Source: an uncultured Lentisphaerota bacterium (GTDB taxonomy: Bacteria; Verrucomicrobiota; Kiritimatiellia; RFP12; UBA1067). From it: a DNA stretch of 46,451 nucleotides. This document shows, piece after piece, positions 1 to 46,451 of the stretch. Positions within the stretch are counted from its first letter, which is position 1. Every line of letters starts with the position of its first letter. The notes below the pieces were generated by a model. The model had not been told where the DNA came from. It saw nothing but the letters and a program-made list of their open reading frames with translations, and did no database searches. Location: positions 1-46,451 of the forward strand of contig ONRL01000051.1 of the NCBI GenBank assembly GCA_900320225.1, written 5' to 3'. The position numbers and the translations under genes were made by a program.

Positions 1-318
1 TACCTCTCGCTCGATTTGAACGTGGGCATCGTCTCGGGCGTGGACGAGGCGATCGCGCACGTCAACGCCTACGGCTCGCACCATAGCGACTGCATCGTGA
101 CGAACGACGCCGCCCGCGCCGCGCAGTTCCTGCGCGACGTCGACTCCGCCGCCGTGTACCACAACGTCTCGACGCGCTTCACGGACGGCGCCGAGTTCGG
201 CATGGGCGCCGAGATCGGCATCTCCACGGACAAGCTCCACGCCCGTGGCCCGATGGGCCTCGAGGAGCTGACGACGTACAAGTACGTCGTCACAGGAGAC
301 GGGGTGATCCGCTCGTAG
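1..318 (+). CDS. proA: Glutamate-5-semialdehyde dehydrogenase (gamma-glutamyl phosphate reductase), C-terminal part
   Basis: This is the last 105 codons of ProA, the cytosolic NADPH-dependent enzyme that reduces gamma-glutamyl phosphate to glutamate-5-semialdehyde in proline synthesis. The reading frame is open from base 1, so the gene begins upstream of the window. The characteristic C-terminal ProA signature is present: [20 protein letters not shown], then [14 protein letters not shown] and a terminal GDGVIR. The stop lies 14 bases before the next start, so proA and the downstream synthase-like genes may be cotranscribed. That spacing does not imply a shared pathway. The family call is secure from the signature; the N-terminal and catalytic cysteine regions cannot be assessed. 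Confidence 0.95.
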
Positions 319-332
319 GAAGGGGCCTCGGG

Positions 333-1703
333 ATGGACGCATCCCCGATCGCGATCGTCGGCGTGAGTTGCCGGTTCGCCAGCGCGCCGGACCCCGGCGC
401 GTTCTGGCGGATGATCATGCACCGTGCGAGTGGCATCGCGCCGTTCGGCGAGGAGCTGTCGCTCCCGTACGGCGGACGCAACCTCTTCGACGCCCCCTAC
501 CCCACGCACGGCGCGCTGCTCGGTCCGCTCTACGCCTTCGTCCCGCGCGAGCAGGACGTCCCGCGCGAGCTGAGCCTCGGCGAGAACCAGGACCGCTACT
601 TCGCCGTGCAGCTCGCGTTCGACGCGCTTGCGGACGCGGGCATGCGTCCGCACGCCGTCGAGCCCGTGCGCGGCACGGTGCGTTTCGGCTACGCGCCGCC
701 GTTCAACTCGTCCACGATGAACTGGCTGCAGCACACCTTCTTCGTGGACCAGACGATGGAGATCATCGCCCACTTCTTCCGCAACGCGCCGGAGGAGACG
801 CTGCAGGCCGTGCGCGGGGAACTCGTGAATTCGCTTCCCGCGCCGGACCCCGCGAGCTTCCTCTCCGGGTCCGGCAACAGCATCGCGAGCGGCATCGCGC
901 GCGAATGCACGTTTTCCGGCGGGGCCACCACGCTCGACGGCGGCGCGCTTTCCGGCATTGCGGCGATCCGCGCGGCGATGGACGACCTCCGCAGCGGGCG
1001 CGCGGACGTGGCGCTCGCCGGCGCGCTCACGCCGCCGCTGTCGCGGCCTTTCCTCGAAGGCGTTTCCGGCGAGGTGCTGTTCGCGACGGACGGCGACCTC
1101 GTGCCGTTCTCGCGCGACGCGCACGGCACGGTGCCCGGCGAGGGCGGGGCGTTCTTCGTGCTGAAGCGCGAGGGCGACGCCCTCGCGGCGCACGACCGCA
1201 TCTACGCGCTCGTCAAGGGCGTGGCGTGCGGTTCCGCGCCGCTCGCCACGCTTCTCTCCGCGGCGGCGGACCGTGCCGGCGCGCCGCTCACGTCGATCGA
1301 CCTCATCGAGGCGGACGGCAGCGGGATTCCGTCGTACGACGCGGCGGAGGTGGAGGTCGTGCAGTCGCTCTGGGGCGAACACCGCCCCGGCGGACCGCTC
1401 GTGGGGATCGGGTCCGTGAAGGGCAACGTGGGGCACTGCTTCCGCGCGGAGGCCGTGGCGTCGATCCTGAAGGTGGCGCTTGCGCTGCGGCACCGCGTGC
1501 TGCCGCCGCAGATGCCGTGCGCGCATCCGATCGAGGCGCTCTCGAACGTGGGCAGCAGCGTGTATTTGCTGAACGAGGCGCGTCCGTGGGTGACGGGCGA
1601 CTCCACGTCCCCGCGCCGCGCGGCCGTGTTGGTGAACGACGGCGGCGGGCGGCGGGCGGCGCTCGTCCTCGAGGAGGAGCCGGAGAAGGAGGACCGCGCA
1701 TGA
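333..1703 (+). CDS. Ketosynthase-like protein lacking the catalytic Cys and one His (pseudo-KS / chain-length-factor-like)
   Basis: The 456-residue protein has the overall thiolase-fold layout of type I polyketide/fatty-acid ketosynthases. It has an N-terminal IAIVGVSCRFASAPDPGAFW (IAIVGmacrfPGA-like), the LRSGRADVALAGA strand region and a C-terminal GSVKGNVGHC block. The usual active-site motif DTACSSSL reads DGGALSGI (residues 202-209), so the nucleophilic Cys position is Ala205. The EAHGTGT motif reads EADGSGI, replacing the first catalytic His with Asp328. The second His is kept (His368). With no Cys it should not condense; a chain-length-factor, decarboxylating or scaffolding role is inference. 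The start follows a GGAAGGGG ribosome site. The stop overlaps the next start (ATGA), so the two are translationally coupled. No acyl carrier protein or active KS is visible nearby. Confidence 0.85.
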   Translation: MDASPIAIVGVSCRFASAPDPGAFWRMIMHRASGIAPFGEELSLPYGGRNLFDAPYPTHGALLGPLYAFVPREQDVPRELSLGENQDRYFAVQLAFDALADAGMRPHAVEPVRGTVRFGYAPPFNSSTMNWLQHTFFVDQTMEIIAHFFRNAPEETLQAVRGELVNSLPAPDPASFLSGSGNSIASGIARECTFSGGATTLDGGALSGIAAIRAAMDDLRSGRADVALAGALTPPLSRPFLEGVSGEVLFATDGDLVPFSRDAHGTVPGEGGAFFVLKREGDALAAHDRIYALVKGVACGSAPLATLLSAAADRAGAPLTSIDLIEADGSGIPSYDAAEVEVVQSLWGEHRPGGPLVGIGSVKGNVGHCFRAEAVASILKVALALRHRVLPPQMPCAHPIEALSNVGSSVYLLNEARPWVTGDSTSPRRAAVLVNDGGGRRAALVLEEEPEKEDRA

Positions 1704-4700
1704 GCGCCGAACCGGGAGGAGCCGTCGGGAGCGAGCTCGTGCTGCTCGGCGCGTCGGACACGGCGGGTCTGCTGGCGTCCGTCCGCCGACTCAAGCATTT
1801 CGTGGAGCAGGCGCCGGGCGCCAACCTTTCGGACGTGGCGTACACCTGCGCGCGGGACTACCCGGCGACGTGCGGCGCGTCGCTGGCGGTGGTCGTTTCC
1901 TCCATGGCCGGGCTGCGCGCGCGCCTCGTCTCGGCCGAGGCGCGCATCGCCGCCGCCGCGCCGCGCGTGCGCGACAAATCGGGCACCTACTATTTCCGCG
2001 ACCGGATGATCGGCGAGGGGGCGCAGGGACGTCTCGCGTTCGTGTTCCCGGGCGCGCCGTCGTTCTACCCCGGCATGCTGCGCGACCTCTCCGTGCGTTT
2101 CCGCGAATGCCGGATGCCGTTCGACGAGCTGGAGGCCGCGCTGAAGGGCGCGGGCGCGGGCAGGTTCGTGCCGTCGGCGTTCGTGTTCCCGCCCGCGCCG
2201 TACTACCGGCACGACGCGGACGTCTTCACGGCGGGCGGCTACGCCGAGGCGATGGTGTCCACCTACTCGGCCAACGCCGCGCTCTATCGGATGTTCGCGG
2301 CGCTGGGAATCCATCCCGACGGCGTGACCGGCTTCGCGGGCGGCGACTTGAGCGCGCTGGCGGCGGGCGGCCTCTTCGGGAAGTTCGCGCGGAAGGACCG
2401 CCTGGCGTTCCTGCGCGAGATGTACAAGCTCGTGAACACGGCCGTGGACCATGCGGGCCTGCCGCGGTGCGTGATGGTGTCCATCATCTCGCCGCATCCC
2501 GGCCGGGCCGAGGAGATCCTCGCCGGCTTCGCGCCGGAGAAGGTGGCGGTGGCGCTGCACTGCTCGCCGCGCCATCTCACGCTCGCGATCGCGCCGGACG
2601 CGTTTGAGGAGGTGCGGCAGGCGCTCACGGCGGCGGGCGTGCGCGGGATGCGTCTCGCGGTGGACCGTCCGTTCAACACGCCCTGGTGCGAGAAGATCCT
2701 CTCGCAGTTCCGCAAGTTCGCGGGGAACTGGGTGGACGACCGCCCGCGCATCCCGGTCTACTGCTGCGGCACCACGGAGCCGTTGCCGCCCAAGGCGCGC
2801 AAGGCGCGCGACGCGGCGGCCGAGCAGTGGGTGGCGCCGGTGCGCCTGGAGCAGACGGTCCGGCGGATGTACGCGGACGGCTTCCGGGTGTTCCTCGAAT
2901 GCGGTCCGCGCGGCGCGACCGCGGGCGAGATCGACGACATCCTGCGCGGCGAGGACCACGTGGCGGTGGCGGCGGACTCCGTGCACCGCGCCGGCATCCT
3001 GCAGCTCCAGCACGCGGTGGGGCAGCTGGCGGCGCTGGGGGCGTCGGTGGAGCCGATGGCGCTCTTCGTGCACCGGCGCTGCCGCGCGCTCGACTTCGAC
3101 TCGCCGCTCACGCTCGACATCCGCCGCGAGACGGAACAGCGCCTCTCGCGCGAGTTCCCGCGCCTCTCCCTCGAGAAGGCGGGGCCCTCCTTCGGCGGGG
3201 CGATGGTCTCCTCCGCCGCGAGCGTGCCCGGCATGCGTCCGAAGGCCGGCGTGCGCGCGGCGGCGGTGCGTGCGCGTGCGCGTGCGCGGCGCCAGTTCGA
3301 CTTCGGCGCGTTCAACCCGCTCATTTCGGATGCGGACGTGGTGGCAGAGCAGCCCGGCGTGTCGCTCGAGATCCGCAAGACGTTCACTTTCGCGGCGCAG
3401 CCGCTCTTCGCCGACTTCGCGCGCGGCGTGTCGCGCCTTTCCTATTCCGACGACCGCCTGCGCGGCTTCACGCCGCTCGCGCTCGTCGCGGCGGCGGAGA
3501 TCATGGCGGAGCTCGCGCAGATGCTCCTGCCGAGCCGGCGCGTGGCGCGCGTGGAGGATCTCCTCAGCCGCCGCACGGTGGCGTTCCGGGAAAACCGCCT
3601 CACGCTCTACGTGCGCGCCGAGCGCGTGCCGTCCGCCGACCCCGCGGAGGCCGCCGTGAAGGTGCAGGTGCGCGAGGACGGCGCGGACGCCGCCTGGACG
3701 TGGCCCGCGTGCGAGGGCACGTTCGTGCTCGCGGCGGGTCCGGCCGAGCCGGAGGCGTTCACGCCGCCGGAACTCTCCCGCGCCCGCGAAGTGCATTGGG
3801 CGCCGAGCGACATCTACCCCGACCGGCTCTTTTCCGGCGCGCTCCTGCAGGCCATCCAGTCGGCGGACCGCTGGAGCGAGGCCGGGCTCGACTACGAGGT
3901 GGAGGTGCCGTCCGCGGAATCGGCCCTCGCCTTCACGCGCGTGCCGCAGTGGGCGCTCAACCCGCAGTTGCTGGCGGCGGTCACGGACGGCTTCGCGCTC
4001 TGGCGCAGCCACCGCCGGTTCGAGGGCGCGTTCTCGTTCGCGTTCCGCCTGCGGCGCCTCGAACTGCACGCGCCGCCGCCGGCGGAGGGGACGCGCCTCC
4101 ACTGCTATTTGCGCACGACGGGCGTCACGCCGCGGTCGGTGCTGGCGGACATCCAGGTGTCCGACGGCAACGGCACGCGCGTGATGGTGCTGCGCGGCTA
4201 CGAGGAGCTGGCCGAACGCGTGCCGCCGGAGTACCGCGCGCTCCTGCTCGCGCCCGCGCAGACGTTCCTCACGTCGGTCGTGCCGGCGGCGGCGCTCGGC
4301 GCGCCCGCGACGACCGTGGCGAGCGCGATGGTGACGGACGTGCCGTACCCGCTCTTCGAGCGCAACGAGGAGCTGTGGCTCAAGACGGTCTCGCAGATCG
4401 TGCTTAACCACGACGAGCGCCGCGCGTTCGCGGAGATGCCGGGCGCGGTGTCGCGCCGCACGGAGTGGCTGTTCGGGCGCATCGCGGCGAAGGAGGCGGT
4501 GCGGCGGTTCCTCGGCGAGAACTACCAGGCGCGGTGGAGCGACGCGGACGTGCAGATCTGGGCGGACGACAGCGGCAAGCCGTGTCCGATCGGCGAGTGG
4601 GGCGACCGCCTGACGGCGCGCATCGACCTCTCGATCGCGCACACGTCGCGCTTCGTGGTGGCCGTGGTGGCGGCGAACGCGCGCGTGGGCGTGGATGTGG

Positions 4701-5041
4701 AGGCTCTCGGACGCGACCTTTCGGACGAGTTCACGCACGGCGTGTTCACGCCGGAGGAGCTGGAGCTGGCGGTGCGGGCGGTGGACGCGCCGAGCGCGAC
4801 GATCCGCTTCTGGTGCGCGAAGGAGGCGCTCTCCAAGGCGCTCGGCACGGGCATCCGCTACTCGCCGAAGGACCTCGTGGTGGAGTCGTTCCAGGCCGAG
4901 ACGGGGGAGATGGCGCTCTCGCTGCGCAACCAGTGGCTTGAGAATTTCAAGATGTTCACGGGTCGGTCGATCCGGGTTTCGTCGACCGTCGTGAAGGGAC
5001 ACGTCCTCGCGAGTTGCTTCATTCCCGAGAGCATTTTCTAA
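1700..5041 (+). CDS. Multidomain synthase-like protein: degenerate AT, hotdog dehydratase-like region, C-terminal Sfp-type PPTase
   Basis: This 1113-residue protein reads as AT-like (about 95-445), double-hotdog dehydratase-like (about 530-870) and 4'-phosphopantetheinyl transferase (about 900-1113). The acyltransferase GHSLGE motif is GFAGGD (residues 211-216), so the catalytic Ser is Ala213. The FHS motif is FNT (Asn326), removing the His partner. In the dehydratase region the expected Asp-His appears as Asp572-Phe573. By contrast the PPTase motifs look intact: GVDVE at 997-1001 and WCAKEALSKALG from 1038. PPTases load the phosphopantetheine arm on carrier proteins, so this may be the only active domain. 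The coupled upstream gene is a KS-like protein also lacking its nucleophile. The arrangement recalls PUFA-synthase-type multiprotein systems, where KS-like subunits without activity occur, but the carrier and active KS subunits are not in this window. Confidence 0.82.
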   Translation: MSAEPGGAVGSELVLLGASDTAGLLASVRRLKHFVEQAPGANLSDVAYTCARDYPATCGASLAVVVSSMAGLRARLVSAEARIAAAAPRVRDKSGTYYFRDRMIGEGAQGRLAFVFPGAPSFYPGMLRDLSVRFRECRMPFDELEAALKGAGAGRFVPSAFVFPPAPYYRHDADVFTAGGYAEAMVSTYSANAALYRMFAALGIHPDGVTGFAGGDLSALAAGGLFGKFARKDRLAFLREMYKLVNTAVDHAGLPRCVMVSIISPHPGRAEEILAGFAPEKVAVALHCSPRHLTLAIAPDAFEEVRQALTAAGVRGMRLAVDRPFNTPWCEKILSQFRKFAGNWVDDRPRIPVYCCGTTEPLPPKARKARDAAAEQWVAPVRLEQTVRRMYADGFRVFLECGPRGATAGEIDDILRGEDHVAVAADSVHRAGILQLQHAVGQLAALGASVEPMALFVHRRCRALDFDSPLTLDIRRETEQRLSREFPRLSLEKAGPSFGGAMVSSAASVPGMRPKAGVRAAAVRARARARRQFDFGAFNPLISDADVVAEQPGVSLEIRKTFTFAAQPLFADFARGVSRLSYSDDRLRGFTPLALVAAAEIMAELAQMLLPSRRVARVEDLLSRRTVAFRENRLTLYVRAERVPSADPAEAAVKVQVREDGADAAWTWPACEGTFVLAAGPAEPEAFTPPELSRAREVHWAPSDIYPDRLFSGALLQAIQSADRWSEAGLDYEVEVPSAESALAFTRVPQWALNPQLLAAVTDGFALWRSHRRFEGAFSFAFRLRRLELHAPPPAEGTRLHCYLRTTGVTPRSVLADIQVSDGNGTRVMVLRGYEELAERVPPEYRALLLAPAQTFLTSVVPAAALGAPATTVASAMVTDVPYPLFERNEELWLKTVSQIVLNHDERRAFAEMPGAVSRRTEWLFGRIAAKEAVRRFLGENYQARWSDADVQIWADDSGKPCPIGEWGDRLTARIDLSIAHTSRFVVAVVAANARVGVDVEALGRDLSDEFTHGVFTPEELELAVRAVDAPSATIRFWCAKEALSKALGTGIRYSPKDLVVESFQAETGEMALSLRNQWLENFKMFTGRSIRVSSTVVKGHVLASCFIPESIF

Positions 5042-5043
5042 GT

Positions 5044-5250
5044 GTCTCAATGTCTCATGTCTCATGTCCCCCCACCAGGTCTCAGGTCTCATGTCTCAGG
5101 TCCCCGCGCCGGTTCCCGCTTCGCCAGCGGCGGGCCGAGCGCGCGGCGTGGGAAAGGGGTGGTGAGACCAGAGACCTGAGACCCGAGACCTGCGGAGACA
5201 TTGAGACAGCGAGACATTGAGACCGGGTGAGACATTGAGACATTGAGAGA
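5044..5250. repeat. GTCTC/GAGAC long inverted-repeat element, copy 1 (complete)
   Basis: The element starts two bases after the synthase stop codon. The left arm (5044-5100) is a run of 7-8-base words GTCTCAAT/GTCTCAT/GTCTCAG. The centre (5101-5158) is GC-rich and contains the CCCGC...GCGGG hairpin common to all copies. The right arm (5161-5250) is the reverse complement in style: GAGACCAGAGACC then GAGACATTGAGAC words. GTCTCAATGTCTC in the left arm pairs exactly with GAGACATTGAGAC in the right arm. No ORF is plausible. As RNA it would form a long imperfect hairpin, so a 3'-end or termination role is possible (inference). Confidence 0.85.
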
Positions 5251-5276
5251 TTGGTGGTCTTGCGGGCGGGGCCGCC

Positions 5277-5360
5277 TGGTAGGGTCGCCTCGCCGAGGCG
5301 ACCGCCAATCTCGGCCCGCTCGGCGAGCGGGCCCTACCATCCGGCCGCGACAAGCGCGGC
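5277..5360. repeat. Triple-hairpin palindromic element, copy 1
   Basis: An outer stem TGGTAGGG (5277-5284) with CCCTACCA (5332-5339) encloses two hairpins: GGTCGCC...GGCGACC (5283-5303) and CCCGCTCGGCGAGCGGG (5315-5331). A third palindrome, CCGCG-ACAAG-CGCGG, follows at 5345-5359. The same block recurs at 14802 and 15176, with a variant at 8281-8340. Confidence 0.85.
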
Positions 5361-5374
5361 TCCTTCCTCTGTTG

Positions 5375-5472
5375 GTCTCAATGTCTCATGTCCCCCCGCC
5401 ATGTCTCGGGTCTCAGGTCTCATGTCAGCGCGCCGGTTCCCGCTTCGCCAGCGGCGGGGCAAGCGCGCGGCC
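5375..5472. repeat. GTCTC/GAGAC element, copy 2 (left arm and centre only)
   Basis: This half copy carries the GTCTC word run and the GC-rich centre with the CCCGCTTCGCC...GGCGGG hairpin, but no GAGAC arm. It ends about 26 bases before the ppdK -35 box. It therefore sits where an upstream regulatory region would be, but nothing in it suggests a specific binding site. Confidence 0.75.
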
Positions 5473-5498
5473 GCTTTCGGCTAATAAAAACCAAACTC

Positions 5499-5527
5499 TT
5501 GCTTTCCAAAAAAGAATTCGCTATACT
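5499..5527 (+). promoter_or_regulatory. Sigma-70-type promoter of ppdK
   Basis: TTGCTT (5499-5504) and TATACT (5522-5527) are separated by exactly 17 bases. The predicted start of transcription near 5534 gives a leader of about 50 bases ahead of ppdK. Confidence 0.7.
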
Positions 5528-5582
5528 ATCCGCGAACAGACTAAAAGAAATGATGAATAACAAGCAAGAAGGAAAGAAACAA

Positions 5583-8225
5583 ATGGCAAACAAGACGAAG
5601 TACGTGTACTTCTTCGGCGCGGGCCAGACGGAAGGCAACGCCAACATGCGCGAGCTGCTGGGCGGCAAGGGCGCGAACCTCGCGGAGATGGCGGGTCTCG
5701 GACTCCCGGTGCCGCAGGGCTTCACGATCACCACCGAGGCCTGCACGCGCTACTACGACGACGGACGCATGATCGCGGACGACATCATGAACCAGGTGCT
5801 CGAGTACGTCGGCAAGCTCGAGAAGTCCGCCGGCAAGAAGTTCGGCGACGCCAAGAACCCCCTGCTCGTCTCCGTGCGCTCCGGCGCCCGCGCGTCCATG
5901 CCGGGCATGATGGACACGATCCTCAACCTCGGCCTCAACGAGACCGTCGTCAATTCGCTCGCGAAGCAGACGAAGAACCCGCGCTGGGCGTGGGACTGCT
6001 ACCGCCGCTTCATCCAGATGTTCTCCGACGTCGTGATGGAGGTCGGCAAGAAGCACTTCGAGAAGCTCATCGACGAGATGAAGGCGAAGAAGGGCGTGAA
6101 GCAGGACCTCGAACTCACGGCGGCGGACCTCAAGGCGCTCGCCGGCAAGTTCAAGGCCGAGTACAAGAGCGCGATCGGCAAGGAATTCCCCGACGATCCG
6201 AAGGAACAGCTCGTCGCGGCCATCAAGGCCGTGTTCCGCAGCTGGGACAACCCGCGCGCGAACGTCTACCGCCGCGACAACGACATCCCCTACAGCTGGG
6301 GCACCGCCGTGAACGTGCAGATGATGGCGTTCGGCAACCTCAACAACCAGTCCGGCACGGGCGTCGCCTTCACGCGCGACCCGGCGAGCGGCGAGAAGAA
6401 GCTCATGGGCGAGTTCCTCATGAACGCCCAGGGCGAGGACGTCGTGGCCGGCGTCCGCACGCCGATGCCGATCGCGAAGATGGCCGAGGTGATGCCCGAG
6501 GCGTTCAAGCAGTTCCAGAAGATCTGCGCGACGCTCGAGAAGCACTACCGCGACATGCAGGACATGGAGTTCACGATCGAGAACAAGAAGCTCTACATGC
6601 TCCAGACCCGCAACGGCAAGCGCACGGCGCGCGCCGCGCTGAAGATCGCCTGCGACCTCGTGGACGAGGGCATGCGCACCGAGGAGGAGGCCGTCCTCAT
6701 GATCGACCCCCGCAACCTCGACACGCTCCTCCACCCGCAGTTCGACGCCGTGGCGCTCAAGCGCGCCAAGCCCGTCGGGCGCGGCCTCCCGGCCTCGCCG
6801 GGCGCCGCGTGCGGCCGCATCGTGTTCACGGCCGCGGACGCGAAGGAGTGGAAGGGCCGCGGCGAGAAGGTCGTCTTGGTGCGCCTCGAGACCTCCCCCG
6901 AGGACATCGAGGGCATGAAGGCCGCGGAGGGCATCCTCACGGTGCGCGGCGGCATGACGAGCCACGCGGCCGTCGTCGCCCGCGGCATGGGCGAGTGCTG
7001 CGTCTCCGGCTGCCAGGAAATCGCGATGGACGAGGAGCACAAGAAGTTCACGCTCGCCGGCAAGGTGTTCAAGGAGGGCGACTGGCTCTCCATCGACGGC
7101 TCCACCGGCAACATCTACGACGGCGTGATCCCCACCGTGGACGCGCAGATCGCCGGCGAGTTCGGTCGCATCATGATGTGGGCCGACAAGTTCCGCAAGC
7201 TGAAGGTGCGCACGAACGCCGACACGCCGCGCGACGCGAAGAAGGCGCGCGAGCTCGGCGCCGAGGGCATCGGCCTCTGCCGCACGGAGCACATGTTCTT
7301 CTCGCAGAGCCGCATCACGCCGTTCCGCGAGATGATCTGCGCCGACACGGTCGAGGAGCGCGAGATCGCCCTCAACAAGATCCTGCCGTTCCAGCAGGAC
7401 GACTTCGAGCAGCTCTTCGAGGCGCTCGACGGCCAGCCCGTCACGATCCGCTTCCTCGACCCGCCGCTCCACGAGTTCGTGCCGCACACGGAGGACGAGA
7501 TCGCCCTCCTCGCGAAGACCACGCACAAGCCGATCAGCCGCATCAAGGAGATCATCGACTCGCTCCACGAGTTCAACCCGATGATGGGCCACCGCGGCTG
7601 CCGCCTCTGCGTGACCTACCCCGAGATCGCGGTGATGCAGACGAAGGCCGTGATCCGCGCGGCGATCAACGTGCAGAAGCGCCACAAGGGCTGGAACGTG
7701 CGCCCGGAGATCATGATCCCGCTCACGAGCGACGTGAAGGAGTTCAAGTTCGTGAAGGACATCGTCGTCCACGTGGCGAACGAGGAGATCCAGTCCGCCG
7801 AAATCAAGCTCAACTACGAGGTGGGCACGATGATCGAGGTGCCGCGCGCGGCGCTCGTCGCGGGCGAGCTCGCGGAGGAGGCGGAGTTCTTCTGCTTCGG
7901 CACGAACGACCTCACGCAGATGACCTTCGGCTTCTCGCGCGACGACGCGGGCAAGTTCCTCGGCTCGTACTACGACAACAAGATCTACGAGAACGACCCG
8001 TTCGCCCGCCTCGACCAGACCGGCGTGGGCAAGCTGATGAAGATGGCCGTCACCGACGGCAAGGCCACCCGCCCGAAGATCCACTGCGGCATCTGCGGCG
8101 AGCACGGCGGCGACCCGTCCTCGGTCGAGTTCTGCCACCGCATCGGCCTGAACTACGTCAGCTGCTCGCCGTTCCGCGTGCCGATCGCTCGCCTTGCGGC
8201 GGCGCAGGCCGCCCTGCGCAAGTAG
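5583..8225 (+). CDS. ppdK: Pyruvate, phosphate dikinase
   Basis: The 880-residue length matches bacterial PPDK, which interconverts pyruvate + ATP + Pi with phosphoenolpyruvate + AMP + PPi in the cytosol. The N-terminal ATP-grasp domain begins at GGKGANLAEMAGLGLPVPQG. The swivelling phosphohistidine domain has GGMTSHAAVVARGMGECC with catalytic His461. The C-terminal PEP/pyruvate barrel ends with CGICGEHGGDP and catalytic Cys838. I chose the ATG at 5583 because GGAAAG lies at the right distance and MANKTKYVYFF matches family N-termini; in-frame ATGs at 5550 and 5553 would add residues without a good ribosome site. It has its own promoter. PPDK here suggests a PPi-linked or reversible glycolytic step, as in many anaerobes (inference). 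Confidence 0.97.
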   Translation: MANKTKYVYFFGAGQTEGNANMRELLGGKGANLAEMAGLGLPVPQGFTITTEACTRYYDDGRMIADDIMNQVLEYVGKLEKSAGKKFGDAKNPLLVSVRSGARASMPGMMDTILNLGLNETVVNSLAKQTKNPRWAWDCYRRFIQMFSDVVMEVGKKHFEKLIDEMKAKKGVKQDLELTAADLKALAGKFKAEYKSAIGKEFPDDPKEQLVAAIKAVFRSWDNPRANVYRRDNDIPYSWGTAVNVQMMAFGNLNNQSGTGVAFTRDPASGEKKLMGEFLMNAQGEDVVAGVRTPMPIAKMAEVMPEAFKQFQKICATLEKHYRDMQDMEFTIENKKLYMLQTRNGKRTARAALKIACDLVDEGMRTEEEAVLMIDPRNLDTLLHPQFDAVALKRAKPVGRGLPASPGAACGRIVFTAADAKEWKGRGEKVVLVRLETSPEDIEGMKAAEGILTVRGGMTSHAAVVARGMGECCVSGCQEIAMDEEHKKFTLAGKVFKEGDWLSIDGSTGNIYDGVIPTVDAQIAGEFGRIMMWADKFRKLKVRTNADTPRDAKKARELGAEGIGLCRTEHMFFSQSRITPFREMICADTVEEREIALNKILPFQQDDFEQLFEALDGQPVTIRFLDPPLHEFVPHTEDEIALLAKTTHKPISRIKEIIDSLHEFNPMMGHRGCRLCVTYPEIAVMQTKAVIRAAINVQKRHKGWNVRPEIMIPLTSDVKEFKFVKDIVVHVANEEIQSAEIKLNYEVGTMIEVPRAALVAGELAEEAEFFCFGTNDLTQMTFGFSRDDAGKFLGSYYDNKIYENDPFARLDQTGVGKLMKMAVTDGKATRPKIHCGICGEHGGDPSSVEFCHRIGLNYVSCSPFRVPIARLAAAQAALRK

Positions 8226-8410
8226 CCCCTGGGAGGTTGCGCTCCTGCGCGACCGCCGCCTGTTAGTGTCGCCTCGCGCCGGTAGGGCGGTCGCCCCGCG
8301 ACCGCCGTCTGGTAGGGTCGCCTCGCCGAGGCGACCGTCCCCCCAGCGGGAGCGGCCGCGCTTGTCGCGGCCGTATGGAGAGCCGCCATCTTGGCGGCTC
8401 TCTTCTGTTG
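8226..8410. repeat. Cluster of short palindromic repeats downstream of ppdK
   Basis: This non-coding stretch is a mosaic of hairpin modules seen elsewhere in the window. They are GGTTGCGCTCCTGCGCGACC (8236-8255, relatives at 28839 and 33414), a TAGGGTCGCCTCGCCGAGGCG variant of the triple-hairpin element (about 8281-8340), a GCGGCCGCG...CGCGGCCG palindrome (about 8352-8373) and AGCCGCCATCTTGGCGGCT (8381-8399, relatives at 10124 and 38698). No gene or T-tract terminator is evident. Confidence 0.75.
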
Positions 8411-8508
8411 GTCTCAATGTCTCATGTCTCTCGCGCCAGGTCTCGGGTCTCAGGTCTCATGTCCGCGCGCCGGTTCCCGCTTCGCCAGCAGCGGGTCCAG
8501 CGCGCGGC
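8411..8508. repeat. GTCTC/GAGAC element, copy 3 (left arm and centre only)
   Basis: This is the same half-element as at 5375: GTCTC words followed by the GC-rich centre, without the GAGAC arm. It precedes the promoter of the first secreted paralog by about 50 bases. Confidence 0.75.
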
Positions 8509-8561
8509 TTCGCCATCGGCAAAGCGCCTCCAACTTTTTTCAACTTTTTTCTCCCACCCCC

Positions 8562-8590
8562 TTGCGCTCTCCTTTCGCTTTTGCTACACT
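8562..8590 (+). promoter_or_regulatory. Promoter of the first secreted paralog
   Basis: TTGCGC (8562-8567) and TACACT (8585-8590) are spaced by 17 bases, preceded by two CAACTTTTTT tracts at 8531-8550. The paralogous upstream region at 10694 keeps TACACT and one T tract but lacks the segment holding this -35 box, so the two genes probably differ in promoter strength. Confidence 0.65.
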
Positions 8591-8618
8591 TGCAACCGTC
8601 AGCAGTGGGCCGGGCCTT

Positions 8619-8653
8619 CCGAAGAGGCGCGGGCTACCCCCATTCCCCTTCGG
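8619..8653 (+). promoter_or_regulatory. Conserved leader hairpin upstream of the secreted paralog
   Basis: CCGAAGAGG (8619-8627) can pair with CCCCTTCGG (8645-8653) just upstream of the AAAGGAAAA ribosome site. In the paralogous leader (10728-10762) the arms are CCAAAGGGG and CCCCTTTGG: the third base pair changes from G-C to A-T on both sides. This is one clear compensatory change, suggesting that the RNA fold is maintained. Confidence 0.6.
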
Positions 8654-8670
8654 ATCGAAAGGAAAACGAA

Positions 8671-10044
8671 ATGAAAAAGCTAATGTTTGCAACGGCCCTC
8701 GCGGCGTCTGCTGCGGCTTTCGCTGATCCGACCGCGCTCAACGCGAACGGTTTCGAAGGCTACACGGCGGATACGGGCGTGACGGTCGGTGATGCTGCCG
8801 ATCCCGGCGGCGGCAATATGTACTTCCTGTACCAAGGAGACAGCGACGGCTCGACGGTGAAGGCTTTTGGCGTCGGCGACAATCTTGCCGCTCCCAACAT
8901 CACGCGTCCGTTCTATTTCCAGGGCGTTACGCCGAACGCGAATTACCTTGAGCTCAGCACTGAGGGCGGTACCCTCTGGCGCTCGATCAACACTCTTGAA
9001 ACGGACGGCCCCGAAGGCGGTGCGACTACGAACATTCTCGGCACGGCCCAGGCTGTCGCCGCCGCCGGCACCTACCTTGACACGCTCGTTCAGTTCACGC
9101 CCACCGAGGGCGACGGCGCGCCGGAGCTGGATGACGAGGCTGACAAACTGGCCATTTGGCTCAACGTTGACAGTAATGGTGTGACGAACCTTATGGTGCG
9201 AGCTGCCGTTGTTAACATCGACGGCGAACCGACGGCCACAACTTTTACCATTACCAACAAGGCTGTGAACGCAGGTACTTGGTATCGGTTGACGGTTAAG
9301 GCCATTCCTGACATCAGTGATGGTGATGAAATCCCTGGGTTTCAGATTCGACTGAACGGCGATGTGCTCATGTCGGATACCCCCACTTTGGACTCTGAGT
9401 ACCTTGAGGTGAAAGGTGATTCTGAATACGGCGAGGAACTTAAGAACGGTGCGCTTTTTGCCAGCCTTCTTGGAACAGCATCCAGTCCCACCCTTCAGGG
9501 TGTCGGCTTCAAGGGCTCGGGTGCGCTCGACGACATCGTGTGGACCACGGAGGATCCGTTCGCGAATGCCGGCGGCGATGCCGCGTGGATTGACGAAGTG
9601 ACGGAGGTCTTTGTCGGGGCGAATCTCTCGCAAGCCGAAAAGGCCGCAATCGCCTCGTGGGCGAGCGGTAACAGCATCACGGTTGCCTCCGGGTCGGAGG
9701 AGGTCGCCGCTGCGGCGTATCTGCTTGGGCTGACGTCGCTTCCGACAGCGATTCCTGAGCTGACGATCACCTCCATTGAGGAAGGTGAGAGTGCGTGGAC
9801 GCTGACTGTTGCGGCGTCAGTGGGTGACTCTGCGTTGGCTCTGCCCGAGACGATCAACGGCGCGGTCATGCTCACGCAGTCTGCGACGCTCGCGGGGCTT
9901 TCCTCGGCCTCTCCTGCGACGGCGACCTTCTCCATCGCGAATGGAACGGCCACGGTCACGGTTGCCAAGGATGCCGCGACGGCCAAGTTCATGAAGGTGG
10001 GTGTTGGCATTGCGCCGCCCGCCAACGCCAATGGGCAGGAATAA
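8671..10044 (+). CDS. Secreted LamG-like protein (paralog A)
   Basis: The 457-residue protein starts with a clear Sec signal peptide (MKKLMFATALAASAAAFA, cleavage before DP). Residues about 20-290 form a beta-rich, concanavalin/LamG-like domain: FEGYTAD near the start, LELSTEGGTLWRSINTL, WLNVDS, and ALDDIVWTTEDPF at the end. A helical spacer follows (DEVTEVFVGANLSQAEKAAI) and then a C-terminal beta module ending in AKFMKVGVGI, which resembles the end of the neighbouring paralog. Residues 1-290 match the first part of the protein at 10780 closely. The substrate or ligand is unknown; a surface or extracellular carbohydrate-binding role is inference. Expression appears to use the promoter at 8562 and a structured leader, and a strong terminator follows at 10087, so it is probably monocistronic. 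Confidence 0.85.
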   Translation: MKKLMFATALAASAAAFADPTALNANGFEGYTADTGVTVGDAADPGGGNMYFLYQGDSDGSTVKAFGVGDNLAAPNITRPFYFQGVTPNANYLELSTEGGTLWRSINTLETDGPEGGATTNILGTAQAVAAAGTYLDTLVQFTPTEGDGAPELDDEADKLAIWLNVDSNGVTNLMVRAAVVNIDGEPTATTFTITNKAVNAGTWYRLTVKAIPDISDGDEIPGFQIRLNGDVLMSDTPTLDSEYLEVKGDSEYGEELKNGALFASLLGTASSPTLQGVGFKGSGALDDIVWTTEDPFANAGGDAAWIDEVTEVFVGANLSQAEKAAIASWASGNSITVASGSEEVAAAAYLLGLTSLPTAIPELTITSIEEGESAWTLTVAASVGDSALALPETINGAVMLTQSATLAGLSSASPATATFSIANGTATVTVAKDAATAKFMKVGVGIAPPANANGQE

Positions 10045-10086
10045 GGCGAAGTTACAGAGCCTTCGCAAGCCGAAGGCAAACCGCAC

Positions 10087-10120
10087 GGGGCGGCGCACGT
10101 TGTGCGCCGCCCCTTTGTTG
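10087..10120 (+). terminator. Rho-independent terminator of paralog A
   Basis: GGGGCGGCGCAC (10087-10098), a 3-base loop and GTGCGCCGCCCC (10102-10113) form a perfect 12-bp stem followed by TTTGTTG. It sits about 40 bases after the stop codon. Confidence 0.9.
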
Positions 10121-10693
10121 TTGAGCCGCCAAGATGGCGGCTTTCCATGCGGGAGGGCCGCAACTTGTTGCGACCGCGTTCTCCCACCGGCGGCCCTCGC
10201 GCCGGGGGAAGTCTCGGTGCTTCGCGATTGGCCTTTCCCTGCCATTTCGCCACCGCGCCGTTTTTGCTTCGCGATTGACCGATTGCAAAGCGTTGCTGTG
10301 CCTTGGGTGCGCGCACAGGGCGCGCACGGCAAAACTGCTGCGCACGGGCCAAAGGCGAAGCCAATGGGGTACCTTTAGCGGGGGCGGCCGCGCCCCGGCT
10401 CCTCCGCAAATGGCAAAGCAATCGCTTCGCCATTGGCTGAGCGCGGAGCAGTCTTGCAGGGCGCGCCCCGTGCGCGCCCCAAAGGAAGGGCATTGGCCTC
10501 GCCAATGGCAGAGCGCTCCGCACAAACCGCGCGCTGCCGCAATGGCTTGTGAAAGGTCTGCTCTTTGATCACCCCTTTCACATCCCCTGGCTTGCGAAAG
10601 GGAAGCCCTTCGGCCAATCCTTTCTCATCCATTGCCCGGTAAAAGACCTTGAAAAAGGCAATCCGGCACGCCTCAGACTTTTTTCAACTTTTT
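10121..10693. other. Long non-coding region with scattered palindromes
   Basis: No convincing gene is present. The region holds AGCCGCCAAGATGGCGGCT (10124-10142), a GCAACTTGTTGC palindrome near 10160, and repeated words around CGCCATTGGC / GCGAAGCCAATGG / CTCGCCAATGG (for example 10350-10365, 10426-10440, 10495-10510). GC-rich inverted repeats such as GGGCGCGCCCCGTGCGCGCCC lie near 10460. From about 10545 it becomes less GC-rich and leads into the paralog B promoter region. Open frames here overlap one another in all phases and lack ribosome sites. Confidence 0.6.
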
Positions 10694-10762
10694 TACACTT
10701 GCAACCGTCAGCGATGGGCCGGGCCTTCCAAAGGGGCGCGGGTGACTCCTATTCCCCTTTGG
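10694..10762 (+). promoter_or_regulatory. -10 box and conserved structured leader of paralog B
   Basis: TACACT (10694-10699) follows a CAACTTTTTT tract. The next 80 bases are nearly the same as 8591-8670, including the hairpin CCAAAGGGG (10728-10736) / CCCCTTTGG (10754-10762), here with nine perfect pairs. No good -35 box is present at 16-18 bases, unlike at paralog A. Confidence 0.55.
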
Positions 10763-10779
10763 ATTGAAAGGAAAAACGA

Positions 10780-13700
10780 ATGAAAAAGCTAATGTTTGCA
10801 ACGGCCCTCGTGGCGTCCGCTGCGGCCTTCGCTGATCCAATCAACGCAATCAGCTTTGAAGGCTACAGCGCGGACGCGACGGTCGGCAATACGGCCGATA
10901 CGCCGGACACCTCTGGCGGCGATAACGGCATGTACTTCTACTTTGACGGCGACCAGGACGGTTCGCTGGTCAAGGCCTTTGGCAGCGGGGACGTTGCCGC
11001 GCCCAGCATCACGCGCCCGCTCTTCTTCGCGAGTGCTGCGCAGGGTAATAACTACCTCGAGCTCAGCACCGAAGGCGGCATCCTCTGGCGCTCGATCAAT
11101 ACGCTTAACTCTGAAACGTCGGGGGAGTCGCCTGTTTACAGTCTTGGCGACGCTGAACCTATCGCCGACACCGGCACCTACCTCGACACGCTCGTTCAGT
11201 TCACGCCCACCGAGGGCGACGGTGCGCCGGAGGTGGATAAGGACAGCGACAAGTTGGCCATCTGGCTTAACGTTGACTCGCAAAACCATACGAACCTCAT
11301 GGTGCGGGCTGCCGTTGTTAACATCGACGGCGAGCCGACTGCCACGACTTTCACCATCACTAACAAGACTGTGAGTGCTGGTGCTTGGTATCGGTTGACG
11401 ATCAAGGCCATTCCTGACATCAGTGATGGTGATGAAATCCCTGGGTTTCAGATTCGACTGGACGGCGATGTGCTTATGTCGGATACCCCCACTTTGGACT
11501 CTGAGTACCTTGAGGTGAAAGGGGATTCTGAATACGGCGAGGAACTTAAGAATGGTGCGCTTTTTGCCAGCCTTCTTGGAACAGATTCCACTCCCACCCT
11601 CCAGGGCATCGGCTTCAAGGGCTCGGGCGCGCTCGACGACATCGTCTGGACCACGGAGGATCCGTTCGATGTTCCGGCGGCAGCGTTCACGCTCACGTGG
11701 CCGTCGGGTGTGACGCCCGTGTCATACTCGATTGATGGTGGCACGGCAGAATCGCTTACGGGTCAAACATCCTCGTTCTCGATTCCTGGTGGGGTCGTTC
11801 CCGGTTCGACGGTCGCGTTCACCTTCACGAACGCCGATGGTGCGACCAAGACGATGGAAGTTGTCGCTTCCGCTTCTGTCAACGACATTGATGCAGAAGA
11901 CGCGGTTTACGTGTGGTCCGACTACCTCGGCGCGGCCGTCAACGGCGCGTACACGATCGACGACGCGAATGACCTCGACATGCTCCGCAAGGGCGTGGCC
12001 GCCAATCTCGCGACTGTGGGCGAAACGTTCAACCAGACGGCCAACATCGACATGACGAGCGCGGATCCGTTCGCGGGTATCGGTACGTATGCGGCCAACC
12101 TGAACAGCGGTCTTGCGTTCCAGGGCACGTATGACGGCCAGGGTTTCAAGATTGCGAACATCACCATGACCGCTCGTAACTACGGCGGTGTGTTCAACCA
12201 GGTGAAGGGCGGCACGATCAAGGACCTGACGGTCGAGAATATTACCGCTCCGGCCAACGCGACGGGTGAGTTCGGTTATGCCATCGTCGGCAATGCGGGT
12301 CTGGGTGCGACGCTTCAAGGCCTCACGGCGATGGGTTCCTTCGGTACGGCTGAGCTCCCCTGCTCGCACAACGTAGCCGGTATCGCGATTCGCGTCTGCG
12401 GCGGCGCTTCCAACGTCGTCAATGGCGTGACGATGCTTGAGACGCTCGTGAAGGACTGCACGAACAACGCGACGCTCTACGGCTTCTATACGAAGTGCGG
12501 TGGTATTACGGCGCTCACGCAGGATCAGAACGGTGTGCCGAACGACTACGTGCTGTTCGACGGCTGCGTCAACAACGCCAACATTGCCATGGTCCAGCCT
12601 TCGGGTTCTGACCTCTCCAAGATCGGCCGTGACGGCCTTGGTGGTATCCTTGCCTATGTGGCCGATGGTACGAAGATGCAGAACTGTGTGAACAACGGTA
12701 CGCTGACATCGCCTCTGACGACGGCGAAGATCGGCGGCATCGTCGGTTGGGCGCAGGGTCGCACGCTCGATGACCTCGGCGGTAACAAGAATCCGGCAGC
12801 TGCGAAGATGATTGGCGATCCGTCTGGCTCGACGATCACCGGCTTCTATGCGACGGTCGACAATGGCGTGGCCACCACGGTGACGGCACTTGCGAAGGAC
12901 ACCACCTACCTGCTTGAGCGTAACGTGCCGACGAACAATGTGGGCGAGGCCGAGTTTACGCTGGCTGCTGCTGGCGATACGATTGCGTTCGACGCGGCAC
13001 TGGGCTACACCTTCGCCGGCACTGTCGGCGCGGCGGCGCCTCTGGTCGCCATCCCCTCGACCAGCGGCACGGTTACGACTTATTCGACCGGTTACTTCCC
13101 CCGTACGGCGACGGCTGGCCAGGATGGTTCGGCGGCGAATCCGTTCGAGCTTGCTGACGCTGACGACCTCCAGGCGTTGAAGGCTGCTTTTGGTACTGCT
13201 ACCTACAGGGCCTACAACTACAAGGTCGTGGCCAACATCGATGCGACGGATCTCGGCTACTGGGATGGTATCGGTACGCAGGGTACGGCTGGTACAGGCC
13301 TCAACGGCGGTACGCTTGACGGTAGCGGCTACACCATCAGCAACTTGAAGTTCTCTGCGGGCAAGTATCGCGCGTTCTTCAACCGGTTGGATAACGCCAC
13401 GATCAAGGATCTCACGATCAACGTGACGGGATTCGAGGATACGGATGCTGCTGAACACGGCTATGCCGCTTTCGCGGGTAACATGAAGGGTTCGCTGCTG
13501 CTGAACTGCACGGCCACGGGTACGATCGGCACCACGGCCAAGCCCGCGATGCATACGTGCGGCGGCCTTGCGGTGAAGGTTGACTCGGTTGGTACCTTCG
13601 TGAACTGCACGAACCACATCGACATCGTCTGCTCGCTCACCGACAACCCGAAGATCGGCGGTATCGTCGGTCTCATGCAGGGCGGTGCGCTCACGAACTG

Positions 13701-14664
13701 CTGGAACGATGGTGACCTGACAATCACCGTCAAGACCTGCGGTAATGATGGAAATGGCGCGGGTGGCCTCGTCGGCTATGCCCAGACGACTGGTTATACG
13801 ATCAGTGGTGGCGGCAATGCCGGCACGATCCAGTCGACGGACACGACAACGGCGGCATCGGCTCAGTATCCAATTCACGTGGGTACGATCGTCGGCAAGA
13901 CGGGGTCGGCATTGACGGCTGTCGACGGCGTGGTCGCTCCTGCCGATGCGGTTTCGGCGGGTGTCAGGAACAACGTCAACGGACTGGACTTCGCGACGGT
14001 AGAGAACAACGTGGCGACGTTCGTTCCCAACGCCTCGCTCGCGGCCGGCAACACCTACAAGGTCATGCTCGGCGGCGCGACCGCGGCCTACGCCTTCACG
14101 GAGGCCGGCACGATCGCGTTCGACACGAACCTGGTTCAGGCCGTGACGTTCAACATCACGGCGCCCGAGGGCCTGACTGTGACGGATGCGACGTCCGCTG
14201 GCGTGGTCACCTTCACGGCTGGTGCGCCGGCTCCGGCGTATCCGACCTACTTGGAGAATGCCGATGCGGCTGTCAAGGCGAACTACGACACGTGGGCTGG
14301 CTCGAACGGCGCGGACACCGGAAGCGTCTACGAGAAGCAGTTCCTCCTGAACGCCGCTCCGGCGACGGAAGTTCCTGCCACTGCGCTCGCGATCACCGCG
14401 ATTGAGCAGAACGCGACGGCGGGCTGGGACATCACGGTCGAGTGCACGATCTCCGGCGTCGATCTCAGCGGCACGGTGGGCACGGCGAAGGCCGGCAACG
14501 GCTACCTCGCGGTGAGCTACACGGACGACCTGACCGGCACGTGGACGACCGAGAACATCAACATCACGGCTTCCGCCAACGGCAAGGTCACGGTCAACGT
14601 GAACAAGTCCGGCGCGAAGTTCATGAAGGTGAAGCTCTCCTCGACGGCTGAGCCTCAGAACTAA
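10780..14664 (+). CDS. Large secreted LamG-like / GLUG-repeat protein (paralog B)
   Basis: The 1294-residue exported protein has signal peptide MKKLMFATALVASAAAFA. Residues about 20-295 are the same LamG-like domain as in the protein at 8671. A short immunoglobulin-like linker (about 300-365) precedes two long GLUG-type beta-solenoid blocks. The first (about 375-690) has GTYDGQGFKIANITM, GGVFNQVKGGTIKDLTVENI, and NNGTLTSPLTTAKIGGIVGW. The second (about 785-1050) has GGTLDGSGYTISNLKFSAG, NATIKDLTINVTGF and GGIVGLMQGGALTNCWNDGD. The C-terminal module ends KFMKVKLSS, as in paralog A. GLUG repeats are known from bacterial surface proteins and peptidases; no catalytic motif is seen, so adhesion or surface display is the likeliest role (inference). 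It is followed by its own terminator at 14745. Confidence 0.85.
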   Translation: MKKLMFATALVASAAAFADPINAISFEGYSADATVGNTADTPDTSGGDNGMYFYFDGDQDGSLVKAFGSGDVAAPSITRPLFFASAAQGNNYLELSTEGGILWRSINTLNSETSGESPVYSLGDAEPIADTGTYLDTLVQFTPTEGDGAPEVDKDSDKLAIWLNVDSQNHTNLMVRAAVVNIDGEPTATTFTITNKTVSAGAWYRLTIKAIPDISDGDEIPGFQIRLDGDVLMSDTPTLDSEYLEVKGDSEYGEELKNGALFASLLGTDSTPTLQGIGFKGSGALDDIVWTTEDPFDVPAAAFTLTWPSGVTPVSYSIDGGTAESLTGQTSSFSIPGGVVPGSTVAFTFTNADGATKTMEVVASASVNDIDAEDAVYVWSDYLGAAVNGAYTIDDANDLDMLRKGVAANLATVGETFNQTANIDMTSADPFAGIGTYAANLNSGLAFQGTYDGQGFKIANITMTARNYGGVFNQVKGGTIKDLTVENITAPANATGEFGYAIVGNAGLGATLQGLTAMGSFGTAELPCSHNVAGIAIRVCGGASNVVNGVTMLETLVKDCTNNATLYGFYTKCGGITALTQDQNGVPNDYVLFDGCVNNANIAMVQPSGSDLSKIGRDGLGGILAYVADGTKMQNCVNNGTLTSPLTTAKIGGIVGWAQGRTLDDLGGNKNPAAAKMIGDPSGSTITGFYATVDNGVATTVTALAKDTTYLLERNVPTNNVGEAEFTLAAAGDTIAFDAALGYTFAGTVGAAAPLVAIPSTSGTVTTYSTGYFPRTATAGQDGSAANPFELADADDLQALKAAFGTATYRAYNYKVVANIDATDLGYWDGIGTQGTAGTGLNGGTLDGSGYTISNLKFSAGKYRAFFNRLDNATIKDLTINVTGFEDTDAAEHGYAAFAGNMKGSLLLNCTATGTIGTTAKPAMHTCGGLAVKVDSVGTFVNCTNHIDIVCSLTDNPKIGGIVGLMQGGALTNCWNDGDLTITVKTCGNDGNGAGGLVGYAQTTGYTISGGGNAGTIQSTDTTTAASAQYPIHVGTIVGKTGSALTAVDGVVAPADAVSAGVRNNVNGLDFATVENNVATFVPNASLAAGNTYKVMLGGATAAYAFTEAGTIAFDTNLVQAVTFNITAPEGLTVTDATSAGVVTFTAGAPAPAYPTYLENADAAVKANYDTWAGSNGADTGSVYEKQFLLNAAPATEVPATALAITAIEQNATAGWDITVECTISGVDLSGTVGTAKAGNGYLAVSYTDDLTGTWTTENINITASANGKVTVNVNKSGAKFMKVKLSSTAEPQN

Positions 14665-14671
14665 GCGGTTG

Positions 14672-14698
14672 AAGCGGCAAGAGTGCCGCTTCCCCGAA
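14672..14698. repeat. 27-bp palindrome also found inside the Rhs gene
   Basis: Arms AAGCGGCA and TGCCGCTT, followed by CCCCGAA, lie eight bases after the paralog B stop. The identical 27 bases occur in reverse orientation at 44145-44171, inside the Rhs coding sequence. Confidence 0.85.
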
Positions 14699-14744
14699 AG
14701 GGTCTGAAAGATAGCCAAAGGCGAAAGCCAATGGCACGCACGAG

Positions 14745-14775
14745 GGGCGCGGCAGCAATGCCGCGCCCTTTGTTG
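14745..14775 (+). terminator. Rho-independent terminator of paralog B
   Basis: GGGCGCGGCA (14745-14754), loop GCAA and TGCCGCGCCC (14759-14768) form a perfect 10-bp stem followed by TTTGTTGTTG, mirroring the terminator of paralog A. Confidence 0.9.
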
Positions 14776-14801
14776 TTGTTGGCCTTGCGGGCGAAGCCGC
14801 C

Positions 14802-14885
14802 TGGTAGGGTCGCCTCGCCGAGGCGACCGCCAATCTCGGCCCGCTCGGCGAGCGGGCCCTACCAAGCGGGCCGCGACAAGCGCGG
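14802..14885. repeat. Triple-hairpin palindromic element, copy 2
   Basis: Outer stem TGGTAGGG (14802-14809) / CCCTACCA (14857-14864) encloses the same two hairpins as at 5277, followed by the CCGCG-ACAAG-CGCGG palindrome. The inner sequence is essentially identical to copy 1. Confidence 0.85.
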
Positions 14886-14899
14886 CCCCTTCATCTGTT

Positions 14900-15113
14900 A
14901 GTCTCAATGTCTCATGTCCCTCTGCCAGGTCTCGGGTCTCAGGTCTCATGTCAGCGCGCCGGTCGCCGCTTCGCCTGTGGCGGGGCCTGCGCGCGGCGAG
15001 GCAATGGGTGGTGGTTAAGGGGAGGGGGAGACCAGAGACCTGAGACCCGAGACCCGCGGAGACATTGAGACAGCGAGACATTGAGACTGGGTGAGACAAT
15101 GAGACATTGAGAC
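14900..15113. repeat. GTCTC/GAGAC element, copy 4 (complete)
   Basis: Left GTCTC arm, GC-rich centre (here TCGCCTGTGGCGG) and full right GAGAC arm. The inner arms GGTCTCGGGTCTCAGGTCTC and GAGACCTGAGACCCGAGACC are exact complements over 20 bases. Confidence 0.85.
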
Positions 15114-15175
15114 TTTGGCGGCCTTGCGGGCGAGTCATTGGGAAGCCTTTTGCGGGAGCGCTTGTTGCGGCCGCC

Positions 15176-15290
15176 TGGTAGGGTCGCCTCGCCGAGGCGA
15201 CCGCCAATCTCGGCCCGCTCGGCGAGCGGGCCCTACCGTAACGGGCGAGACACCCGTTGCCCATTCGGCCGCGACAAGCGCGGCCCCTCC
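15176..15290. repeat. Triple-hairpin palindromic element, copy 3
   Basis: TGGTAGGG (15176-15183) pairs with CCCTACCG (15231-15238), one mismatch. The two inner hairpins match the other copies. A CGGGCGAGACACCCG segment separates it from its CCGCG-ACAAG-CGCGG palindrome near 15269-15283. Confidence 0.8.
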
Positions 15291-15298
15291 CGCTGATG

Positions 15299-15509
15299 GT
15301 CTCAATGTCTCAAGTCCCCCTGCCAGGTCTCGGGTCTCAGGTCTCATGTCAGCGCGCCGGTCCCCGCTTCGCCTGTGGCGGGGCCTGCGCGCGGCGGGGA
15401 AATGGGTGGTGGCAAGGGAGGGGGAGACCAGAGACCTGAGACCCGAGACCCGCGGAGACATTGAGACAGCGAGACATTGAGACCGGGTGAGACAACGAGA
15501 CATTGAGAC
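15299..15509. repeat. GTCTC/GAGAC element, copy 5 (complete)
   Basis: Nearly the same as copy 4, including the TCGCCTGTGGCGG centre. The two are separated only by a triple-hairpin element, which suggests duplication of a combined unit. Confidence 0.85.
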
Positions 15510-15557
15510 TGTGGCGGCCTTGCGGGCGGACCATTGGCCTTGCCGCAATTTCTACCC

Positions 15558-15757
15558 GTCTCAATGTCTCATGTCCCCCTAGCAAGTCTCGGGTCTCATG
15601 TCTCATGTCAGCGCGCCGGTTCCCGCATCGCCAGTGGCGGGTCCAGCGCGCGGCGGGGAAAGGGGAAGGGGGAGACCTGAGACCAGAGACCCGAGACCTG
15701 GCGAGACATTGAGACAGCGAGACATTGAGACCGGGTGAGACAGCGAGACATTGAGAC
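15558..15757. repeat. GTCTC/GAGAC element, copy 6 (complete)
   Basis: Complete element with a slightly different centre (CCCGCATCGCCAGTGGCGGG). Together with copy 7 it brackets the gene at 15920-16669. Confidence 0.85.
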
Positions 15758-15803
15758 ATTGGCGGCCTTGCGGGCGGGCCATTTCAAGGTTTCATTGCCC
15801 GCA

Positions 15804-15882
15804 ATTATCACACGCACGTGATAATCATGTGATGATTATGTGATTTTCATGTGAAGATTATCACGCGACAATTGGATATACT
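15804..15882 (+). promoter_or_regulatory. Operator-like 11-bp iteron array and -10 box upstream of the four-helix gene
   Basis: TGTGA-type half-sites start at 15817 (CGTGA), 15828, 15839 and 15850, exactly 11 bases apart, so they lie on nearly one face of the helix. ATTATCAC occurs at both ends (15804-15811 and 15857-15864). The first pairs with GTGATAAT at 15818-15825. The last unit, TGTGAAGATTATCACG, matches the TGTGA-N6-TCACA form of CRP/FNR sites with one mismatch. The -10 box is TATACT (15877-15882) with no good -35, consistent with a regulator-dependent promoter (inference). Confidence 0.65.
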
Positions 15883-15919
15883 TCTCGCGTCAACAACAAC
15901 CAGCTAGAAAGGAAACAAC

Positions 15920-16669
15920 ATGACAGAGATCATTGGCGCTTACGGTGGATACCGGACAACGCTTTCATTCGGTTTCGCATGCTTGATCTACCATGCCACC
16001 GAAGTGTTCTGCTCGCGGAACTTCTCGTACAAGAACGACGCGCTCGGCAAGACCGTTGGGCAAATGGTGGGGGCGGCGCGTTCGGCGAGGCAGAACATCG
16101 TCGAGGGTTCTGCCCGTGCGGGAACGAGCAAGGAAACGGAGCTGCGTCTCTATGATGTGGCGAAGGGTTCTCTCGAAGAGCTGGCGGGCGACTATGAGGC
16201 GTTCCTCATCGGCCGTCACGAGGTGCCGTGGGCTGAAGATGATGCGAAAGCGTCGGCAATCATGTCGCTGGCCCTGGATCGTTATACGGGATCGTTCGAT
16301 CGCCACTCATACGGAGCATACATCCTCGCCATGCGTAAGAGGTTTGAACCCCATCTCGAGGCGGAGGATCCCATTGTCGCCGCAAACGCGATTCTCTTGG
16401 TAATTGACCAGGCATGTAAGTTGCTGCATCGGCAGATGGCGAGCGTCGGTGCCGCATTCCGCGAAGAAGGGGGCTTTACCGAACGGCTCAGCAAGGCCCG
16501 GCTTGAAACGCGCGACAGCCAATTCGCTGCAGCGGATGTGCCAAAGTGCCCGCGCTGCGGCAAGCCGATGCAAAAGCGGGTTGCCCGCAAGGGTCGTAAC
16601 GCAGGCAATCCCTTCTGGAGTTGCACAGGATATCCCGATTGCACGGGCACGCGAAACTTCGTGGTGTGA
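15920..16669 (+). CDS. Four-helix-bundle 'suffix' protein with C-terminal topoisomerase-type zinc ribbon
   Basis: The 249-residue protein combines two parts. Residues about 35-180 are helical and resemble the four-helix-bundle family related to proteins encoded in 23S rRNA intervening sequences (GKTVGQMVGAARSARQNIVE, then ETELRLYDVAKGSLEELAGD). Residues 208-249 form a topoisomerase I-like zinc ribbon with Cys210-X2-Cys213 and Cys235-X5-Cys241 (CPRCGKPM ... CTGYPDC). This matches the known 'four helix bundle suffix' architecture. The zinc ribbon suggests nucleic-acid binding; the function is not established. The start follows GAAAGGAAAC. The gene stands alone between two GTCTC/GAGAC elements, with copy 7 beginning four bases after its stop, and has an operator-like iteron array upstream. 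No reverse transcriptase or rRNA gene is adjacent. Confidence 0.85.
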   Translation: MTEIIGAYGGYRTTLSFGFACLIYHATEVFCSRNFSYKNDALGKTVGQMVGAARSARQNIVEGSARAGTSKETELRLYDVAKGSLEELAGDYEAFLIGRHEVPWAEDDAKASAIMSLALDRYTGSFDRHSYGAYILAMRKRFEPHLEAEDPIVAANAILLVIDQACKLLHRQMASVGAAFREEGGFTERLSKARLETRDSQFAAADVPKCPRCGKPMQKRVARKGRNAGNPFWSCTGYPDCTGTRNFVV

Positions 16670-16672
16670 CCC

Positions 16673-16921
16673 GTCTCAATGTCTCATGTCCCCCCCGCCA
16701 GGTCTCAGGTCTCGGGTCTCATGTCCCCCCACCAGGTCTCAGGTCTCATGTCTCATGTCAGCGCGCCGATTCCCGCTTCGCCTGTGGCGGGGCCAGCGCG
16801 CGGCGGGGGCAAGGGTGAAGGTGAGACCAGAGACCTGAGACCCGAGACCTGGTGAGACATTGAGACAGCGAGACATTGAGACCTGTTCCCGCTTCGCCAA
16901 TAGCGGGCCAAGCGCACGATC
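16673..16921. repeat. GTCTC/GAGAC element, copy 7 (complete) plus an extra centre segment
   Basis: The complete element runs 16673-16882 and begins four bases after a stop codon. Its left arm is longer than in other copies because GTCTCAGGTCTC...CATGTCCCCC is duplicated. A second, diverged centre (CCCGCTTCGCC...GCGGGCCAAGCGC) follows to 16921. Confidence 0.85.
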
Positions 16922-16945
16922 GCCAGCTTCGCGCTCCCCTTGGCC

Positions 16946-17019
16946 GGTGACATTCCGGTAACAAAAAACACCTTCGCTATGAAAATCCCCCTTGACTACC
17001 ATCATGGATTTGGTAGACT
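16946..17019 (+). promoter_or_regulatory. Promoter of the giant secreted protein with upstream GTGAC/GTAAC direct repeat
   Basis: TTGACT (16992-16997) and TAGACT (17014-17019) are 16 bases apart. Upstream, GGTGACATTCCGGTAAC (16946-16962) has two similar half-sites 11 bases apart. A related sequence, GGTGACATCCCCGTGAC, lies at 24875-24891 beyond the other end of the gene. On the opposite strand these read TGTCAC-N5-TGTCAC, the spacing seen in PhoB-type boxes; that link is only a suggestion. Confidence 0.5.
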
Positions 17020-17119
17020 AGCACACAGCTAAGGCGGAGTGTGCCCACGACGGGCGCACGGTTTTGGCGTAACAAAAAATTTTAGATGATTAAAAGAGTC
17101 AAAGAAAGAGAGGTGCACC

Positions 17120-20100
17120 ATGAATAAACGGCGCACAAACGGCTGCTTTGGAGAGGGGAAATGCAAAGGATTTCCGCTCTTCGGCCGGCTCTCCACCCTC
17201 TCTAGGCGCAGTGTACCCTCCGCACTTCTTCTGCTCGCCTTCGCATTGCTTCCGTGCGCGCGCGTGAAAGGAGCATATACGAACTTGGGCAATGATCGTG
17301 TGCTTCTCATGAATAATGATTCACGTTCCAAGACTGCTGGGCGAATTGAAAATCAAGGATATTATGATACCAATTCAACGGACGGGGTGACTTACTGGGT
17401 GCATGACCCAACCAATGACAATACAAAAACCACAACTCGATACCTGTTGCATGGTACGAACCATGTCCTTCATGCTGCAGATGGTACACCACTGTGGACT
17501 CTTGCTAATTGCCGAGCTGGGTATGTAGCAACGGGATCGGCGACACGAAATTATATTCCGTGGTCGGCAAGGCATGCGGAGAAAAGTATTCCGCCCGTTT
17601 TTAAGGGGGCCGGAAGTGTTCGCTTTTACACGAATGAAGTCAATTCTTGTGTGATTATGCGGAATGTTGCGGACTCGACAGTCTATTCGCCATTTTACGA
17701 AGATGGTATTGGAACAATCTATTTTGACGTGGTTAATTCCCATACTGCTCGAACAGAGAGTTCAATTGTTCTTGAAATTGCAACAAACGTGACGGCGTCT
17801 GCGCTCGCAGATGGCTTTAGCTTTTCTTCTGTAGGAACGAATTATGACAAGTTGGATTGGCATAAGATTCCAATGACCGTTCTGTCAATTAGGAATAGCG
17901 CAATTGAATCTATTACGGATGACGTTGAGAGCCTCGTCTTGAATGCTACTGAAGGCGGTACCGCACATTATTTTCGTGTTCGTTCACAATTGAATTATTA
18001 TGAGCCAATTAGATTCCGAATCAGGCGAGAATCGTATTATCCTGCACTCAATGAAGACACAGACGCTTTGGTCGTAATGGATAATATCATTGCGTCTTAT
18101 CCGCCGATGACAATTCGCTTGAATCGTTACGGTGAAGATTATGATGCAAATCTAAAGGGAGCTGCCGTGTTGGGGTGCATGGGGGATTTCAACGTGCCTT
18201 TTCTTGCAAACGGTGCATCGGATATTTTTGTTAAAGCATGTTTCTCTTACGTGACGAATTTTGCGGGGGCGACGCAGACCATTAAAGTTAATGCGCCACA
18301 GTTGCATTATCGGTGGAGGTATTTGAATCAGATTGTTGGGGAGTGGAATACAATTCCCTTTTCACCGTCATCATGTGCCTATCTGACTGACAGTACTGCA
18401 ACGCAACTTGTGACATCGGCATCGGTTCCGTTGGATCGTGGTGTTGGTGATTTGGAGTATTTCTTTACTGCCAATCTGGATTCTCAATATTATTTGGTAC
18501 GAGATTACGCCAATGATACCGCTGTGGGATTCGGTAGTGAGTGGACAGAGAAGATCACCGCCGTCACGAATCGTGCGACGTACGTGGCGACGGATGGGTT
18601 GCCGTCGGGCGGCACCGACTACTTCGTGCGCATTCGCGAGGGCGAGAGCAACATCGAATGGGTGGAACTGCAGGGTACGCTCACCGTCACCAACAAGGTG
18701 GCGGGGTCGAACGAGGTGGTGCGGCTTCTCACGGAAAACGGGACCGTGCCGCGCATGACGCTCGTGGGCGACCACTCCTGGCGCTACCACTACGCGGTTC
18801 CCACGAACGCGATCGGCGGCAAGCTCACGTTCCACCTCGTCACGAAGGAATACTACACGAACGCGACAGACGCCACGGTATGGCTCGTCCGCACGAATAC
18901 GCTCTACACCGTCGAGGACACCGTCACCGAAATCCCCTACCCCGCGACGCTCGACCCCGGCAACCCGAACGACATCTCCGTGATCCTCGACGACGCCTCC
19001 ACCCACCTGAAGATCGAGTATAACGACGAGCAGCGCGCCTTCTCGCTCTCGCACGCCGCCTACCAGACGTTCAACCTGTGGACGGACGCGCAGGATGGCT
19101 TCCGCGGCAACGTGATGGAGACGAACGGGAACGCCGTCGTCTCGAACAGCGGCGTGTCCGGCGACAAGCGGCGTTACGACGCCCCGTTCAACACCGACTG
19201 GAGGTTGTGCCCGGAACAGAACAATTTCTGGCTCGAGAGTTTCACGCCCCCTGTCGAGACGAACCAGAGCGAGTCTACGGAGTATCCTCTCGATAAATGG
19301 TTCTCCGTGGGCAAGACGCCGAACGGCTGGACGGCGCACAACAGCCGTTTTGTGGAGGGCGCGCGCGGCGACAACTCCAACCTCGCGCTCGCGCTCGACG
19401 GTTCCGGCGAAGGCGCCATCGCCATGGACAACTTTCCGGAGGAGCAACTGCCGCTCGGCCTTGACACCGTCCAGTTCACGGCGCGCATCGCGCAGCCGAT
19501 CCAGTTCGAGGACTTCGCCACCTACCAGGACGGTTTCTCGTGTAAAAACTACGCGATCAGCGCGAAGGTCACGATGAGCCAACTGTACGAAACAACCACG
19601 GTCAAGCCCACCGACATGTCGCCGATTTATCCTTCCGTTTCCTTCGTGGGCTACCATCGCGGAAAGCAGGGGTGCTACGAATTCCGCATGACGCGCAATA
19701 CGGACACGTCTCTTCTGCTTCAACTCTACAAGTGGACGAAGTCGGGTTCCACTACCAAGCCCACATTGCTGACGTCGAAAGACTACTCAACCAACCTGCT
19801 CGTGCCGTCGACATCCGAACAGGCATCTGGTTCGTACTGGACGTCCGCCTACTTCCTCGTCTACACGATGTCGGATGGACGTGTGAAGCTGGAAGGCCAT
19901 ATGGCCAACTCGCGGACGCAGAACACCGTCAAGAACGATGGAGCGGCCGTGGCCGCTTCCGCCATCGCCTATGTTGACGAGGAACCGGGCGTGTTTGCGA
20001 ACGGCGGTTCGTACGGTGTGGGGTCCACCGACTGCCGCGCCGGTTTCGGGCAGATAGCCCTCCACAACGTCGAAAGACCGCCAAGTGCGGTCGTGACGAC

Positions 20101-23100
20101 GTCGGGCGATGCGGTCATTAACTACACCGGCGTGATGGAGGGCGTAGACAAGATCCGTGACGAATGGGATTACTACGACAGCCGTTGGGAACTCGACACC
20201 GTGAGCCGCTACAAGAACGACGGAGGCCTCATCGCCGTCATCCCGTCCAATCAAGTGATCGAGGTGTGGCTGTCGGACGCGACCATTGCGGGCGGCGGAT
20301 GGGATTTCGCCGGTTACTCGACGAACGTGAATTCCTTCTCCACGAACAAGTTCGTCATATCTCCGCACATGCCGGGCACGTGGAAGGTGCGTCTGCAGAC
20401 CGGCGAGGAGGAGGACGCCGGCGTGGTGGTGGACGACGTGGAGATCACGCCGTGGGAGGGCGAGAATATCTGGGGGCGCAGCGGTAGCCCGTACTCGTAT
20501 TCGGACGACTGGGTCTACACGAAGGCGTGGATCGCGGCGACGGCGAACCTCACCCGCAACACCAAGGACTACTATCTCTCCGACAGCCAAGTGAAACCTG
20601 CCGGCACGAACGGCTACGTGATGATCTTCAGCGAGCCAGGCGCCTACACGATCCAGCCGACGGTCGACATGCAGCTCGATCGATTCCTCGTGGTGGGCGG
20701 CGGCGGCGCGGGCGGCGATACGCTCGGCGGCGGTGGCGGCGGCGGCGCAGTCCTGGACAAAACCATGGATGTTGTCTTGGAGGCTGGGAAGATTTATACC
20801 TTTGCCGTCGGCGCGGGCGGCAAGGTGGTGGGGCCGCTCTCGACCAGCGCCTCGCCCTGGAACGCGGGCGGGGACGGCGGTGAGTCGTCGATCACCATCA
20901 ACGGCACGAAGTACCGTTCAAAGGGCGGCGGCGGCGGCGCGAGCTGGTCTACCCGCAGCGGCAGGGCCGGTGGCAGCGGCGGCGGTGCCTCGGACGGTAA
21001 CAACAACGGCACCAACGGATCGGGCGGCGCCGGAACCACTGGGAGCGCCACCGAGGGCCAGGGCTTCAAGGGCGGTAACAACTATGGCGACCGTGCAGGC
21101 GGCGGCGGCGGCGCGGGCGCGCCGGGTCAAGACGCCAATGCCTCGGACGACAAGGCCGGCGACGGCGGCGACGGCCTAGCGAGCGACATTACGGGCCAGA
21201 TTGAGTACTATGGCGGCGGCGGCGGCGGCGGCGGCGGCGATGGTGACAAAGCGCCTAATTCCACCAACGGCGGTGCCGGCGGATTGGGTGGCGGCGCCTC
21301 TGGTCAGGGCAAGGGTACGCAGGTCATGGCGGCGGCCGGCGAGGACGGCCGCGGCGGCGGCGGCGCCGGCGGCGCGTACAACGGCGCAGTGGGAACGAAC
21401 CGCGGCGGCGCGGGCGGTTCCGGCGTGGTGATCCTGCGCGTGCGCACGGCGAGCATAGCCTGTACCCTCCAGCCGTCGCGCGGCGTGGCCGACAAGCCGA
21501 TGGGCCTCCGGTCGCCGTACCTCGACAAGGGCATGTCGCTCTTTACGTACTCCTACGCAAATGCGGACTCCAACTGCGTCCTGCTCGTGCAGATTGCCAC
21601 GAACATGTCGCCGTCCGTCGAGAATTCGTATGTGTCGGGGTTGACCACGAGCCTCGCCACGAACAACAACGACCAGGTGTGGACCACGGTCGCGCGCCAC
21701 GACTTCAGCACGAAGACCAACAAGGACGAGCTCGTGAGCGGCACGATGACGACGTTCATCAGTCTTCGCCAGCACTGGATTTACGACATCGGCGAGGGAA
21801 AGACCGTCTATACGAACGTGTGCGGCCTGATTCGCGTGATCGTGGATCCTGACATCGTCTCGAAGGTGGTGAACGCCCCCCCCAGTGAGCGTGACTCCCT
21901 GGTCGACTACGGCAAGATCACGCTCACGAGGGCGTATTGCTGGAACGAGCCGGTGCTCAATCAGCGGTCGTGGTTCGGGTGGAACGTCCACACGGAGGGC
22001 TGGGACGGCACGGGCGGCGCGGGACGGTTCGCGTACTTGACGGACTGGCCGGACGGACTGTCCCTCGCCCTCAACTTCTCGGCGAACCAGTTGGACAACG
22101 ACGTCACGGATCCGGATACGCTTGGAATCGGTTTGGGAGAACCAGATAAGGCCACGGAATACGCGGGCCAGAACCCGTTCATCCAGTCGGCCACGCTCAC
22201 GAACGGCATTGGCACGGTGAGCTTCCGCGCGCGTCTGTTCGACACGAACGCGACGGGCGGCCGAGCCGTCGTGACGCTCTACGGCAGCCCGAATCCGGGA
22301 GCCGACCAGCCGAGTACGGAGGACATGGAGTGGCACATCCTCACGAACTTCGTTGTCACCACGCCCACCTACCAGTCGTTCGAGTGGGCCCAGAAGGCGT
22401 CGATGAGCGAAATCCGTGCCGTTCGCCTTGAGGCGGCGGGTGCGCGCTGGGGCCGGTATCCTGCCGCCAAGGCCCACCCCTGGGAGTGGGAATACCTTGA
22501 CGTGAAGCAGTCGCCCGTCAACCGCGTGTGCCTCGATGAAGTGAGCGTGAGCGAGCTGATCGTGCCGCGCCTCAAGTTCCTCGACGTGCGCCCGTTCCGC
22601 ACGAACCTCGGCACCGAAGACATCTGCGTGATCACGAACATCATGAGTGCGGACCAGCAGCCGCTCTACCGCGAGTCGTGGGGTATCCAGTGCCGCGTCG
22701 AGCCGCAGCAGATGGCAGACGAGCTGGACACGAGCTCGGTCACCGTGTGGATGGAGGTCTACCGCGGCAGTACGCCGTGGGGGTACGAGCAGTGGAAGGA
22801 CCTGGACAAGGACGGGGAGGCGTATATCAACGGCGAGAAGGTGACGATCCAGCGGCGTTTCACGAGCGAGCTCCAGCGCGTGTCGGATTCCAATCTCGTG
22901 TTCCGCAGCTATTACCTGCTTCCGGAGTCGATCATTCCTCCGGAGGAGGAGCCCGGCACGGTGTACCAGTATGTCTTGTTCGCTTCGTACTGCGACAAGG
23001 CCGGCAACCGGATTGACCCTCCGACTCAGCTTGAGGCCGTTGACTGGAAGGTGCCGGAGTGGTACCGCGGCTCGAATGTGGGTGCCGGAAACGAGTCCGG

Positions 23101-24856
23101 CGATTCGAGCCAGTTCTCGGCGTTCACGATTCTCGACTCGATCTCGCCGCGTCGCGCCTGGATCAACGAGTTGAACCTCTGTGACGCTCCCCCGTTAACC
23201 TTAGTTGGGAAGAACCAGTTCATCGAACTCGCGGTTCCGCAGGGAGCCGACCTCACGAGGTGGTCCATCCGGTACATCGGCTACAATGGAAGAGAAGCGA
23301 ACAGTCTCGGGACGTTCGGAATAGACACTGGCATGAAGACGGTCACGATTGACGACAAAGTCTATGGCACGGGGGCCACGAACAGTTACACATTCGTGAG
23401 CATCTGTTCGCCGATGGCAAAGGACAATGTGCCGCACGACGGCATCTGGAAGGATGGAAAGCCTTCGAAAGACGGTTATTTCGACGTCACCGCCCCCTAC
23501 GGCATCCAGTTGGTCCGTCCCAGTAACATCATCGAACACGAGATCGTGGTACAGGGCACGAACCAATGGCCGAACTCCACGTGGGGTTCAAGCAGCAGCG
23601 GCACGAACCTGCTCGCCGCCTTGCTCCGAAGTGATCCGGGCAGCCAGTGGTTCTATGCGGGAGAGGACCTGGCAGCCGACAACACGACGCTTGGCGTGTT
23701 CCGCAGCCATGGCGAGAACGTGGATCCGAGCTGCTGGACGAACTACATGGTCAGCACGCCCGGGGAGATCAACCGCCTGAAGGACGGTACGCTGCAGGTC
23801 ATTCCGAAGGGCTACTTCCTCGAACCTCGCGGCGGGAACGTGTGGATCTACTCCACGCTCCTCAATCCGGAGTGCATGACGCAGAGTTTCGGCGGGCGCC
23901 AGTTGGGGGCGAATGCCACCATCGTGGTTCAGACGAACACGGTCACGAACATTGTATTCACGGTCACCAACTGGTACCAGATCGGGAGCTGCAAGATCAA
24001 CGAAGTGGAAGTGCCGGGGGCGTCTGGCCAGAGGGGCCGGTATGTGCTGAACCTTCCTGCCTCGTCCCAGACACGGGAGATCAAGATCAAGGCGGTGCCG
24101 GACGACGAACTCAAGACCGACTGGGGTCTCACGGCGAACAATTCCTACAGCGACGCCGTGTTCGCCTGGTTGAAGGACAAGTACATGGATTACAAGCCGT
24201 CCGACCTAAGCCAGGCGATCTACAGCGACCTCTCGGGCGTGTCGCGGATACCGCTCACGCTCACCGAAATGTACTGGCTTGATATCCCGCCCGTGCATGC
24301 GCCGCCGCACTACGGCGGCAGCAACATCTGTTTCAAGGCCGGCTCGGGCTCGCTGGTCTCGGGCGACGAGCCCGCCGTGGTGGAACCGCATGTGGTGGTA
24401 CGTCCCGATGGATCGCTCCTGTCCAACGTTTACATGACGGTGACGATGATGATCACGAACACCTCGCCGCTTGCCAATCGGAAAGCGTGGTCGCCAGACC
24501 ACCTGAACGGCCACGTCTACATCGACGGGGGCAGCACCGTCTGGGAAGGCCCGTGGACGAGCGCGGTGTTCATGGTCACGGGCGCGCTTCAGAAACCAGG
24601 CGCAACTTCTTCTGACTTCAAGCCGTTGTGCCAGTACGTTTTCCAGCCGGGGTCGTTTGGCGCGCCGGACAGCGAGCATCCGTTCCAGACGCGCATCGAG
24701 GTGATGAATCCGTATACGACGAGCACGATGGGCAACTATTTGGGTTGGACGGAATTCAATGGCCTCTATCCGGTGCTTTACCGGTGGGTCATCAGGGGTT
24801 CGCCCGATAATCGCATGTCGCCCGTGCCGTTGAAATCGAGATGGGCGAGTCCGTGA
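17120..24856 (+). CDS. Giant secreted protein with glycine-rich domain and lamin-tail-like region
   Basis: The 2578-residue protein has a long basic N-region and a hydrophobic signal segment (SALLLLAFALLPCARVKGA, residues about 34-52). The rest is beta-rich, with Thr/Asn-rich repeats of unrecognised families. Residues about 1190-1440 are a glycine-rich domain (VVGGGGAGGDTLGGGGGGGA, closing with GGSGVVILRVRT), like the glycine-rich modules of many exported PVC proteins. Around 2010-2150, INELNLCDAPP...NQFIELAVPQGADLTRWSIR resembles a lamin-tail domain. No catalytic motif, anchor or beta-barrel is seen; an extracellular structural or adhesive role is inference. The start follows AGAGAGG. Codons from about 17280 to 18540 are much AT-richer than the remainder, indicating a composite gene. 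It has its own promoter at 16992. Confidence 0.8.
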   Translation: MNKRRTNGCFGEGKCKGFPLFGRLSTLSRRSVPSALLLLAFALLPCARVKGAYTNLGNDRVLLMNNDSRSKTAGRIENQGYYDTNSTDGVTYWVHDPTNDNTKTTTRYLLHGTNHVLHAADGTPLWTLANCRAGYVATGSATRNYIPWSARHAEKSIPPVFKGAGSVRFYTNEVNSCVIMRNVADSTVYSPFYEDGIGTIYFDVVNSHTARTESSIVLEIATNVTASALADGFSFSSVGTNYDKLDWHKIPMTVLSIRNSAIESITDDVESLVLNATEGGTAHYFRVRSQLNYYEPIRFRIRRESYYPALNEDTDALVVMDNIIASYPPMTIRLNRYGEDYDANLKGAAVLGCMGDFNVPFLANGASDIFVKACFSYVTNFAGATQTIKVNAPQLHYRWRYLNQIVGEWNTIPFSPSSCAYLTDSTATQLVTSASVPLDRGVGDLEYFFTANLDSQYYLVRDYANDTAVGFGSEWTEKITAVTNRATYVATDGLPSGGTDYFVRIREGESNIEWVELQGTLTVTNKVAGSNEVVRLLTENGTVPRMTLVGDHSWRYHYAVPTNAIGGKLTFHLVTKEYYTNATDATVWLVRTNTLYTVEDTVTEIPYPATLDPGNPNDISVILDDASTHLKIEYNDEQRAFSLSHAAYQTFNLWTDAQDGFRGNVMETNGNAVVSNSGVSGDKRRYDAPFNTDWRLCPEQNNFWLESFTPPVETNQSESTEYPLDKWFSVGKTPNGWTAHNSRFVEGARGDNSNLALALDGSGEGAIAMDNFPEEQLPLGLDTVQFTARIAQPIQFEDFATYQDGFSCKNYAISAKVTMSQLYETTTVKPTDMSPIYPSVSFVGYHRGKQGCYEFRMTRNTDTSLLLQLYKWTKSGSTTKPTLLTSKDYSTNLLVPSTSEQASGSYWTSAYFLVYTMSDGRVKLEGHMANSRTQNTVKNDGAAVAASAIAYVDEEPGVFANGGSYGVGSTDCRAGFGQIALHNVERPPSAVVTTSGDAVINYTGVMEGVDKIRDEWDYYDSRWELDTVSRYKNDGGLIAVIPSNQVIEVWLSDATIAGGGWDFAGYSTNVNSFSTNKFVISPHMPGTWKVRLQTGEEEDAGVVVDDVEITPWEGENIWGRSGSPYSYSDDWVYTKAWIAATANLTRNTKDYYLSDSQVKPAGTNGYVMIFSEPGAYTIQPTVDMQLDRFLVVGGGGAGGDTLGGGGGGGAVLDKTMDVVLEAGKIYTFAVGAGGKVVGPLSTSASPWNAGGDGGESSITINGTKYRSKGGGGGASWSTRSGRAGGSGGGASDGNNNGTNGSGGAGTTGSATEGQGFKGGNNYGDRAGGGGGAGAPGQDANASDDKAGDGGDGLASDITGQIEYYGGGGGGGGGDGDKAPNSTNGGAGGLGGGASGQGKGTQVMAAAGEDGRGGGGAGGAYNGAVGTNRGGAGGSGVVILRVRTASIACTLQPSRGVADKPMGLRSPYLDKGMSLFTYSYANADSNCVLLVQIATNMSPSVENSYVSGLTTSLATNNNDQVWTTVARHDFSTKTNKDELVSGTMTTFISLRQHWIYDIGEGKTVYTNVCGLIRVIVDPDIVSKVVNAPPSERDSLVDYGKITLTRAYCWNEPVLNQRSWFGWNVHTEGWDGTGGAGRFAYLTDWPDGLSLALNFSANQLDNDVTDPDTLGIGLGEPDKATEYAGQNPFIQSATLTNGIGTVSFRARLFDTNATGGRAVVTLYGSPNPGADQPSTEDMEWHILTNFVVTTPTYQSFEWAQKASMSEIRAVRLEAAGARWGRYPAAKAHPWEWEYLDVKQSPVNRVCLDEVSVSELIVPRLKFLDVRPFRTNLGTEDICVITNIMSADQQPLYRESWGIQCRVEPQQMADELDTSSVTVWMEVYRGSTPWGYEQWKDLDKDGEAYINGEKVTIQRRFTSELQRVSDSNLVFRSYYLLPESIIPPEEEPGTVYQYVLFASYCDKAGNRIDPPTQLEAVDWKVPEWYRGSNVGAGNESGDSSQFSAFTILDSISPRRAWINELNLCDAPPLTLVGKNQFIELAVPQGADLTRWSIRYIGYNGREANSLGTFGIDTGMKTVTIDDKVYGTGATNSYTFVSICSPMAKDNVPHDGIWKDGKPSKDGYFDVTAPYGIQLVRPSNIIEHEIVVQGTNQWPNSTWGSSSSGTNLLAALLRSDPGSQWFYAGEDLAADNTTLGVFRSHGENVDPSCWTNYMVSTPGEINRLKDGTLQVIPKGYFLEPRGGNVWIYSTLLNPECMTQSFGGRQLGANATIVVQTNTVTNIVFTVTNWYQIGSCKINEVEVPGASGQRGRYVLNLPASSQTREIKIKAVPDDELKTDWGLTANNSYSDAVFAWLKDKYMDYKPSDLSQAIYSDLSGVSRIPLTLTEMYWLDIPPVHAPPHYGGSNICFKAGSGSLVSGDEPAVVEPHVVVRPDGSLLSNVYMTVTMMITNTSPLANRKAWSPDHLNGHVYIDGGSTVWEGPWTSAVFMVTGALQKPGATSSDFKPLCQYVFQPGSFGAPDSEHPFQTRIEVMNPYTTSTMGNYLGWTEFNGLYPVLYRWVIRGSPDNRMSPVPLKSRWASP

Positions 24857-24891
24857 CGTCCCCGAGACTAGAACGGTGACATCCCCGTGAC
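24851..24891. promoter_or_regulatory. Tandem GTGAC(A/G)TCCCC motifs between the giant gene and the chorismatase-like gene
   Basis: CCGTGACGTCCCCGAGAC (24851-24868, overlapping the stop codon) and CGGTGACATCCCCGTGAC (24874-24891) are two copies of one motif 23 bases apart. The second is followed by ACAAACGATCTTCATGAAA, similar to the sequence after the motif at 16946. It may be a regulator site for the next gene or the end of a repeated flank. Confidence 0.45.
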
Positions 24892-24916
24892 AAACGATCT
24901 TCATGAAAGTGGTTAA

Positions 24917-25885
24917 ATGGTGGCCGTGAACACTGCAACAGAATTTCTCTGGGGGACGCCCGACGAGGTGGGTGCCCGCATGCGGCCCGACGTGCCGTCG
25001 TTCCGTCTCGTGAACCCGGCAGGGGATCTGCCTCCGGCCATGCGCGAGTTCGTTGTCACGCCGATGCCATCCGCGCCGGTCGAGCTGAAGCTCGACCCTC
25101 CCGCGAAGCCGCTTGTGCGCAACGGGCGCACCGTAGGATGCGTTTGGGAGGATTCCCGCGCCGTCTACTGCTCCCTCGCCGGCGTGCTGCCGCCGGATCT
25201 CGCCGCGCCGCGCGGCGCGCAGGCGGCGGCCATCTTTCCCGAGATGGAAGCGCTGCTGGCCGAGGCGGGCATGACGTTCGCGCACGTGGTGCGCACCTGG
25301 CTCTACATCGACCGCGTGTGCGAGTGGTACGGCGAGTTCAACGCGGCGCGCTCCGCGTTCTTCGAGTCGCGCAACGTGTTCAACACCTTCCTGCCCGCGT
25401 CTACGGGCATCGGCAGCGCGAATCTCGACGGTGCGGCGATCACGGCCGGCGCGATCGCGATGAAGCCGAAGGACGCGTCCGTGCGCGCGGAGATCGTGGA
25501 GTCGCCCCTGCAGGCGCCGGCGATGGCGTATCGCTCGAGCTTCAGCCGCGCGGCGGAGATCCTCTGGCCGGAGCGGCGTCTTCTCTTCGTGAGCGGCACG
25601 GCGTCGATCCAGCCCAACAGCCACGACGTGGCCTTCGTGGGCGACATCGAGAAGCAGGTGGACTGCACGATGAAGGCCGTGTACGCGATTCTCGAGAGCC
25701 GCGGCTACGGCTGGAAGGACGTTTCGCGCGCGATCGTGTATTTGAAGGAGCCGTCGTTCCGCGCGGCGTGGCAGGCGTGGCTGGCCGCGCGCGGGCTGCC
25801 GGGCGACTTCGCCGCCGAGACGGTCTGCGACGTCTGCCGCGACGAATGGCTCTTCGAGATCGAGCTGGACGCGGAGCGCACGTAA
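24917..25885 (+). CDS. Rid-fold chorismatase-like protein (FkbO/Hyg5/XanB2 type)
   Basis: The 322-residue protein has the tandem Rid (YjgF)-like layout of chorismatases. These cleave chorismate to dihydroxycyclohexadienoate or hydroxybenzoates plus pyruvate, giving starter units for secondary metabolites. Supporting stretches are VRTWLYIDRVCEWYGEFNAA, NTFLPASTGIGSANLDGAAI and, in the second half, LLFVSGTASIQPNSHDVAFV followed by GDIEKQVDCTMKAVYAILES. The order and spacing fit that family better than a single-domain RidA deaminase, but by eye I cannot assign the product type. The start ATG lacks a strong ribosome site and the gene is only 60 bases after the giant gene. The next small ORF starts nine bases after its stop. 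A link to the synthase-like genes or the acyl-CoA ligase in this window is speculation. Confidence 0.65.
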   Translation: MVAVNTATEFLWGTPDEVGARMRPDVPSFRLVNPAGDLPPAMREFVVTPMPSAPVELKLDPPAKPLVRNGRTVGCVWEDSRAVYCSLAGVLPPDLAAPRGAQAAAIFPEMEALLAEAGMTFAHVVRTWLYIDRVCEWYGEFNAARSAFFESRNVFNTFLPASTGIGSANLDGAAITAGAIAMKPKDASVRAEIVESPLQAPAMAYRSSFSRAAEILWPERRLLFVSGTASIQPNSHDVAFVGDIEKQVDCTMKAVYAILESRGYGWKDVSRAIVYLKEPSFRAAWQAWLAARGLPGDFAAETVCDVCRDEWLFEIELDAERT

Positions 25886-25893
25886 AGGCGAAC

Positions 25894-26046
25894 ATGGCAC
25901 GTTCACCTTGGAATATCTTCTCGCGACCCCGCGCACGTCCGCGCCGTCTCACCTGGCGCAGCGTGATCGTCTCGTTCTTCACGATGCTGGGCCGTTTCTT
26001 CGGCGACCTCGTCACCGGCCGCGGCCGGTCCCGTCGCGCGCGTTGA
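25894..26046 (+). CDS. Small basic ORF, 50 residues
   Basis: This ORF starts nine bases after the chorismatase-like stop, with AAAGG at ribosome-site distance, and would be cotranscribed. The product is very basic at both ends (RPRARPRRLTWR ... GRGRSRRAR) with a hydrophobic/amphipathic middle, VIVSFFTMLGRFFGDLV. It could be a small membrane-associated protein. I do not recognise it; its reality rests on position, ribosome site and plausible composition only. It ends ten bases before the convergent gene. Confidence 0.45.
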   Translation: MARSPWNIFSRPRARPRRLTWRSVIVSFFTMLGRFFGDLVTGRGRSRRAR

Positions 26047-26056
26047 CGACGGCCGC

Positions 26057-29000
26057 TCAAATGAGGGCCAGAAGCGCGAGGATGATTCCGCAGAGGCCTT
26101 CGCCGGCCACAAGTCCCGCGGAGAACAACGTGCCGACATCCTCGGCCTTTGACGCCTCGTGGCCTCCGTGCCGCGACACGGCGCCGCGCAGAAGCCCGCC
26201 CGCAAACATCGTCACGCTCAATCCGACCGGAAGGTACATGCCAATTGCAACGGGCATCACCGGCACGCGCAGGAGCGCGAGGACCGCCGCGAGGGCCGCG
26301 CCGACGCCGATGAGGTGCCAGGGCAGGCCGCCGCCCATGATGCCCTCCACGATCACCTTCATCAGCGTCGCCTGAGGTGCGGAGATCGCATCGCTCCCGA
26401 ATCCCCAGACTTTGTGCAGGAGCGCGAGCACGCCGCCGATGGCCAGCGCGGACGCAATGACGCCGACAAGCTCGCCGATCTGCTGCTTCCACGGCGTCGC
26501 GCCCAGCAGGTGGCCCGTCTTGAGGTCCTGCGCGGTGTCGCCCGCAATCGCCGCGACGATGCAGACGACGCTCCCGATCGCGATTGCCGCGACCATTCCC
26601 GCCGCGCCGACGGAGCCGGTCTCCTTCAGCGCCAGGGTGGAGACGACAAGCGTGGCGATGGTCATGCCGGATATCGGGTTGTTCGAACTGCCGACGAGCC
26701 CGACCATCCGCGCGGACACTGCCGCGAAAAAGAAACCGAAGAGGACGATCAGAATCGCGCCGAAAACCGACACGGGCACGGCCGGCACGAGCCAGATGAA
26801 TGCGATCACGCAGACGAGGCATCCGATCACGGCCTTCAGCGGGAGGTCCCGTCTGCCGTCACGCTCCCCGCCGCCGTGTTCATCTGGCGCGCCCTTGGGC
26901 GGCTTGAACGCATGGAGGAACGTCGGCAAGGAACGGAGGAGCGAGATGAAACCGCCGACGGCGATTGCCCCTGCGCCGACATAGCGCACGTAGCCGCTCC
27001 AGACGGCCTTCACGTTTCCGGCGTTCCACAGGGCGGCGGCTTCGGGAACCGTTGCAATGACAATGGGGATCAGCACCATCCACCCCAGCATCGCGCCGCT
27101 GAACAGGAAGGCGGATATCTTCGGCCCTACGATATATCCGACGCCCAGAAGCGCGGGTGAAATGTCAAACCCCACCGCGCCGCGGACGAGCTTGACCGGC
27201 CAGAGAAATGACTCGGGAATCCATTTGAGCCAACCCGTCACGAACTTGACGACCGCCGCCACGCCAAGTCCGGCGAACACGTTCTTCGCGTGTTTCGCGC
27301 CGGCCTCGCCCGCGCGCAGCACGTCCGCGCAGGCAAGTCCCTCCGGATAGGTCAACGTCTTGTCCGCGACGATCAGCGGACGCCTCAGCGGCACCATCAG
27401 CAGGACGCCGAGAATGCCGCCTGCAAGGGCGATCAGCGTGACGGACAGGAGCTCCGGCACGGCGAACTCCGCAGGCCGTTCCCCCGCCCACAGGTACAGC
27501 GCCGGCAGTGTGAATATCGCACCGGCCGCCAACGACTCGCCGGCGCTGCCGATGGTCTGCACCATGTTGTTCTCGAGGATGGAATCGCGGCGCAGGACAA
27601 AGCGCAGCACGCCCATCGAGATCACCGCCGCCGGAACGGAAGCTGAAACCGTCAGCCCGACGCGGAGCCCCAGATAGGCGTTCGCGGCTCCGAACACGAT
27701 CGCCAGCAACACGCCCAGGACGAGGGCCGTCAGGGTCAGTTCCTTTTCGGACTGGGGTTGGATGGCCGTGGCAAACGCGCGCGCGGCGCCATTGATGGCG
27801 ATCGTGCCACCCACGGCGCCGGTGCGGTTGAACTTCACCTCCGCACGGCGGCCGTCCGGCAGGACGATCTCCACGCCGTCATGGGCCTCCGTTGCAATCC
27901 TCTGGACCTGTGGTCGTGTGGCCGTGCTGTCCGTAGCCGTGAGGACGTGCAGGAAGCGGTCGTTCGCGCGTGGAGCGCCGGGCGCCACTTCCAGGCGCCA
28001 CGCCCCGAAGTAGGGGCCGCGGCCCGTGCGCTTCGCGCCGCGCGCAGCCGAGGCGAGGAACGCGGTGTCGGGTTCCCAGTTCTTGCCGTTCGACCAGAAC
28101 TCCTTGCCGGGGCCGCCGATCTTCTCGAGCGTCGCATCCTCGGGCAGGATCGTCTCGCAGAAGAGGCGGCCCTTGCCGCTGTCGGCGCGCAGCACGCGCC
28201 CCTCGACCGCAGGTTCGTCCTTGACGTGGAGGAGCCAGGCCTTGGCGTCGGATGGAGTGGCGGCGCCCACGCGGTCGTACACCACGAAGACGTCGGGCAG
28301 CAGGTGGACGAACTGCCGCACGGCCTCCGTGCACTTCTTACCGTAGAGGGCGGTGGCGTCAGAGGCAATGTAGGTGTAGGCGTCGTTTGTCTCGAAGGCG
28401 AGCACCTTCGCGGAGCCGTCGTACATGCCGCCATCGTTGTTCTTGCCCTCGGGGCCGGGGTAGACGGGTCCCCAGTAGCGCGGCAGCGGTTCGCCGGGAC
28501 GGCGGATGAGGATGCAGTTGTGCGCGATCGTCTGGGCGTAGTAGTACTTCAGGTTCCAGTCCGTCTCCACGCCGCGCGTGCCTGAGTCGAGGGCGAGGAA
28601 GTCGTGCTTGTAGATGGTGAAGTTGTTCTCGTCGTGGTGCTTGTGCATCGTGAGCTTCGCGCCCGCGGTGAACGTGCAGTAGGTGGAGTCGGGCTTCCAG
28701 CCGGAGCGCATGATGATCTGCCCCAGGTTCTCGAAGTGGCGGGCGTGGAGCGGCTGGTTCTCCAGCTCCTCGGCGGAATACGGCTTCACCTCCTCAACTT
28801 GTTGCGGCGCGCGCGGGGCGCGCGCCCTACCACGGGAGGGTCGCGCTCCTGCGCGACCGAAAAGGAAGGGGTACATGGGCCAGTCGTGGGCGAAGGACTG
28901 GTTGGGCGCGCGGTCGCGCAGGGACGCGGCGAGGCGCGCGGCGGCGGGGTTCGCGTCGCGGAAGAAGTGGATGTACTGCGACATGTGCTCGTAGAGGCGG

Positions 29001-30016
29001 CCAACCGACAGGGTGTTGTGCGTGTGCTGGTCGTCGCCGAAACCGCAGTAGAGCGGCATGTTCGGATGGGCCGCGTTCGGGATCCACGTCCAGTAGATCC
29101 AGTTGGGGAAGAGGGCGAGCCCGGGGTAGGATGCGGCGAGGTTCTCGCCGGTGGCGGAGAGCCAGGTGTGGAAGAAGTTGAAGTGCGCCCACGGGTACGC
29201 GCCCATGCAGTAGCCGGGCACGGCGGAGGAGAGGGCGCCGTCGTCGCCCGCGCCGTCGTTGCGGAACTTCACCATCTCGAGGCAGAGGTCGTGTCCGCGG
29301 CGCAGCTGGTCGCGCGCGAGGTCGTCGCAGAAGCCGTCGCCGTACGCGGCGAGGCCGGAATACCACAGGAGGCTCCGTACGCTGTAGAAGCCGCTCTGGA
29401 TGTTGCCCACGTTGCGGCGGATGATGAACGGCTTGCCCTTACCCGGCTGCACGTCCTCCACGTGCTGCACGAGCGGCACGATGATCGCCTTGCGCTCCTC
29501 GGGCGTGAGCGCCTCCCAGATCCAGTCGTAGGCGCTGAGCGCGAGGATGCGCGTGGTGGAGTACCAGTTGACGGCGCGTCCGTTGCGGTAGGCGGCGTGG
29601 TAGGCGGCGACGCTCGCGACGAGCATCTTGCGCGCCTTTTCAAGGTACTTCCGCTCGCCGGTGAACCGCCACGCGAGCGCGCACTCGGCCGCCTGGGGCC
29701 CCCACTCCTTCACGCTCGGGATCGGCGTGGCGGCGGTGGTCTTGTGCGTGCCTGAGGCGGTCTTCACCTCGCGGAACACCACGGGGTCGAAGCCGGAACA
29801 GACGGGATCCGCGGGGTAGCGGTCGCAGCGCTTGATGAGCGCGTCGCGCGCCGCGCGCGCGGGACCCTCCGCCCGCGCCTTCACGGCGGGCCATGTCTCC
29901 GCGTTGAAGAACATGCGCGGGTGGTCGCGGCGGATGCGGCCCTCCCAGTTCGGAGTTTCCGCCGCCGCGCCCAGAAGGGCGCCGACGGCACAACAGACGG
30001 TGAGGATTCTTTTCAT
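26057..30016 (-). CDS. Heparinase II/III-type lyase fused to OPT-family oligopeptide transporter
   Basis: The single frame encodes 1319 residues. Residues 1-20 are a signal peptide. About 21-755 is a heparinase II/III (DUF4962-type) protein: an alpha-helical toroid with WEGRIRRDHPRMFFNAETWP, then a beta-sandwich with MHKHHDENNFTIYKHDFLAL, the His/Asp-rich region typical of the family. It would cleave acidic polysaccharides in the periplasm. From about 757 the protein continues as an OPT transporter (EKELTLTALVLGVLLAIVFG, TYPEGLACADVLRAGEAGA), about 560 residues of membrane helices up to the stop. Both parts look complete, and the join (AIQPQ/SEKEL) falls where one family normally ends and the other begins. 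No start codon or ribosome site is visible at the join. A deletion that fused neighbouring genes is the simplest reading. A palindromic repeat also interrupts the lyase part (28797-28858). Confidence 0.85.
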   Translation of the reverse strand: MKRILTVCCAVGALLGAAAETPNWEGRIRRDHPRMFFNAETWPAVKARAEGPARAARDALIKRCDRYPADPVCSGFDPVVFREVKTASGTHKTTAATPIPSVKEWGPQAAECALAWRFTGERKYLEKARKMLVASVAAYHAAYRNGRAVNWYSTTRILALSAYDWIWEALTPEERKAIIVPLVQHVEDVQPGKGKPFIIRRNVGNIQSGFYSVRSLLWYSGLAAYGDGFCDDLARDQLRRGHDLCLEMVKFRNDGAGDDGALSSAVPGYCMGAYPWAHFNFFHTWLSATGENLAASYPGLALFPNWIYWTWIPNAAHPNMPLYCGFGDDQHTHNTLSVGRLYEHMSQYIHFFRDANPAAARLAASLRDRAPNQSFAHDWPMYPFLFGRAGARPSRGRARAPRAPQQVEEVKPYSAEELENQPLHARHFENLGQIIMRSGWKPDSTYCTFTAGAKLTMHKHHDENNFTIYKHDFLALDSGTRGVETDWNLKYYYAQTIAHNCILIRRPGEPLPRYWGPVYPGPEGKNNDGGMYDGSAKVLAFETNDAYTYIASDATALYGKKCTEAVRQFVHLLPDVFVVYDRVGAATPSDAKAWLLHVKDEPAVEGRVLRADSGKGRLFCETILPEDATLEKIGGPGKEFWSNGKNWEPDTAFLASAARGAKRTGRGPYFGAWRLEVAPGAPRANDRFLHVLTATDSTATRPQVQRIATEAHDGVEIVLPDGRRAEVKFNRTGAVGGTIAINGAARAFATAIQPQSEKELTLTALVLGVLLAIVFGAANAYLGLRVGLTVSASVPAAVISMGVLRFVLRRDSILENNMVQTIGSAGESLAAGAIFTLPALYLWAGERPAEFAVPELLSVTLIALAGGILGVLLMVPLRRPLIVADKTLTYPEGLACADVLRAGEAGAKHAKNVFAGLGVAAVVKFVTGWLKWIPESFLWPVKLVRGAVGFDISPALLGVGYIVGPKISAFLFSGAMLGWMVLIPIVIATVPEAAALWNAGNVKAVWSGYVRYVGAGAIAVGGFISLLRSLPTFLHAFKPPKGAPDEHGGGERDGRRDLPLKAVIGCLVCVIAFIWLVPAVPVSVFGAILIVLFGFFFAAVSARMVGLVGSSNNPISGMTIATLVVSTLALKETGSVGAAGMVAAIAIGSVVCIVAAIAGDTAQDLKTGHLLGATPWKQQIGELVGVIASALAIGGVLALLHKVWGFGSDAISAPQATLMKVIVEGIMGGGLPWHLIGVGAALAAVLALLRVPVMPVAIGMYLPVGLSVTMFAGGLLRGAVSRHGGHEASKAEDVGTLFSAGLVAGEGLCGIILALLALI
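28797..28858. repeat. Palindromic repeats inserted in frame within the heparinase coding region
   Basis: CAACTTGTTGCG (28797-28808), a GGCGCGCGGGGCGCGCGCC palindrome and GGTCGCGCTCCTGCGCGACC (28839-28858) are consecutive. The last is the exact reverse complement of 33414-33433 and nearly matches 8236-8255, both intergenic. They encode the low-complexity peptide AGARPSRGRARAPRAPQQ at about residues 387-405, out of character with the surrounding protein. Confidence 0.8.
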
Positions 30017-30068
30017 GGCAATTTATTGGGAAACAACTATGACAACTTCAAGAACAACTTATTTTTCA

Positions 30069-30090
30069 TCGACGCGCAACCGCGCGTCGA
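30069..30090. other. Perfect 9-bp hairpin just after the beta-strand-repeat gene stop
   Basis: TCGACGCGC-AACC-GCGCGTCGA begins two bases beyond the stop of the minus-strand gene at 30092. It is not followed by a T run on either strand, so it is not a canonical intrinsic terminator. It may protect the 3' end or pause transcription ahead of the next minus-strand gene. Confidence 0.6.
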
Positions 30091-30091
30091 C

Positions 30092-33000
30092 TTAACGGAA
30101 AATGATTGTCGTGCCGCCGCCCTTTACGAGCAGGACGCCGAGTCCCTCGAAGTGGCTGTCGGCCTTCACGGAGGCGTTCGCCGCGTGCGCCTCGGGCGAG
30201 CCGTAGAGGCCCGGACGGCGCGGCTTCTCTCCATCGATATCGGTGAGGAAGAGCTGTCCGCATTTCTGCCGCACGCCTGCGTCGAGGATGACGCGTCCGC
30301 CGCCGCCCACGCGCCAGACCGACTCCTCGCCGAAGCGGTCGGACGCGTCCAGCTCCAGGATGCCCGAGCCGGACACCGTCACCGTCTGCGCGTTCGTCAT
30401 GGAGCCGGTCGTGAAGCGCGCCCAGCCGTTTGTCATCGTGAGGTCGCCCGTCGTCGGCGAGACGCCGGTGAAGTTGAAACGTCCATGGCGGAGCGAGACG
30501 CTTGCGGCGTCGGCGAACTTCGTCGCGCAATTCACCGCGTCGAACCACGCGTTCGCGCCGGCGGCGTTGTTCGTGTACACGCCGCCCACTTCGACCAGCG
30601 ATCCCGCGTCGCCGCGGACGTAACCGCCGCCTTGCAGCCTCCAGAAGTACTGCTTCGTCCCGTTGACGAGAACCGTGCCGTTTAAGCTGGTGGCCTTCTG
30701 CCACTGCTCGGTGTTGGCCATTGCGGCGTAATCGGCCCGGAGGTCGAGCGTGCTGTTCGCGTTTACGACGAACGTGTAGCTGAGATTGTTCGGCGCCTCG
30801 AAAACGACATACAGGGCTTCCGCGTTGCTGCTGGAACCGATGGTGACGTGCGAGCCGGAACTGACTCTCTTGCGGAACTCCACGCGTCCAGATCCCGTCA
30901 GGTAGCACGGTGACCAGGAGAACTGGACGAGTCCGTTCACCACCGTGCGCGACCCCGCCCCGAAATGGAAGTAGGGGGTGCGGTTGACGTTCCCAAGCGA
31001 ATAGAAGCTCAGCCCCTCAAACGCATTCGTCGTGTTCTCGGCAACGTCGATGAGATAGCACGGCGTTACCGTGTAGTCGAAACGAATGGGACCGTCGAAG
31101 ACGGAACCCGTGCCGCCCACGGTCAGCAGCGAGTTGGCAACGTTGCCGAATCCGTTCGTCGTGGCGTACATCCGCGACTCCGCGTCCGTCGCGCCGAACG
31201 CGCCGCCGGCGGAGGAGTCGACCGACAGGTGGCAGTTGGACACCGTCAGCCCCGCGAAAGCGTTCGCGGCCGAAAGACGCACCCGAGACGAGCCGTTTGT
31301 CGCACCCTGCACGGCGAGCTTGTACCTGGCGCCGTTCAGCACGGAGACCGCCTGTGTCACCACGAGTTCCGTATTCGCACCGAGATTCCAGGTCTGGTTT
31401 CCCGTGAACATGAGCGGCGTGTCGACCACCGCCGTACGCGGCGAACCGCCGGAGGACGCGACCGTGGTGATGCCGCGGGACCCCAGTTTCACCAGCTCCG
31501 TGCCGGCCGAGCGCGCAAGGGTGAACGCGGACGCGCCCTCGGGCAGGTCGAAGACGATTCCGTTGAACGACGTGGCCGAGTCGATCTCCGCGCGCGTGCC
31601 GCCCGTGGCGAACGTGGCCAGCAACGATCCGTCGCCGAACGTCGGCAGCACGGCGCCGTCCCAGTTCGCCGCCGTCGAGAACAGGTCGTCCGGGCCCGCG
31701 CCCGTCCAGGTGCGCGATTCGACGGCCGGGGAATAATCCGAGACGACGATCTTTCCGTCTCCGGAGAGCACGTCCAGCTTCTCCGCGGCCCCCGCCGCCA
31801 CGCCGGAGTAGACGCCGCCCGCGTGGCGCTTGCCGTCGATCCAGAGTTCCGTCACGTACGCCGTGAACCCGGACGGGAGCTCGAACGTCGCGTGCGAATC
31901 GAGGGACAGGACCATCTGCGGCACCGTCCCGAACGGATTTGCGCCGCTCGTCTCGGTCACGCGGAAGACGCCGCCCGAGGCGACGGACACGTTGGCGAGC
32001 GCGGAGAGCGCATTGTTGGTGACCGCTTCGAGGGAGAAGACGGCGTTCGTGCCCACGCTCAGGGACTTCGCGTTCGGGTACGACGCGTAGCCCGTGGCGC
32101 GCAGCGTGCCGCGTTTCACGGTGACGGCGGCGATGCCCGTGTTGGGCCGGCCGACATGCGAGCCGTTGAGCGCATACGTGAAATCCGGCGCGTCCAGGCA
32201 CAGGTTGTACGTGCCGTTGAGCTTCGAGAACCACGCGTCCGTCGAGAGATTGTCGCCCGCAACGCCCGATCCGGCGAGCGTCAGCGTTGGCACCTTGGTG
32301 GTGTCCGAGTTCTTGACAAGATAGCACGCGCGGGCGCGAGGCGGCAATTGAGCGCCTTTGAAGTAGGCGATACGCTGGTCTTTGCCGTTGGCATCGTAGT
32401 ACCCGCGCGCAGTTTCGCCTGCGGCCTCCGAGAAGGCGTGGCTCCAATCGATCACCGCATCTTTGAAGCAATCCGCCTTCTGGGCGATGAACGAACAGTA
32501 GTTGCACTGGAAGGTCCCAACGTCGTTTTCAGAGTTTACGAGATAGACGTACCCGCGCGCCAACGTGTTGAGAGTATTCTCGCGGCCAATGCGGAAGAGC
32601 GGCGCGGTCACCTTCCCGTAGCAGTAGACCTTGCAGTACGGAATGAGTTCGAATACGTCGCCGGACACGGTCACCGCGCCGCGGAAGATGGCGCTGTACT
32701 GGTTGGCCTGCGTGTTCGAATACGTTCCTCCCGTCTGGCCGTTCGCCGGCACCCACGAGGCGTCGTCGAACACGTAGAGGTCGCCGTCGGCCGTGATGTC
32801 GCCGTTGAACTGGAGGCCGTTCGCCACGGAGTTGCCGCCGCCGTGGACGCTGATGGCCGGATAGCTGCGCGCGGACGCGCGGACGTGGATCGCGTTGGCG
32901 ATGGCGCTGCCGGCCGGAAGGCTGAACCGCACCTGGTTGGCCGCGGAGGCGGACCCCACGTCGATCTGCCCCGAGCCGAGCGCGCCCGCCGCCGTCGCCT

Positions 33001-33298
33001 CCAAGATGCCTGCCTGCACGTCGGCGCCACCTGTGAAGGCATTCGAGCCGTTGGAGAGGGCGAGTGTCGCGGTCCCCGCCTTGACGAGCCTGATGTTGCC
33101 GGTGATGAGGCAGGAGTTGGTGACGTTCGCCGTCGGCGTCACCGTGAGCGTGCGCCGCTCGGCGCCGCTGTTGACGTACTCGGCCGCGTTGTCGAGCGCC
33201 GCGAGCGCGAGGTCGCCGGTCTGCGCGAGGTCGACCGTCGCACTGTAGCCGATTCCGGCGGCCAGCGCCACCGCACAAAGGGAAATACACTTTTTCAT
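30092..33298 (-). CDS. Exported protein with autotransporter-type beta-strand repeats
   Basis: The 1068-residue protein starts MKKCISLCAVALAAGIGYSA, a signal peptide. Beta-strand repeats of the autotransporter-associated type follow (LVKAGTATLALSNGSNAFTG, QAGILEATAAGALGSGQIDV). A central TWTGAGPDDLFSTAANWDG motif, common in exported PVC proteins, opens the second half. Two modules end alike: IDGKRHAGGVYSGVAAGA...LSGDGKIVV near the middle, and DGEKPRRPGLYGSPEAH...LGVLLVKGGG at the C-terminus. There is no C-terminal beta-barrel, so it is not a classical self-translocating autotransporter; it is probably extracellular or surface-held by other means (inference). I use the ATG at 33298 because the longer frame to 33388 runs through the promoter and a repeat. 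The -10 box ends only six bases before this ATG, suggesting a leaderless mRNA. Confidence 0.82.
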   Translation of the reverse strand: MKKCISLCAVALAAGIGYSATVDLAQTGDLALAALDNAAEYVNSGAERRTLTVTPTANVTNSCLITGNIRLVKAGTATLALSNGSNAFTGGADVQAGILEATAAGALGSGQIDVGSASAANQVRFSLPAGSAIANAIHVRASARSYPAISVHGGGNSVANGLQFNGDITADGDLYVFDDASWVPANGQTGGTYSNTQANQYSAIFRGAVTVSGDVFELIPYCKVYCYGKVTAPLFRIGRENTLNTLARGYVYLVNSENDVGTFQCNYCSFIAQKADCFKDAVIDWSHAFSEAAGETARGYYDANGKDQRIAYFKGAQLPPRARACYLVKNSDTTKVPTLTLAGSGVAGDNLSTDAWFSKLNGTYNLCLDAPDFTYALNGSHVGRPNTGIAAVTVKRGTLRATGYASYPNAKSLSVGTNAVFSLEAVTNNALSALANVSVASGGVFRVTETSGANPFGTVPQMVLSLDSHATFELPSGFTAYVTELWIDGKRHAGGVYSGVAAGAAEKLDVLSGDGKIVVSDYSPAVESRTWTGAGPDDLFSTAANWDGAVLPTFGDGSLLATFATGGTRAEIDSATSFNGIVFDLPEGASAFTLARSAGTELVKLGSRGITTVASSGGSPRTAVVDTPLMFTGNQTWNLGANTELVVTQAVSVLNGARYKLAVQGATNGSSRVRLSAANAFAGLTVSNCHLSVDSSAGGAFGATDAESRMYATTNGFGNVANSLLTVGGTGSVFDGPIRFDYTVTPCYLIDVAENTTNAFEGLSFYSLGNVNRTPYFHFGAGSRTVVNGLVQFSWSPCYLTGSGRVEFRKRVSSGSHVTIGSSSNAEALYVVFEAPNNLSYTFVVNANSTLDLRADYAAMANTEQWQKATSLNGTVLVNGTKQYFWRLQGGGYVRGDAGSLVEVGGVYTNNAAGANAWFDAVNCATKFADAASVSLRHGRFNFTGVSPTTGDLTMTNGWARFTTGSMTNAQTVTVSGSGILELDASDRFGEESVWRVGGGGRVILDAGVRQKCGQLFLTDIDGEKPRRPGLYGSPEAHAANASVKADSHFEGLGVLLVKGGGTTIIFR

Positions 33299-33304
33299 GG
33301 CAGA

Positions 33305-33334
33305 ATTGTACCATTTCCCTTGCCTTCCGCGCAA
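33305..33334 (-). promoter_or_regulatory. Promoter of the beta-strand-repeat gene, likely leaderless
   Basis: On the minus strand TTGCGC (33334-33329) and TACAAT (33310-33305) are 18 bases apart. The ATG begins at 33298, so transcription would start at or within a base or two of the A of ATG. No ribosome site is present between. Confidence 0.6.
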
Positions 33335-33355
33335 GGGGAAAGTGATCGCGGCCGG

Positions 33356-33433
33356 TGAGATTACGGTGCGGAACGGCGGTCGCAACAAGTTGCGCCCTCC
33401 CGTGGGAGGGCATGGTCGCGCAGGAGCGCGACC
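33356..33433. repeat. 19-bp repeat copy and palindromic modules upstream of the beta-strand-repeat gene
   Basis: TGAGATTACGGTGCGGAAC (33356-33374) is a solitary copy of the repeat that forms the arrays at 36076 and 37625. It is followed by a CGCAACAAGTTGCG palindrome, CCCTCCCGTGGGAGGG (about 33395-33410) and GGTCGCGCAGGAGCGCGACC (33414-33433), the reverse complement of the module inside the heparinase gene. Confidence 0.8.
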
Positions 33434-33460
33434 CGCCCGGCGAGAGAGGCACCAAGGGTG

Positions 33461-35191
33461 TTAGGCGTTGGGCCAGAGCTGGGCGGCGAGTTCGCGGAGC
33501 TTGTACTTTTGGATTTTCTGCGACGCGGTCATCGGGAAGATGTCCATGAAGTGGACGTACTTCGGGATCTTGAACCACGAGATCTTGTTGTGGCAGAAGT
33601 CCGCGACGTCCTCTTCCTTGATGTCCGCGCCGTCGGCGGGGATGATGAACGCGGCGGGCTGTTCGCCGTATTTCTTGGAAGGGCAGCCCACCACGGCCAC
33701 GTCTTTCACGCCGGGCATCGTGCCGAGGAAGTCCTCGACCTCCTTCGGGGAGATGTTCTCGCCGCCGCGGATGATGAGGTCCTTCAGGCGTCCGGTGATG
33801 TAGTAGTAGCCGTCCGCGTCCATGCGCCCGATGTCGCCGGAGTGAAGCCAGCCGCGCTCGTCGATGCACTGTGCGGTCTGCTCGGGCATTTTGTAGTAGC
33901 CCTTCATGCAGTTGAAGCCGCGGCAGCAGATCTCGCCGTCGGTGCCGATGGGTGCGAGGTCGCCGGTCTCGGGGTCGATGATCGCCACCTCCACGCCGGG
34001 GAGGGCTTGGCCGATCGTCTGGCACTTGCGCTCGATGGACGGCTCGAAGGAGCGCGTCATCGTCATCACGGGGCCGGACTCGGTGAGGCCGTAGGGGTTG
34101 CAGACCTCCTTCATGAACATGCGGTCCACGACCTGTTGCATGCGGTGCACGGGGCAGGCGGACCCGCTCATGATGCCGCTGCGGAGGGAGTGGAAGTCGA
34201 ACTTGTTGAAGAGCGGGTGGTCGAGCATCGCGATGTACATCGTGGGGACGCCGTAGACGGCCGTGCACTTCTCCTTCTCGATCGAGGCCATCACCTGGAG
34301 GGGGTCGAACTTCTCGAGGAACACCATCGAGGAGCCGTGGTTCACGCAGCTCATCACGCCGAGCACGCAGCCGAAGCAGTGGAACAGCGGCACGGGGATG
34401 CACACGCGGTCGCGGCAGGTGAGGTTCTGGCACGCGCCGATCCAGAAGCCGTCGTTCGCGATGTTGCGGTGGGTGAGCTGCACGCCCTTCGGGAAGCCCG
34501 TGGTGCCGCTCGTGTACTGCATGTTCACGACGTCGTTTACGTCGCACTCGGCCTGGCGCGCGAGGTAGTCCTCCCACGGCGTCTCCACCGCGAGGGACAG
34601 CACCTCGTTGAGCGAGTACATGCCGCGGTGCTTCTCGCCGCCGAGGAACATCACGCGCTTGAGGTGCGGGTACTTCGCGCTCTTCAGCACGCCGCGCGGC
34701 TGTTCGCGCAGCTCGGGGACGAGCGTGTAGATCACGTCCACGTAGGAGCAGTCGCGGTAGCCGGAGATGATGAAGAGGTTTTCCGTGTCGGACTGCGAGA
34801 GCGCGAAGTCCATCTCGTGCTCTTTGTAGTTCGTATTGAGCGGCAGGAGGATCGCGCCGATCTTGGCGGCCGCGAACATGAGCACCACCCAGTGGGGCAC
34901 GTTCGTGGCCCAGAGGGCGATCTTCTCGCCGCGCTTCACGCCAAGCGCCATGAGGCCGCGCGCGAGGCGGTCCACCTCCTCGCCGAACTCGTACCAGGTG
35001 AGGCGGAAGTCGCGGTCGGCGTAGACGACGGCGTCGTTCTCGCCGCAGCGCGCGATCGTCTGGTCGAGGAGCTGCCCGAGCGTGTACTCGCGCGTGACGG
35101 GCAGGTTGTGCCAGGGCACGCCGCGGCTGACGCTCTGGGCGAACGGCGCCTGCGTGGGCGCCGAACCGAATGGGTCCGTGAGCTTGAACAT
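33461..35191 (-). CDS. AMP-forming acyl-CoA ligase (long/medium-chain fatty-acyl-CoA synthetase type)
   Basis: The 576-residue length and motifs fit the adenylate-forming superfamily, which activates a carboxylic acid with ATP and joins it to CoA. The phosphate-binding loop YTSGTTGFPKGVQLTHRN lies at about residues 225-242. The A5-A8 region includes YGLTESGP and GEICCRGFNCMKGYY...SGDIGRMDADGYYYITGRLK, and RGGENISPKEVE. The C-terminal catalytic lysine is in FPMTASQKIQKYKLRE. The substrate cannot be read from sequence; the overall form resembles FadD-like enzymes. The start follows GGGAG and lies 13 bases after the stop of the XRE-cupin gene, so the two form an operon. A regulator paired with the ligase suggests control by the acid or acyl-CoA (inference). 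Confidence 0.92.
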   Translation of the reverse strand: MFKLTDPFGSAPTQAPFAQSVSRGVPWHNLPVTREYTLGQLLDQTIARCGENDAVVYADRDFRLTWYEFGEEVDRLARGLMALGVKRGEKIALWATNVPHWVVLMFAAAKIGAILLPLNTNYKEHEMDFALSQSDTENLFIISGYRDCSYVDVIYTLVPELREQPRGVLKSAKYPHLKRVMFLGGEKHRGMYSLNEVLSLAVETPWEDYLARQAECDVNDVVNMQYTSGTTGFPKGVQLTHRNIANDGFWIGACQNLTCRDRVCIPVPLFHCFGCVLGVMSCVNHGSSMVFLEKFDPLQVMASIEKEKCTAVYGVPTMYIAMLDHPLFNKFDFHSLRSGIMSGSACPVHRMQQVVDRMFMKEVCNPYGLTESGPVMTMTRSFEPSIERKCQTIGQALPGVEVAIIDPETGDLAPIGTDGEICCRGFNCMKGYYKMPEQTAQCIDERGWLHSGDIGRMDADGYYYITGRLKDLIIRGGENISPKEVEDFLGTMPGVKDVAVVGCPSKKYGEQPAAFIIPADGADIKEEDVADFCHNKISWFKIPKYVHFMDIFPMTASQKIQKYKLRELAAQLWPNA

Positions 35192-35204
35192 GTGGGACTC
35201 CCTG

Positions 35205-35768
35205 TTAGAACGGCAGGAACACGATGCCGTAGATCGAGGCGGGCTTGCCGTCGAGCGCGCGCAGCGAGTGCGTCACGACGCTGTTGTAGTACGCCGTGTC
35301 GCCCGCGTGCAGCACCGTGGTCTCGGGTCCGTAGGTGAGCTCAATCGTGCCGTCGAGGACGATGATGAGCTCCTCGCCCTCGTGGCTGGACGGCGACGTG
35401 GGCGCGTTCGCGGTGAACTCGATGCGGAAGGGGTCCATGTGGCGGTCGGGCTTGCCGATCGCGAGCGAGTAGTAGGCGTAGCCTGCCGGGTTTTCACCTT
35501 CGTGGGCCACCTTGACGGAGGAGAGCTGGTCGGCGCGGGTGATGATGGGGTCGGGCTTGAACTGGTCGTCCATGAACGTGCCGAGGCGCTGTCCGAGGGC
35601 GCGGGAGAGCTTCGTCAGGACGCCCAGCGCGGGCAGTACTTCGCCGTCCTCGATCGAGGCGATCACCGCCGCCCCCACGCCGCTCTTCTCGGCCAGATCG
35701 GCGAGCGTCATCTTCAGGTTTTCGCGGTACGTCTTGATCCGCTTCCCCACTTTGTTTTCATTAGCCAT
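35205..35768 (-). CDS. XRE-family regulator with C-terminal cupin domain
   Basis: The 187-residue protein has an N-terminal helix-turn-helix (residues about 8-63: GKRIKTYRENLKMTLADLAE, then SIEDGEVLPALGVLTKLSRA) and a C-terminal cupin_2 barrel (about 100-185: HEGEELIIVLDGTIELTYG, LHAGDTAYYNSVVTHSLRAL). This architecture is a known small-molecule-responsive repressor/activator type. It is the first gene of an operon with the acyl-CoA ligase and likely regulates it and itself. I use the ATG at 35768, preceded by GGAAAAAAGAAG. A start at 35801 would lie on the -10 box of the promoter found at 35802-35830 and can be excluded. Confidence 0.92.
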   Translation of the reverse strand: MANENKVGKRIKTYRENLKMTLADLAEKSGVGAAVIASIEDGEVLPALGVLTKLSRALGQRLGTFMDDQFKPDPIITRADQLSSVKVAHEGENPAGYAYYSLAIGKPDRHMDPFRIEFTANAPTSPSSHEGEELIIVLDGTIELTYGPETTVLHAGDTAYYNSVVTHSLRALDGKPASIYGIVFLPF

Positions 35769-35801
35769 CTTCTTTTTTCCAATTAGCTGTAAAACGCGCA
35801 T

Positions 35802-35830
35802 ATTTTACACTAATTCCCCCTTGCGGGCAA
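35802..35830 (-). promoter_or_regulatory. Promoter of the XRE-cupin / acyl-CoA ligase operon
   Basis: On the minus strand TTGCCC (35830-35825) and TAAAAT (35807-35802) are spaced by 17 bases. The predicted transcript start near 35795 leaves a leader of about 27 bases. From here to 35957 I see no further feature. Confidence 0.65.
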
Positions 35831-35957
35831 GTAGAAACAAATCTGGAGGCTCACAAGACTGCGATTTCTTTAATCTTCTCCTGCACGTGCAAGCAAAAAC
35901 ATAACAGTCCCTTTTGAACGAGAGTCGTGCGCGCAAGTGCTTCACTCCAAGATCGGG

Positions 35958-36005
35958 CGTTAGCTTGACAGTTAACTTTGCCGTTAATTTAACCCTTAGC
36001 TTGAC
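35958..36005. repeat. Four tandem 12-bp units
   Basis: On the minus strand the units are GTCAAGCTAAGG, GTTAAATTAACG, GCAAAGTTAACT and GTCAAGCTAACG. Three contain the palindrome-like TTAA core. They lie about 150 bases upstream of the XRE-cupin promoter and could be regulator sites or a simple tandem repeat. No gene covers them convincingly. Confidence 0.6.
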
Positions 36006-36075
36006 CGCTAGGGCACGCAGAGTCTGATAAGCCGCTCTAATATGGAGGTCGTGACAAACGCGATTTTCCGCCATC

Positions 36076-36203
36076 GTTCCGCAGCGTAGTCGCATCATTA
36101 CCATCTATTCCCCCGTTCCGCACCGTAGTCGCACGCCCTTGTTGACAATGTTCCGCACCGTGGTCGCACGCCCCTGTTGCCAATGTTCCGTACCATGGTC
36201 GCA
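36076..36203 (-). repeat. Left array of a 19-bp repeat (four copies)
   Basis: Read on the minus strand, the repeat is TGCGACTACGGTGCGGAAC, with copies at 36203-36185, 36168-36150, 36133-36115 and 36094-36076. Start-to-start spacing is 35, 35 and 39 bases. Spacers are 16, 16 and 20 bases; the first two are related (ATTGGCAACAGGGGCG and ATTGTCAACAAGGGCG). The array ends about 160 bases before the unknown gene at 36366. A second array in the opposite orientation follows that gene. Confidence 0.8.
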
Positions 36204-36365
36204 TAGCCGGTCGCCTTTCGGGAAAGCCCGCGGACGTTCCGTCCTTGTATGCATTCCGCTACATTTTTCATACACTTCCTTTGAATTCATTTGACAGTTT
36301 CCCCTCTGTTCTCCCGGCGGCGGACATGATAAGATTATGGCGTCGGGACAAAAAAGGTCCAGCAC

Positions 36366-37442
36366 ATGCGAAAAGTCGTAGAAGAATATCTTGAAAGCAG
36401 GGGTTGCCGCGTCATGCGCCCCCATGCCGAGCCCGTGCCGCTCACGCTCGAGAGCTTGGTTGACGGGTTCCTCGTCCATGTGTTGCGCCTTGACCCGGAG
36501 AGCTATCGGCGGGCGTTCTGGTACGAGGCGTACAAGAACGGCCACACTATCGGACACGTCCCGCGCACGTTCGGGGCTTTCTTCAGGCGCAACGCGCGCA
36601 CCTTCGAGGAGAAGGTGTCCCTGCTACTAACCCTGGCCGCGCTCTTCGGCGTCTACACGGTGGCGACGCTCCTCTACAGGCGCCTCTCGCTTGTCCTTCG
36701 CCGACTTCGGCGCCCGACATACTACGCGCGCGAGCGCGAACGCCGCCGGAAGCTCGCCGCCGAGCGGCGTGAGATCCGCAGGCACCGCACGCTGAACCCG
36801 CGCCCGACTTTCGACGCGATCCGCGCGGCGCTTCGGGTCGCGCGCGGTTCGCCCGAGGCGGCGATCCGGCTCGGTTCGCTCCTGGAGGACCTCGAGTGCT
36901 TCGTGGACAACACCCTCCGGTTTGACGTAAGCGGCCGGATCGTGGGGCGCAGGGGCGGCATCAAGCGCCTCTTTCAGCGCGAAGCGCCCGACCTGTTCGA
37001 GAAATACTCCACGATCATGCGTTACAAGGCGATGGCGAAGCGCTTCCGCCAAGCGTGTGGTACCGGCGAACCCGTGCCGCCCGAGATGCTCCTGCCCGTG
37101 CCGGAACCGGTCGAACCCAATCCCGATTCGGCGCCCGCTTCGCCGCCGGCCGACTCAAATCCCGCTCCGGCACCCGTTGCCGCCGAAACGGCCGCGTCTC
37201 CCACGCCCGTACCGGCCGATGTCGCAGGCGGGTTGCAGGCAGGATTGGTTCGTGCGCGTGAAGTCGCGCGGGAGATACTGGGGGAGTGCGAGGGGACGCT
37301 CATCTCGCTCGAAGCCGCGCTCGCGTTGCGGCTGGATCCCGACTGCATACCCGCGAACGGGGAAGAATACGTGCGCAAGCCCGGCCGTTCGCGCATTCCG
37401 AAGAATGTAATCAGCTGGCTGCTTCGCCGCCGGGTCGCCTGA
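36366..37442 (+). CDS. Unrecognised 358-residue protein between two inverted repeat arrays
   Basis: I do not recognise this protein. Residues about 1-80 are soluble. A hydrophobic segment (VSLLLTLAALFGVYTVATLL, about 85-104) looks like a membrane helix. It is followed by a strongly basic, probably coiled-coil stretch (RERERRRKLAAERREIRRHR). Residues about 145-235 form a compact basic domain with LGSLLEDLECFVDNTLRFD and IVGRRGGIKRLFQREAP, then KYSTIMRYKAMAKRFRQ. A Pro/Ala-rich linker (about 240-285) leads to a C-terminal domain ending IPKNVISWLLRRRVA. No nuclease, transposase or ATPase motif is visible. Arrays of one 19-bp repeat flank the gene in opposite orientation (36076-36203 and 37625-37724), so a functional or mobile link between gene and repeats is plausible but unproven. 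The upstream TTGACA at 36291 lacks a matching -10. Confidence 0.75.
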   Translation: MRKVVEEYLESRGCRVMRPHAEPVPLTLESLVDGFLVHVLRLDPESYRRAFWYEAYKNGHTIGHVPRTFGAFFRRNARTFEEKVSLLLTLAALFGVYTVATLLYRRLSLVLRRLRRPTYYARERERRRKLAAERREIRRHRTLNPRPTFDAIRAALRVARGSPEAAIRLGSLLEDLECFVDNTLRFDVSGRIVGRRGGIKRLFQREAPDLFEKYSTIMRYKAMAKRFRQACGTGEPVPPEMLLPVPEPVEPNPDSAPASPPADSNPAPAPVAAETAASPTPVPADVAGGLQAGLVRAREVAREILGECEGTLISLEAALALRLDPDCIPANGEEYVRKPGRSRIPKNVISWLLRRRVA

Positions 37443-37624
37443 CGGCACCATTCTACATTGACTTGCCATACCTGTACGCATTATTGACGCAAGGCCTTCG
37501 CTACCGTAGGCGTGCAGGCGCGTGCCCCCTCAGTTCCGAACGGGAAGGGGCCCGCCGTCCCCGAATGACATTTGCTGCTCGAGGGTTACGCTGTTGTGGT
37601 CGGGCGCTGCAGTTGTCTTTGTGG

Positions 37625-37724
37625 CGAGATTACGGTGTGGAACAGGGGGCAGGGTGATTGCCGGCGTGCGATTATGGTGCGGAATAGGAAGTGGTTTGTA
37701 AGAAATGCGATTACGGTGCGGAAC
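37625..37724 (+). repeat. Right array of the 19-bp repeat (three copies)
   Basis: Copies read on the plus strand: GCGAGATTACGGTGTGGAAC (ending 37643), TGCGATTATGGTGCGGAAT (37667-37685) and TGCGATTACGGTGCGGAAC (37706-37724). Spacers are 23 and 20 bases and unrelated to each other. The orientation is opposite to the left array, so the pair forms an inverted flank around the gene at 36366. The 180 bases between that gene's stop and this array hold nothing I can identify. Confidence 0.8.
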
Positions 37725-37759
37725 GGGCGGTGGGAGAATATAATATACCAACAGAACGG

Positions 37760-37788
37760 TTGCCGAAAACGATAGGTTCTGATATAAT
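37760..37788 (+). promoter_or_regulatory. Promoter of the DUF1080 lipoprotein
   Basis: TTGCCG (37760-37765) and a perfect TATAAT (37783-37788) are 17 bases apart. Transcription from about 37795 would give a very short leader before the 7-codon ORF at 37808. A second TATAAT occurs at 37739 without a clear -35. Confidence 0.75.
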
Positions 37789-37807
37789 CGCGGGCCAAGG
37801 AGAAGTT

Positions 37808-37831
37808 ATGAACGTGAAGGAGAAGTTATGA
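37808..37831 (+). CDS. Seven-codon leader ORF from a duplicated ribosome site/start
   Basis: GGAGAAGTTATGAACGTGAA occurs twice in direct tandem (37799-37818 and 37819-37838). The first copy's ATG opens MNVKEKL and stops at a TGA that overlaps the ATG of the lipoprotein gene. Ribosomes starting on the first copy would terminate exactly on the second start, so the two are probably translationally coupled. Confidence 0.55.
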   Translation: MNVKEKL

Positions 37832-38697
37832 ACGTGAAGAAATGGTTGTCCGTGGGAGTGGTCGCGTTGTGTGGCATGGCGGGAGTTCTCTCCGGTTGCA
37901 CGTGTCTCTCCGGTTGCACGTGTCTCTCCGGCTGCGCGTGTCTCTCCGGTTGCACGTGCCTCGAGCGCGTGGCGGCGGCGCGGGAACTGTTCAACGGACG
38001 CGACCTCACCAACTGGTACACGTTCATCCGCGGACGCGGCGTGAACTGCGACCCGAAGGGCGTGTTCACCGTCACGAACGGCGTCATCCACGTGAGCGGC
38101 GAGGAGTTCGGCTGCCTCACGACGTGCGAGGAGTTCTCGGACTACCGTCTTGTGGTCGAGTACCGCTGGACGGGCGCGCCGAACCTGGGCTCGAAGAAGG
38201 ACAAGGCACCCGACAGCGGCATCCTGTTCCACTCGACTGGGCCGGACGGCGGTTTCGGGAACACGTGGATGCTGTCGCACGAATACAACCTCATCGTGGG
38301 GGCTTCCGGCGACCTGTGGACCGTGGGGAAGAAGGACCGTCCGGACATCTTCGTGGAGGGCGAGGCCGGCGAGGAACGCCTGGGCGGAAAGTACGCCATC
38401 CACAAGAAGGGGGGGCGAACCGTCCGGCTGGTCGGCAACGACCGCCTCTGTCGGTCCGACATCGCGCGCGATTGGACGGACACCTACACGGTGCGTCCGG
38501 CGGCGAACGAGAAACCAATCGGCGAATGGAACACGGCGGAGATCGTCTGTTCCGGCGATACGGCCACCTTCTACTTCAACGGCGCGTGCGTGAACCGCCT
38601 CACGCGCCTCTCCCCGGCGCGGGGCAAGATCCAGCTGCAGAGCGAGGGGTGCCCCATCGAGTTCCGCCGCGTCGCCCTCAGTCCGTTGTCCCGGTAA
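37828..38697 (+). CDS. DUF1080 (3-keto-disaccharide hydrolase-type) lipoprotein with four tandem lipoboxes
   Basis: The 289-residue protein has a lipoprotein signal peptide in which LSGC(T/A)C is repeated four times (residues about 21-44). Each copy is an acceptable lipobox (Leu-Ser-Gly-Cys). The mature part is a DUF1080 / 3-keto-disaccharide hydrolase jelly-roll domain: ELFNGRDLTNWYTF near the start, SDYRLVVEYRW, DSGILFHSTGPDG, and IGEWNTAEIVCSGDTATFYF with GKIQLQSEGCPIEFRRVAL at the end. Family members act on or bind sugars outside the cytoplasm and are abundant in PVC bacteria and Bacteroidota. It is likely outer-membrane or periplasmic, probably monocistronic, with a perfect -10 box upstream and a translationally coupled leader ORF. 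Confidence 0.9.
   Translation: MNVKKWLSVGVVALCGMAGVLSGCTCLSGCTCLSGCACLSGCTCLERVAAARELFNGRDLTNWYTFIRGRGVNCDPKGVFTVTNGVIHVSGEEFGCLTTCEEFSDYRLVVEYRWTGAPNLGSKKDKAPDSGILFHSTGPDGGFGNTWMLSHEYNLIVGASGDLWTVGKKDRPDIFVEGEAGEERLGGKYAIHKKGGRTVRLVGNDRLCRSDIARDWTDTYTVRPAANEKPIGEWNTAEIVCSGDTATFYFNGACVNRLTRLSPARGKIQLQSEGCPIEFRRVALSPLSR
37888..37959 (+). repeat. Four tandem 18-bp units encoding lipobox copies
   Basis: The unit CTCTCCGGTTGCACGTGT is repeated four times with two single-base changes in the third unit (GGCTGCGCG) and one in the last (TGC). Each unit is six codons, so gains or losses of a unit stay in frame. Confidence 0.9.
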
Positions 38698-38760
38698 ACC
38701 GCCAAGATGGCGGCTCCCCATATCCGCATTCTCCATTTTCCATTCTCCATTCTCCATTCG
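38698..38760. repeat. CCGCCAAGATGGCGG palindrome and ATTCTCC-type heptamer run
   Basis: ACCGCCAAGATGGCGGCT (38698-38715) is a third copy of the palindrome at 8381 and 10124 and begins at the lipoprotein stop codon. It is followed by TCCGCATTCTCCATTTTCC and further CATTCTC words up to 38759, a short heptamer microsatellite immediately upstream of the gmk -10 box. Confidence 0.7.
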
Positions 38761-38767
38761 CCTGTGG

Positions 38768-38773
38768 TATACT
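38768..38773 (+). promoter_or_regulatory. -10 box immediately upstream of gmk
   Basis: TATACT ends nine bases before the chosen gmk start at 38783. No strong -35 is present, although the CATTCTCC words occupy that position. Transcription would begin around 38780, giving an almost leaderless gmk mRNA. Confidence 0.5.
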
Positions 38774-38782
38774 ATGTGCGCC

Positions 38783-39385
38783 ATGCAAACAAAGCCACTT
38801 TTCATCGTGATGAGCGCGCCTTCCGGTTGCGGGAAGTCCACGCTCATCGACATGCTTCTGCAGGAATACCCCGACCTGCAGTATTCCATCTCCTGTACCA
38901 CGCGTGCGCCGCGCGGCGAAGAGGAAGACGGCATCGACTACCATTTCCTGACGGTCGAGCGGTTCCGCGAGCTGCTGGCCGAAGATGCGTTCCTGGAATC
39001 CGCGGAGGTGCACGGCAACTACTACGGCACGCTCAAGCAGCCGATCATCGACGTGCTGAACGAGGGCAACTCGATGATCCTCGACATCGACGTGGTCGGC
39101 GCCGCGAAGGTGCGCCATTACGTGTTCCACCACCTGCCGGCGACGGATCCGCTGCGCGTGGGCTACATGGACGTGTTCCTCAACCCGCCGAGCCTCGACG
39201 CGCTGCGCGAGCGTCTCGAGGGACGCGGTACGGACTCGCCGGAGTCCATTGAGCGCCGCCTCGCGAACGCGGAAGGCGAGATGGCCCGCGCGCCCGAGTA
39301 CATGTACCAGGTCACGAACGACGAGCTCGGGCTCGCCTACAAGCGGCTCTGCGACCTCATCGACGCGCGGAGCGGGAGGATGTGA
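38783..39385 (+). CDS. gmk: Guanylate kinase
   Basis: The 200-residue protein is the usual length for Gmk, the cytosolic enzyme that phosphorylates GMP to GDP with ATP. The P-loop SAPSGCGKSTL is at residues 11-21. It is followed by the GMP-binding region SISCTTRAPRGEEEDGIDYH and the EVHGNYYGTL block, then DIDVVGAAKVR (Walker-B-like). The C-terminus carries RLANAEGEMARAPEY and FHHLPATDPL-type lid elements. I chose ATG 38783 because the alternative at 38774 directly abuts the -10 box. The stop overlaps the start of coaC. There is no ribosome site, consistent with leaderless initiation. Confidence 0.95.
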   Translation: MQTKPLFIVMSAPSGCGKSTLIDMLLQEYPDLQYSISCTTRAPRGEEEDGIDYHFLTVERFRELLAEDAFLESAEVHGNYYGTLKQPIIDVLNEGNSMILDIDVVGAAKVRHYVFHHLPATDPLRVGYMDVFLNPPSLDALRERLEGRGTDSPESIERRLANAEGEMARAPEYMYQVTNDELGLAYKRLCDLIDARSGRM

Positions 39386-39909
39386 TGAAGGTCGTGCTGG
39401 GCGTGACGGGGTCGATTGCGGCCTACAAGGCGTGCGAACTCGTGCGCCTGCTCGTGAAGCGGGGCGACGACGTGCACGTGGTGATGACGGAGCACGCGCG
39501 CGCGTTCGTGACGCCGCTCACGTTTCGCACGCTCTCGCGCAACGAGGTGGAATGCGACCTCTTCGAGGATCCGCGCGACTGGAAGCCCGGACATGTGTCG
39601 CTCGCGGCGTCCGCCGACCTCGTGGTCGTGGCGCCGGCGACGGCGAACATCCTCGCGAAGATGGCACACGGCATCGCGGACGACTTGCTTTCGTCCACGC
39701 TGCTCGCGACGAAGGCGCCGGTTGTGGTGGCGCCGGCGATGAACGACGGCATGTGGGAGAATCCTGCCACGCAGGCGAACGTCGCGGCGCTCGCTGCGCG
39801 CGGCGTGCGCATCGTGTCGCCGGGGGTGGGCGATCTCGCCTGCGGTACGTCGGGCGCGGGCCGCATGGCCGAACCGTCTGAAATCCTTTCAGCCTGCTGC
39901 ATTTCATGA
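39385..39909 (+). CDS. coaC: Phosphopantothenoylcysteine decarboxylase (CoaC half only)
   Basis: The 174-residue flavoprotein decarboxylates 4'-phosphopantothenoylcysteine in coenzyme A synthesis. Family motifs are GVTGSIAAYKACELVRLL at the N-terminus, catalytic His70 in KPGHVSLAASADLVVVAPAT, the AMNDGMWENPATQ block and the substrate-clamp motif DLACGTSGAGRMAE. In most bacteria CoaC is fused to the synthetase CoaB (about 400 residues together). Here the protein stops right after the CoaC domain, so CoaB must be encoded elsewhere or supplied by another form. Start and stop overlap its neighbours (ATGA at both ends), so it is translated as part of a gmk-coaC-ccs operon. Confidence 0.93.
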   Translation: MKVVLGVTGSIAAYKACELVRLLVKRGDDVHVVMTEHARAFVTPLTFRTLSRNEVECDLFEDPRDWKPGHVSLAASADLVVVAPATANILAKMAHGIADDLLSSTLLATKAPVVVAPAMNDGMWENPATQANVAALAARGVRIVSPGVGDLACGTSGAGRMAEPSEILSACCIS

Positions 39910-41252
39910 CGTGCATCCTCCAACTTGTCCGTGGCGTGGCGGCGAGGGTCCGAGGGCCGGGGGGACTGCCGTCTCTCGTGCTGACGGGCATGGCGGCCGT
40001 CTCCGTGGCGCTGGCGTGCAAAGGAGCCGACTGGGCGCTGGAGACGGTGAAAGTGTACGGCGTGGGGTGCTTGGCGGGTTTGGCCGTGCTCAGCGCCGCC
40101 GTCTGTTCCCGCATGATGGGGCGTCCGGCCCTGCTGGCGTTGCATCTGGGATTCGCGCTCGTCCTCGGCGGGTGGGTGGTCAACGAAGTCGGCGGTGGCG
40201 AGGAAGGGTGCCTGAAGCTCGGCCCAGGACAGTCGGGCGACGTGGCGGGCACGGACCAGTTGACGCTGCAGTCGTTCGTCATCGACCGGTGGGAGGACAC
40301 GGGGACGGTGCGCCAGTACACGAGCAAGGTGCGGAACGAGAAGGGCGAGAATCTGGAGATCTCCGTTAACCATCCGCTCGTGGTGCGTCCGTGGTGGGTA
40401 TACCAGAGTTCCTACCAGGAGATGGCGAACCCGCGCACGGGCGAGGTGGCGAGGGATTCCCGCACGGGAGAGCCGCTTTACTTCACCATCCTGCTGTGCG
40501 TGAAGGACGTGGGACTGCCCCTGGTCGCGTTCGGCGCCGTGTTGTTGCTGCTGGGCGCCTTTGCCTACGTCTGGGCTTATCTGAAACGGACGGCTTCGTT
40601 CGCCACCCCGGTACGGCGCGTGACGAAGTCCGTGTGGGGATTGTACGCGCTGGCGTTCCTCGGGGCCGTGGCGATGCTCGTGCATCGGGGATTCTCCACG
40701 GGGCATCCGCCGATGCAGAACATGTACGAGTTCCTGATCTGCACGGCGGCGCTTTTGCCGGCGCTCACGTTCGTTTCGTTGCGTTTTGACCGGCGGGACA
40801 CGCTGCTCGTCGATTCCATCCTGCTGGCGGTCGTGCTGATTCCCGTCGGGTTCTTCATGGACGGGAGCGTGAAGCACCTGATGCCGGCGTTGCAGAGTCC
40901 GTTCTTCGTGCCGCACGTGGGGGCGTACGTGATCGGCTACGTGCTGCTCGTGCGCGCGGCGCTGGGGGCCGGGCGGCGTCTCGTGGGACTCGGGTTCTTC
41001 CTGCTCACCGTCGGGCTCGTGCTGGGCGCGGCGTGGGGGAAGGTCTGCTGGGGACACTGGTGGCAGTTCGACCCGAAGGAAATGTGGTCGCTCGCCACGT
41101 GGCTCCTCTACGCCGCCTACTTCCACCTGCGTCCGCGTCTCTCGCCGCGGGCAGACCGTGCCTTCCTCATCGCGGGCGCGTTGATGGTGGTCCTCACGCT
41201 CACGTGGATCAACCTCTCCCGTCTCTTCTCCGGCATGCACAGCTACGCCTGA
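39906..41252 (+). CDS. Cytochrome c biogenesis protein, ResB-like/CcsA fusion (CcsBA type, short)
   Basis: The 448-residue membrane protein has N-terminal helices and a shortened ResB-like periplasmic part (LTLQSFVIDRWEDTGTVRQY, VNHPLVVRPWWVYQSSY), then a CcsA/ResC domain. The haem-handling tryptophan-rich motif is WGHWWQFDPKEMWSLATWLL (from about residue 383), with flanking histidines in MLVHRGFSTGHPPMQNMYEF, FVPHVGAYVIGYVLL and FHLRPRLS. This system II machinery exports haem and attaches it to apocytochromes c. The protein is shorter than classical CcsBA fusions, mainly in the ResB part. It overlaps the coaC stop by four bases. Presence of a haem-attachment protein implies c-type cytochromes somewhere in the genome. 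Confidence 0.9.
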   Translation: MTCILQLVRGVAARVRGPGGLPSLVLTGMAAVSVALACKGADWALETVKVYGVGCLAGLAVLSAAVCSRMMGRPALLALHLGFALVLGGWVVNEVGGGEEGCLKLGPGQSGDVAGTDQLTLQSFVIDRWEDTGTVRQYTSKVRNEKGENLEISVNHPLVVRPWWVYQSSYQEMANPRTGEVARDSRTGEPLYFTILLCVKDVGLPLVAFGAVLLLLGAFAYVWAYLKRTASFATPVRRVTKSVWGLYALAFLGAVAMLVHRGFSTGHPPMQNMYEFLICTAALLPALTFVSLRFDRRDTLLVDSILLAVVLIPVGFFMDGSVKHLMPALQSPFFVPHVGAYVIGYVLLVRAALGAGRRLVGLGFFLLTVGLVLGAAWGKVCWGHWWQFDPKEMWSLATWLLYAAYFHLRPRLSPRADRAFLIAGALMVVLTLTWINLSRLFSGMHSYA

Positions 41253-41257
41253 TGCCG

Positions 41258-41286
41258 TTGACACACCGTTATTGTTGTGCTAAACT
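41258..41286 (+). promoter_or_regulatory. Promoter of the Rhs gene
   Basis: TTGACA (41258-41263) and TAAACT (41281-41286) are spaced by 17 bases. A strong AGGAGGAG ribosome site follows at about 41301-41308, so the Rhs gene should be well expressed. Confidence 0.8.
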
Positions 41287-41311
41287 TTCACCGCAACCGA
41301 AGGAGGAGATT

Positions 41312-43195
41312 ATGCGTGGAATGTCAAAGTTGGCCTGCGTGGCCGTGTGTGGATTTGCTGTCGTCTCGGCCGCTGCGGCGGAACGTCTTTCGTTCGAGTC
41401 GCGGCCGCTCCTCGCGGGGCGCGCGTCGCTGACGGCGGACGGCTTCGTGGAGGCCCGCACCCTCGGGACGGCCAACTTCACGCCGGAGCTGCGCTGCCCC
41501 GTGCAGCTCATGTACGAGTCGGCCTCGGAGAAGACAGGCCTGTTCGGCTTCGCGTGGCGTTCGCCGCAGCTGGAGTCCTCCGCCGTATGGGACAGGGACG
41601 GCGTGCTCTGGACGACGCCGTGGGGCGAGAGGATCAAGTTCCGTCCCAAGAAGGAGAAGCAACCGAAGGACGCCGTGAAGGTGGCGCTCTGGGAGGAGGC
41701 GAAGAAGGGGCGCGGGTTCTGGACGCCCTTCGCGGACTGGGAGGCGGACACGCCGAAGGCCGACTACCAGCGCTCCGGCGAGTGGACGTTCACGGGGAAG
41801 CGCGCCCTGGAGGGCTGGACGCTCGCCTACCGCGACGGGCGGCTCGCGCGCGTCGGAGCCCCTTCGGGTCGTTCAATCGCGTTCGCGTACGACAAGGCCG
41901 GCCGCCTCCTCTCCGTCTCGCAGGACGGCCAGGCGTTCGTGGAACTCGCCTACAACGCGGACGGCCTCGCCGAGTCCGTGAAGGTGAACGGCGTTGAGAC
42001 GCGCCTCGCCTACGCGAAGGGACAGCTCCTCGTCCTCCCCAAGACGCTTGACGGGCAGGTCGTCCCCGCCGTGCGCCCCCGCCTCGTTTCCCTGAAGACG
42101 GCGGACTTCGACCCCGTGCTCTTCGCTTATGCGGGCAACTACCTCTCCCGCGTCTCGCAGGGCGCGTTCGCGGAGGATATGAAGGTCCAGTCCGAGACGC
42201 TGGAGGACCGGCGGCGCAACCTCCGCTCGGCGCAGCCGAAGTCGAAGGTCGAGCACACGGGCCGGATCGCGGGGCGGCTCCTCTCTGACGGTGCCCACGC
42301 CTATGCCTACGGGAAGCGGACGGGCGCCGTCACGCTGACGGACCGGGCCGGCCGCACGGCGGCGTTCGACTTCAACGCGAAGACGGGCGTGTTCGGCGTC
42401 ACGGAGTTCTCGGGGCGGAAGTACACGGTCTACTATTTCATGCGCTACGACGTCGCCTACCTCGGCAAGGTCCGCAAGGTGGTGGACGGCAAGGGCCGCG
42501 ACGTCGTCTCGTTCCGCTACGACAAGGCGACGGGCCGAGCCACGCGTGTCCGCGACCGCCTCGGCAACGACCGCAACTTCGAATACGACGGCGCAGGGCA
42601 TCTTGTGCGCGAGACGCGCCGATCCGCAGACTCCTCGGACGTGGAGCCGGTCCGTGCGTTCGCGTGCGACAAGGCGGGGAACCCCGTCTCCGTCTCGCAG
42701 CTGGACGCGGACGGCCGGGCCGTACGCACCGTGACGGTCGCCTACGACGGCGAGGGGCGCCCCGTGCGCCTCACGGACGGGCGGCGCGAGGCAAAGGTCG
42801 TTTACACGAAGTGGGGCCGTCCCGCGTCGGTGACGGACGCGTTCGGGCGCACGGCCTCGTTCGAGTACGACAGGTGGAACCGCCCGGTGCGGGCGACGGA
42901 CGCGGACGGCGTGGTGACGACGTGCGCGTACACGCCCGCCGGGCAGATCGCGCGGATGGAACGCCGCGCGGGCGATGAGCTGGCGCAGTCCGTGGAGGTC
43001 GCGTACGACGGCGCGGGGTGCCCCGTCTCGTACACGGACCAGGAGGGGCGCGCGAAGAGGTACGCGCGCGACGCGTTCGGGCGCGTCGCGAAGGAGATCT
43101 TCCCCGACGCGTCCGAGGTCGCCTACGCCTACGACGGCGCGGGGCGGCGGCGGGGCAGATCACCGACTACGTGCGCGACGACTTCGGCCTTCTGA
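41312..43195 (+). CDS. Rhs/YD-repeat protein, N-terminal part (ends at a frameshift)
   Basis: The frame starts after a strong ribosome site with a Sec signal peptide (MSKLACVAVCGFAVVSAAAA). After a non-repetitive N-terminal domain (residues about 25-180), YD/RHS repeats begin: IAFAYDKAGRLLSVSQDGQA, FRYDKATGRATRVRDRLGN, FEYDGAGHLVRETRR, FEYDRWNRPVRATDADGVVT. These build the beta-cocoon that encloses a C-terminal toxin in Rhs and related proteins. The repeats stay intact until YAYDGAGRR near 43145. The frame then runs out in 17 unrelated residues, while the Rhs sequence resumes in the -1 frame. A single missing base in GGGGCGGCGGCGGGGCAG, real or a sequencing error, would explain it. Confidence 0.85.
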   Translation: MRGMSKLACVAVCGFAVVSAAAAERLSFESRPLLAGRASLTADGFVEARTLGTANFTPELRCPVQLMYESASEKTGLFGFAWRSPQLESSAVWDRDGVLWTTPWGERIKFRPKKEKQPKDAVKVALWEEAKKGRGFWTPFADWEADTPKADYQRSGEWTFTGKRALEGWTLAYRDGRLARVGAPSGRSIAFAYDKAGRLLSVSQDGQAFVELAYNADGLAESVKVNGVETRLAYAKGQLLVLPKTLDGQVVPAVRPRLVSLKTADFDPVLFAYAGNYLSRVSQGAFAEDMKVQSETLEDRRRNLRSAQPKSKVEHTGRIAGRLLSDGAHAYAYGKRTGAVTLTDRAGRTAAFDFNAKTGVFGVTEFSGRKYTVYYFMRYDVAYLGKVRKVVDGKGRDVVSFRYDKATGRATRVRDRLGNDRNFEYDGAGHLVRETRRSADSSDVEPVRAFACDKAGNPVSVSQLDADGRAVRTVTVAYDGEGRPVRLTDGRREAKVVYTKWGRPASVTDAFGRTASFEYDRWNRPVRATDADGVVTTCAYTPAGQIARMERRAGDELAQSVEVAYDGAGCPVSYTDQEGRAKRYARDAFGRVAKEIFPDASEVAYAYDGAGRRRGRSPTTCATTSAF

Positions 43196-45036
43196 GGGAG
43201 GTGGTCTCGTCGAAGGACGGCAAGGCCGGGCGCACGGTCAGGCGCGAGTACGACAGGCACGACCGCGTGACGAAGGTCGTGTACGGCCCGCACGAGGTGG
43301 AGACGTTCGCCTACGACGCCTGGGGGCGGATTGCGAAGCACACGCGCGGGAAGAAGGCCGAGACCTACGTCTATGACCACTTCGGACGCCTCGCGGAGAA
43401 AAGCGAGGACGGCGTCACGAGCGCATACGCCTACGACGCCTGGGGGCAACGCACGCGGCGCGTCACGAAGGACGCGGAGGGGAAGGTCGTCTCGGAGGAG
43501 ACGCGCGCGTACGACAAGTACGGGCGGCTCGCGGAGATCGCGTCCAACGGCCGGCGCGTCGCGTACGCCTACGACAGGGCGGGACGCGTCGCGCGGCAGG
43601 CCGTGGACGGGCGGACGATCGCGTTCGCGTACACGAAGTGCGGACGGCTCGCCTCCAAGACGCTGCTCCGCGCGGACGGCAAGGCGGCCGAGGTGCGATA
43701 CACGTATGGAAAGGACGGAAAGATCGTCGCGCGCCGCGCGAACGGCGTCCTCCAGAACTACGCCTACGACGCGAAGGGGCGGCTCGTCGCGGTGACGGGC
43801 GAGGACGGGAAGGTTGCCGAGCGCTACGCCTACGACCCGGCGGGCAACATCCTCGAGAAGGAGGTCGGCGGCAGGGTCACGAAGTACGCCTACGACGGGG
43901 CGAACCAGCTCGTATCTTCCACTGATCCCGACGGCAATGTGACGGAGTACGCCTACGACGCGGCGGGCCGCCTCGTGAAGGAGGGCACGAAGACCTACCG
44001 CTACGGCTACCTCGACAAGGTCCTCTCCGTCATCGACGGCAGGGAGCGCCGCACCTTCACCTACCACGTCGACGGCCAGCTCGCCACCGCGACGTACGAC
44101 GGACCCGCGAAAGACGGTATCCCGTCCGCGAAAGACGGCCCAGCTTCGGGGAAGCGGCACTCTTGCCGCTTTTCCGAGTCCTTCCTCTGGGACGACCTCG
44201 CGCTCATCCGGCGCGGCTCGACTTCCTACGTGAACGAGCCGCATCCCAACGGCGGCAGCCCGATCCTGTCGTCCGCCGACGGCGTGATGTTCAACGACGT
44301 CCTCGGCACGACGCTCGGCGCCGACGGCGCCGGGGGCTACGTCGCGGCCTCGCTCACGTCCTTCGGCGACCCCGCACCGGGAGGGCCGCGCTCCCGCGCG
44401 GCCGACGCCCTCTTCACCGGCAAGCCGCACGTGGACGGCCTCGGCTACGCCTTCCTCTTCCGCAACTACCGCCCCGGCCTCGGCAAGTGGCTGACGGCCG
44501 ACCCGCTGGGGTACCCTGACGGGTGGAACCAGCTGGCGTACGGGGGAAACGAACCTGTTTCGGGGGTTGATTTTGAAGGAGCCTTCTGGATCCCTTTTTC
44601 ATTTACGATACAGAAAACGTGCGACTCATTATTTTATCTGTTAGGCCCCGGACTTCCTATTGGCGATGTACTTGATCCAAACATTTATCGCATTGGACAA
44701 ACCCTTTTAGATGTTATTACTCAACTGATCGCAAATAAAGTTAAGGGGGACATAATGCAGTCGGGGTTAGGAGATTTCTTAGAAGCCTGTTTGGCAGCCG
44801 TCGCAGCAGAGGGAATTGGGCGAAGTGCGTTGGAACCCACACCTGCCGAATGCATGGAGAAGGCAATTAGAATTCTTATGAATGTGGGTAGGTCGCAAAA
44901 TGAAATAGACACTGTTCGCATCGTTTCAAAGGAGGTGTATTTTGTGACATATAATGCAGAGCAAACAAATAATCTTGTATCGATACATTCGATGAGTGTG
45001 ATATGGTTGATCCATGCTAAGTATTGGAGTGAATAG
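43147..45036 (+). CDS. Rhs/YD-repeat protein, C-terminal part with AT-rich putative toxin tip
   Basis: Continuing in the other frame, the Rhs core resumes with GQITDYVRDDFGLLREVV and many YAYDAKGRL-type repeats. It ends with the Rhs core boundary: FRNYRPGLGKWLTADPLGYP, DGWNQLAYGGNEP and DFEG. The last ~150 residues, from FWIPFSFT (about 44579), form a unique tip encoded by much AT-richer DNA. The tip has hydrophobic/amphipathic stretches (TCDSLFYLLGPGLPIGD, GQTLLDVITQLIANKV, DFLEACLAAVAAEGIG) and no nuclease motif I recognise; a membrane-acting toxin is one possibility (inference). A 27-bp palindrome is inserted in frame near 44145. The next gene lies 15 bases downstream and is a candidate immunity gene. 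Without frameshift correction this part has no start of its own. Confidence 0.82.
   Translation, partial: AAGQITDYVRDDFGLLREVVSSKDGKAGRTVRREYDRHDRVTKVVYGPHEVETFAYDAWGRIAKHTRGKKAETYVYDHFGRLAEKSEDGVTSAYAYDAWGQRTRRVTKDAEGKVVSEETRAYDKYGRLAEIASNGRRVAYAYDRAGRVARQAVDGRTIAFAYTKCGRLASKTLLRADGKAAEVRYTYGKDGKIVARRANGVLQNYAYDAKGRLVAVTGEDGKVAERYAYDPAGNILEKEVGGRVTKYAYDGANQLVSSTDPDGNVTEYAYDAAGRLVKEGTKTYRYGYLDKVLSVIDGRERRTFTYHVDGQLATATYDGPAKDGIPSAKDGPASGKRHSCRFSESFLWDDLALIRRGSTSYVNEPHPNGGSPILSSADGVMFNDVLGTTLGADGAGGYVAASLTSFGDPAPGGPRSRAADALFTGKPHVDGLGYAFLFRNYRPGLGKWLTADPLGYPDGWNQLAYGGNEPVSGVDFEGAFWIPFSFTIQKTCDSLFYLLGPGLPIGDVLDPNIYRIGQTLLDVITQLIANKVKGDIMQSGLGDFLEACLAAVAAEGIGRSALEPTPAECMEKAIRILMNVGRSQNEIDTVRIVSKEVYFVTYNAEQTNNLVSIHSMSVIWLIHAKYWSE
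44100..44172. repeat. Palindromic repeats inserted in frame in the Rhs gene
   Basis: CCGCGAAAGACGG occurs twice (44105 and 44126), followed by a hairpin AAGCGGCA...TGCCGCTT. The 27 bases at 44145-44171 are the exact reverse complement of the intergenic 14672-14698. The insertion encodes GPAKDGIPSAKDGPASGKRH and a few more residues, interrupting an otherwise regular YDG-(F)LWDDLALIRRG core. Confidence 0.8.
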
Positions 45037-45051
45037 CGAGATGAGGTTGCC

Positions 45052-46107
45052 ATGATGGTGTTGGTGAGAAACTCGGTTGCTTTCTGCTTTCTGTTTTCTG
45101 TTTTCTTCTTGTTTTCTCACTTTGGATGTGAAAGAAGAACGCTCATGGATGCAGGGCACCGGAGAGCATCGCAAAAAATTTCTTTAGAGGGATATGGAGT
45201 TTTTCTTTCTCGTTCAATCCGCTTCGATTATTGTGGCGTCAGGGAGCTTGATTCGGCCGAATATAAGCCTTGGCAGAAATTGGCACCTGGGCGCCTATAC
45301 ATTGAGTATATTCGAAACGGATTTATTTCGGAGATGGTAGCCTTTCAGAACTTGGCAGAAAGGTGTGAATGTGCAATCTCCAGAGGAGATAAAAAGGTGT
45401 TTCAAAACACCCAGTCAGAAATTGCCGGCATGTTGAGGGAAGAAAAGAAGATGTGCCTTTCTGCTGATTTTAAATTCTCCCCGTTTGATTTCTTTTCAAA
45501 TATAGCGAAAATCGAATATGTGTTGGCCAGGAGCATTACGGATGGCAACAATGCGCGAAAGGATTTCTTGAAGGGGGAAGATATTAATGCTCTGCTTCCC
45601 GATGACCTTTTTAGTGCCGATTTCAGTAACTGTCACTGGGTTTGCGTGGATGATCTATATCTTGTAAAGCGAAAGAAATTTAGGGATATGCTCGTTGCAG
45701 GGCTTGCGATTTCACGGGAATTTGGGTCATTCCTTGGAGGAGACAATCCTTCGCCTATGGCGGATAACGATGCTTCATCCAAATTAAAGGCGCGAATTGA
45801 TGGCGTAGGGATGAAATATTCAGCAAGCAACCACGTGTGGCAGCTGTTCTGGACTAATGATCGGCATGGACATGACGTGATGCCGTTTAACGCTTATATT
45901 CCGGTTATTGATGGGATCGGGGGGCTTCAATCGAATGACATGTGGCTATCAACGAGAAATCCAGTCTGGATGTCGACAAAGGATTGTTTGTGGCTATCAA
46001 GTGACTATGCGAGGAAAAGGCGAGAAATCTATGAACAAGGATGCTTTAACGACGAGTTCAATCAGATTACATACGAAATGAAAGACGGAAAGATTCAAAA
46101 GCGATGA
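45052..46107 (+). CDS. Putative immunity protein of the Rhs tip; unrecognised exported or lipoprotein
   Basis: The 351-residue protein follows the Rhs tip by 15 bases and shares its AT-rich composition, as expected for an immunity gene that moves with its toxin. The N-terminus is a hydrophobic signal segment (VAFCFLFSVFFLFSHFGC). The Cys could be lipidated, but the -3 and -2 residues (His, Phe) are poor for a lipobox. The mature part is of mixed charge with several Trp-rich segments near the end (NHVWQLFWTNDRHG, DMWLSTRNPVWMSTKDCLWL); I recognise no domain. An envelope location would suit a toxin acting in the periplasm or on membranes (inference). It could also be an unrelated passenger lipoprotein. 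Its stop overlaps the next start. Confidence 0.6.
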   Translation: MMVLVRNSVAFCFLFSVFFLFSHFGCERRTLMDAGHRRASQKISLEGYGVFLSRSIRFDYCGVRELDSAEYKPWQKLAPGRLYIEYIRNGFISEMVAFQNLAERCECAISRGDKKVFQNTQSEIAGMLREEKKMCLSADFKFSPFDFFSNIAKIEYVLARSITDGNNARKDFLKGEDINALLPDDLFSADFSNCHWVCVDDLYLVKRKKFRDMLVAGLAISREFGSFLGGDNPSPMADNDASSKLKARIDGVGMKYSASNHVWQLFWTNDRHGHDVMPFNAYIPVIDGIGGLQSNDMWLSTRNPVWMSTKDCLWLSSDYARKRREIYEQGCFNDEFNQITYEMKDGKIQKR

Positions 46108-46451
46108 TGCGGAATCTGTTGTCTATACTTGCGCTGGTATATTGCACCGCCACTTTCCGCGTTGATGCTACGCTCGTTTCCTCTGTCACCGTCCACACGC
46201 GGGCATCGCACAACCCCGCGCCGAAGGTGTGGTACCGCGTGCCGGAGGGGTACAAGCCCGTGAAGGGGCGGACGTGGCGGACGCTCGTGATCTTCGGCGG
46301 GCGCAACTGCGAGGGGGAGGCGGAGGTGTCGGGCAAGCTGGGCTGGACGCGGTGGGCCGACCGGCACGGCGTGTTCCTCGTCGCGCCGGGGTTCAGGGAC
46401 GATCAGTATTGGGAACCGCAAGCCTGGTCGGGGCGCGCCCTGCTGAACGCG
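46104..46451 (+). CDS. Secreted hydrolase-like protein, N-terminal part
   Basis: The gene overlaps the previous stop (ATGATG; either ATG is possible) and runs off the window after 116 codons. The first ~22 residues (MRNLLSILALVYCTATFRVDA) look like a signal peptide. They are followed by VWYRVPEGYKPVKG, TLVIFGGRNCEGEAEVSGKL and WADRHGVFLVAPGFRDDQYW. This order (polypeptide 'RVPEGY', beta-strand 'LVIFGG', 'GVFLVAPG') resembles the first strands of alpha/beta-hydrolase esterases or PHB-depolymerase-like enzymes. The catalytic Ser is beyond the window. Composition changes from AT-rich to GC-rich at about 46190, inside the gene. Confidence 0.6.
   Translation, partial: MMRNLLSILALVYCTATFRVDATLVSSVTVHTRASHNPAPKVWYRVPEGYKPVKGRTWRTLVIFGGRNCEGEAEVSGKLGWTRWADRHGVFLVAPGFRDDQYWEPQAWSGRALLNA

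Follow-up and report, generated by a model that had tools for sequence, protein, structure and literature searches.

The window, i.e. the whole stretch of 46,451 nucleotides that was analysed, is an entire contig of a 5.2 Mb genome (95% complete); its named relatives are MAGs from rumen and gut that bear the labels Kiritimatiellae, Lentisphaerae or Verrucomicrobia. It contains a pair of plus-strand ORFs, 333-1703 (456 aa) and 1700-5041 (1113 aa), which overlap by the four bases ATGA. The first encodes a PfaC-KS-like ketosynthase (KS) homologue, the second a protein with an AT-like domain, a dehydratase (DH)-like region and a PPTase domain; all features of the pair given below lie on the plus strand. 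In Pfam searches the pair matches the N- and C-terminal ketoacyl-synt models with 92 and 72 bits and ACPS (PF01648) with 58.5 bits. The Acyl_transf_1 match, at 32.7 bits, lies exactly at the cut-off, and the PS-DH match is weak.

A scan of genome contigs yielded ~73 loci of the pair's family, and the addition of members from further genomes gave 119 KS and 94 AT rows. Catalytic columns were set by alignment of these rows, outgroup and catalytically intact proteins included. The KS-like protein lacks the nucleophile: Ala205 (945-947) occupies the column in which intact outgroup KSs possess Cys (DGGALSG vs DAACASS in intact homologues), and Asp328 (1314-1316) that of the first His (EADGSG vs EAHGTG). 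The second His, His368 (1434-1436), is kept, as in 66 of 68 cases in the first family set, and so is Lys363. The AT-like domain (aa 109-460, 2024-3079) carries Ala213 (2336-2338) at the position of the Ser (GFAGGD vs GHSSGE) and Asn326 (2675-2677) at that of the His (RPFNTP vs RPYHTP). The DH-like double hot-dog region (aa 546-870, 3335-4309) has its weak PS-DH match at residues 713-835, and is also backed by the strand/helix pattern of the model and by homology to the PS-DH domains of intact outgroup proteins. Phe573 (3416-3418) stands at the position of the DH His (FADF vs LLDH in intact homologues) and Ala759 (3974-3976) at that of the DH Asp (LLAAV vs LLDAM/LLDTV). The sequence-only reading of this locus had listed the exchanges of KS Cys and first His, those of AT Ser and His, and an Asp-Phe (572-573) in place of the dehydratase Asp-His. 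All of them fall into the true catalytic columns, none being explained by catalytic residues at shifted positions, and the loss of the DH Asp is a further one that this reading did not include.

Both proteins of the pair are predicted to be well folded. The AlphaFold2 model of the KS-like protein (pLDDT 90.1, pTM 0.90) retains an intact fold and matches GfsA KSQ and other PKS ketosynthases with Z ~50 and an rmsd of ~2.1 Å over ~390 residues. In the AT-DH-PPTase model (pLDDT 84.8), the AT-like domain reaches Z values of up to 38 against PKS KS-AT and AT structures, and its fold matches include the enediyne AT 4amo. The structural comparison hardly probed the DH and PPTase parts, for which the evidence consists of sequence and predicted secondary structure.

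By sequence, the pair is a PPTase. Its Sfp-type domain (aa 873-1113, 4316-5038; PF01648, 58.5 bits) is built from two pseudo-repeats, i.e. two AcpS-like halves, both of which are matched by TIGR00556 (4394-4672 and 4676-5017), and it possesses the GVDVE and WxxKEAxxK motifs of this type. GVDVE (G997-E1001, 4688-4702) contains the Mg/CoA site residues D999 and E1001, both invariant in a 41-row alignment (A1), and WCAKEALSKALG (W1038-G1049, with E1042 and K1046; 4811-4846) likewise has invariant positions in A1. Both motifs had been read as retained and are intact. Motifs of secondary-lipid PPTases are also present: under the P1a, P1b and P1b' definitions of Shulse and Allen 2011 (PMC3098273), SGKP (aa 958-961) fits P1a, x(G/D)xP, and LSIAH (aa 977-981) matches hShxH, which is how P1b' reads in Types M-T.

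The neighbourhood of ~80 pair loci contains no recurring FAS or PKS gene and no biosynthetic neighbours. Just two gene types recur, neither of them FAS nor PKS: a radical-SAM gene, at 19 of the ~80 loci, and what appears to be an N-acetylglucosamine-6-phosphate deacetylase gene, at 14. A conserved neighbourhood was rejected as a pointer to a pathway. The radical-SAM neighbour carries CxxxCxxC (e.g. at loci L166, L170, L172 and L174), apparently lies directly 3' of the AT-DH-PPTase gene in several loci and is, judged by eye, presumably KamA/EpmB-like. In the window, the contig edge truncates a glutamate-5-semialdehyde dehydrogenase-like gene, of which the C-terminal part remains at 1-318; inspected by eye, we take it to be proA, and it adjoins the pair in only a few relatives. 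Downstream of the pair follows a pyruvate phosphate dikinase gene (5505-8222), not conserved there in other loci. The window further contains a single 2578-aa ORF with a glycine-rich domain (PF21722; 17120-24856), probably a large surface protein, a gene whose product has an FkbO/Hyg5-like chorismatase domain at its N-terminus and an L-PSP/RidA-like domain at its C-terminus (24917-25885), and an RHS-repeat protein gene close to the contig end (43018-45036).

Genomes compared with that of the window are MAGs, mostly 80-100% complete, and absences from them are statistical; the family codes f1-f49 are labels of the genome search tool, f1 being the family of the window. Full-length homologues of the pair are found throughout one whole order, and dozens of species have the ORFs at full length. 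Among close relatives, the Nei-Gojobori dN/dS is lowest for the PPTase (~0.045) and the KS (~0.05), followed by the DH (~0.07) and the AT (~0.12); the ratio is higher against more distant relatives, but dS there is near saturation. These comparisons show purifying selection on all domains of the pair. The catalytic residues of the three synthase domains vary nonetheless. Across the order, the KS nucleophile site is occupied by A, M, L, V, I, N, S, T, G, E or D, and the position of the first His usually by Asp; around this dead site, Asp202, Gly204 and the second His are near-fixed in f1, and the Lys is conserved, too. The DH His is absent from every order member examined and kept in the outgroups. 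The AT His is kept in f3, f5 and f6 and reads Asn (rarely Asp) in f1 and f2, f3, f5 and some f1 members retain the AT Ser, and the KS Cys is present in G220 (f6), G242 (f3) and G171 (f1). Some side activity is possible in members keeping KS Cys or AT Ser. Active sites were thus lost repeatedly, separately and differently by lineage. No exchange of PPTase residues D999, E1001 or E1042 occurs in any member with the domain.

In seven genomes (G156, G222, G231, G236, G245, G254 and G274) the KS-like gene is kept though unlinked from the PPTase gene. It was undetected in five f1 genomes with a PPTase gene (G253, G278, G238, G264 and G275), which, at 80-90% completeness, is about what incompleteness could explain. 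The simple gene caller applied to unlinked and outgroup loci puts some genes on the wrong strand, and only matches to the two query proteins were used there.

The genome of the window has exactly one PF01648 match, located in the AT-DH-PPTase gene. The search of the order found such a match in 57 of 58 f1 genomes, 55 of which (of 57) have exactly one, always in the AT-DH-PPTase gene; G098 deviates, as does G208 with a match below the cut-off. In 53 of these 57 genomes the PPTase-bearing ORF is 1080 aa or longer, and the remaining four ORFs, of 456-769 aa, are cut by a contig end or carry an apparent frameshift. Families f2, f3, f5 and f6 present the same single-PPTase pattern, G214 and G203 alone having additional PPTases; both G098 and G214 also carry separate PKSs. 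A search of nine genomes for a second PPTase with a different model, TIGR00556, and E values of up to 10 found none beyond the AT-DH-PPTase locus. The only family of the order without the pair, f4, does not have the KS-like gene and possesses a stand-alone PPTase, mostly in ORFs of ~280-390 aa. These f4 PPTases (L148-L154) form a long, isolated and loosely placed branch in the PPTase tree; the tree does not join them with the fused PPTases, and they were rejected as a stripped end-state of the fused gene.

Carrier-protein inventories indicate what the fused PPTase may act on. G139 (92% complete) has one carrier protein and two KSs, namely FabF and the KS-like protein of the pair, and G222 (93% complete) has the same set plus one borderline second ACP match. 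Inventories so close to a single ACP imply that AcpP should be a client of the fused PPTase, and the gene, serving AcpP by exclusion, would be essential. We infer this, as well as the PPTase activity itself, from motifs and by exclusion. The genome of the window also carries tandem carrier proteins and, besides FabF, two further KSs with intact Cys. These tandem ACPs and the two KSs (L182 = G000:C225:7600-8200, L002, L004) resemble an aryl-polyene-type cluster, and the tandem ACPs are possibly further clients of the sole PPTase. Phosphopantetheinylation as the real chemistry of the pair, proposed from the window alone, is well supported by a PPTase site that is kept order-wide and by the finding of no other PPTase in the genome.

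Five outgroup families of the same class (f17, f27, f30, f37 and f49) carry homologous KS and AT-DH(-PPTase) genes. Their KS triad is intact in all five families (DAACASS, EAHGTG or EAHATG), and so are AT (GHSSGE, YHTP) and DH (LLDH, LLDT) wherever the domain is present. In G059 the KS is located directly behind a PfaA-like KS-AT-ACP-KR gene, and in G027 the KS and a fully intact AT-DH-PPTase gene lie ~6 kb from an NMO-KS-AT-ACP-KR gene. Such outgroup partner genes score 1065 and 1121 bits with TIGR02813, the NCBI PfaA model, the cut-off of which is 1010 bits. In the KS tree all order members form one clade (SH-aLRT 99) nested among intact KSs, and each family groups together as expected under vertical descent. 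The fused PPTases form one group in the PPTase tree (support 91) with the intact synthases of G027 and G179 inside, and therefore fusion preceded decay; G027 also retains a separate PPTase. The pair and the KS and AT-DH subunits of catalytically intact synthases thus have a common origin, which, with the PfaA-like partners of some outgroup homologues, marks the pair as a remnant of an ancestral PUFA-type (secondary lipid) synthase, namely its PfaC/PfaB-like half. A comparison of homologous pairs in related genomes had been suggested from the window alone; it reveals losses that are common across the order of the window, and an ACP and active KS that co-occur in some of the outgroups.

We consider it probable (roughly 0.8) that the pair serves as an essential holo-ACP synthase, carried by what is left of a dead megasynthase, i.e. 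by one half of an ancestral PUFA-type synthase. The PPTase would already have been fused to the AT-DH subunit while the ancestral synthase was still functional, and, in the ancestor of the order to which the window belongs, would have become the only PPTase of the cell. Loss of the PfaA partner (KS-AT-ACP-KR) would have come next; with phosphopantetheinylation as the sole activity still required, the active sites of KS, AT and DH would have eroded. This order of events is our reconstruction. The present enzyme would move 4'-phosphopantetheine from CoA onto AcpP and other carrier proteins, and the dead KS, AT and DH folds would persist as a structural and carrier-protein-docking scaffold, probably a complex of both proteins of the pair. 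A role in scaffolding, dimerisation or carrier docking is the simplest reading of the dead domains.

Constraint on the dead domains is strong, that on the KS equalling that on the PPTase, and exceeds what mere linker duty would predict. A tentative extension would keep the sole essential holo-ACP synthase and let its dead folds dock or sense (acyl-)ACP, coupling AcpP activation to the state of fatty-acid synthesis. In a related alternative, which we regard as conceivable and clearly less probable than the scaffold reading, the pair is a regulatory partner of FAS II: dead folds would bind acyl-ACP, FabF or FabD and tune the PPTase or fatty-acid synthesis, and selection would keep this binding function, not only the PPTase. 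The low KS dN/dS agrees with it, as do the retention of the KS-like gene when unlinked from the PPTase gene, the DxG motif, second His and Lys conserved around the dead KS site, and the smallest inventories, which contain FabF and AcpP only. However, the interaction itself is purely conjectural, linkage to FAS genes is not conserved, and the residue at the dead site is very variable, which speaks against a specific ligand at that point.

Resemblance of the nucleophile-less KS fold to chain-length factors (CLFs), the PfaA-like partners of the outgroups, and the two further KSs and aryl-polyene-type tandem ACPs in the genome of the window would all suit a CLF-like non-catalytic half of a split synthase, still active via partners encoded elsewhere. 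Searches of this genome with PF00109, PF00550 and PF00698 revealed no PfaA-type KS-MAT-ACP-KR protein, and none was found in the rest of the order, where just separate PKSs occur in G098 and G214; an active PfaA partner elsewhere in the genome was rejected. Moreover, in G139 and G222, which both retain the pair, FabF is the only other KS; AT and DH are dead as well, and biosynthetic neighbours are missing. The idea of a split-synthase half with active partners, put forward in the sequence-only reading, accordingly holds for the ancestry of the pair, given the intact PfaA-type partners in outgroup families, and is unlikely for the present. Altered chemistry, e.g. Cys-free decarboxylation as in KSQ domains, is more improbable still: KSQ domains are among the best fold matches and the second His is kept, but the nucleophile site is never Gln, Asp mostly replaces the first His, and neither an ACP nor KR machinery lies alongside. 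A pseudogenised locus in decay, which the absence of catalytic residues from three domains might suggest, is hardly credible in view of full-length ORFs in dozens of species, dN/dS of 0.04-0.12 in all domains among close relatives, well-folded models and intact PPTase motifs; dN/dS and conservation rule it out. Intact homologues occur only in other orders, and within the order of the window the members share the loss, which is old, and the genes are under purifying selection.

If the pair is a holo-ACP synthase inside a dead megasynthase, its living relatives would document how a secondary-metabolism megasynthase lost its product yet became indispensable via a captured housekeeping activity, in a lineage without a separate AcpS or Sfp enzyme. 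They would also provide a natural test of KS, AT and DH folds freed of catalysis, e.g. as carrier-protein docking surfaces. For annotation there is a risk that the genes of the pair are annotated as polyketide synthases and wrongly counted as biosynthetic clusters, and that AcpS is recorded as missing in these genomes.

A literature search of incomplete coverage returned no paper on a synthase reduced to its PPTase, nor on PPTases of Kiritimatiellae. Several known systems share single features with the pair. Chain-length factors and KSQ domains have the ketosynthase fold without the Cys nucleophile, but unlike a chain-length factor the pair is not adjoined by an active KS in the window or in relatives, and unlike a KSQ decarboxylase it has no Gln at the nucleophile position. 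PUFA and other secondary lipid synthases (pfaABCDE) share the KS, AT and DH folds of the PfaC/PfaB-like half and a cluster-associated PPTase, which is normally separate, Pseudoalteromonas DS-12 being one precedent with the PPTase inside pfaC (PMC3098273). In contrast to these synthases, the pair occurs without PfaA, its KS, AT and DH are all dead, and no PPTase besides its own was found in the cell; lacking the catalytic KS (C-H-H), AT (S-H) and DH (H-D) residues, it is no longer a Pfa synthase by the defining features. Enediyne PKSs likewise have the PPTase domain in one polypeptide with AT and DH (PMC3107222). These enzymes (CalE8/SgcE; KS-AT-ACP-KR-DH-PPTase) are catalytically complete and act on their own ACP, whereas the pair is without ACP and KR and has only the PPTase site intact. 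In Pseudomonas aeruginosa, PcpS is the sole known PPTase. It modifies AcpPs (PMC5686131). The pair would resemble it as one broad Sfp-type PPTase serving primary metabolism, but a PcpS-type PPTase is a free enzyme of ~230 aa, whereas that of the pair forms the C-terminus of a dead synthase subunit.

Follow-up and report, generated by a model that had tools for sequence, protein, structure and literature searches.

A repeat-flanked gene of Kiritimatiellae and a possible new mobile-element family

What kind of locus places a gene of no recognised family between two arrays of a short repeat that point away from each other? The question arises in the window, the whole stretch of 46,451 nucleotides analysed here, which is the entire contig C219 of the draft genome G000 (5.2 Mb, 351 contigs). 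A sequence-only reading had reported four minus-strand repeats 5′ of the gene, three plus-strand repeats 3′ of it and one solitary copy, all of which were confirmed by pattern scans.

The gene and its repeat arrays

The left array lies on the minus strand, with its outermost copy at 36076–36094, two further copies at 36115–36133 and 36150–36168 and the innermost copy at 36185–36203. The right array, on the plus strand, has copies at 37628–37643, 37667–37685 and 37706–37724, and the solitary repeat (33356–33374, plus strand) stands between an AMP-binding gene and a large ORF resembling a secreted-protein gene. Using the earlier 19-mer with up to three mismatches, we found seven sites in the window, against 0.00 expected from 100 dinucleotide shuffles. 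The right-hand copy at 37628–37643 was absent from these sites and was recovered, as the third of its array, with the 16-base core GAYTAYGGTGCGGAAY; the other array copies were seen with both patterns. With up to one mismatch, this core occurs 75 times in G000, and its reversed-pattern control does not occur at all. Between the arrays, the plus-strand ORF (36366–37442) encodes 358 amino acids, a putative repeat-binding, mobilising protein. An inward-facing relative of the repeat, GATTATGGCGTCGGGAC (36333–36349, plus strand), stands 33 bases 5′ of its ATG and may be an operator.

Several features were recorded in the surrounding DNA. Outside the left array, 35840–36075 carries short TTGAC/TTAAC repeats, and different short repeats stand outside the arrays of other copies (L071 and L087). 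At 37797–37962, 3′ of the element, a 3-keto-disaccharide-hydrolase-like gene has its ribosome-site-plus-start stretch duplicated (a 20-base unit, 2.2 copies), and its leader holds an 18-base unit in 4.2 copies. On the minus strand, 26057–30016 is a 1319-residue ORF in which a heparinase-like part is seemingly fused to a transporter-like membrane part.

The regular spacing of the repeats and the differences among the spacers would suit a CRISPR-like or other guide-RNA system with an unrecognised effector gene. We rejected this explanation as highly improbable: the arrays point away from each other, the spacers are purine-rich and uneven in length, and some subfamilies of the gene have a single site per side. 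None of the seven window products compared with PADLOC-DB was a cas-type protein, an Rfam search gave no match, and folding was no better than that of shuffled sequences for the left array (z = 1.53), the right array (0.45) or one unit (0.03). On the same Rfam, folding and spacer results, the earlier suggestion of a guide or antisense RNA locus found no support.

The protein is of no recognised family, as had been stated from its sequence: no match was obtained in Pfam, NCBIfam, PHROGs or PADLOC, and Pfam searched up to an E-value of 5 returned neither Y1_Tnp nor any other transposase family. The hydrophobic stretch noticed earlier was placed at residues 84–102 (mean Kyte-Doolittle value of 2.05), and such a segment lies N-terminal to a conserved core in many, not all, subfamilies. 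AlphaFold2 predicted this core (residues ~145–245) as a well-defined helical domain with a beta hairpin (mean pLDDT of 89.8 when predicted alone); outside the core, the prediction consists of one long helix and of parts of lower certainty. Invariant residues include D175, D181, G194, R195, G198, P208 and Y214. A PDB sequence search with the protein gave chance-level matches only (E-values of at least 0.29), fold searches with the model gave nothing at E ≤ 0.001, and the best VIA-align Z scores were 4.9 for the long helix and 3.3 for the core. Such an absence of fold matches does not exclude either a transposase relationship or a known fold. A resemblance of the core to DUF3102-like helix-turn-helix regions was considered and set aside, since Pfam gave no DUF3102-like match for it. 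The median dN/dS was 0.24 for 15 window-type pairs and 0.29 for 91 pairs from G141, a genome of another family of the class, with the lowest values (0.135–0.148) in the closest pairs. These ratios showed that purifying selection acts on the coding sequence of the family.

Distribution of the family and its sites

Six matches to the ORF lie within its own genome, and 27 of 59 related genomes have matches too, frequently several each. A species-genome collection yielded 69 loci, whose informative record titles name Kiritimatiellae, Kiritimatiellia, Verrucomicrobia or Lentisphaerae, most of them being of ruminant origin; the exception was a weak match, 36 residues long, to a record titled Bacteroidales. 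When 288 sampled genomes of the phylum were searched with the core alignment at 1e-6, all 16 matching genomes fell inside the class. The family had no match in phage, plasmid and viral collections, and neither it nor the repeat was found described in the accessible (non-subscription) literature. As judged by these searches, the ORF is a member of an unannotated multicopy family found almost only in Kiritimatiellae, a class whose members hosting it are rumen and gut bacteria. G141 contains 78 ORF matches in 3.2 Mb (110 contigs), which have no internal stops and of which a few are contig-end fragments. Several copies of the ORF also stop at contig ends in G000, G009, G013 and G008, which fits near-identical repeats breaking draft assemblies.

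We examined 17 close copies, spread over six genomes of the genus (75–85% identity, or the window ORF itself), a set that leaves aside short ORF fragments in G009 and G013. Sixteen of them have repeats on every side covered by the contig. In these 16 copies, from all six genomes, the repeats face outward without exception (47/47 on the left and 51/51 on the right; 98 in total, 0 inward), and 60 of 75 spacings measure 33–42 bases, with a mode of 38. The orientation count leaves out L082 of G013, a close copy whose right flank of ~5 kb is devoid of repeats. At the ORF promoter, the inward repeat-like site recurs at the same place, with 0–3 mismatches, in all 11 copies whose left side is covered by the contig. 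The local layout described earlier for the window stands, but it is not unique, since further ORF copies in G000 have the same arrays.

Exact copies of the core number 12–49 in the six genomes with a close ORF (G000, 38; G005, 23; G006, 12; G009, 46; G011, 49; G013, 32), as against 0–3 in the ten others of the genus. Because the six genomes may form one clade, we read this co-occurrence of repeat and ORF as an association only, not as independence. Outside the genus, G049 has 20 exact repeats and a distant ORF in eight copies, and G040 has six exact repeats and no ORF match. In a scan of 67 homolog loci, convincing GATTACGG-type arrays were seen in close copies only, which rules out that every homolog has such an array of its own beside it. 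The sequence-only reading had proposed the co-occurrence check, and within the genus its outcome was positive, the repeats being abundant only where the close ORF is present. It had also named repeats spread genome-wide without relation to the gene, and homologs regularly without repeats, as findings that would speak against its proposals. Solitary copies do occur genome-wide, but abundance within the genus goes with the presence of that ORF. These arrays are indeed missing from distant homologs, of which several have other inverted pairs, and in others none was found. Binding of the repeats by the protein, which had been suggested from the start, is consistent with the co-occurrence in the genus and with site pairs that are specific to subfamilies.

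Such site pairs were read in several groups. G049 has one minus-strand site 5′ of the gene at 7/7 loci and at least two plus-strand sites in or after its 3′ half, again at 7/7, with one additional plus-strand site upstream at locus L145. G032, G007 and G058 show the same outward layout with related motifs. In G141 and its relative G153 the motif is YCYTTGATATCGCRAG, unlike that of the window type; it was found on the left at 19 of 20 loci and on the right at 20 of 20, the right site being inside the coding sequence, 192 bases 5′ of the stop codon in 19/20. At this right site of G141 (counts leaving out L287), isoleucine is encoded by ATA in 19/19 cases (13/243 elsewhere), leucine by TTG in 19/19 (57/745 elsewhere) and arginine by CGA in 13/16 (18/823 elsewhere). 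As judged from this codon freezing, the in-gene site is constrained as DNA, not as protein. A further G141 group has TTTTCYGNAATCTC at 6 of 20 loci (5 on the left, 6 on the right, one of them inward); at the other 14 loci and in several other groups, no inverted pair was found.

A word scan by group compared the number of loci having outward inverted sites with that of a same-direction control. Outward sites were in excess in G049 (6 versus 1 of 7 loci), G032 (3 versus 1 of 4), G007 (4 versus 2 of 5), G058 (2 versus 1 of 3), five close copies (5 versus 1 of 5), G141 (15 versus 5 of 16) and G153 (3 versus 1 of 4), and weakly so in G038 (3 versus 2 of 5). There was no excess in G016 (2 versus 2 of 5), G001 (2 versus 2 of 3), the L133/L132 pair (1 versus 1 of 2), the RUG group (2 versus 4 of 7), the RGIG6330 group (1 versus 1 of 4) and the RGIG2266 group (1 versus 1 of 4). 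By these counts, the inverted-site layout is widespread across the family; its presence in every member would go beyond the data. In a G141 subgroup without inverted sites (L337, L339, L342, L343, L344 and L346), CCACCGRGACC stands in the same direction before and within the gene at 5/6 loci, which may be GC-rich chance.

Sites also occur apart from the gene. Many repeats of G000 lie outside gene copies, in intergenic DNA, some of them within larger repeats and others in long ORFs, where matches (for example GAT TAC GGT GCG GAA) may be due to chance. At L034, L040 and L103 (G000 contigs C252, C281 and C54), the repeat supplies a ATGAGATTAYGGTKCGGAA start, MRL(R/W)(C/F)G, at apparent signal peptides of secreted proteins. 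The G141 site, with up to one mismatch, has 111 occurrences (control, 0). We picked 20 regions of G141 away from gene copies (L308–L327) and read 23 sites, 18 of which have an ATG at offset 42, as at the left end of the full element. A module of ~60 bases, consisting of CTCGCGATATCAAGGA and then ATG, is scattered without the element gene. The reading frames 3′ of the solitary G141 sites have no common product. These sites may be leftover ends, or a regulon or small regulatory unit.

These positions bring in the main rival explanation, a dispersed family of self-regulating DNA-binding proteins. The left and inner sites would then serve as promoter operators, the right site would help to form a DNA loop as an auxiliary operator, and the solitary sites would make up a regulon; copies would spread via ordinary duplication or an unrelated recombinase. 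This explanation accounts for the G141 left site, which lies ~57 bases 5′ of the ATG and adjoins promoter-like sequence, as well as for the inner site of the window type, the ATG spacing at solitary sites and the intact, conserved state of the copies. We nevertheless consider it rather unlikely, as no common product follows the solitary sites and operators do not require a strict two-sided outward orientation. It also explains the promoter positions but not movement, the evidence for which follows.

Empty site, unit boundaries and short derivatives

In the sister genome G006, the matches to window positions 34822–35838 (96.3%) and 37936–39500 (93.9%) are on one contig, with 81 bases between them. 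The interval that measures 2097 bases in the window (35839–37935, approximate limits) is thus 81 bases long at this place in G006, which has the same two neighbouring genes joined there with neither this gene copy nor its arrays in between. As judged by this alignment, ~2 kb was gained or lost between the two, a small part of the length difference being due to tandem repetition where the next gene starts. This is a single empty site, with limits that are approximate rather than base-exact, and no target-site duplication was readable either there or in G141 flanks. When G005:C445 was compared with G000:C346, both flanks matched at 90–91% and two repeats remained at G000:C346; this near-empty site for the G005 element may be a deletion remnant, loss being as likely as original absence.

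The limits of the unit were read from copies at different places. In a subfamily present in G003, G005, G007 and G016, similarity among 10 aligned copies starts at the left site, ends at the stop codon and is absent outside. With the G003 element as query, matches within the genus repeatedly start at 963–968 and finish at 2018–2023. Short derivatives that keep both ends and lack the middle were found at L252, L260 and L271 (G008 and G014). Pairs of G141 copies have 85–92% DNA identity and unrelated flanks; their alignments start at most ~40 bases from the left site (in most pairs, at most 20) and finish at most ~20 bases from the stop codon. The pair L296/L298, for instance, is 92.4% identical over 1051 bases between unrelated flanks, and L295/L296 aligns only from 55–57 bases inside the left site. 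The long alignments of L286/L303 and L284/L300 represent the same places in G141 and G153, so that some insertions are old. Eight G141 elements were sought as empty sites in G153; the matching flanks lay on different contigs, and no clean empty site was seen. Copies of the window type cease to align near the stop codon, and the sequence from there to the right array varies among them.

As these alignments showed, copies that share one layout occupy unrelated places, and their homology ends where the unit ends. The proposal of a mobile unit with repeat ends has thus held up, on the empty site, the sharp-ended copies at unrelated places and the uniform outward orientation, and mobility of the family is well supported by these comparisons. 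For an operator family spread by duplication, near-identical copies with wholly unrelated flanks, and internally deleted derivatives together with an empty site, would all need a mover. That mover could be a known transposase encoded elsewhere, acting in trans on a non-autonomous cassette in which the ORF is a passenger or regulator. An ORF without a recognisable catalytic domain and a 1.05 kb unit with short-site ends are compatible with this explanation. We regard it as still less probable than the operator explanation, because the ORF is under purifying selection and found across one class, and because the sites vary with the ORF subfamily, as expected if the ORF protein itself reads them.

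A possible self-mobilising unit

We consider it probable, at roughly 0.58, that the locus belongs to a new family of mobile elements, each with a single gene, the product of which would bind the sites and is the probable mover of the unit. The outward site pair, the unit copied as a block and the subfamily-specific sites together suggest these two activities. The protein would bind the outward sites via its conserved helical core, pair the two ends and copy or move the unit, either unaided or assisted by a host enzyme. The constant inward site 33 bases 5′ of the ATG suggests that it may also repress its own gene. In the genus of the window, the end sites would have multiplied into arrays with a usual period of ~38 bases, and single sites would have been dispersed as REP-like leftovers.

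Several observations count against this mobile-element reading. The protein has no known catalytic domain or fold match, and its membrane-like segment is odd for a transposase. The copies have diverged but remain intact, which is not what recent bursts of insertion sequences typically look like. In subfamilies with the site in the ORF, the unit continues beyond the right site as far as the stop codon, which means that this site is not a physical end; the right inverted site lies ~45–192 bases inside the unit end, or in flanking arrays. The lack of a readable target-site duplication, the end of homology near the stop codon in the window type with variable DNA up to the right array, L082, which lacks a right repeat, the repeats of G040 without an ORF and the groups without an inverted pair also weigh on this side.

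Among known systems, the REPtron (tnpA-REP/RAYT) resembles the locus in that a gene is framed by a short repeat also scattered genome-wide. PMC8266576 describes REPs genome-wide with a tnpA-REP gene nearby; according to that paper, the gene is in most cases present once, shows no sign of being mobile and encodes an HUH enzyme that acts on palindromes with a GTAG tag. The repeat number here likewise follows gene presence within the genus, to which shared ancestry may contribute. Relative to that description, the present ORF differs in being multicopy and without a Y1/HUH match, and the arrays in showing no palindromic folding beyond that of shuffles; membership in the REPtrons fails for want of an HUH protein and a palindrome.

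The unit also resembles insertion sequences and their MITE-like derivatives, being a discrete single-gene unit of ~1.05 kb with inverted sites, many copies at several places, short derivatives and an empty site. It differs from them in that no known transposase domain was seen and no target-site duplication was readable, and in the position of the right site, which is inside the gene or in flanking arrays and not at the extreme end. Mu- and Tn7-type ends carry several spaced recombinase sites each, the two ends being oppositely oriented, and the present arrays share this arrangement; unlike Mu and Tn7, the unit has a single ORF and no DDE integrase or ATPase gene. By analogy, it would work most like a mobile REPtron, or like an insertion sequence with an unrecognised transposase.

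More tentatively, the protein may be a DNA recombinase of a new class, possibly associated with the membrane. It would read paired outward sites, one of which lies within its own gene in several subfamilies, and would have populated Kiritimatiellae genomes with tens of copies that diverge but still function and have group-specific sites; we think this rather doubtful as a whole. If the protein is instead a regulator, a multicopy gene with a DNA site frozen in its own coding sequence would still be unusual. If it moves its own gene, it would be a transposase unlike the families of Pfam, NCBIfam and PHROGs, and would come from gut bacteria of a class for which the literature searched describes little mobile DNA. 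Within a single genome, that with 78 matches in 3.2 Mb, the sites read seem to differ between subgroups, so that the co-divergence of a recombinase and its sites would be testable there.
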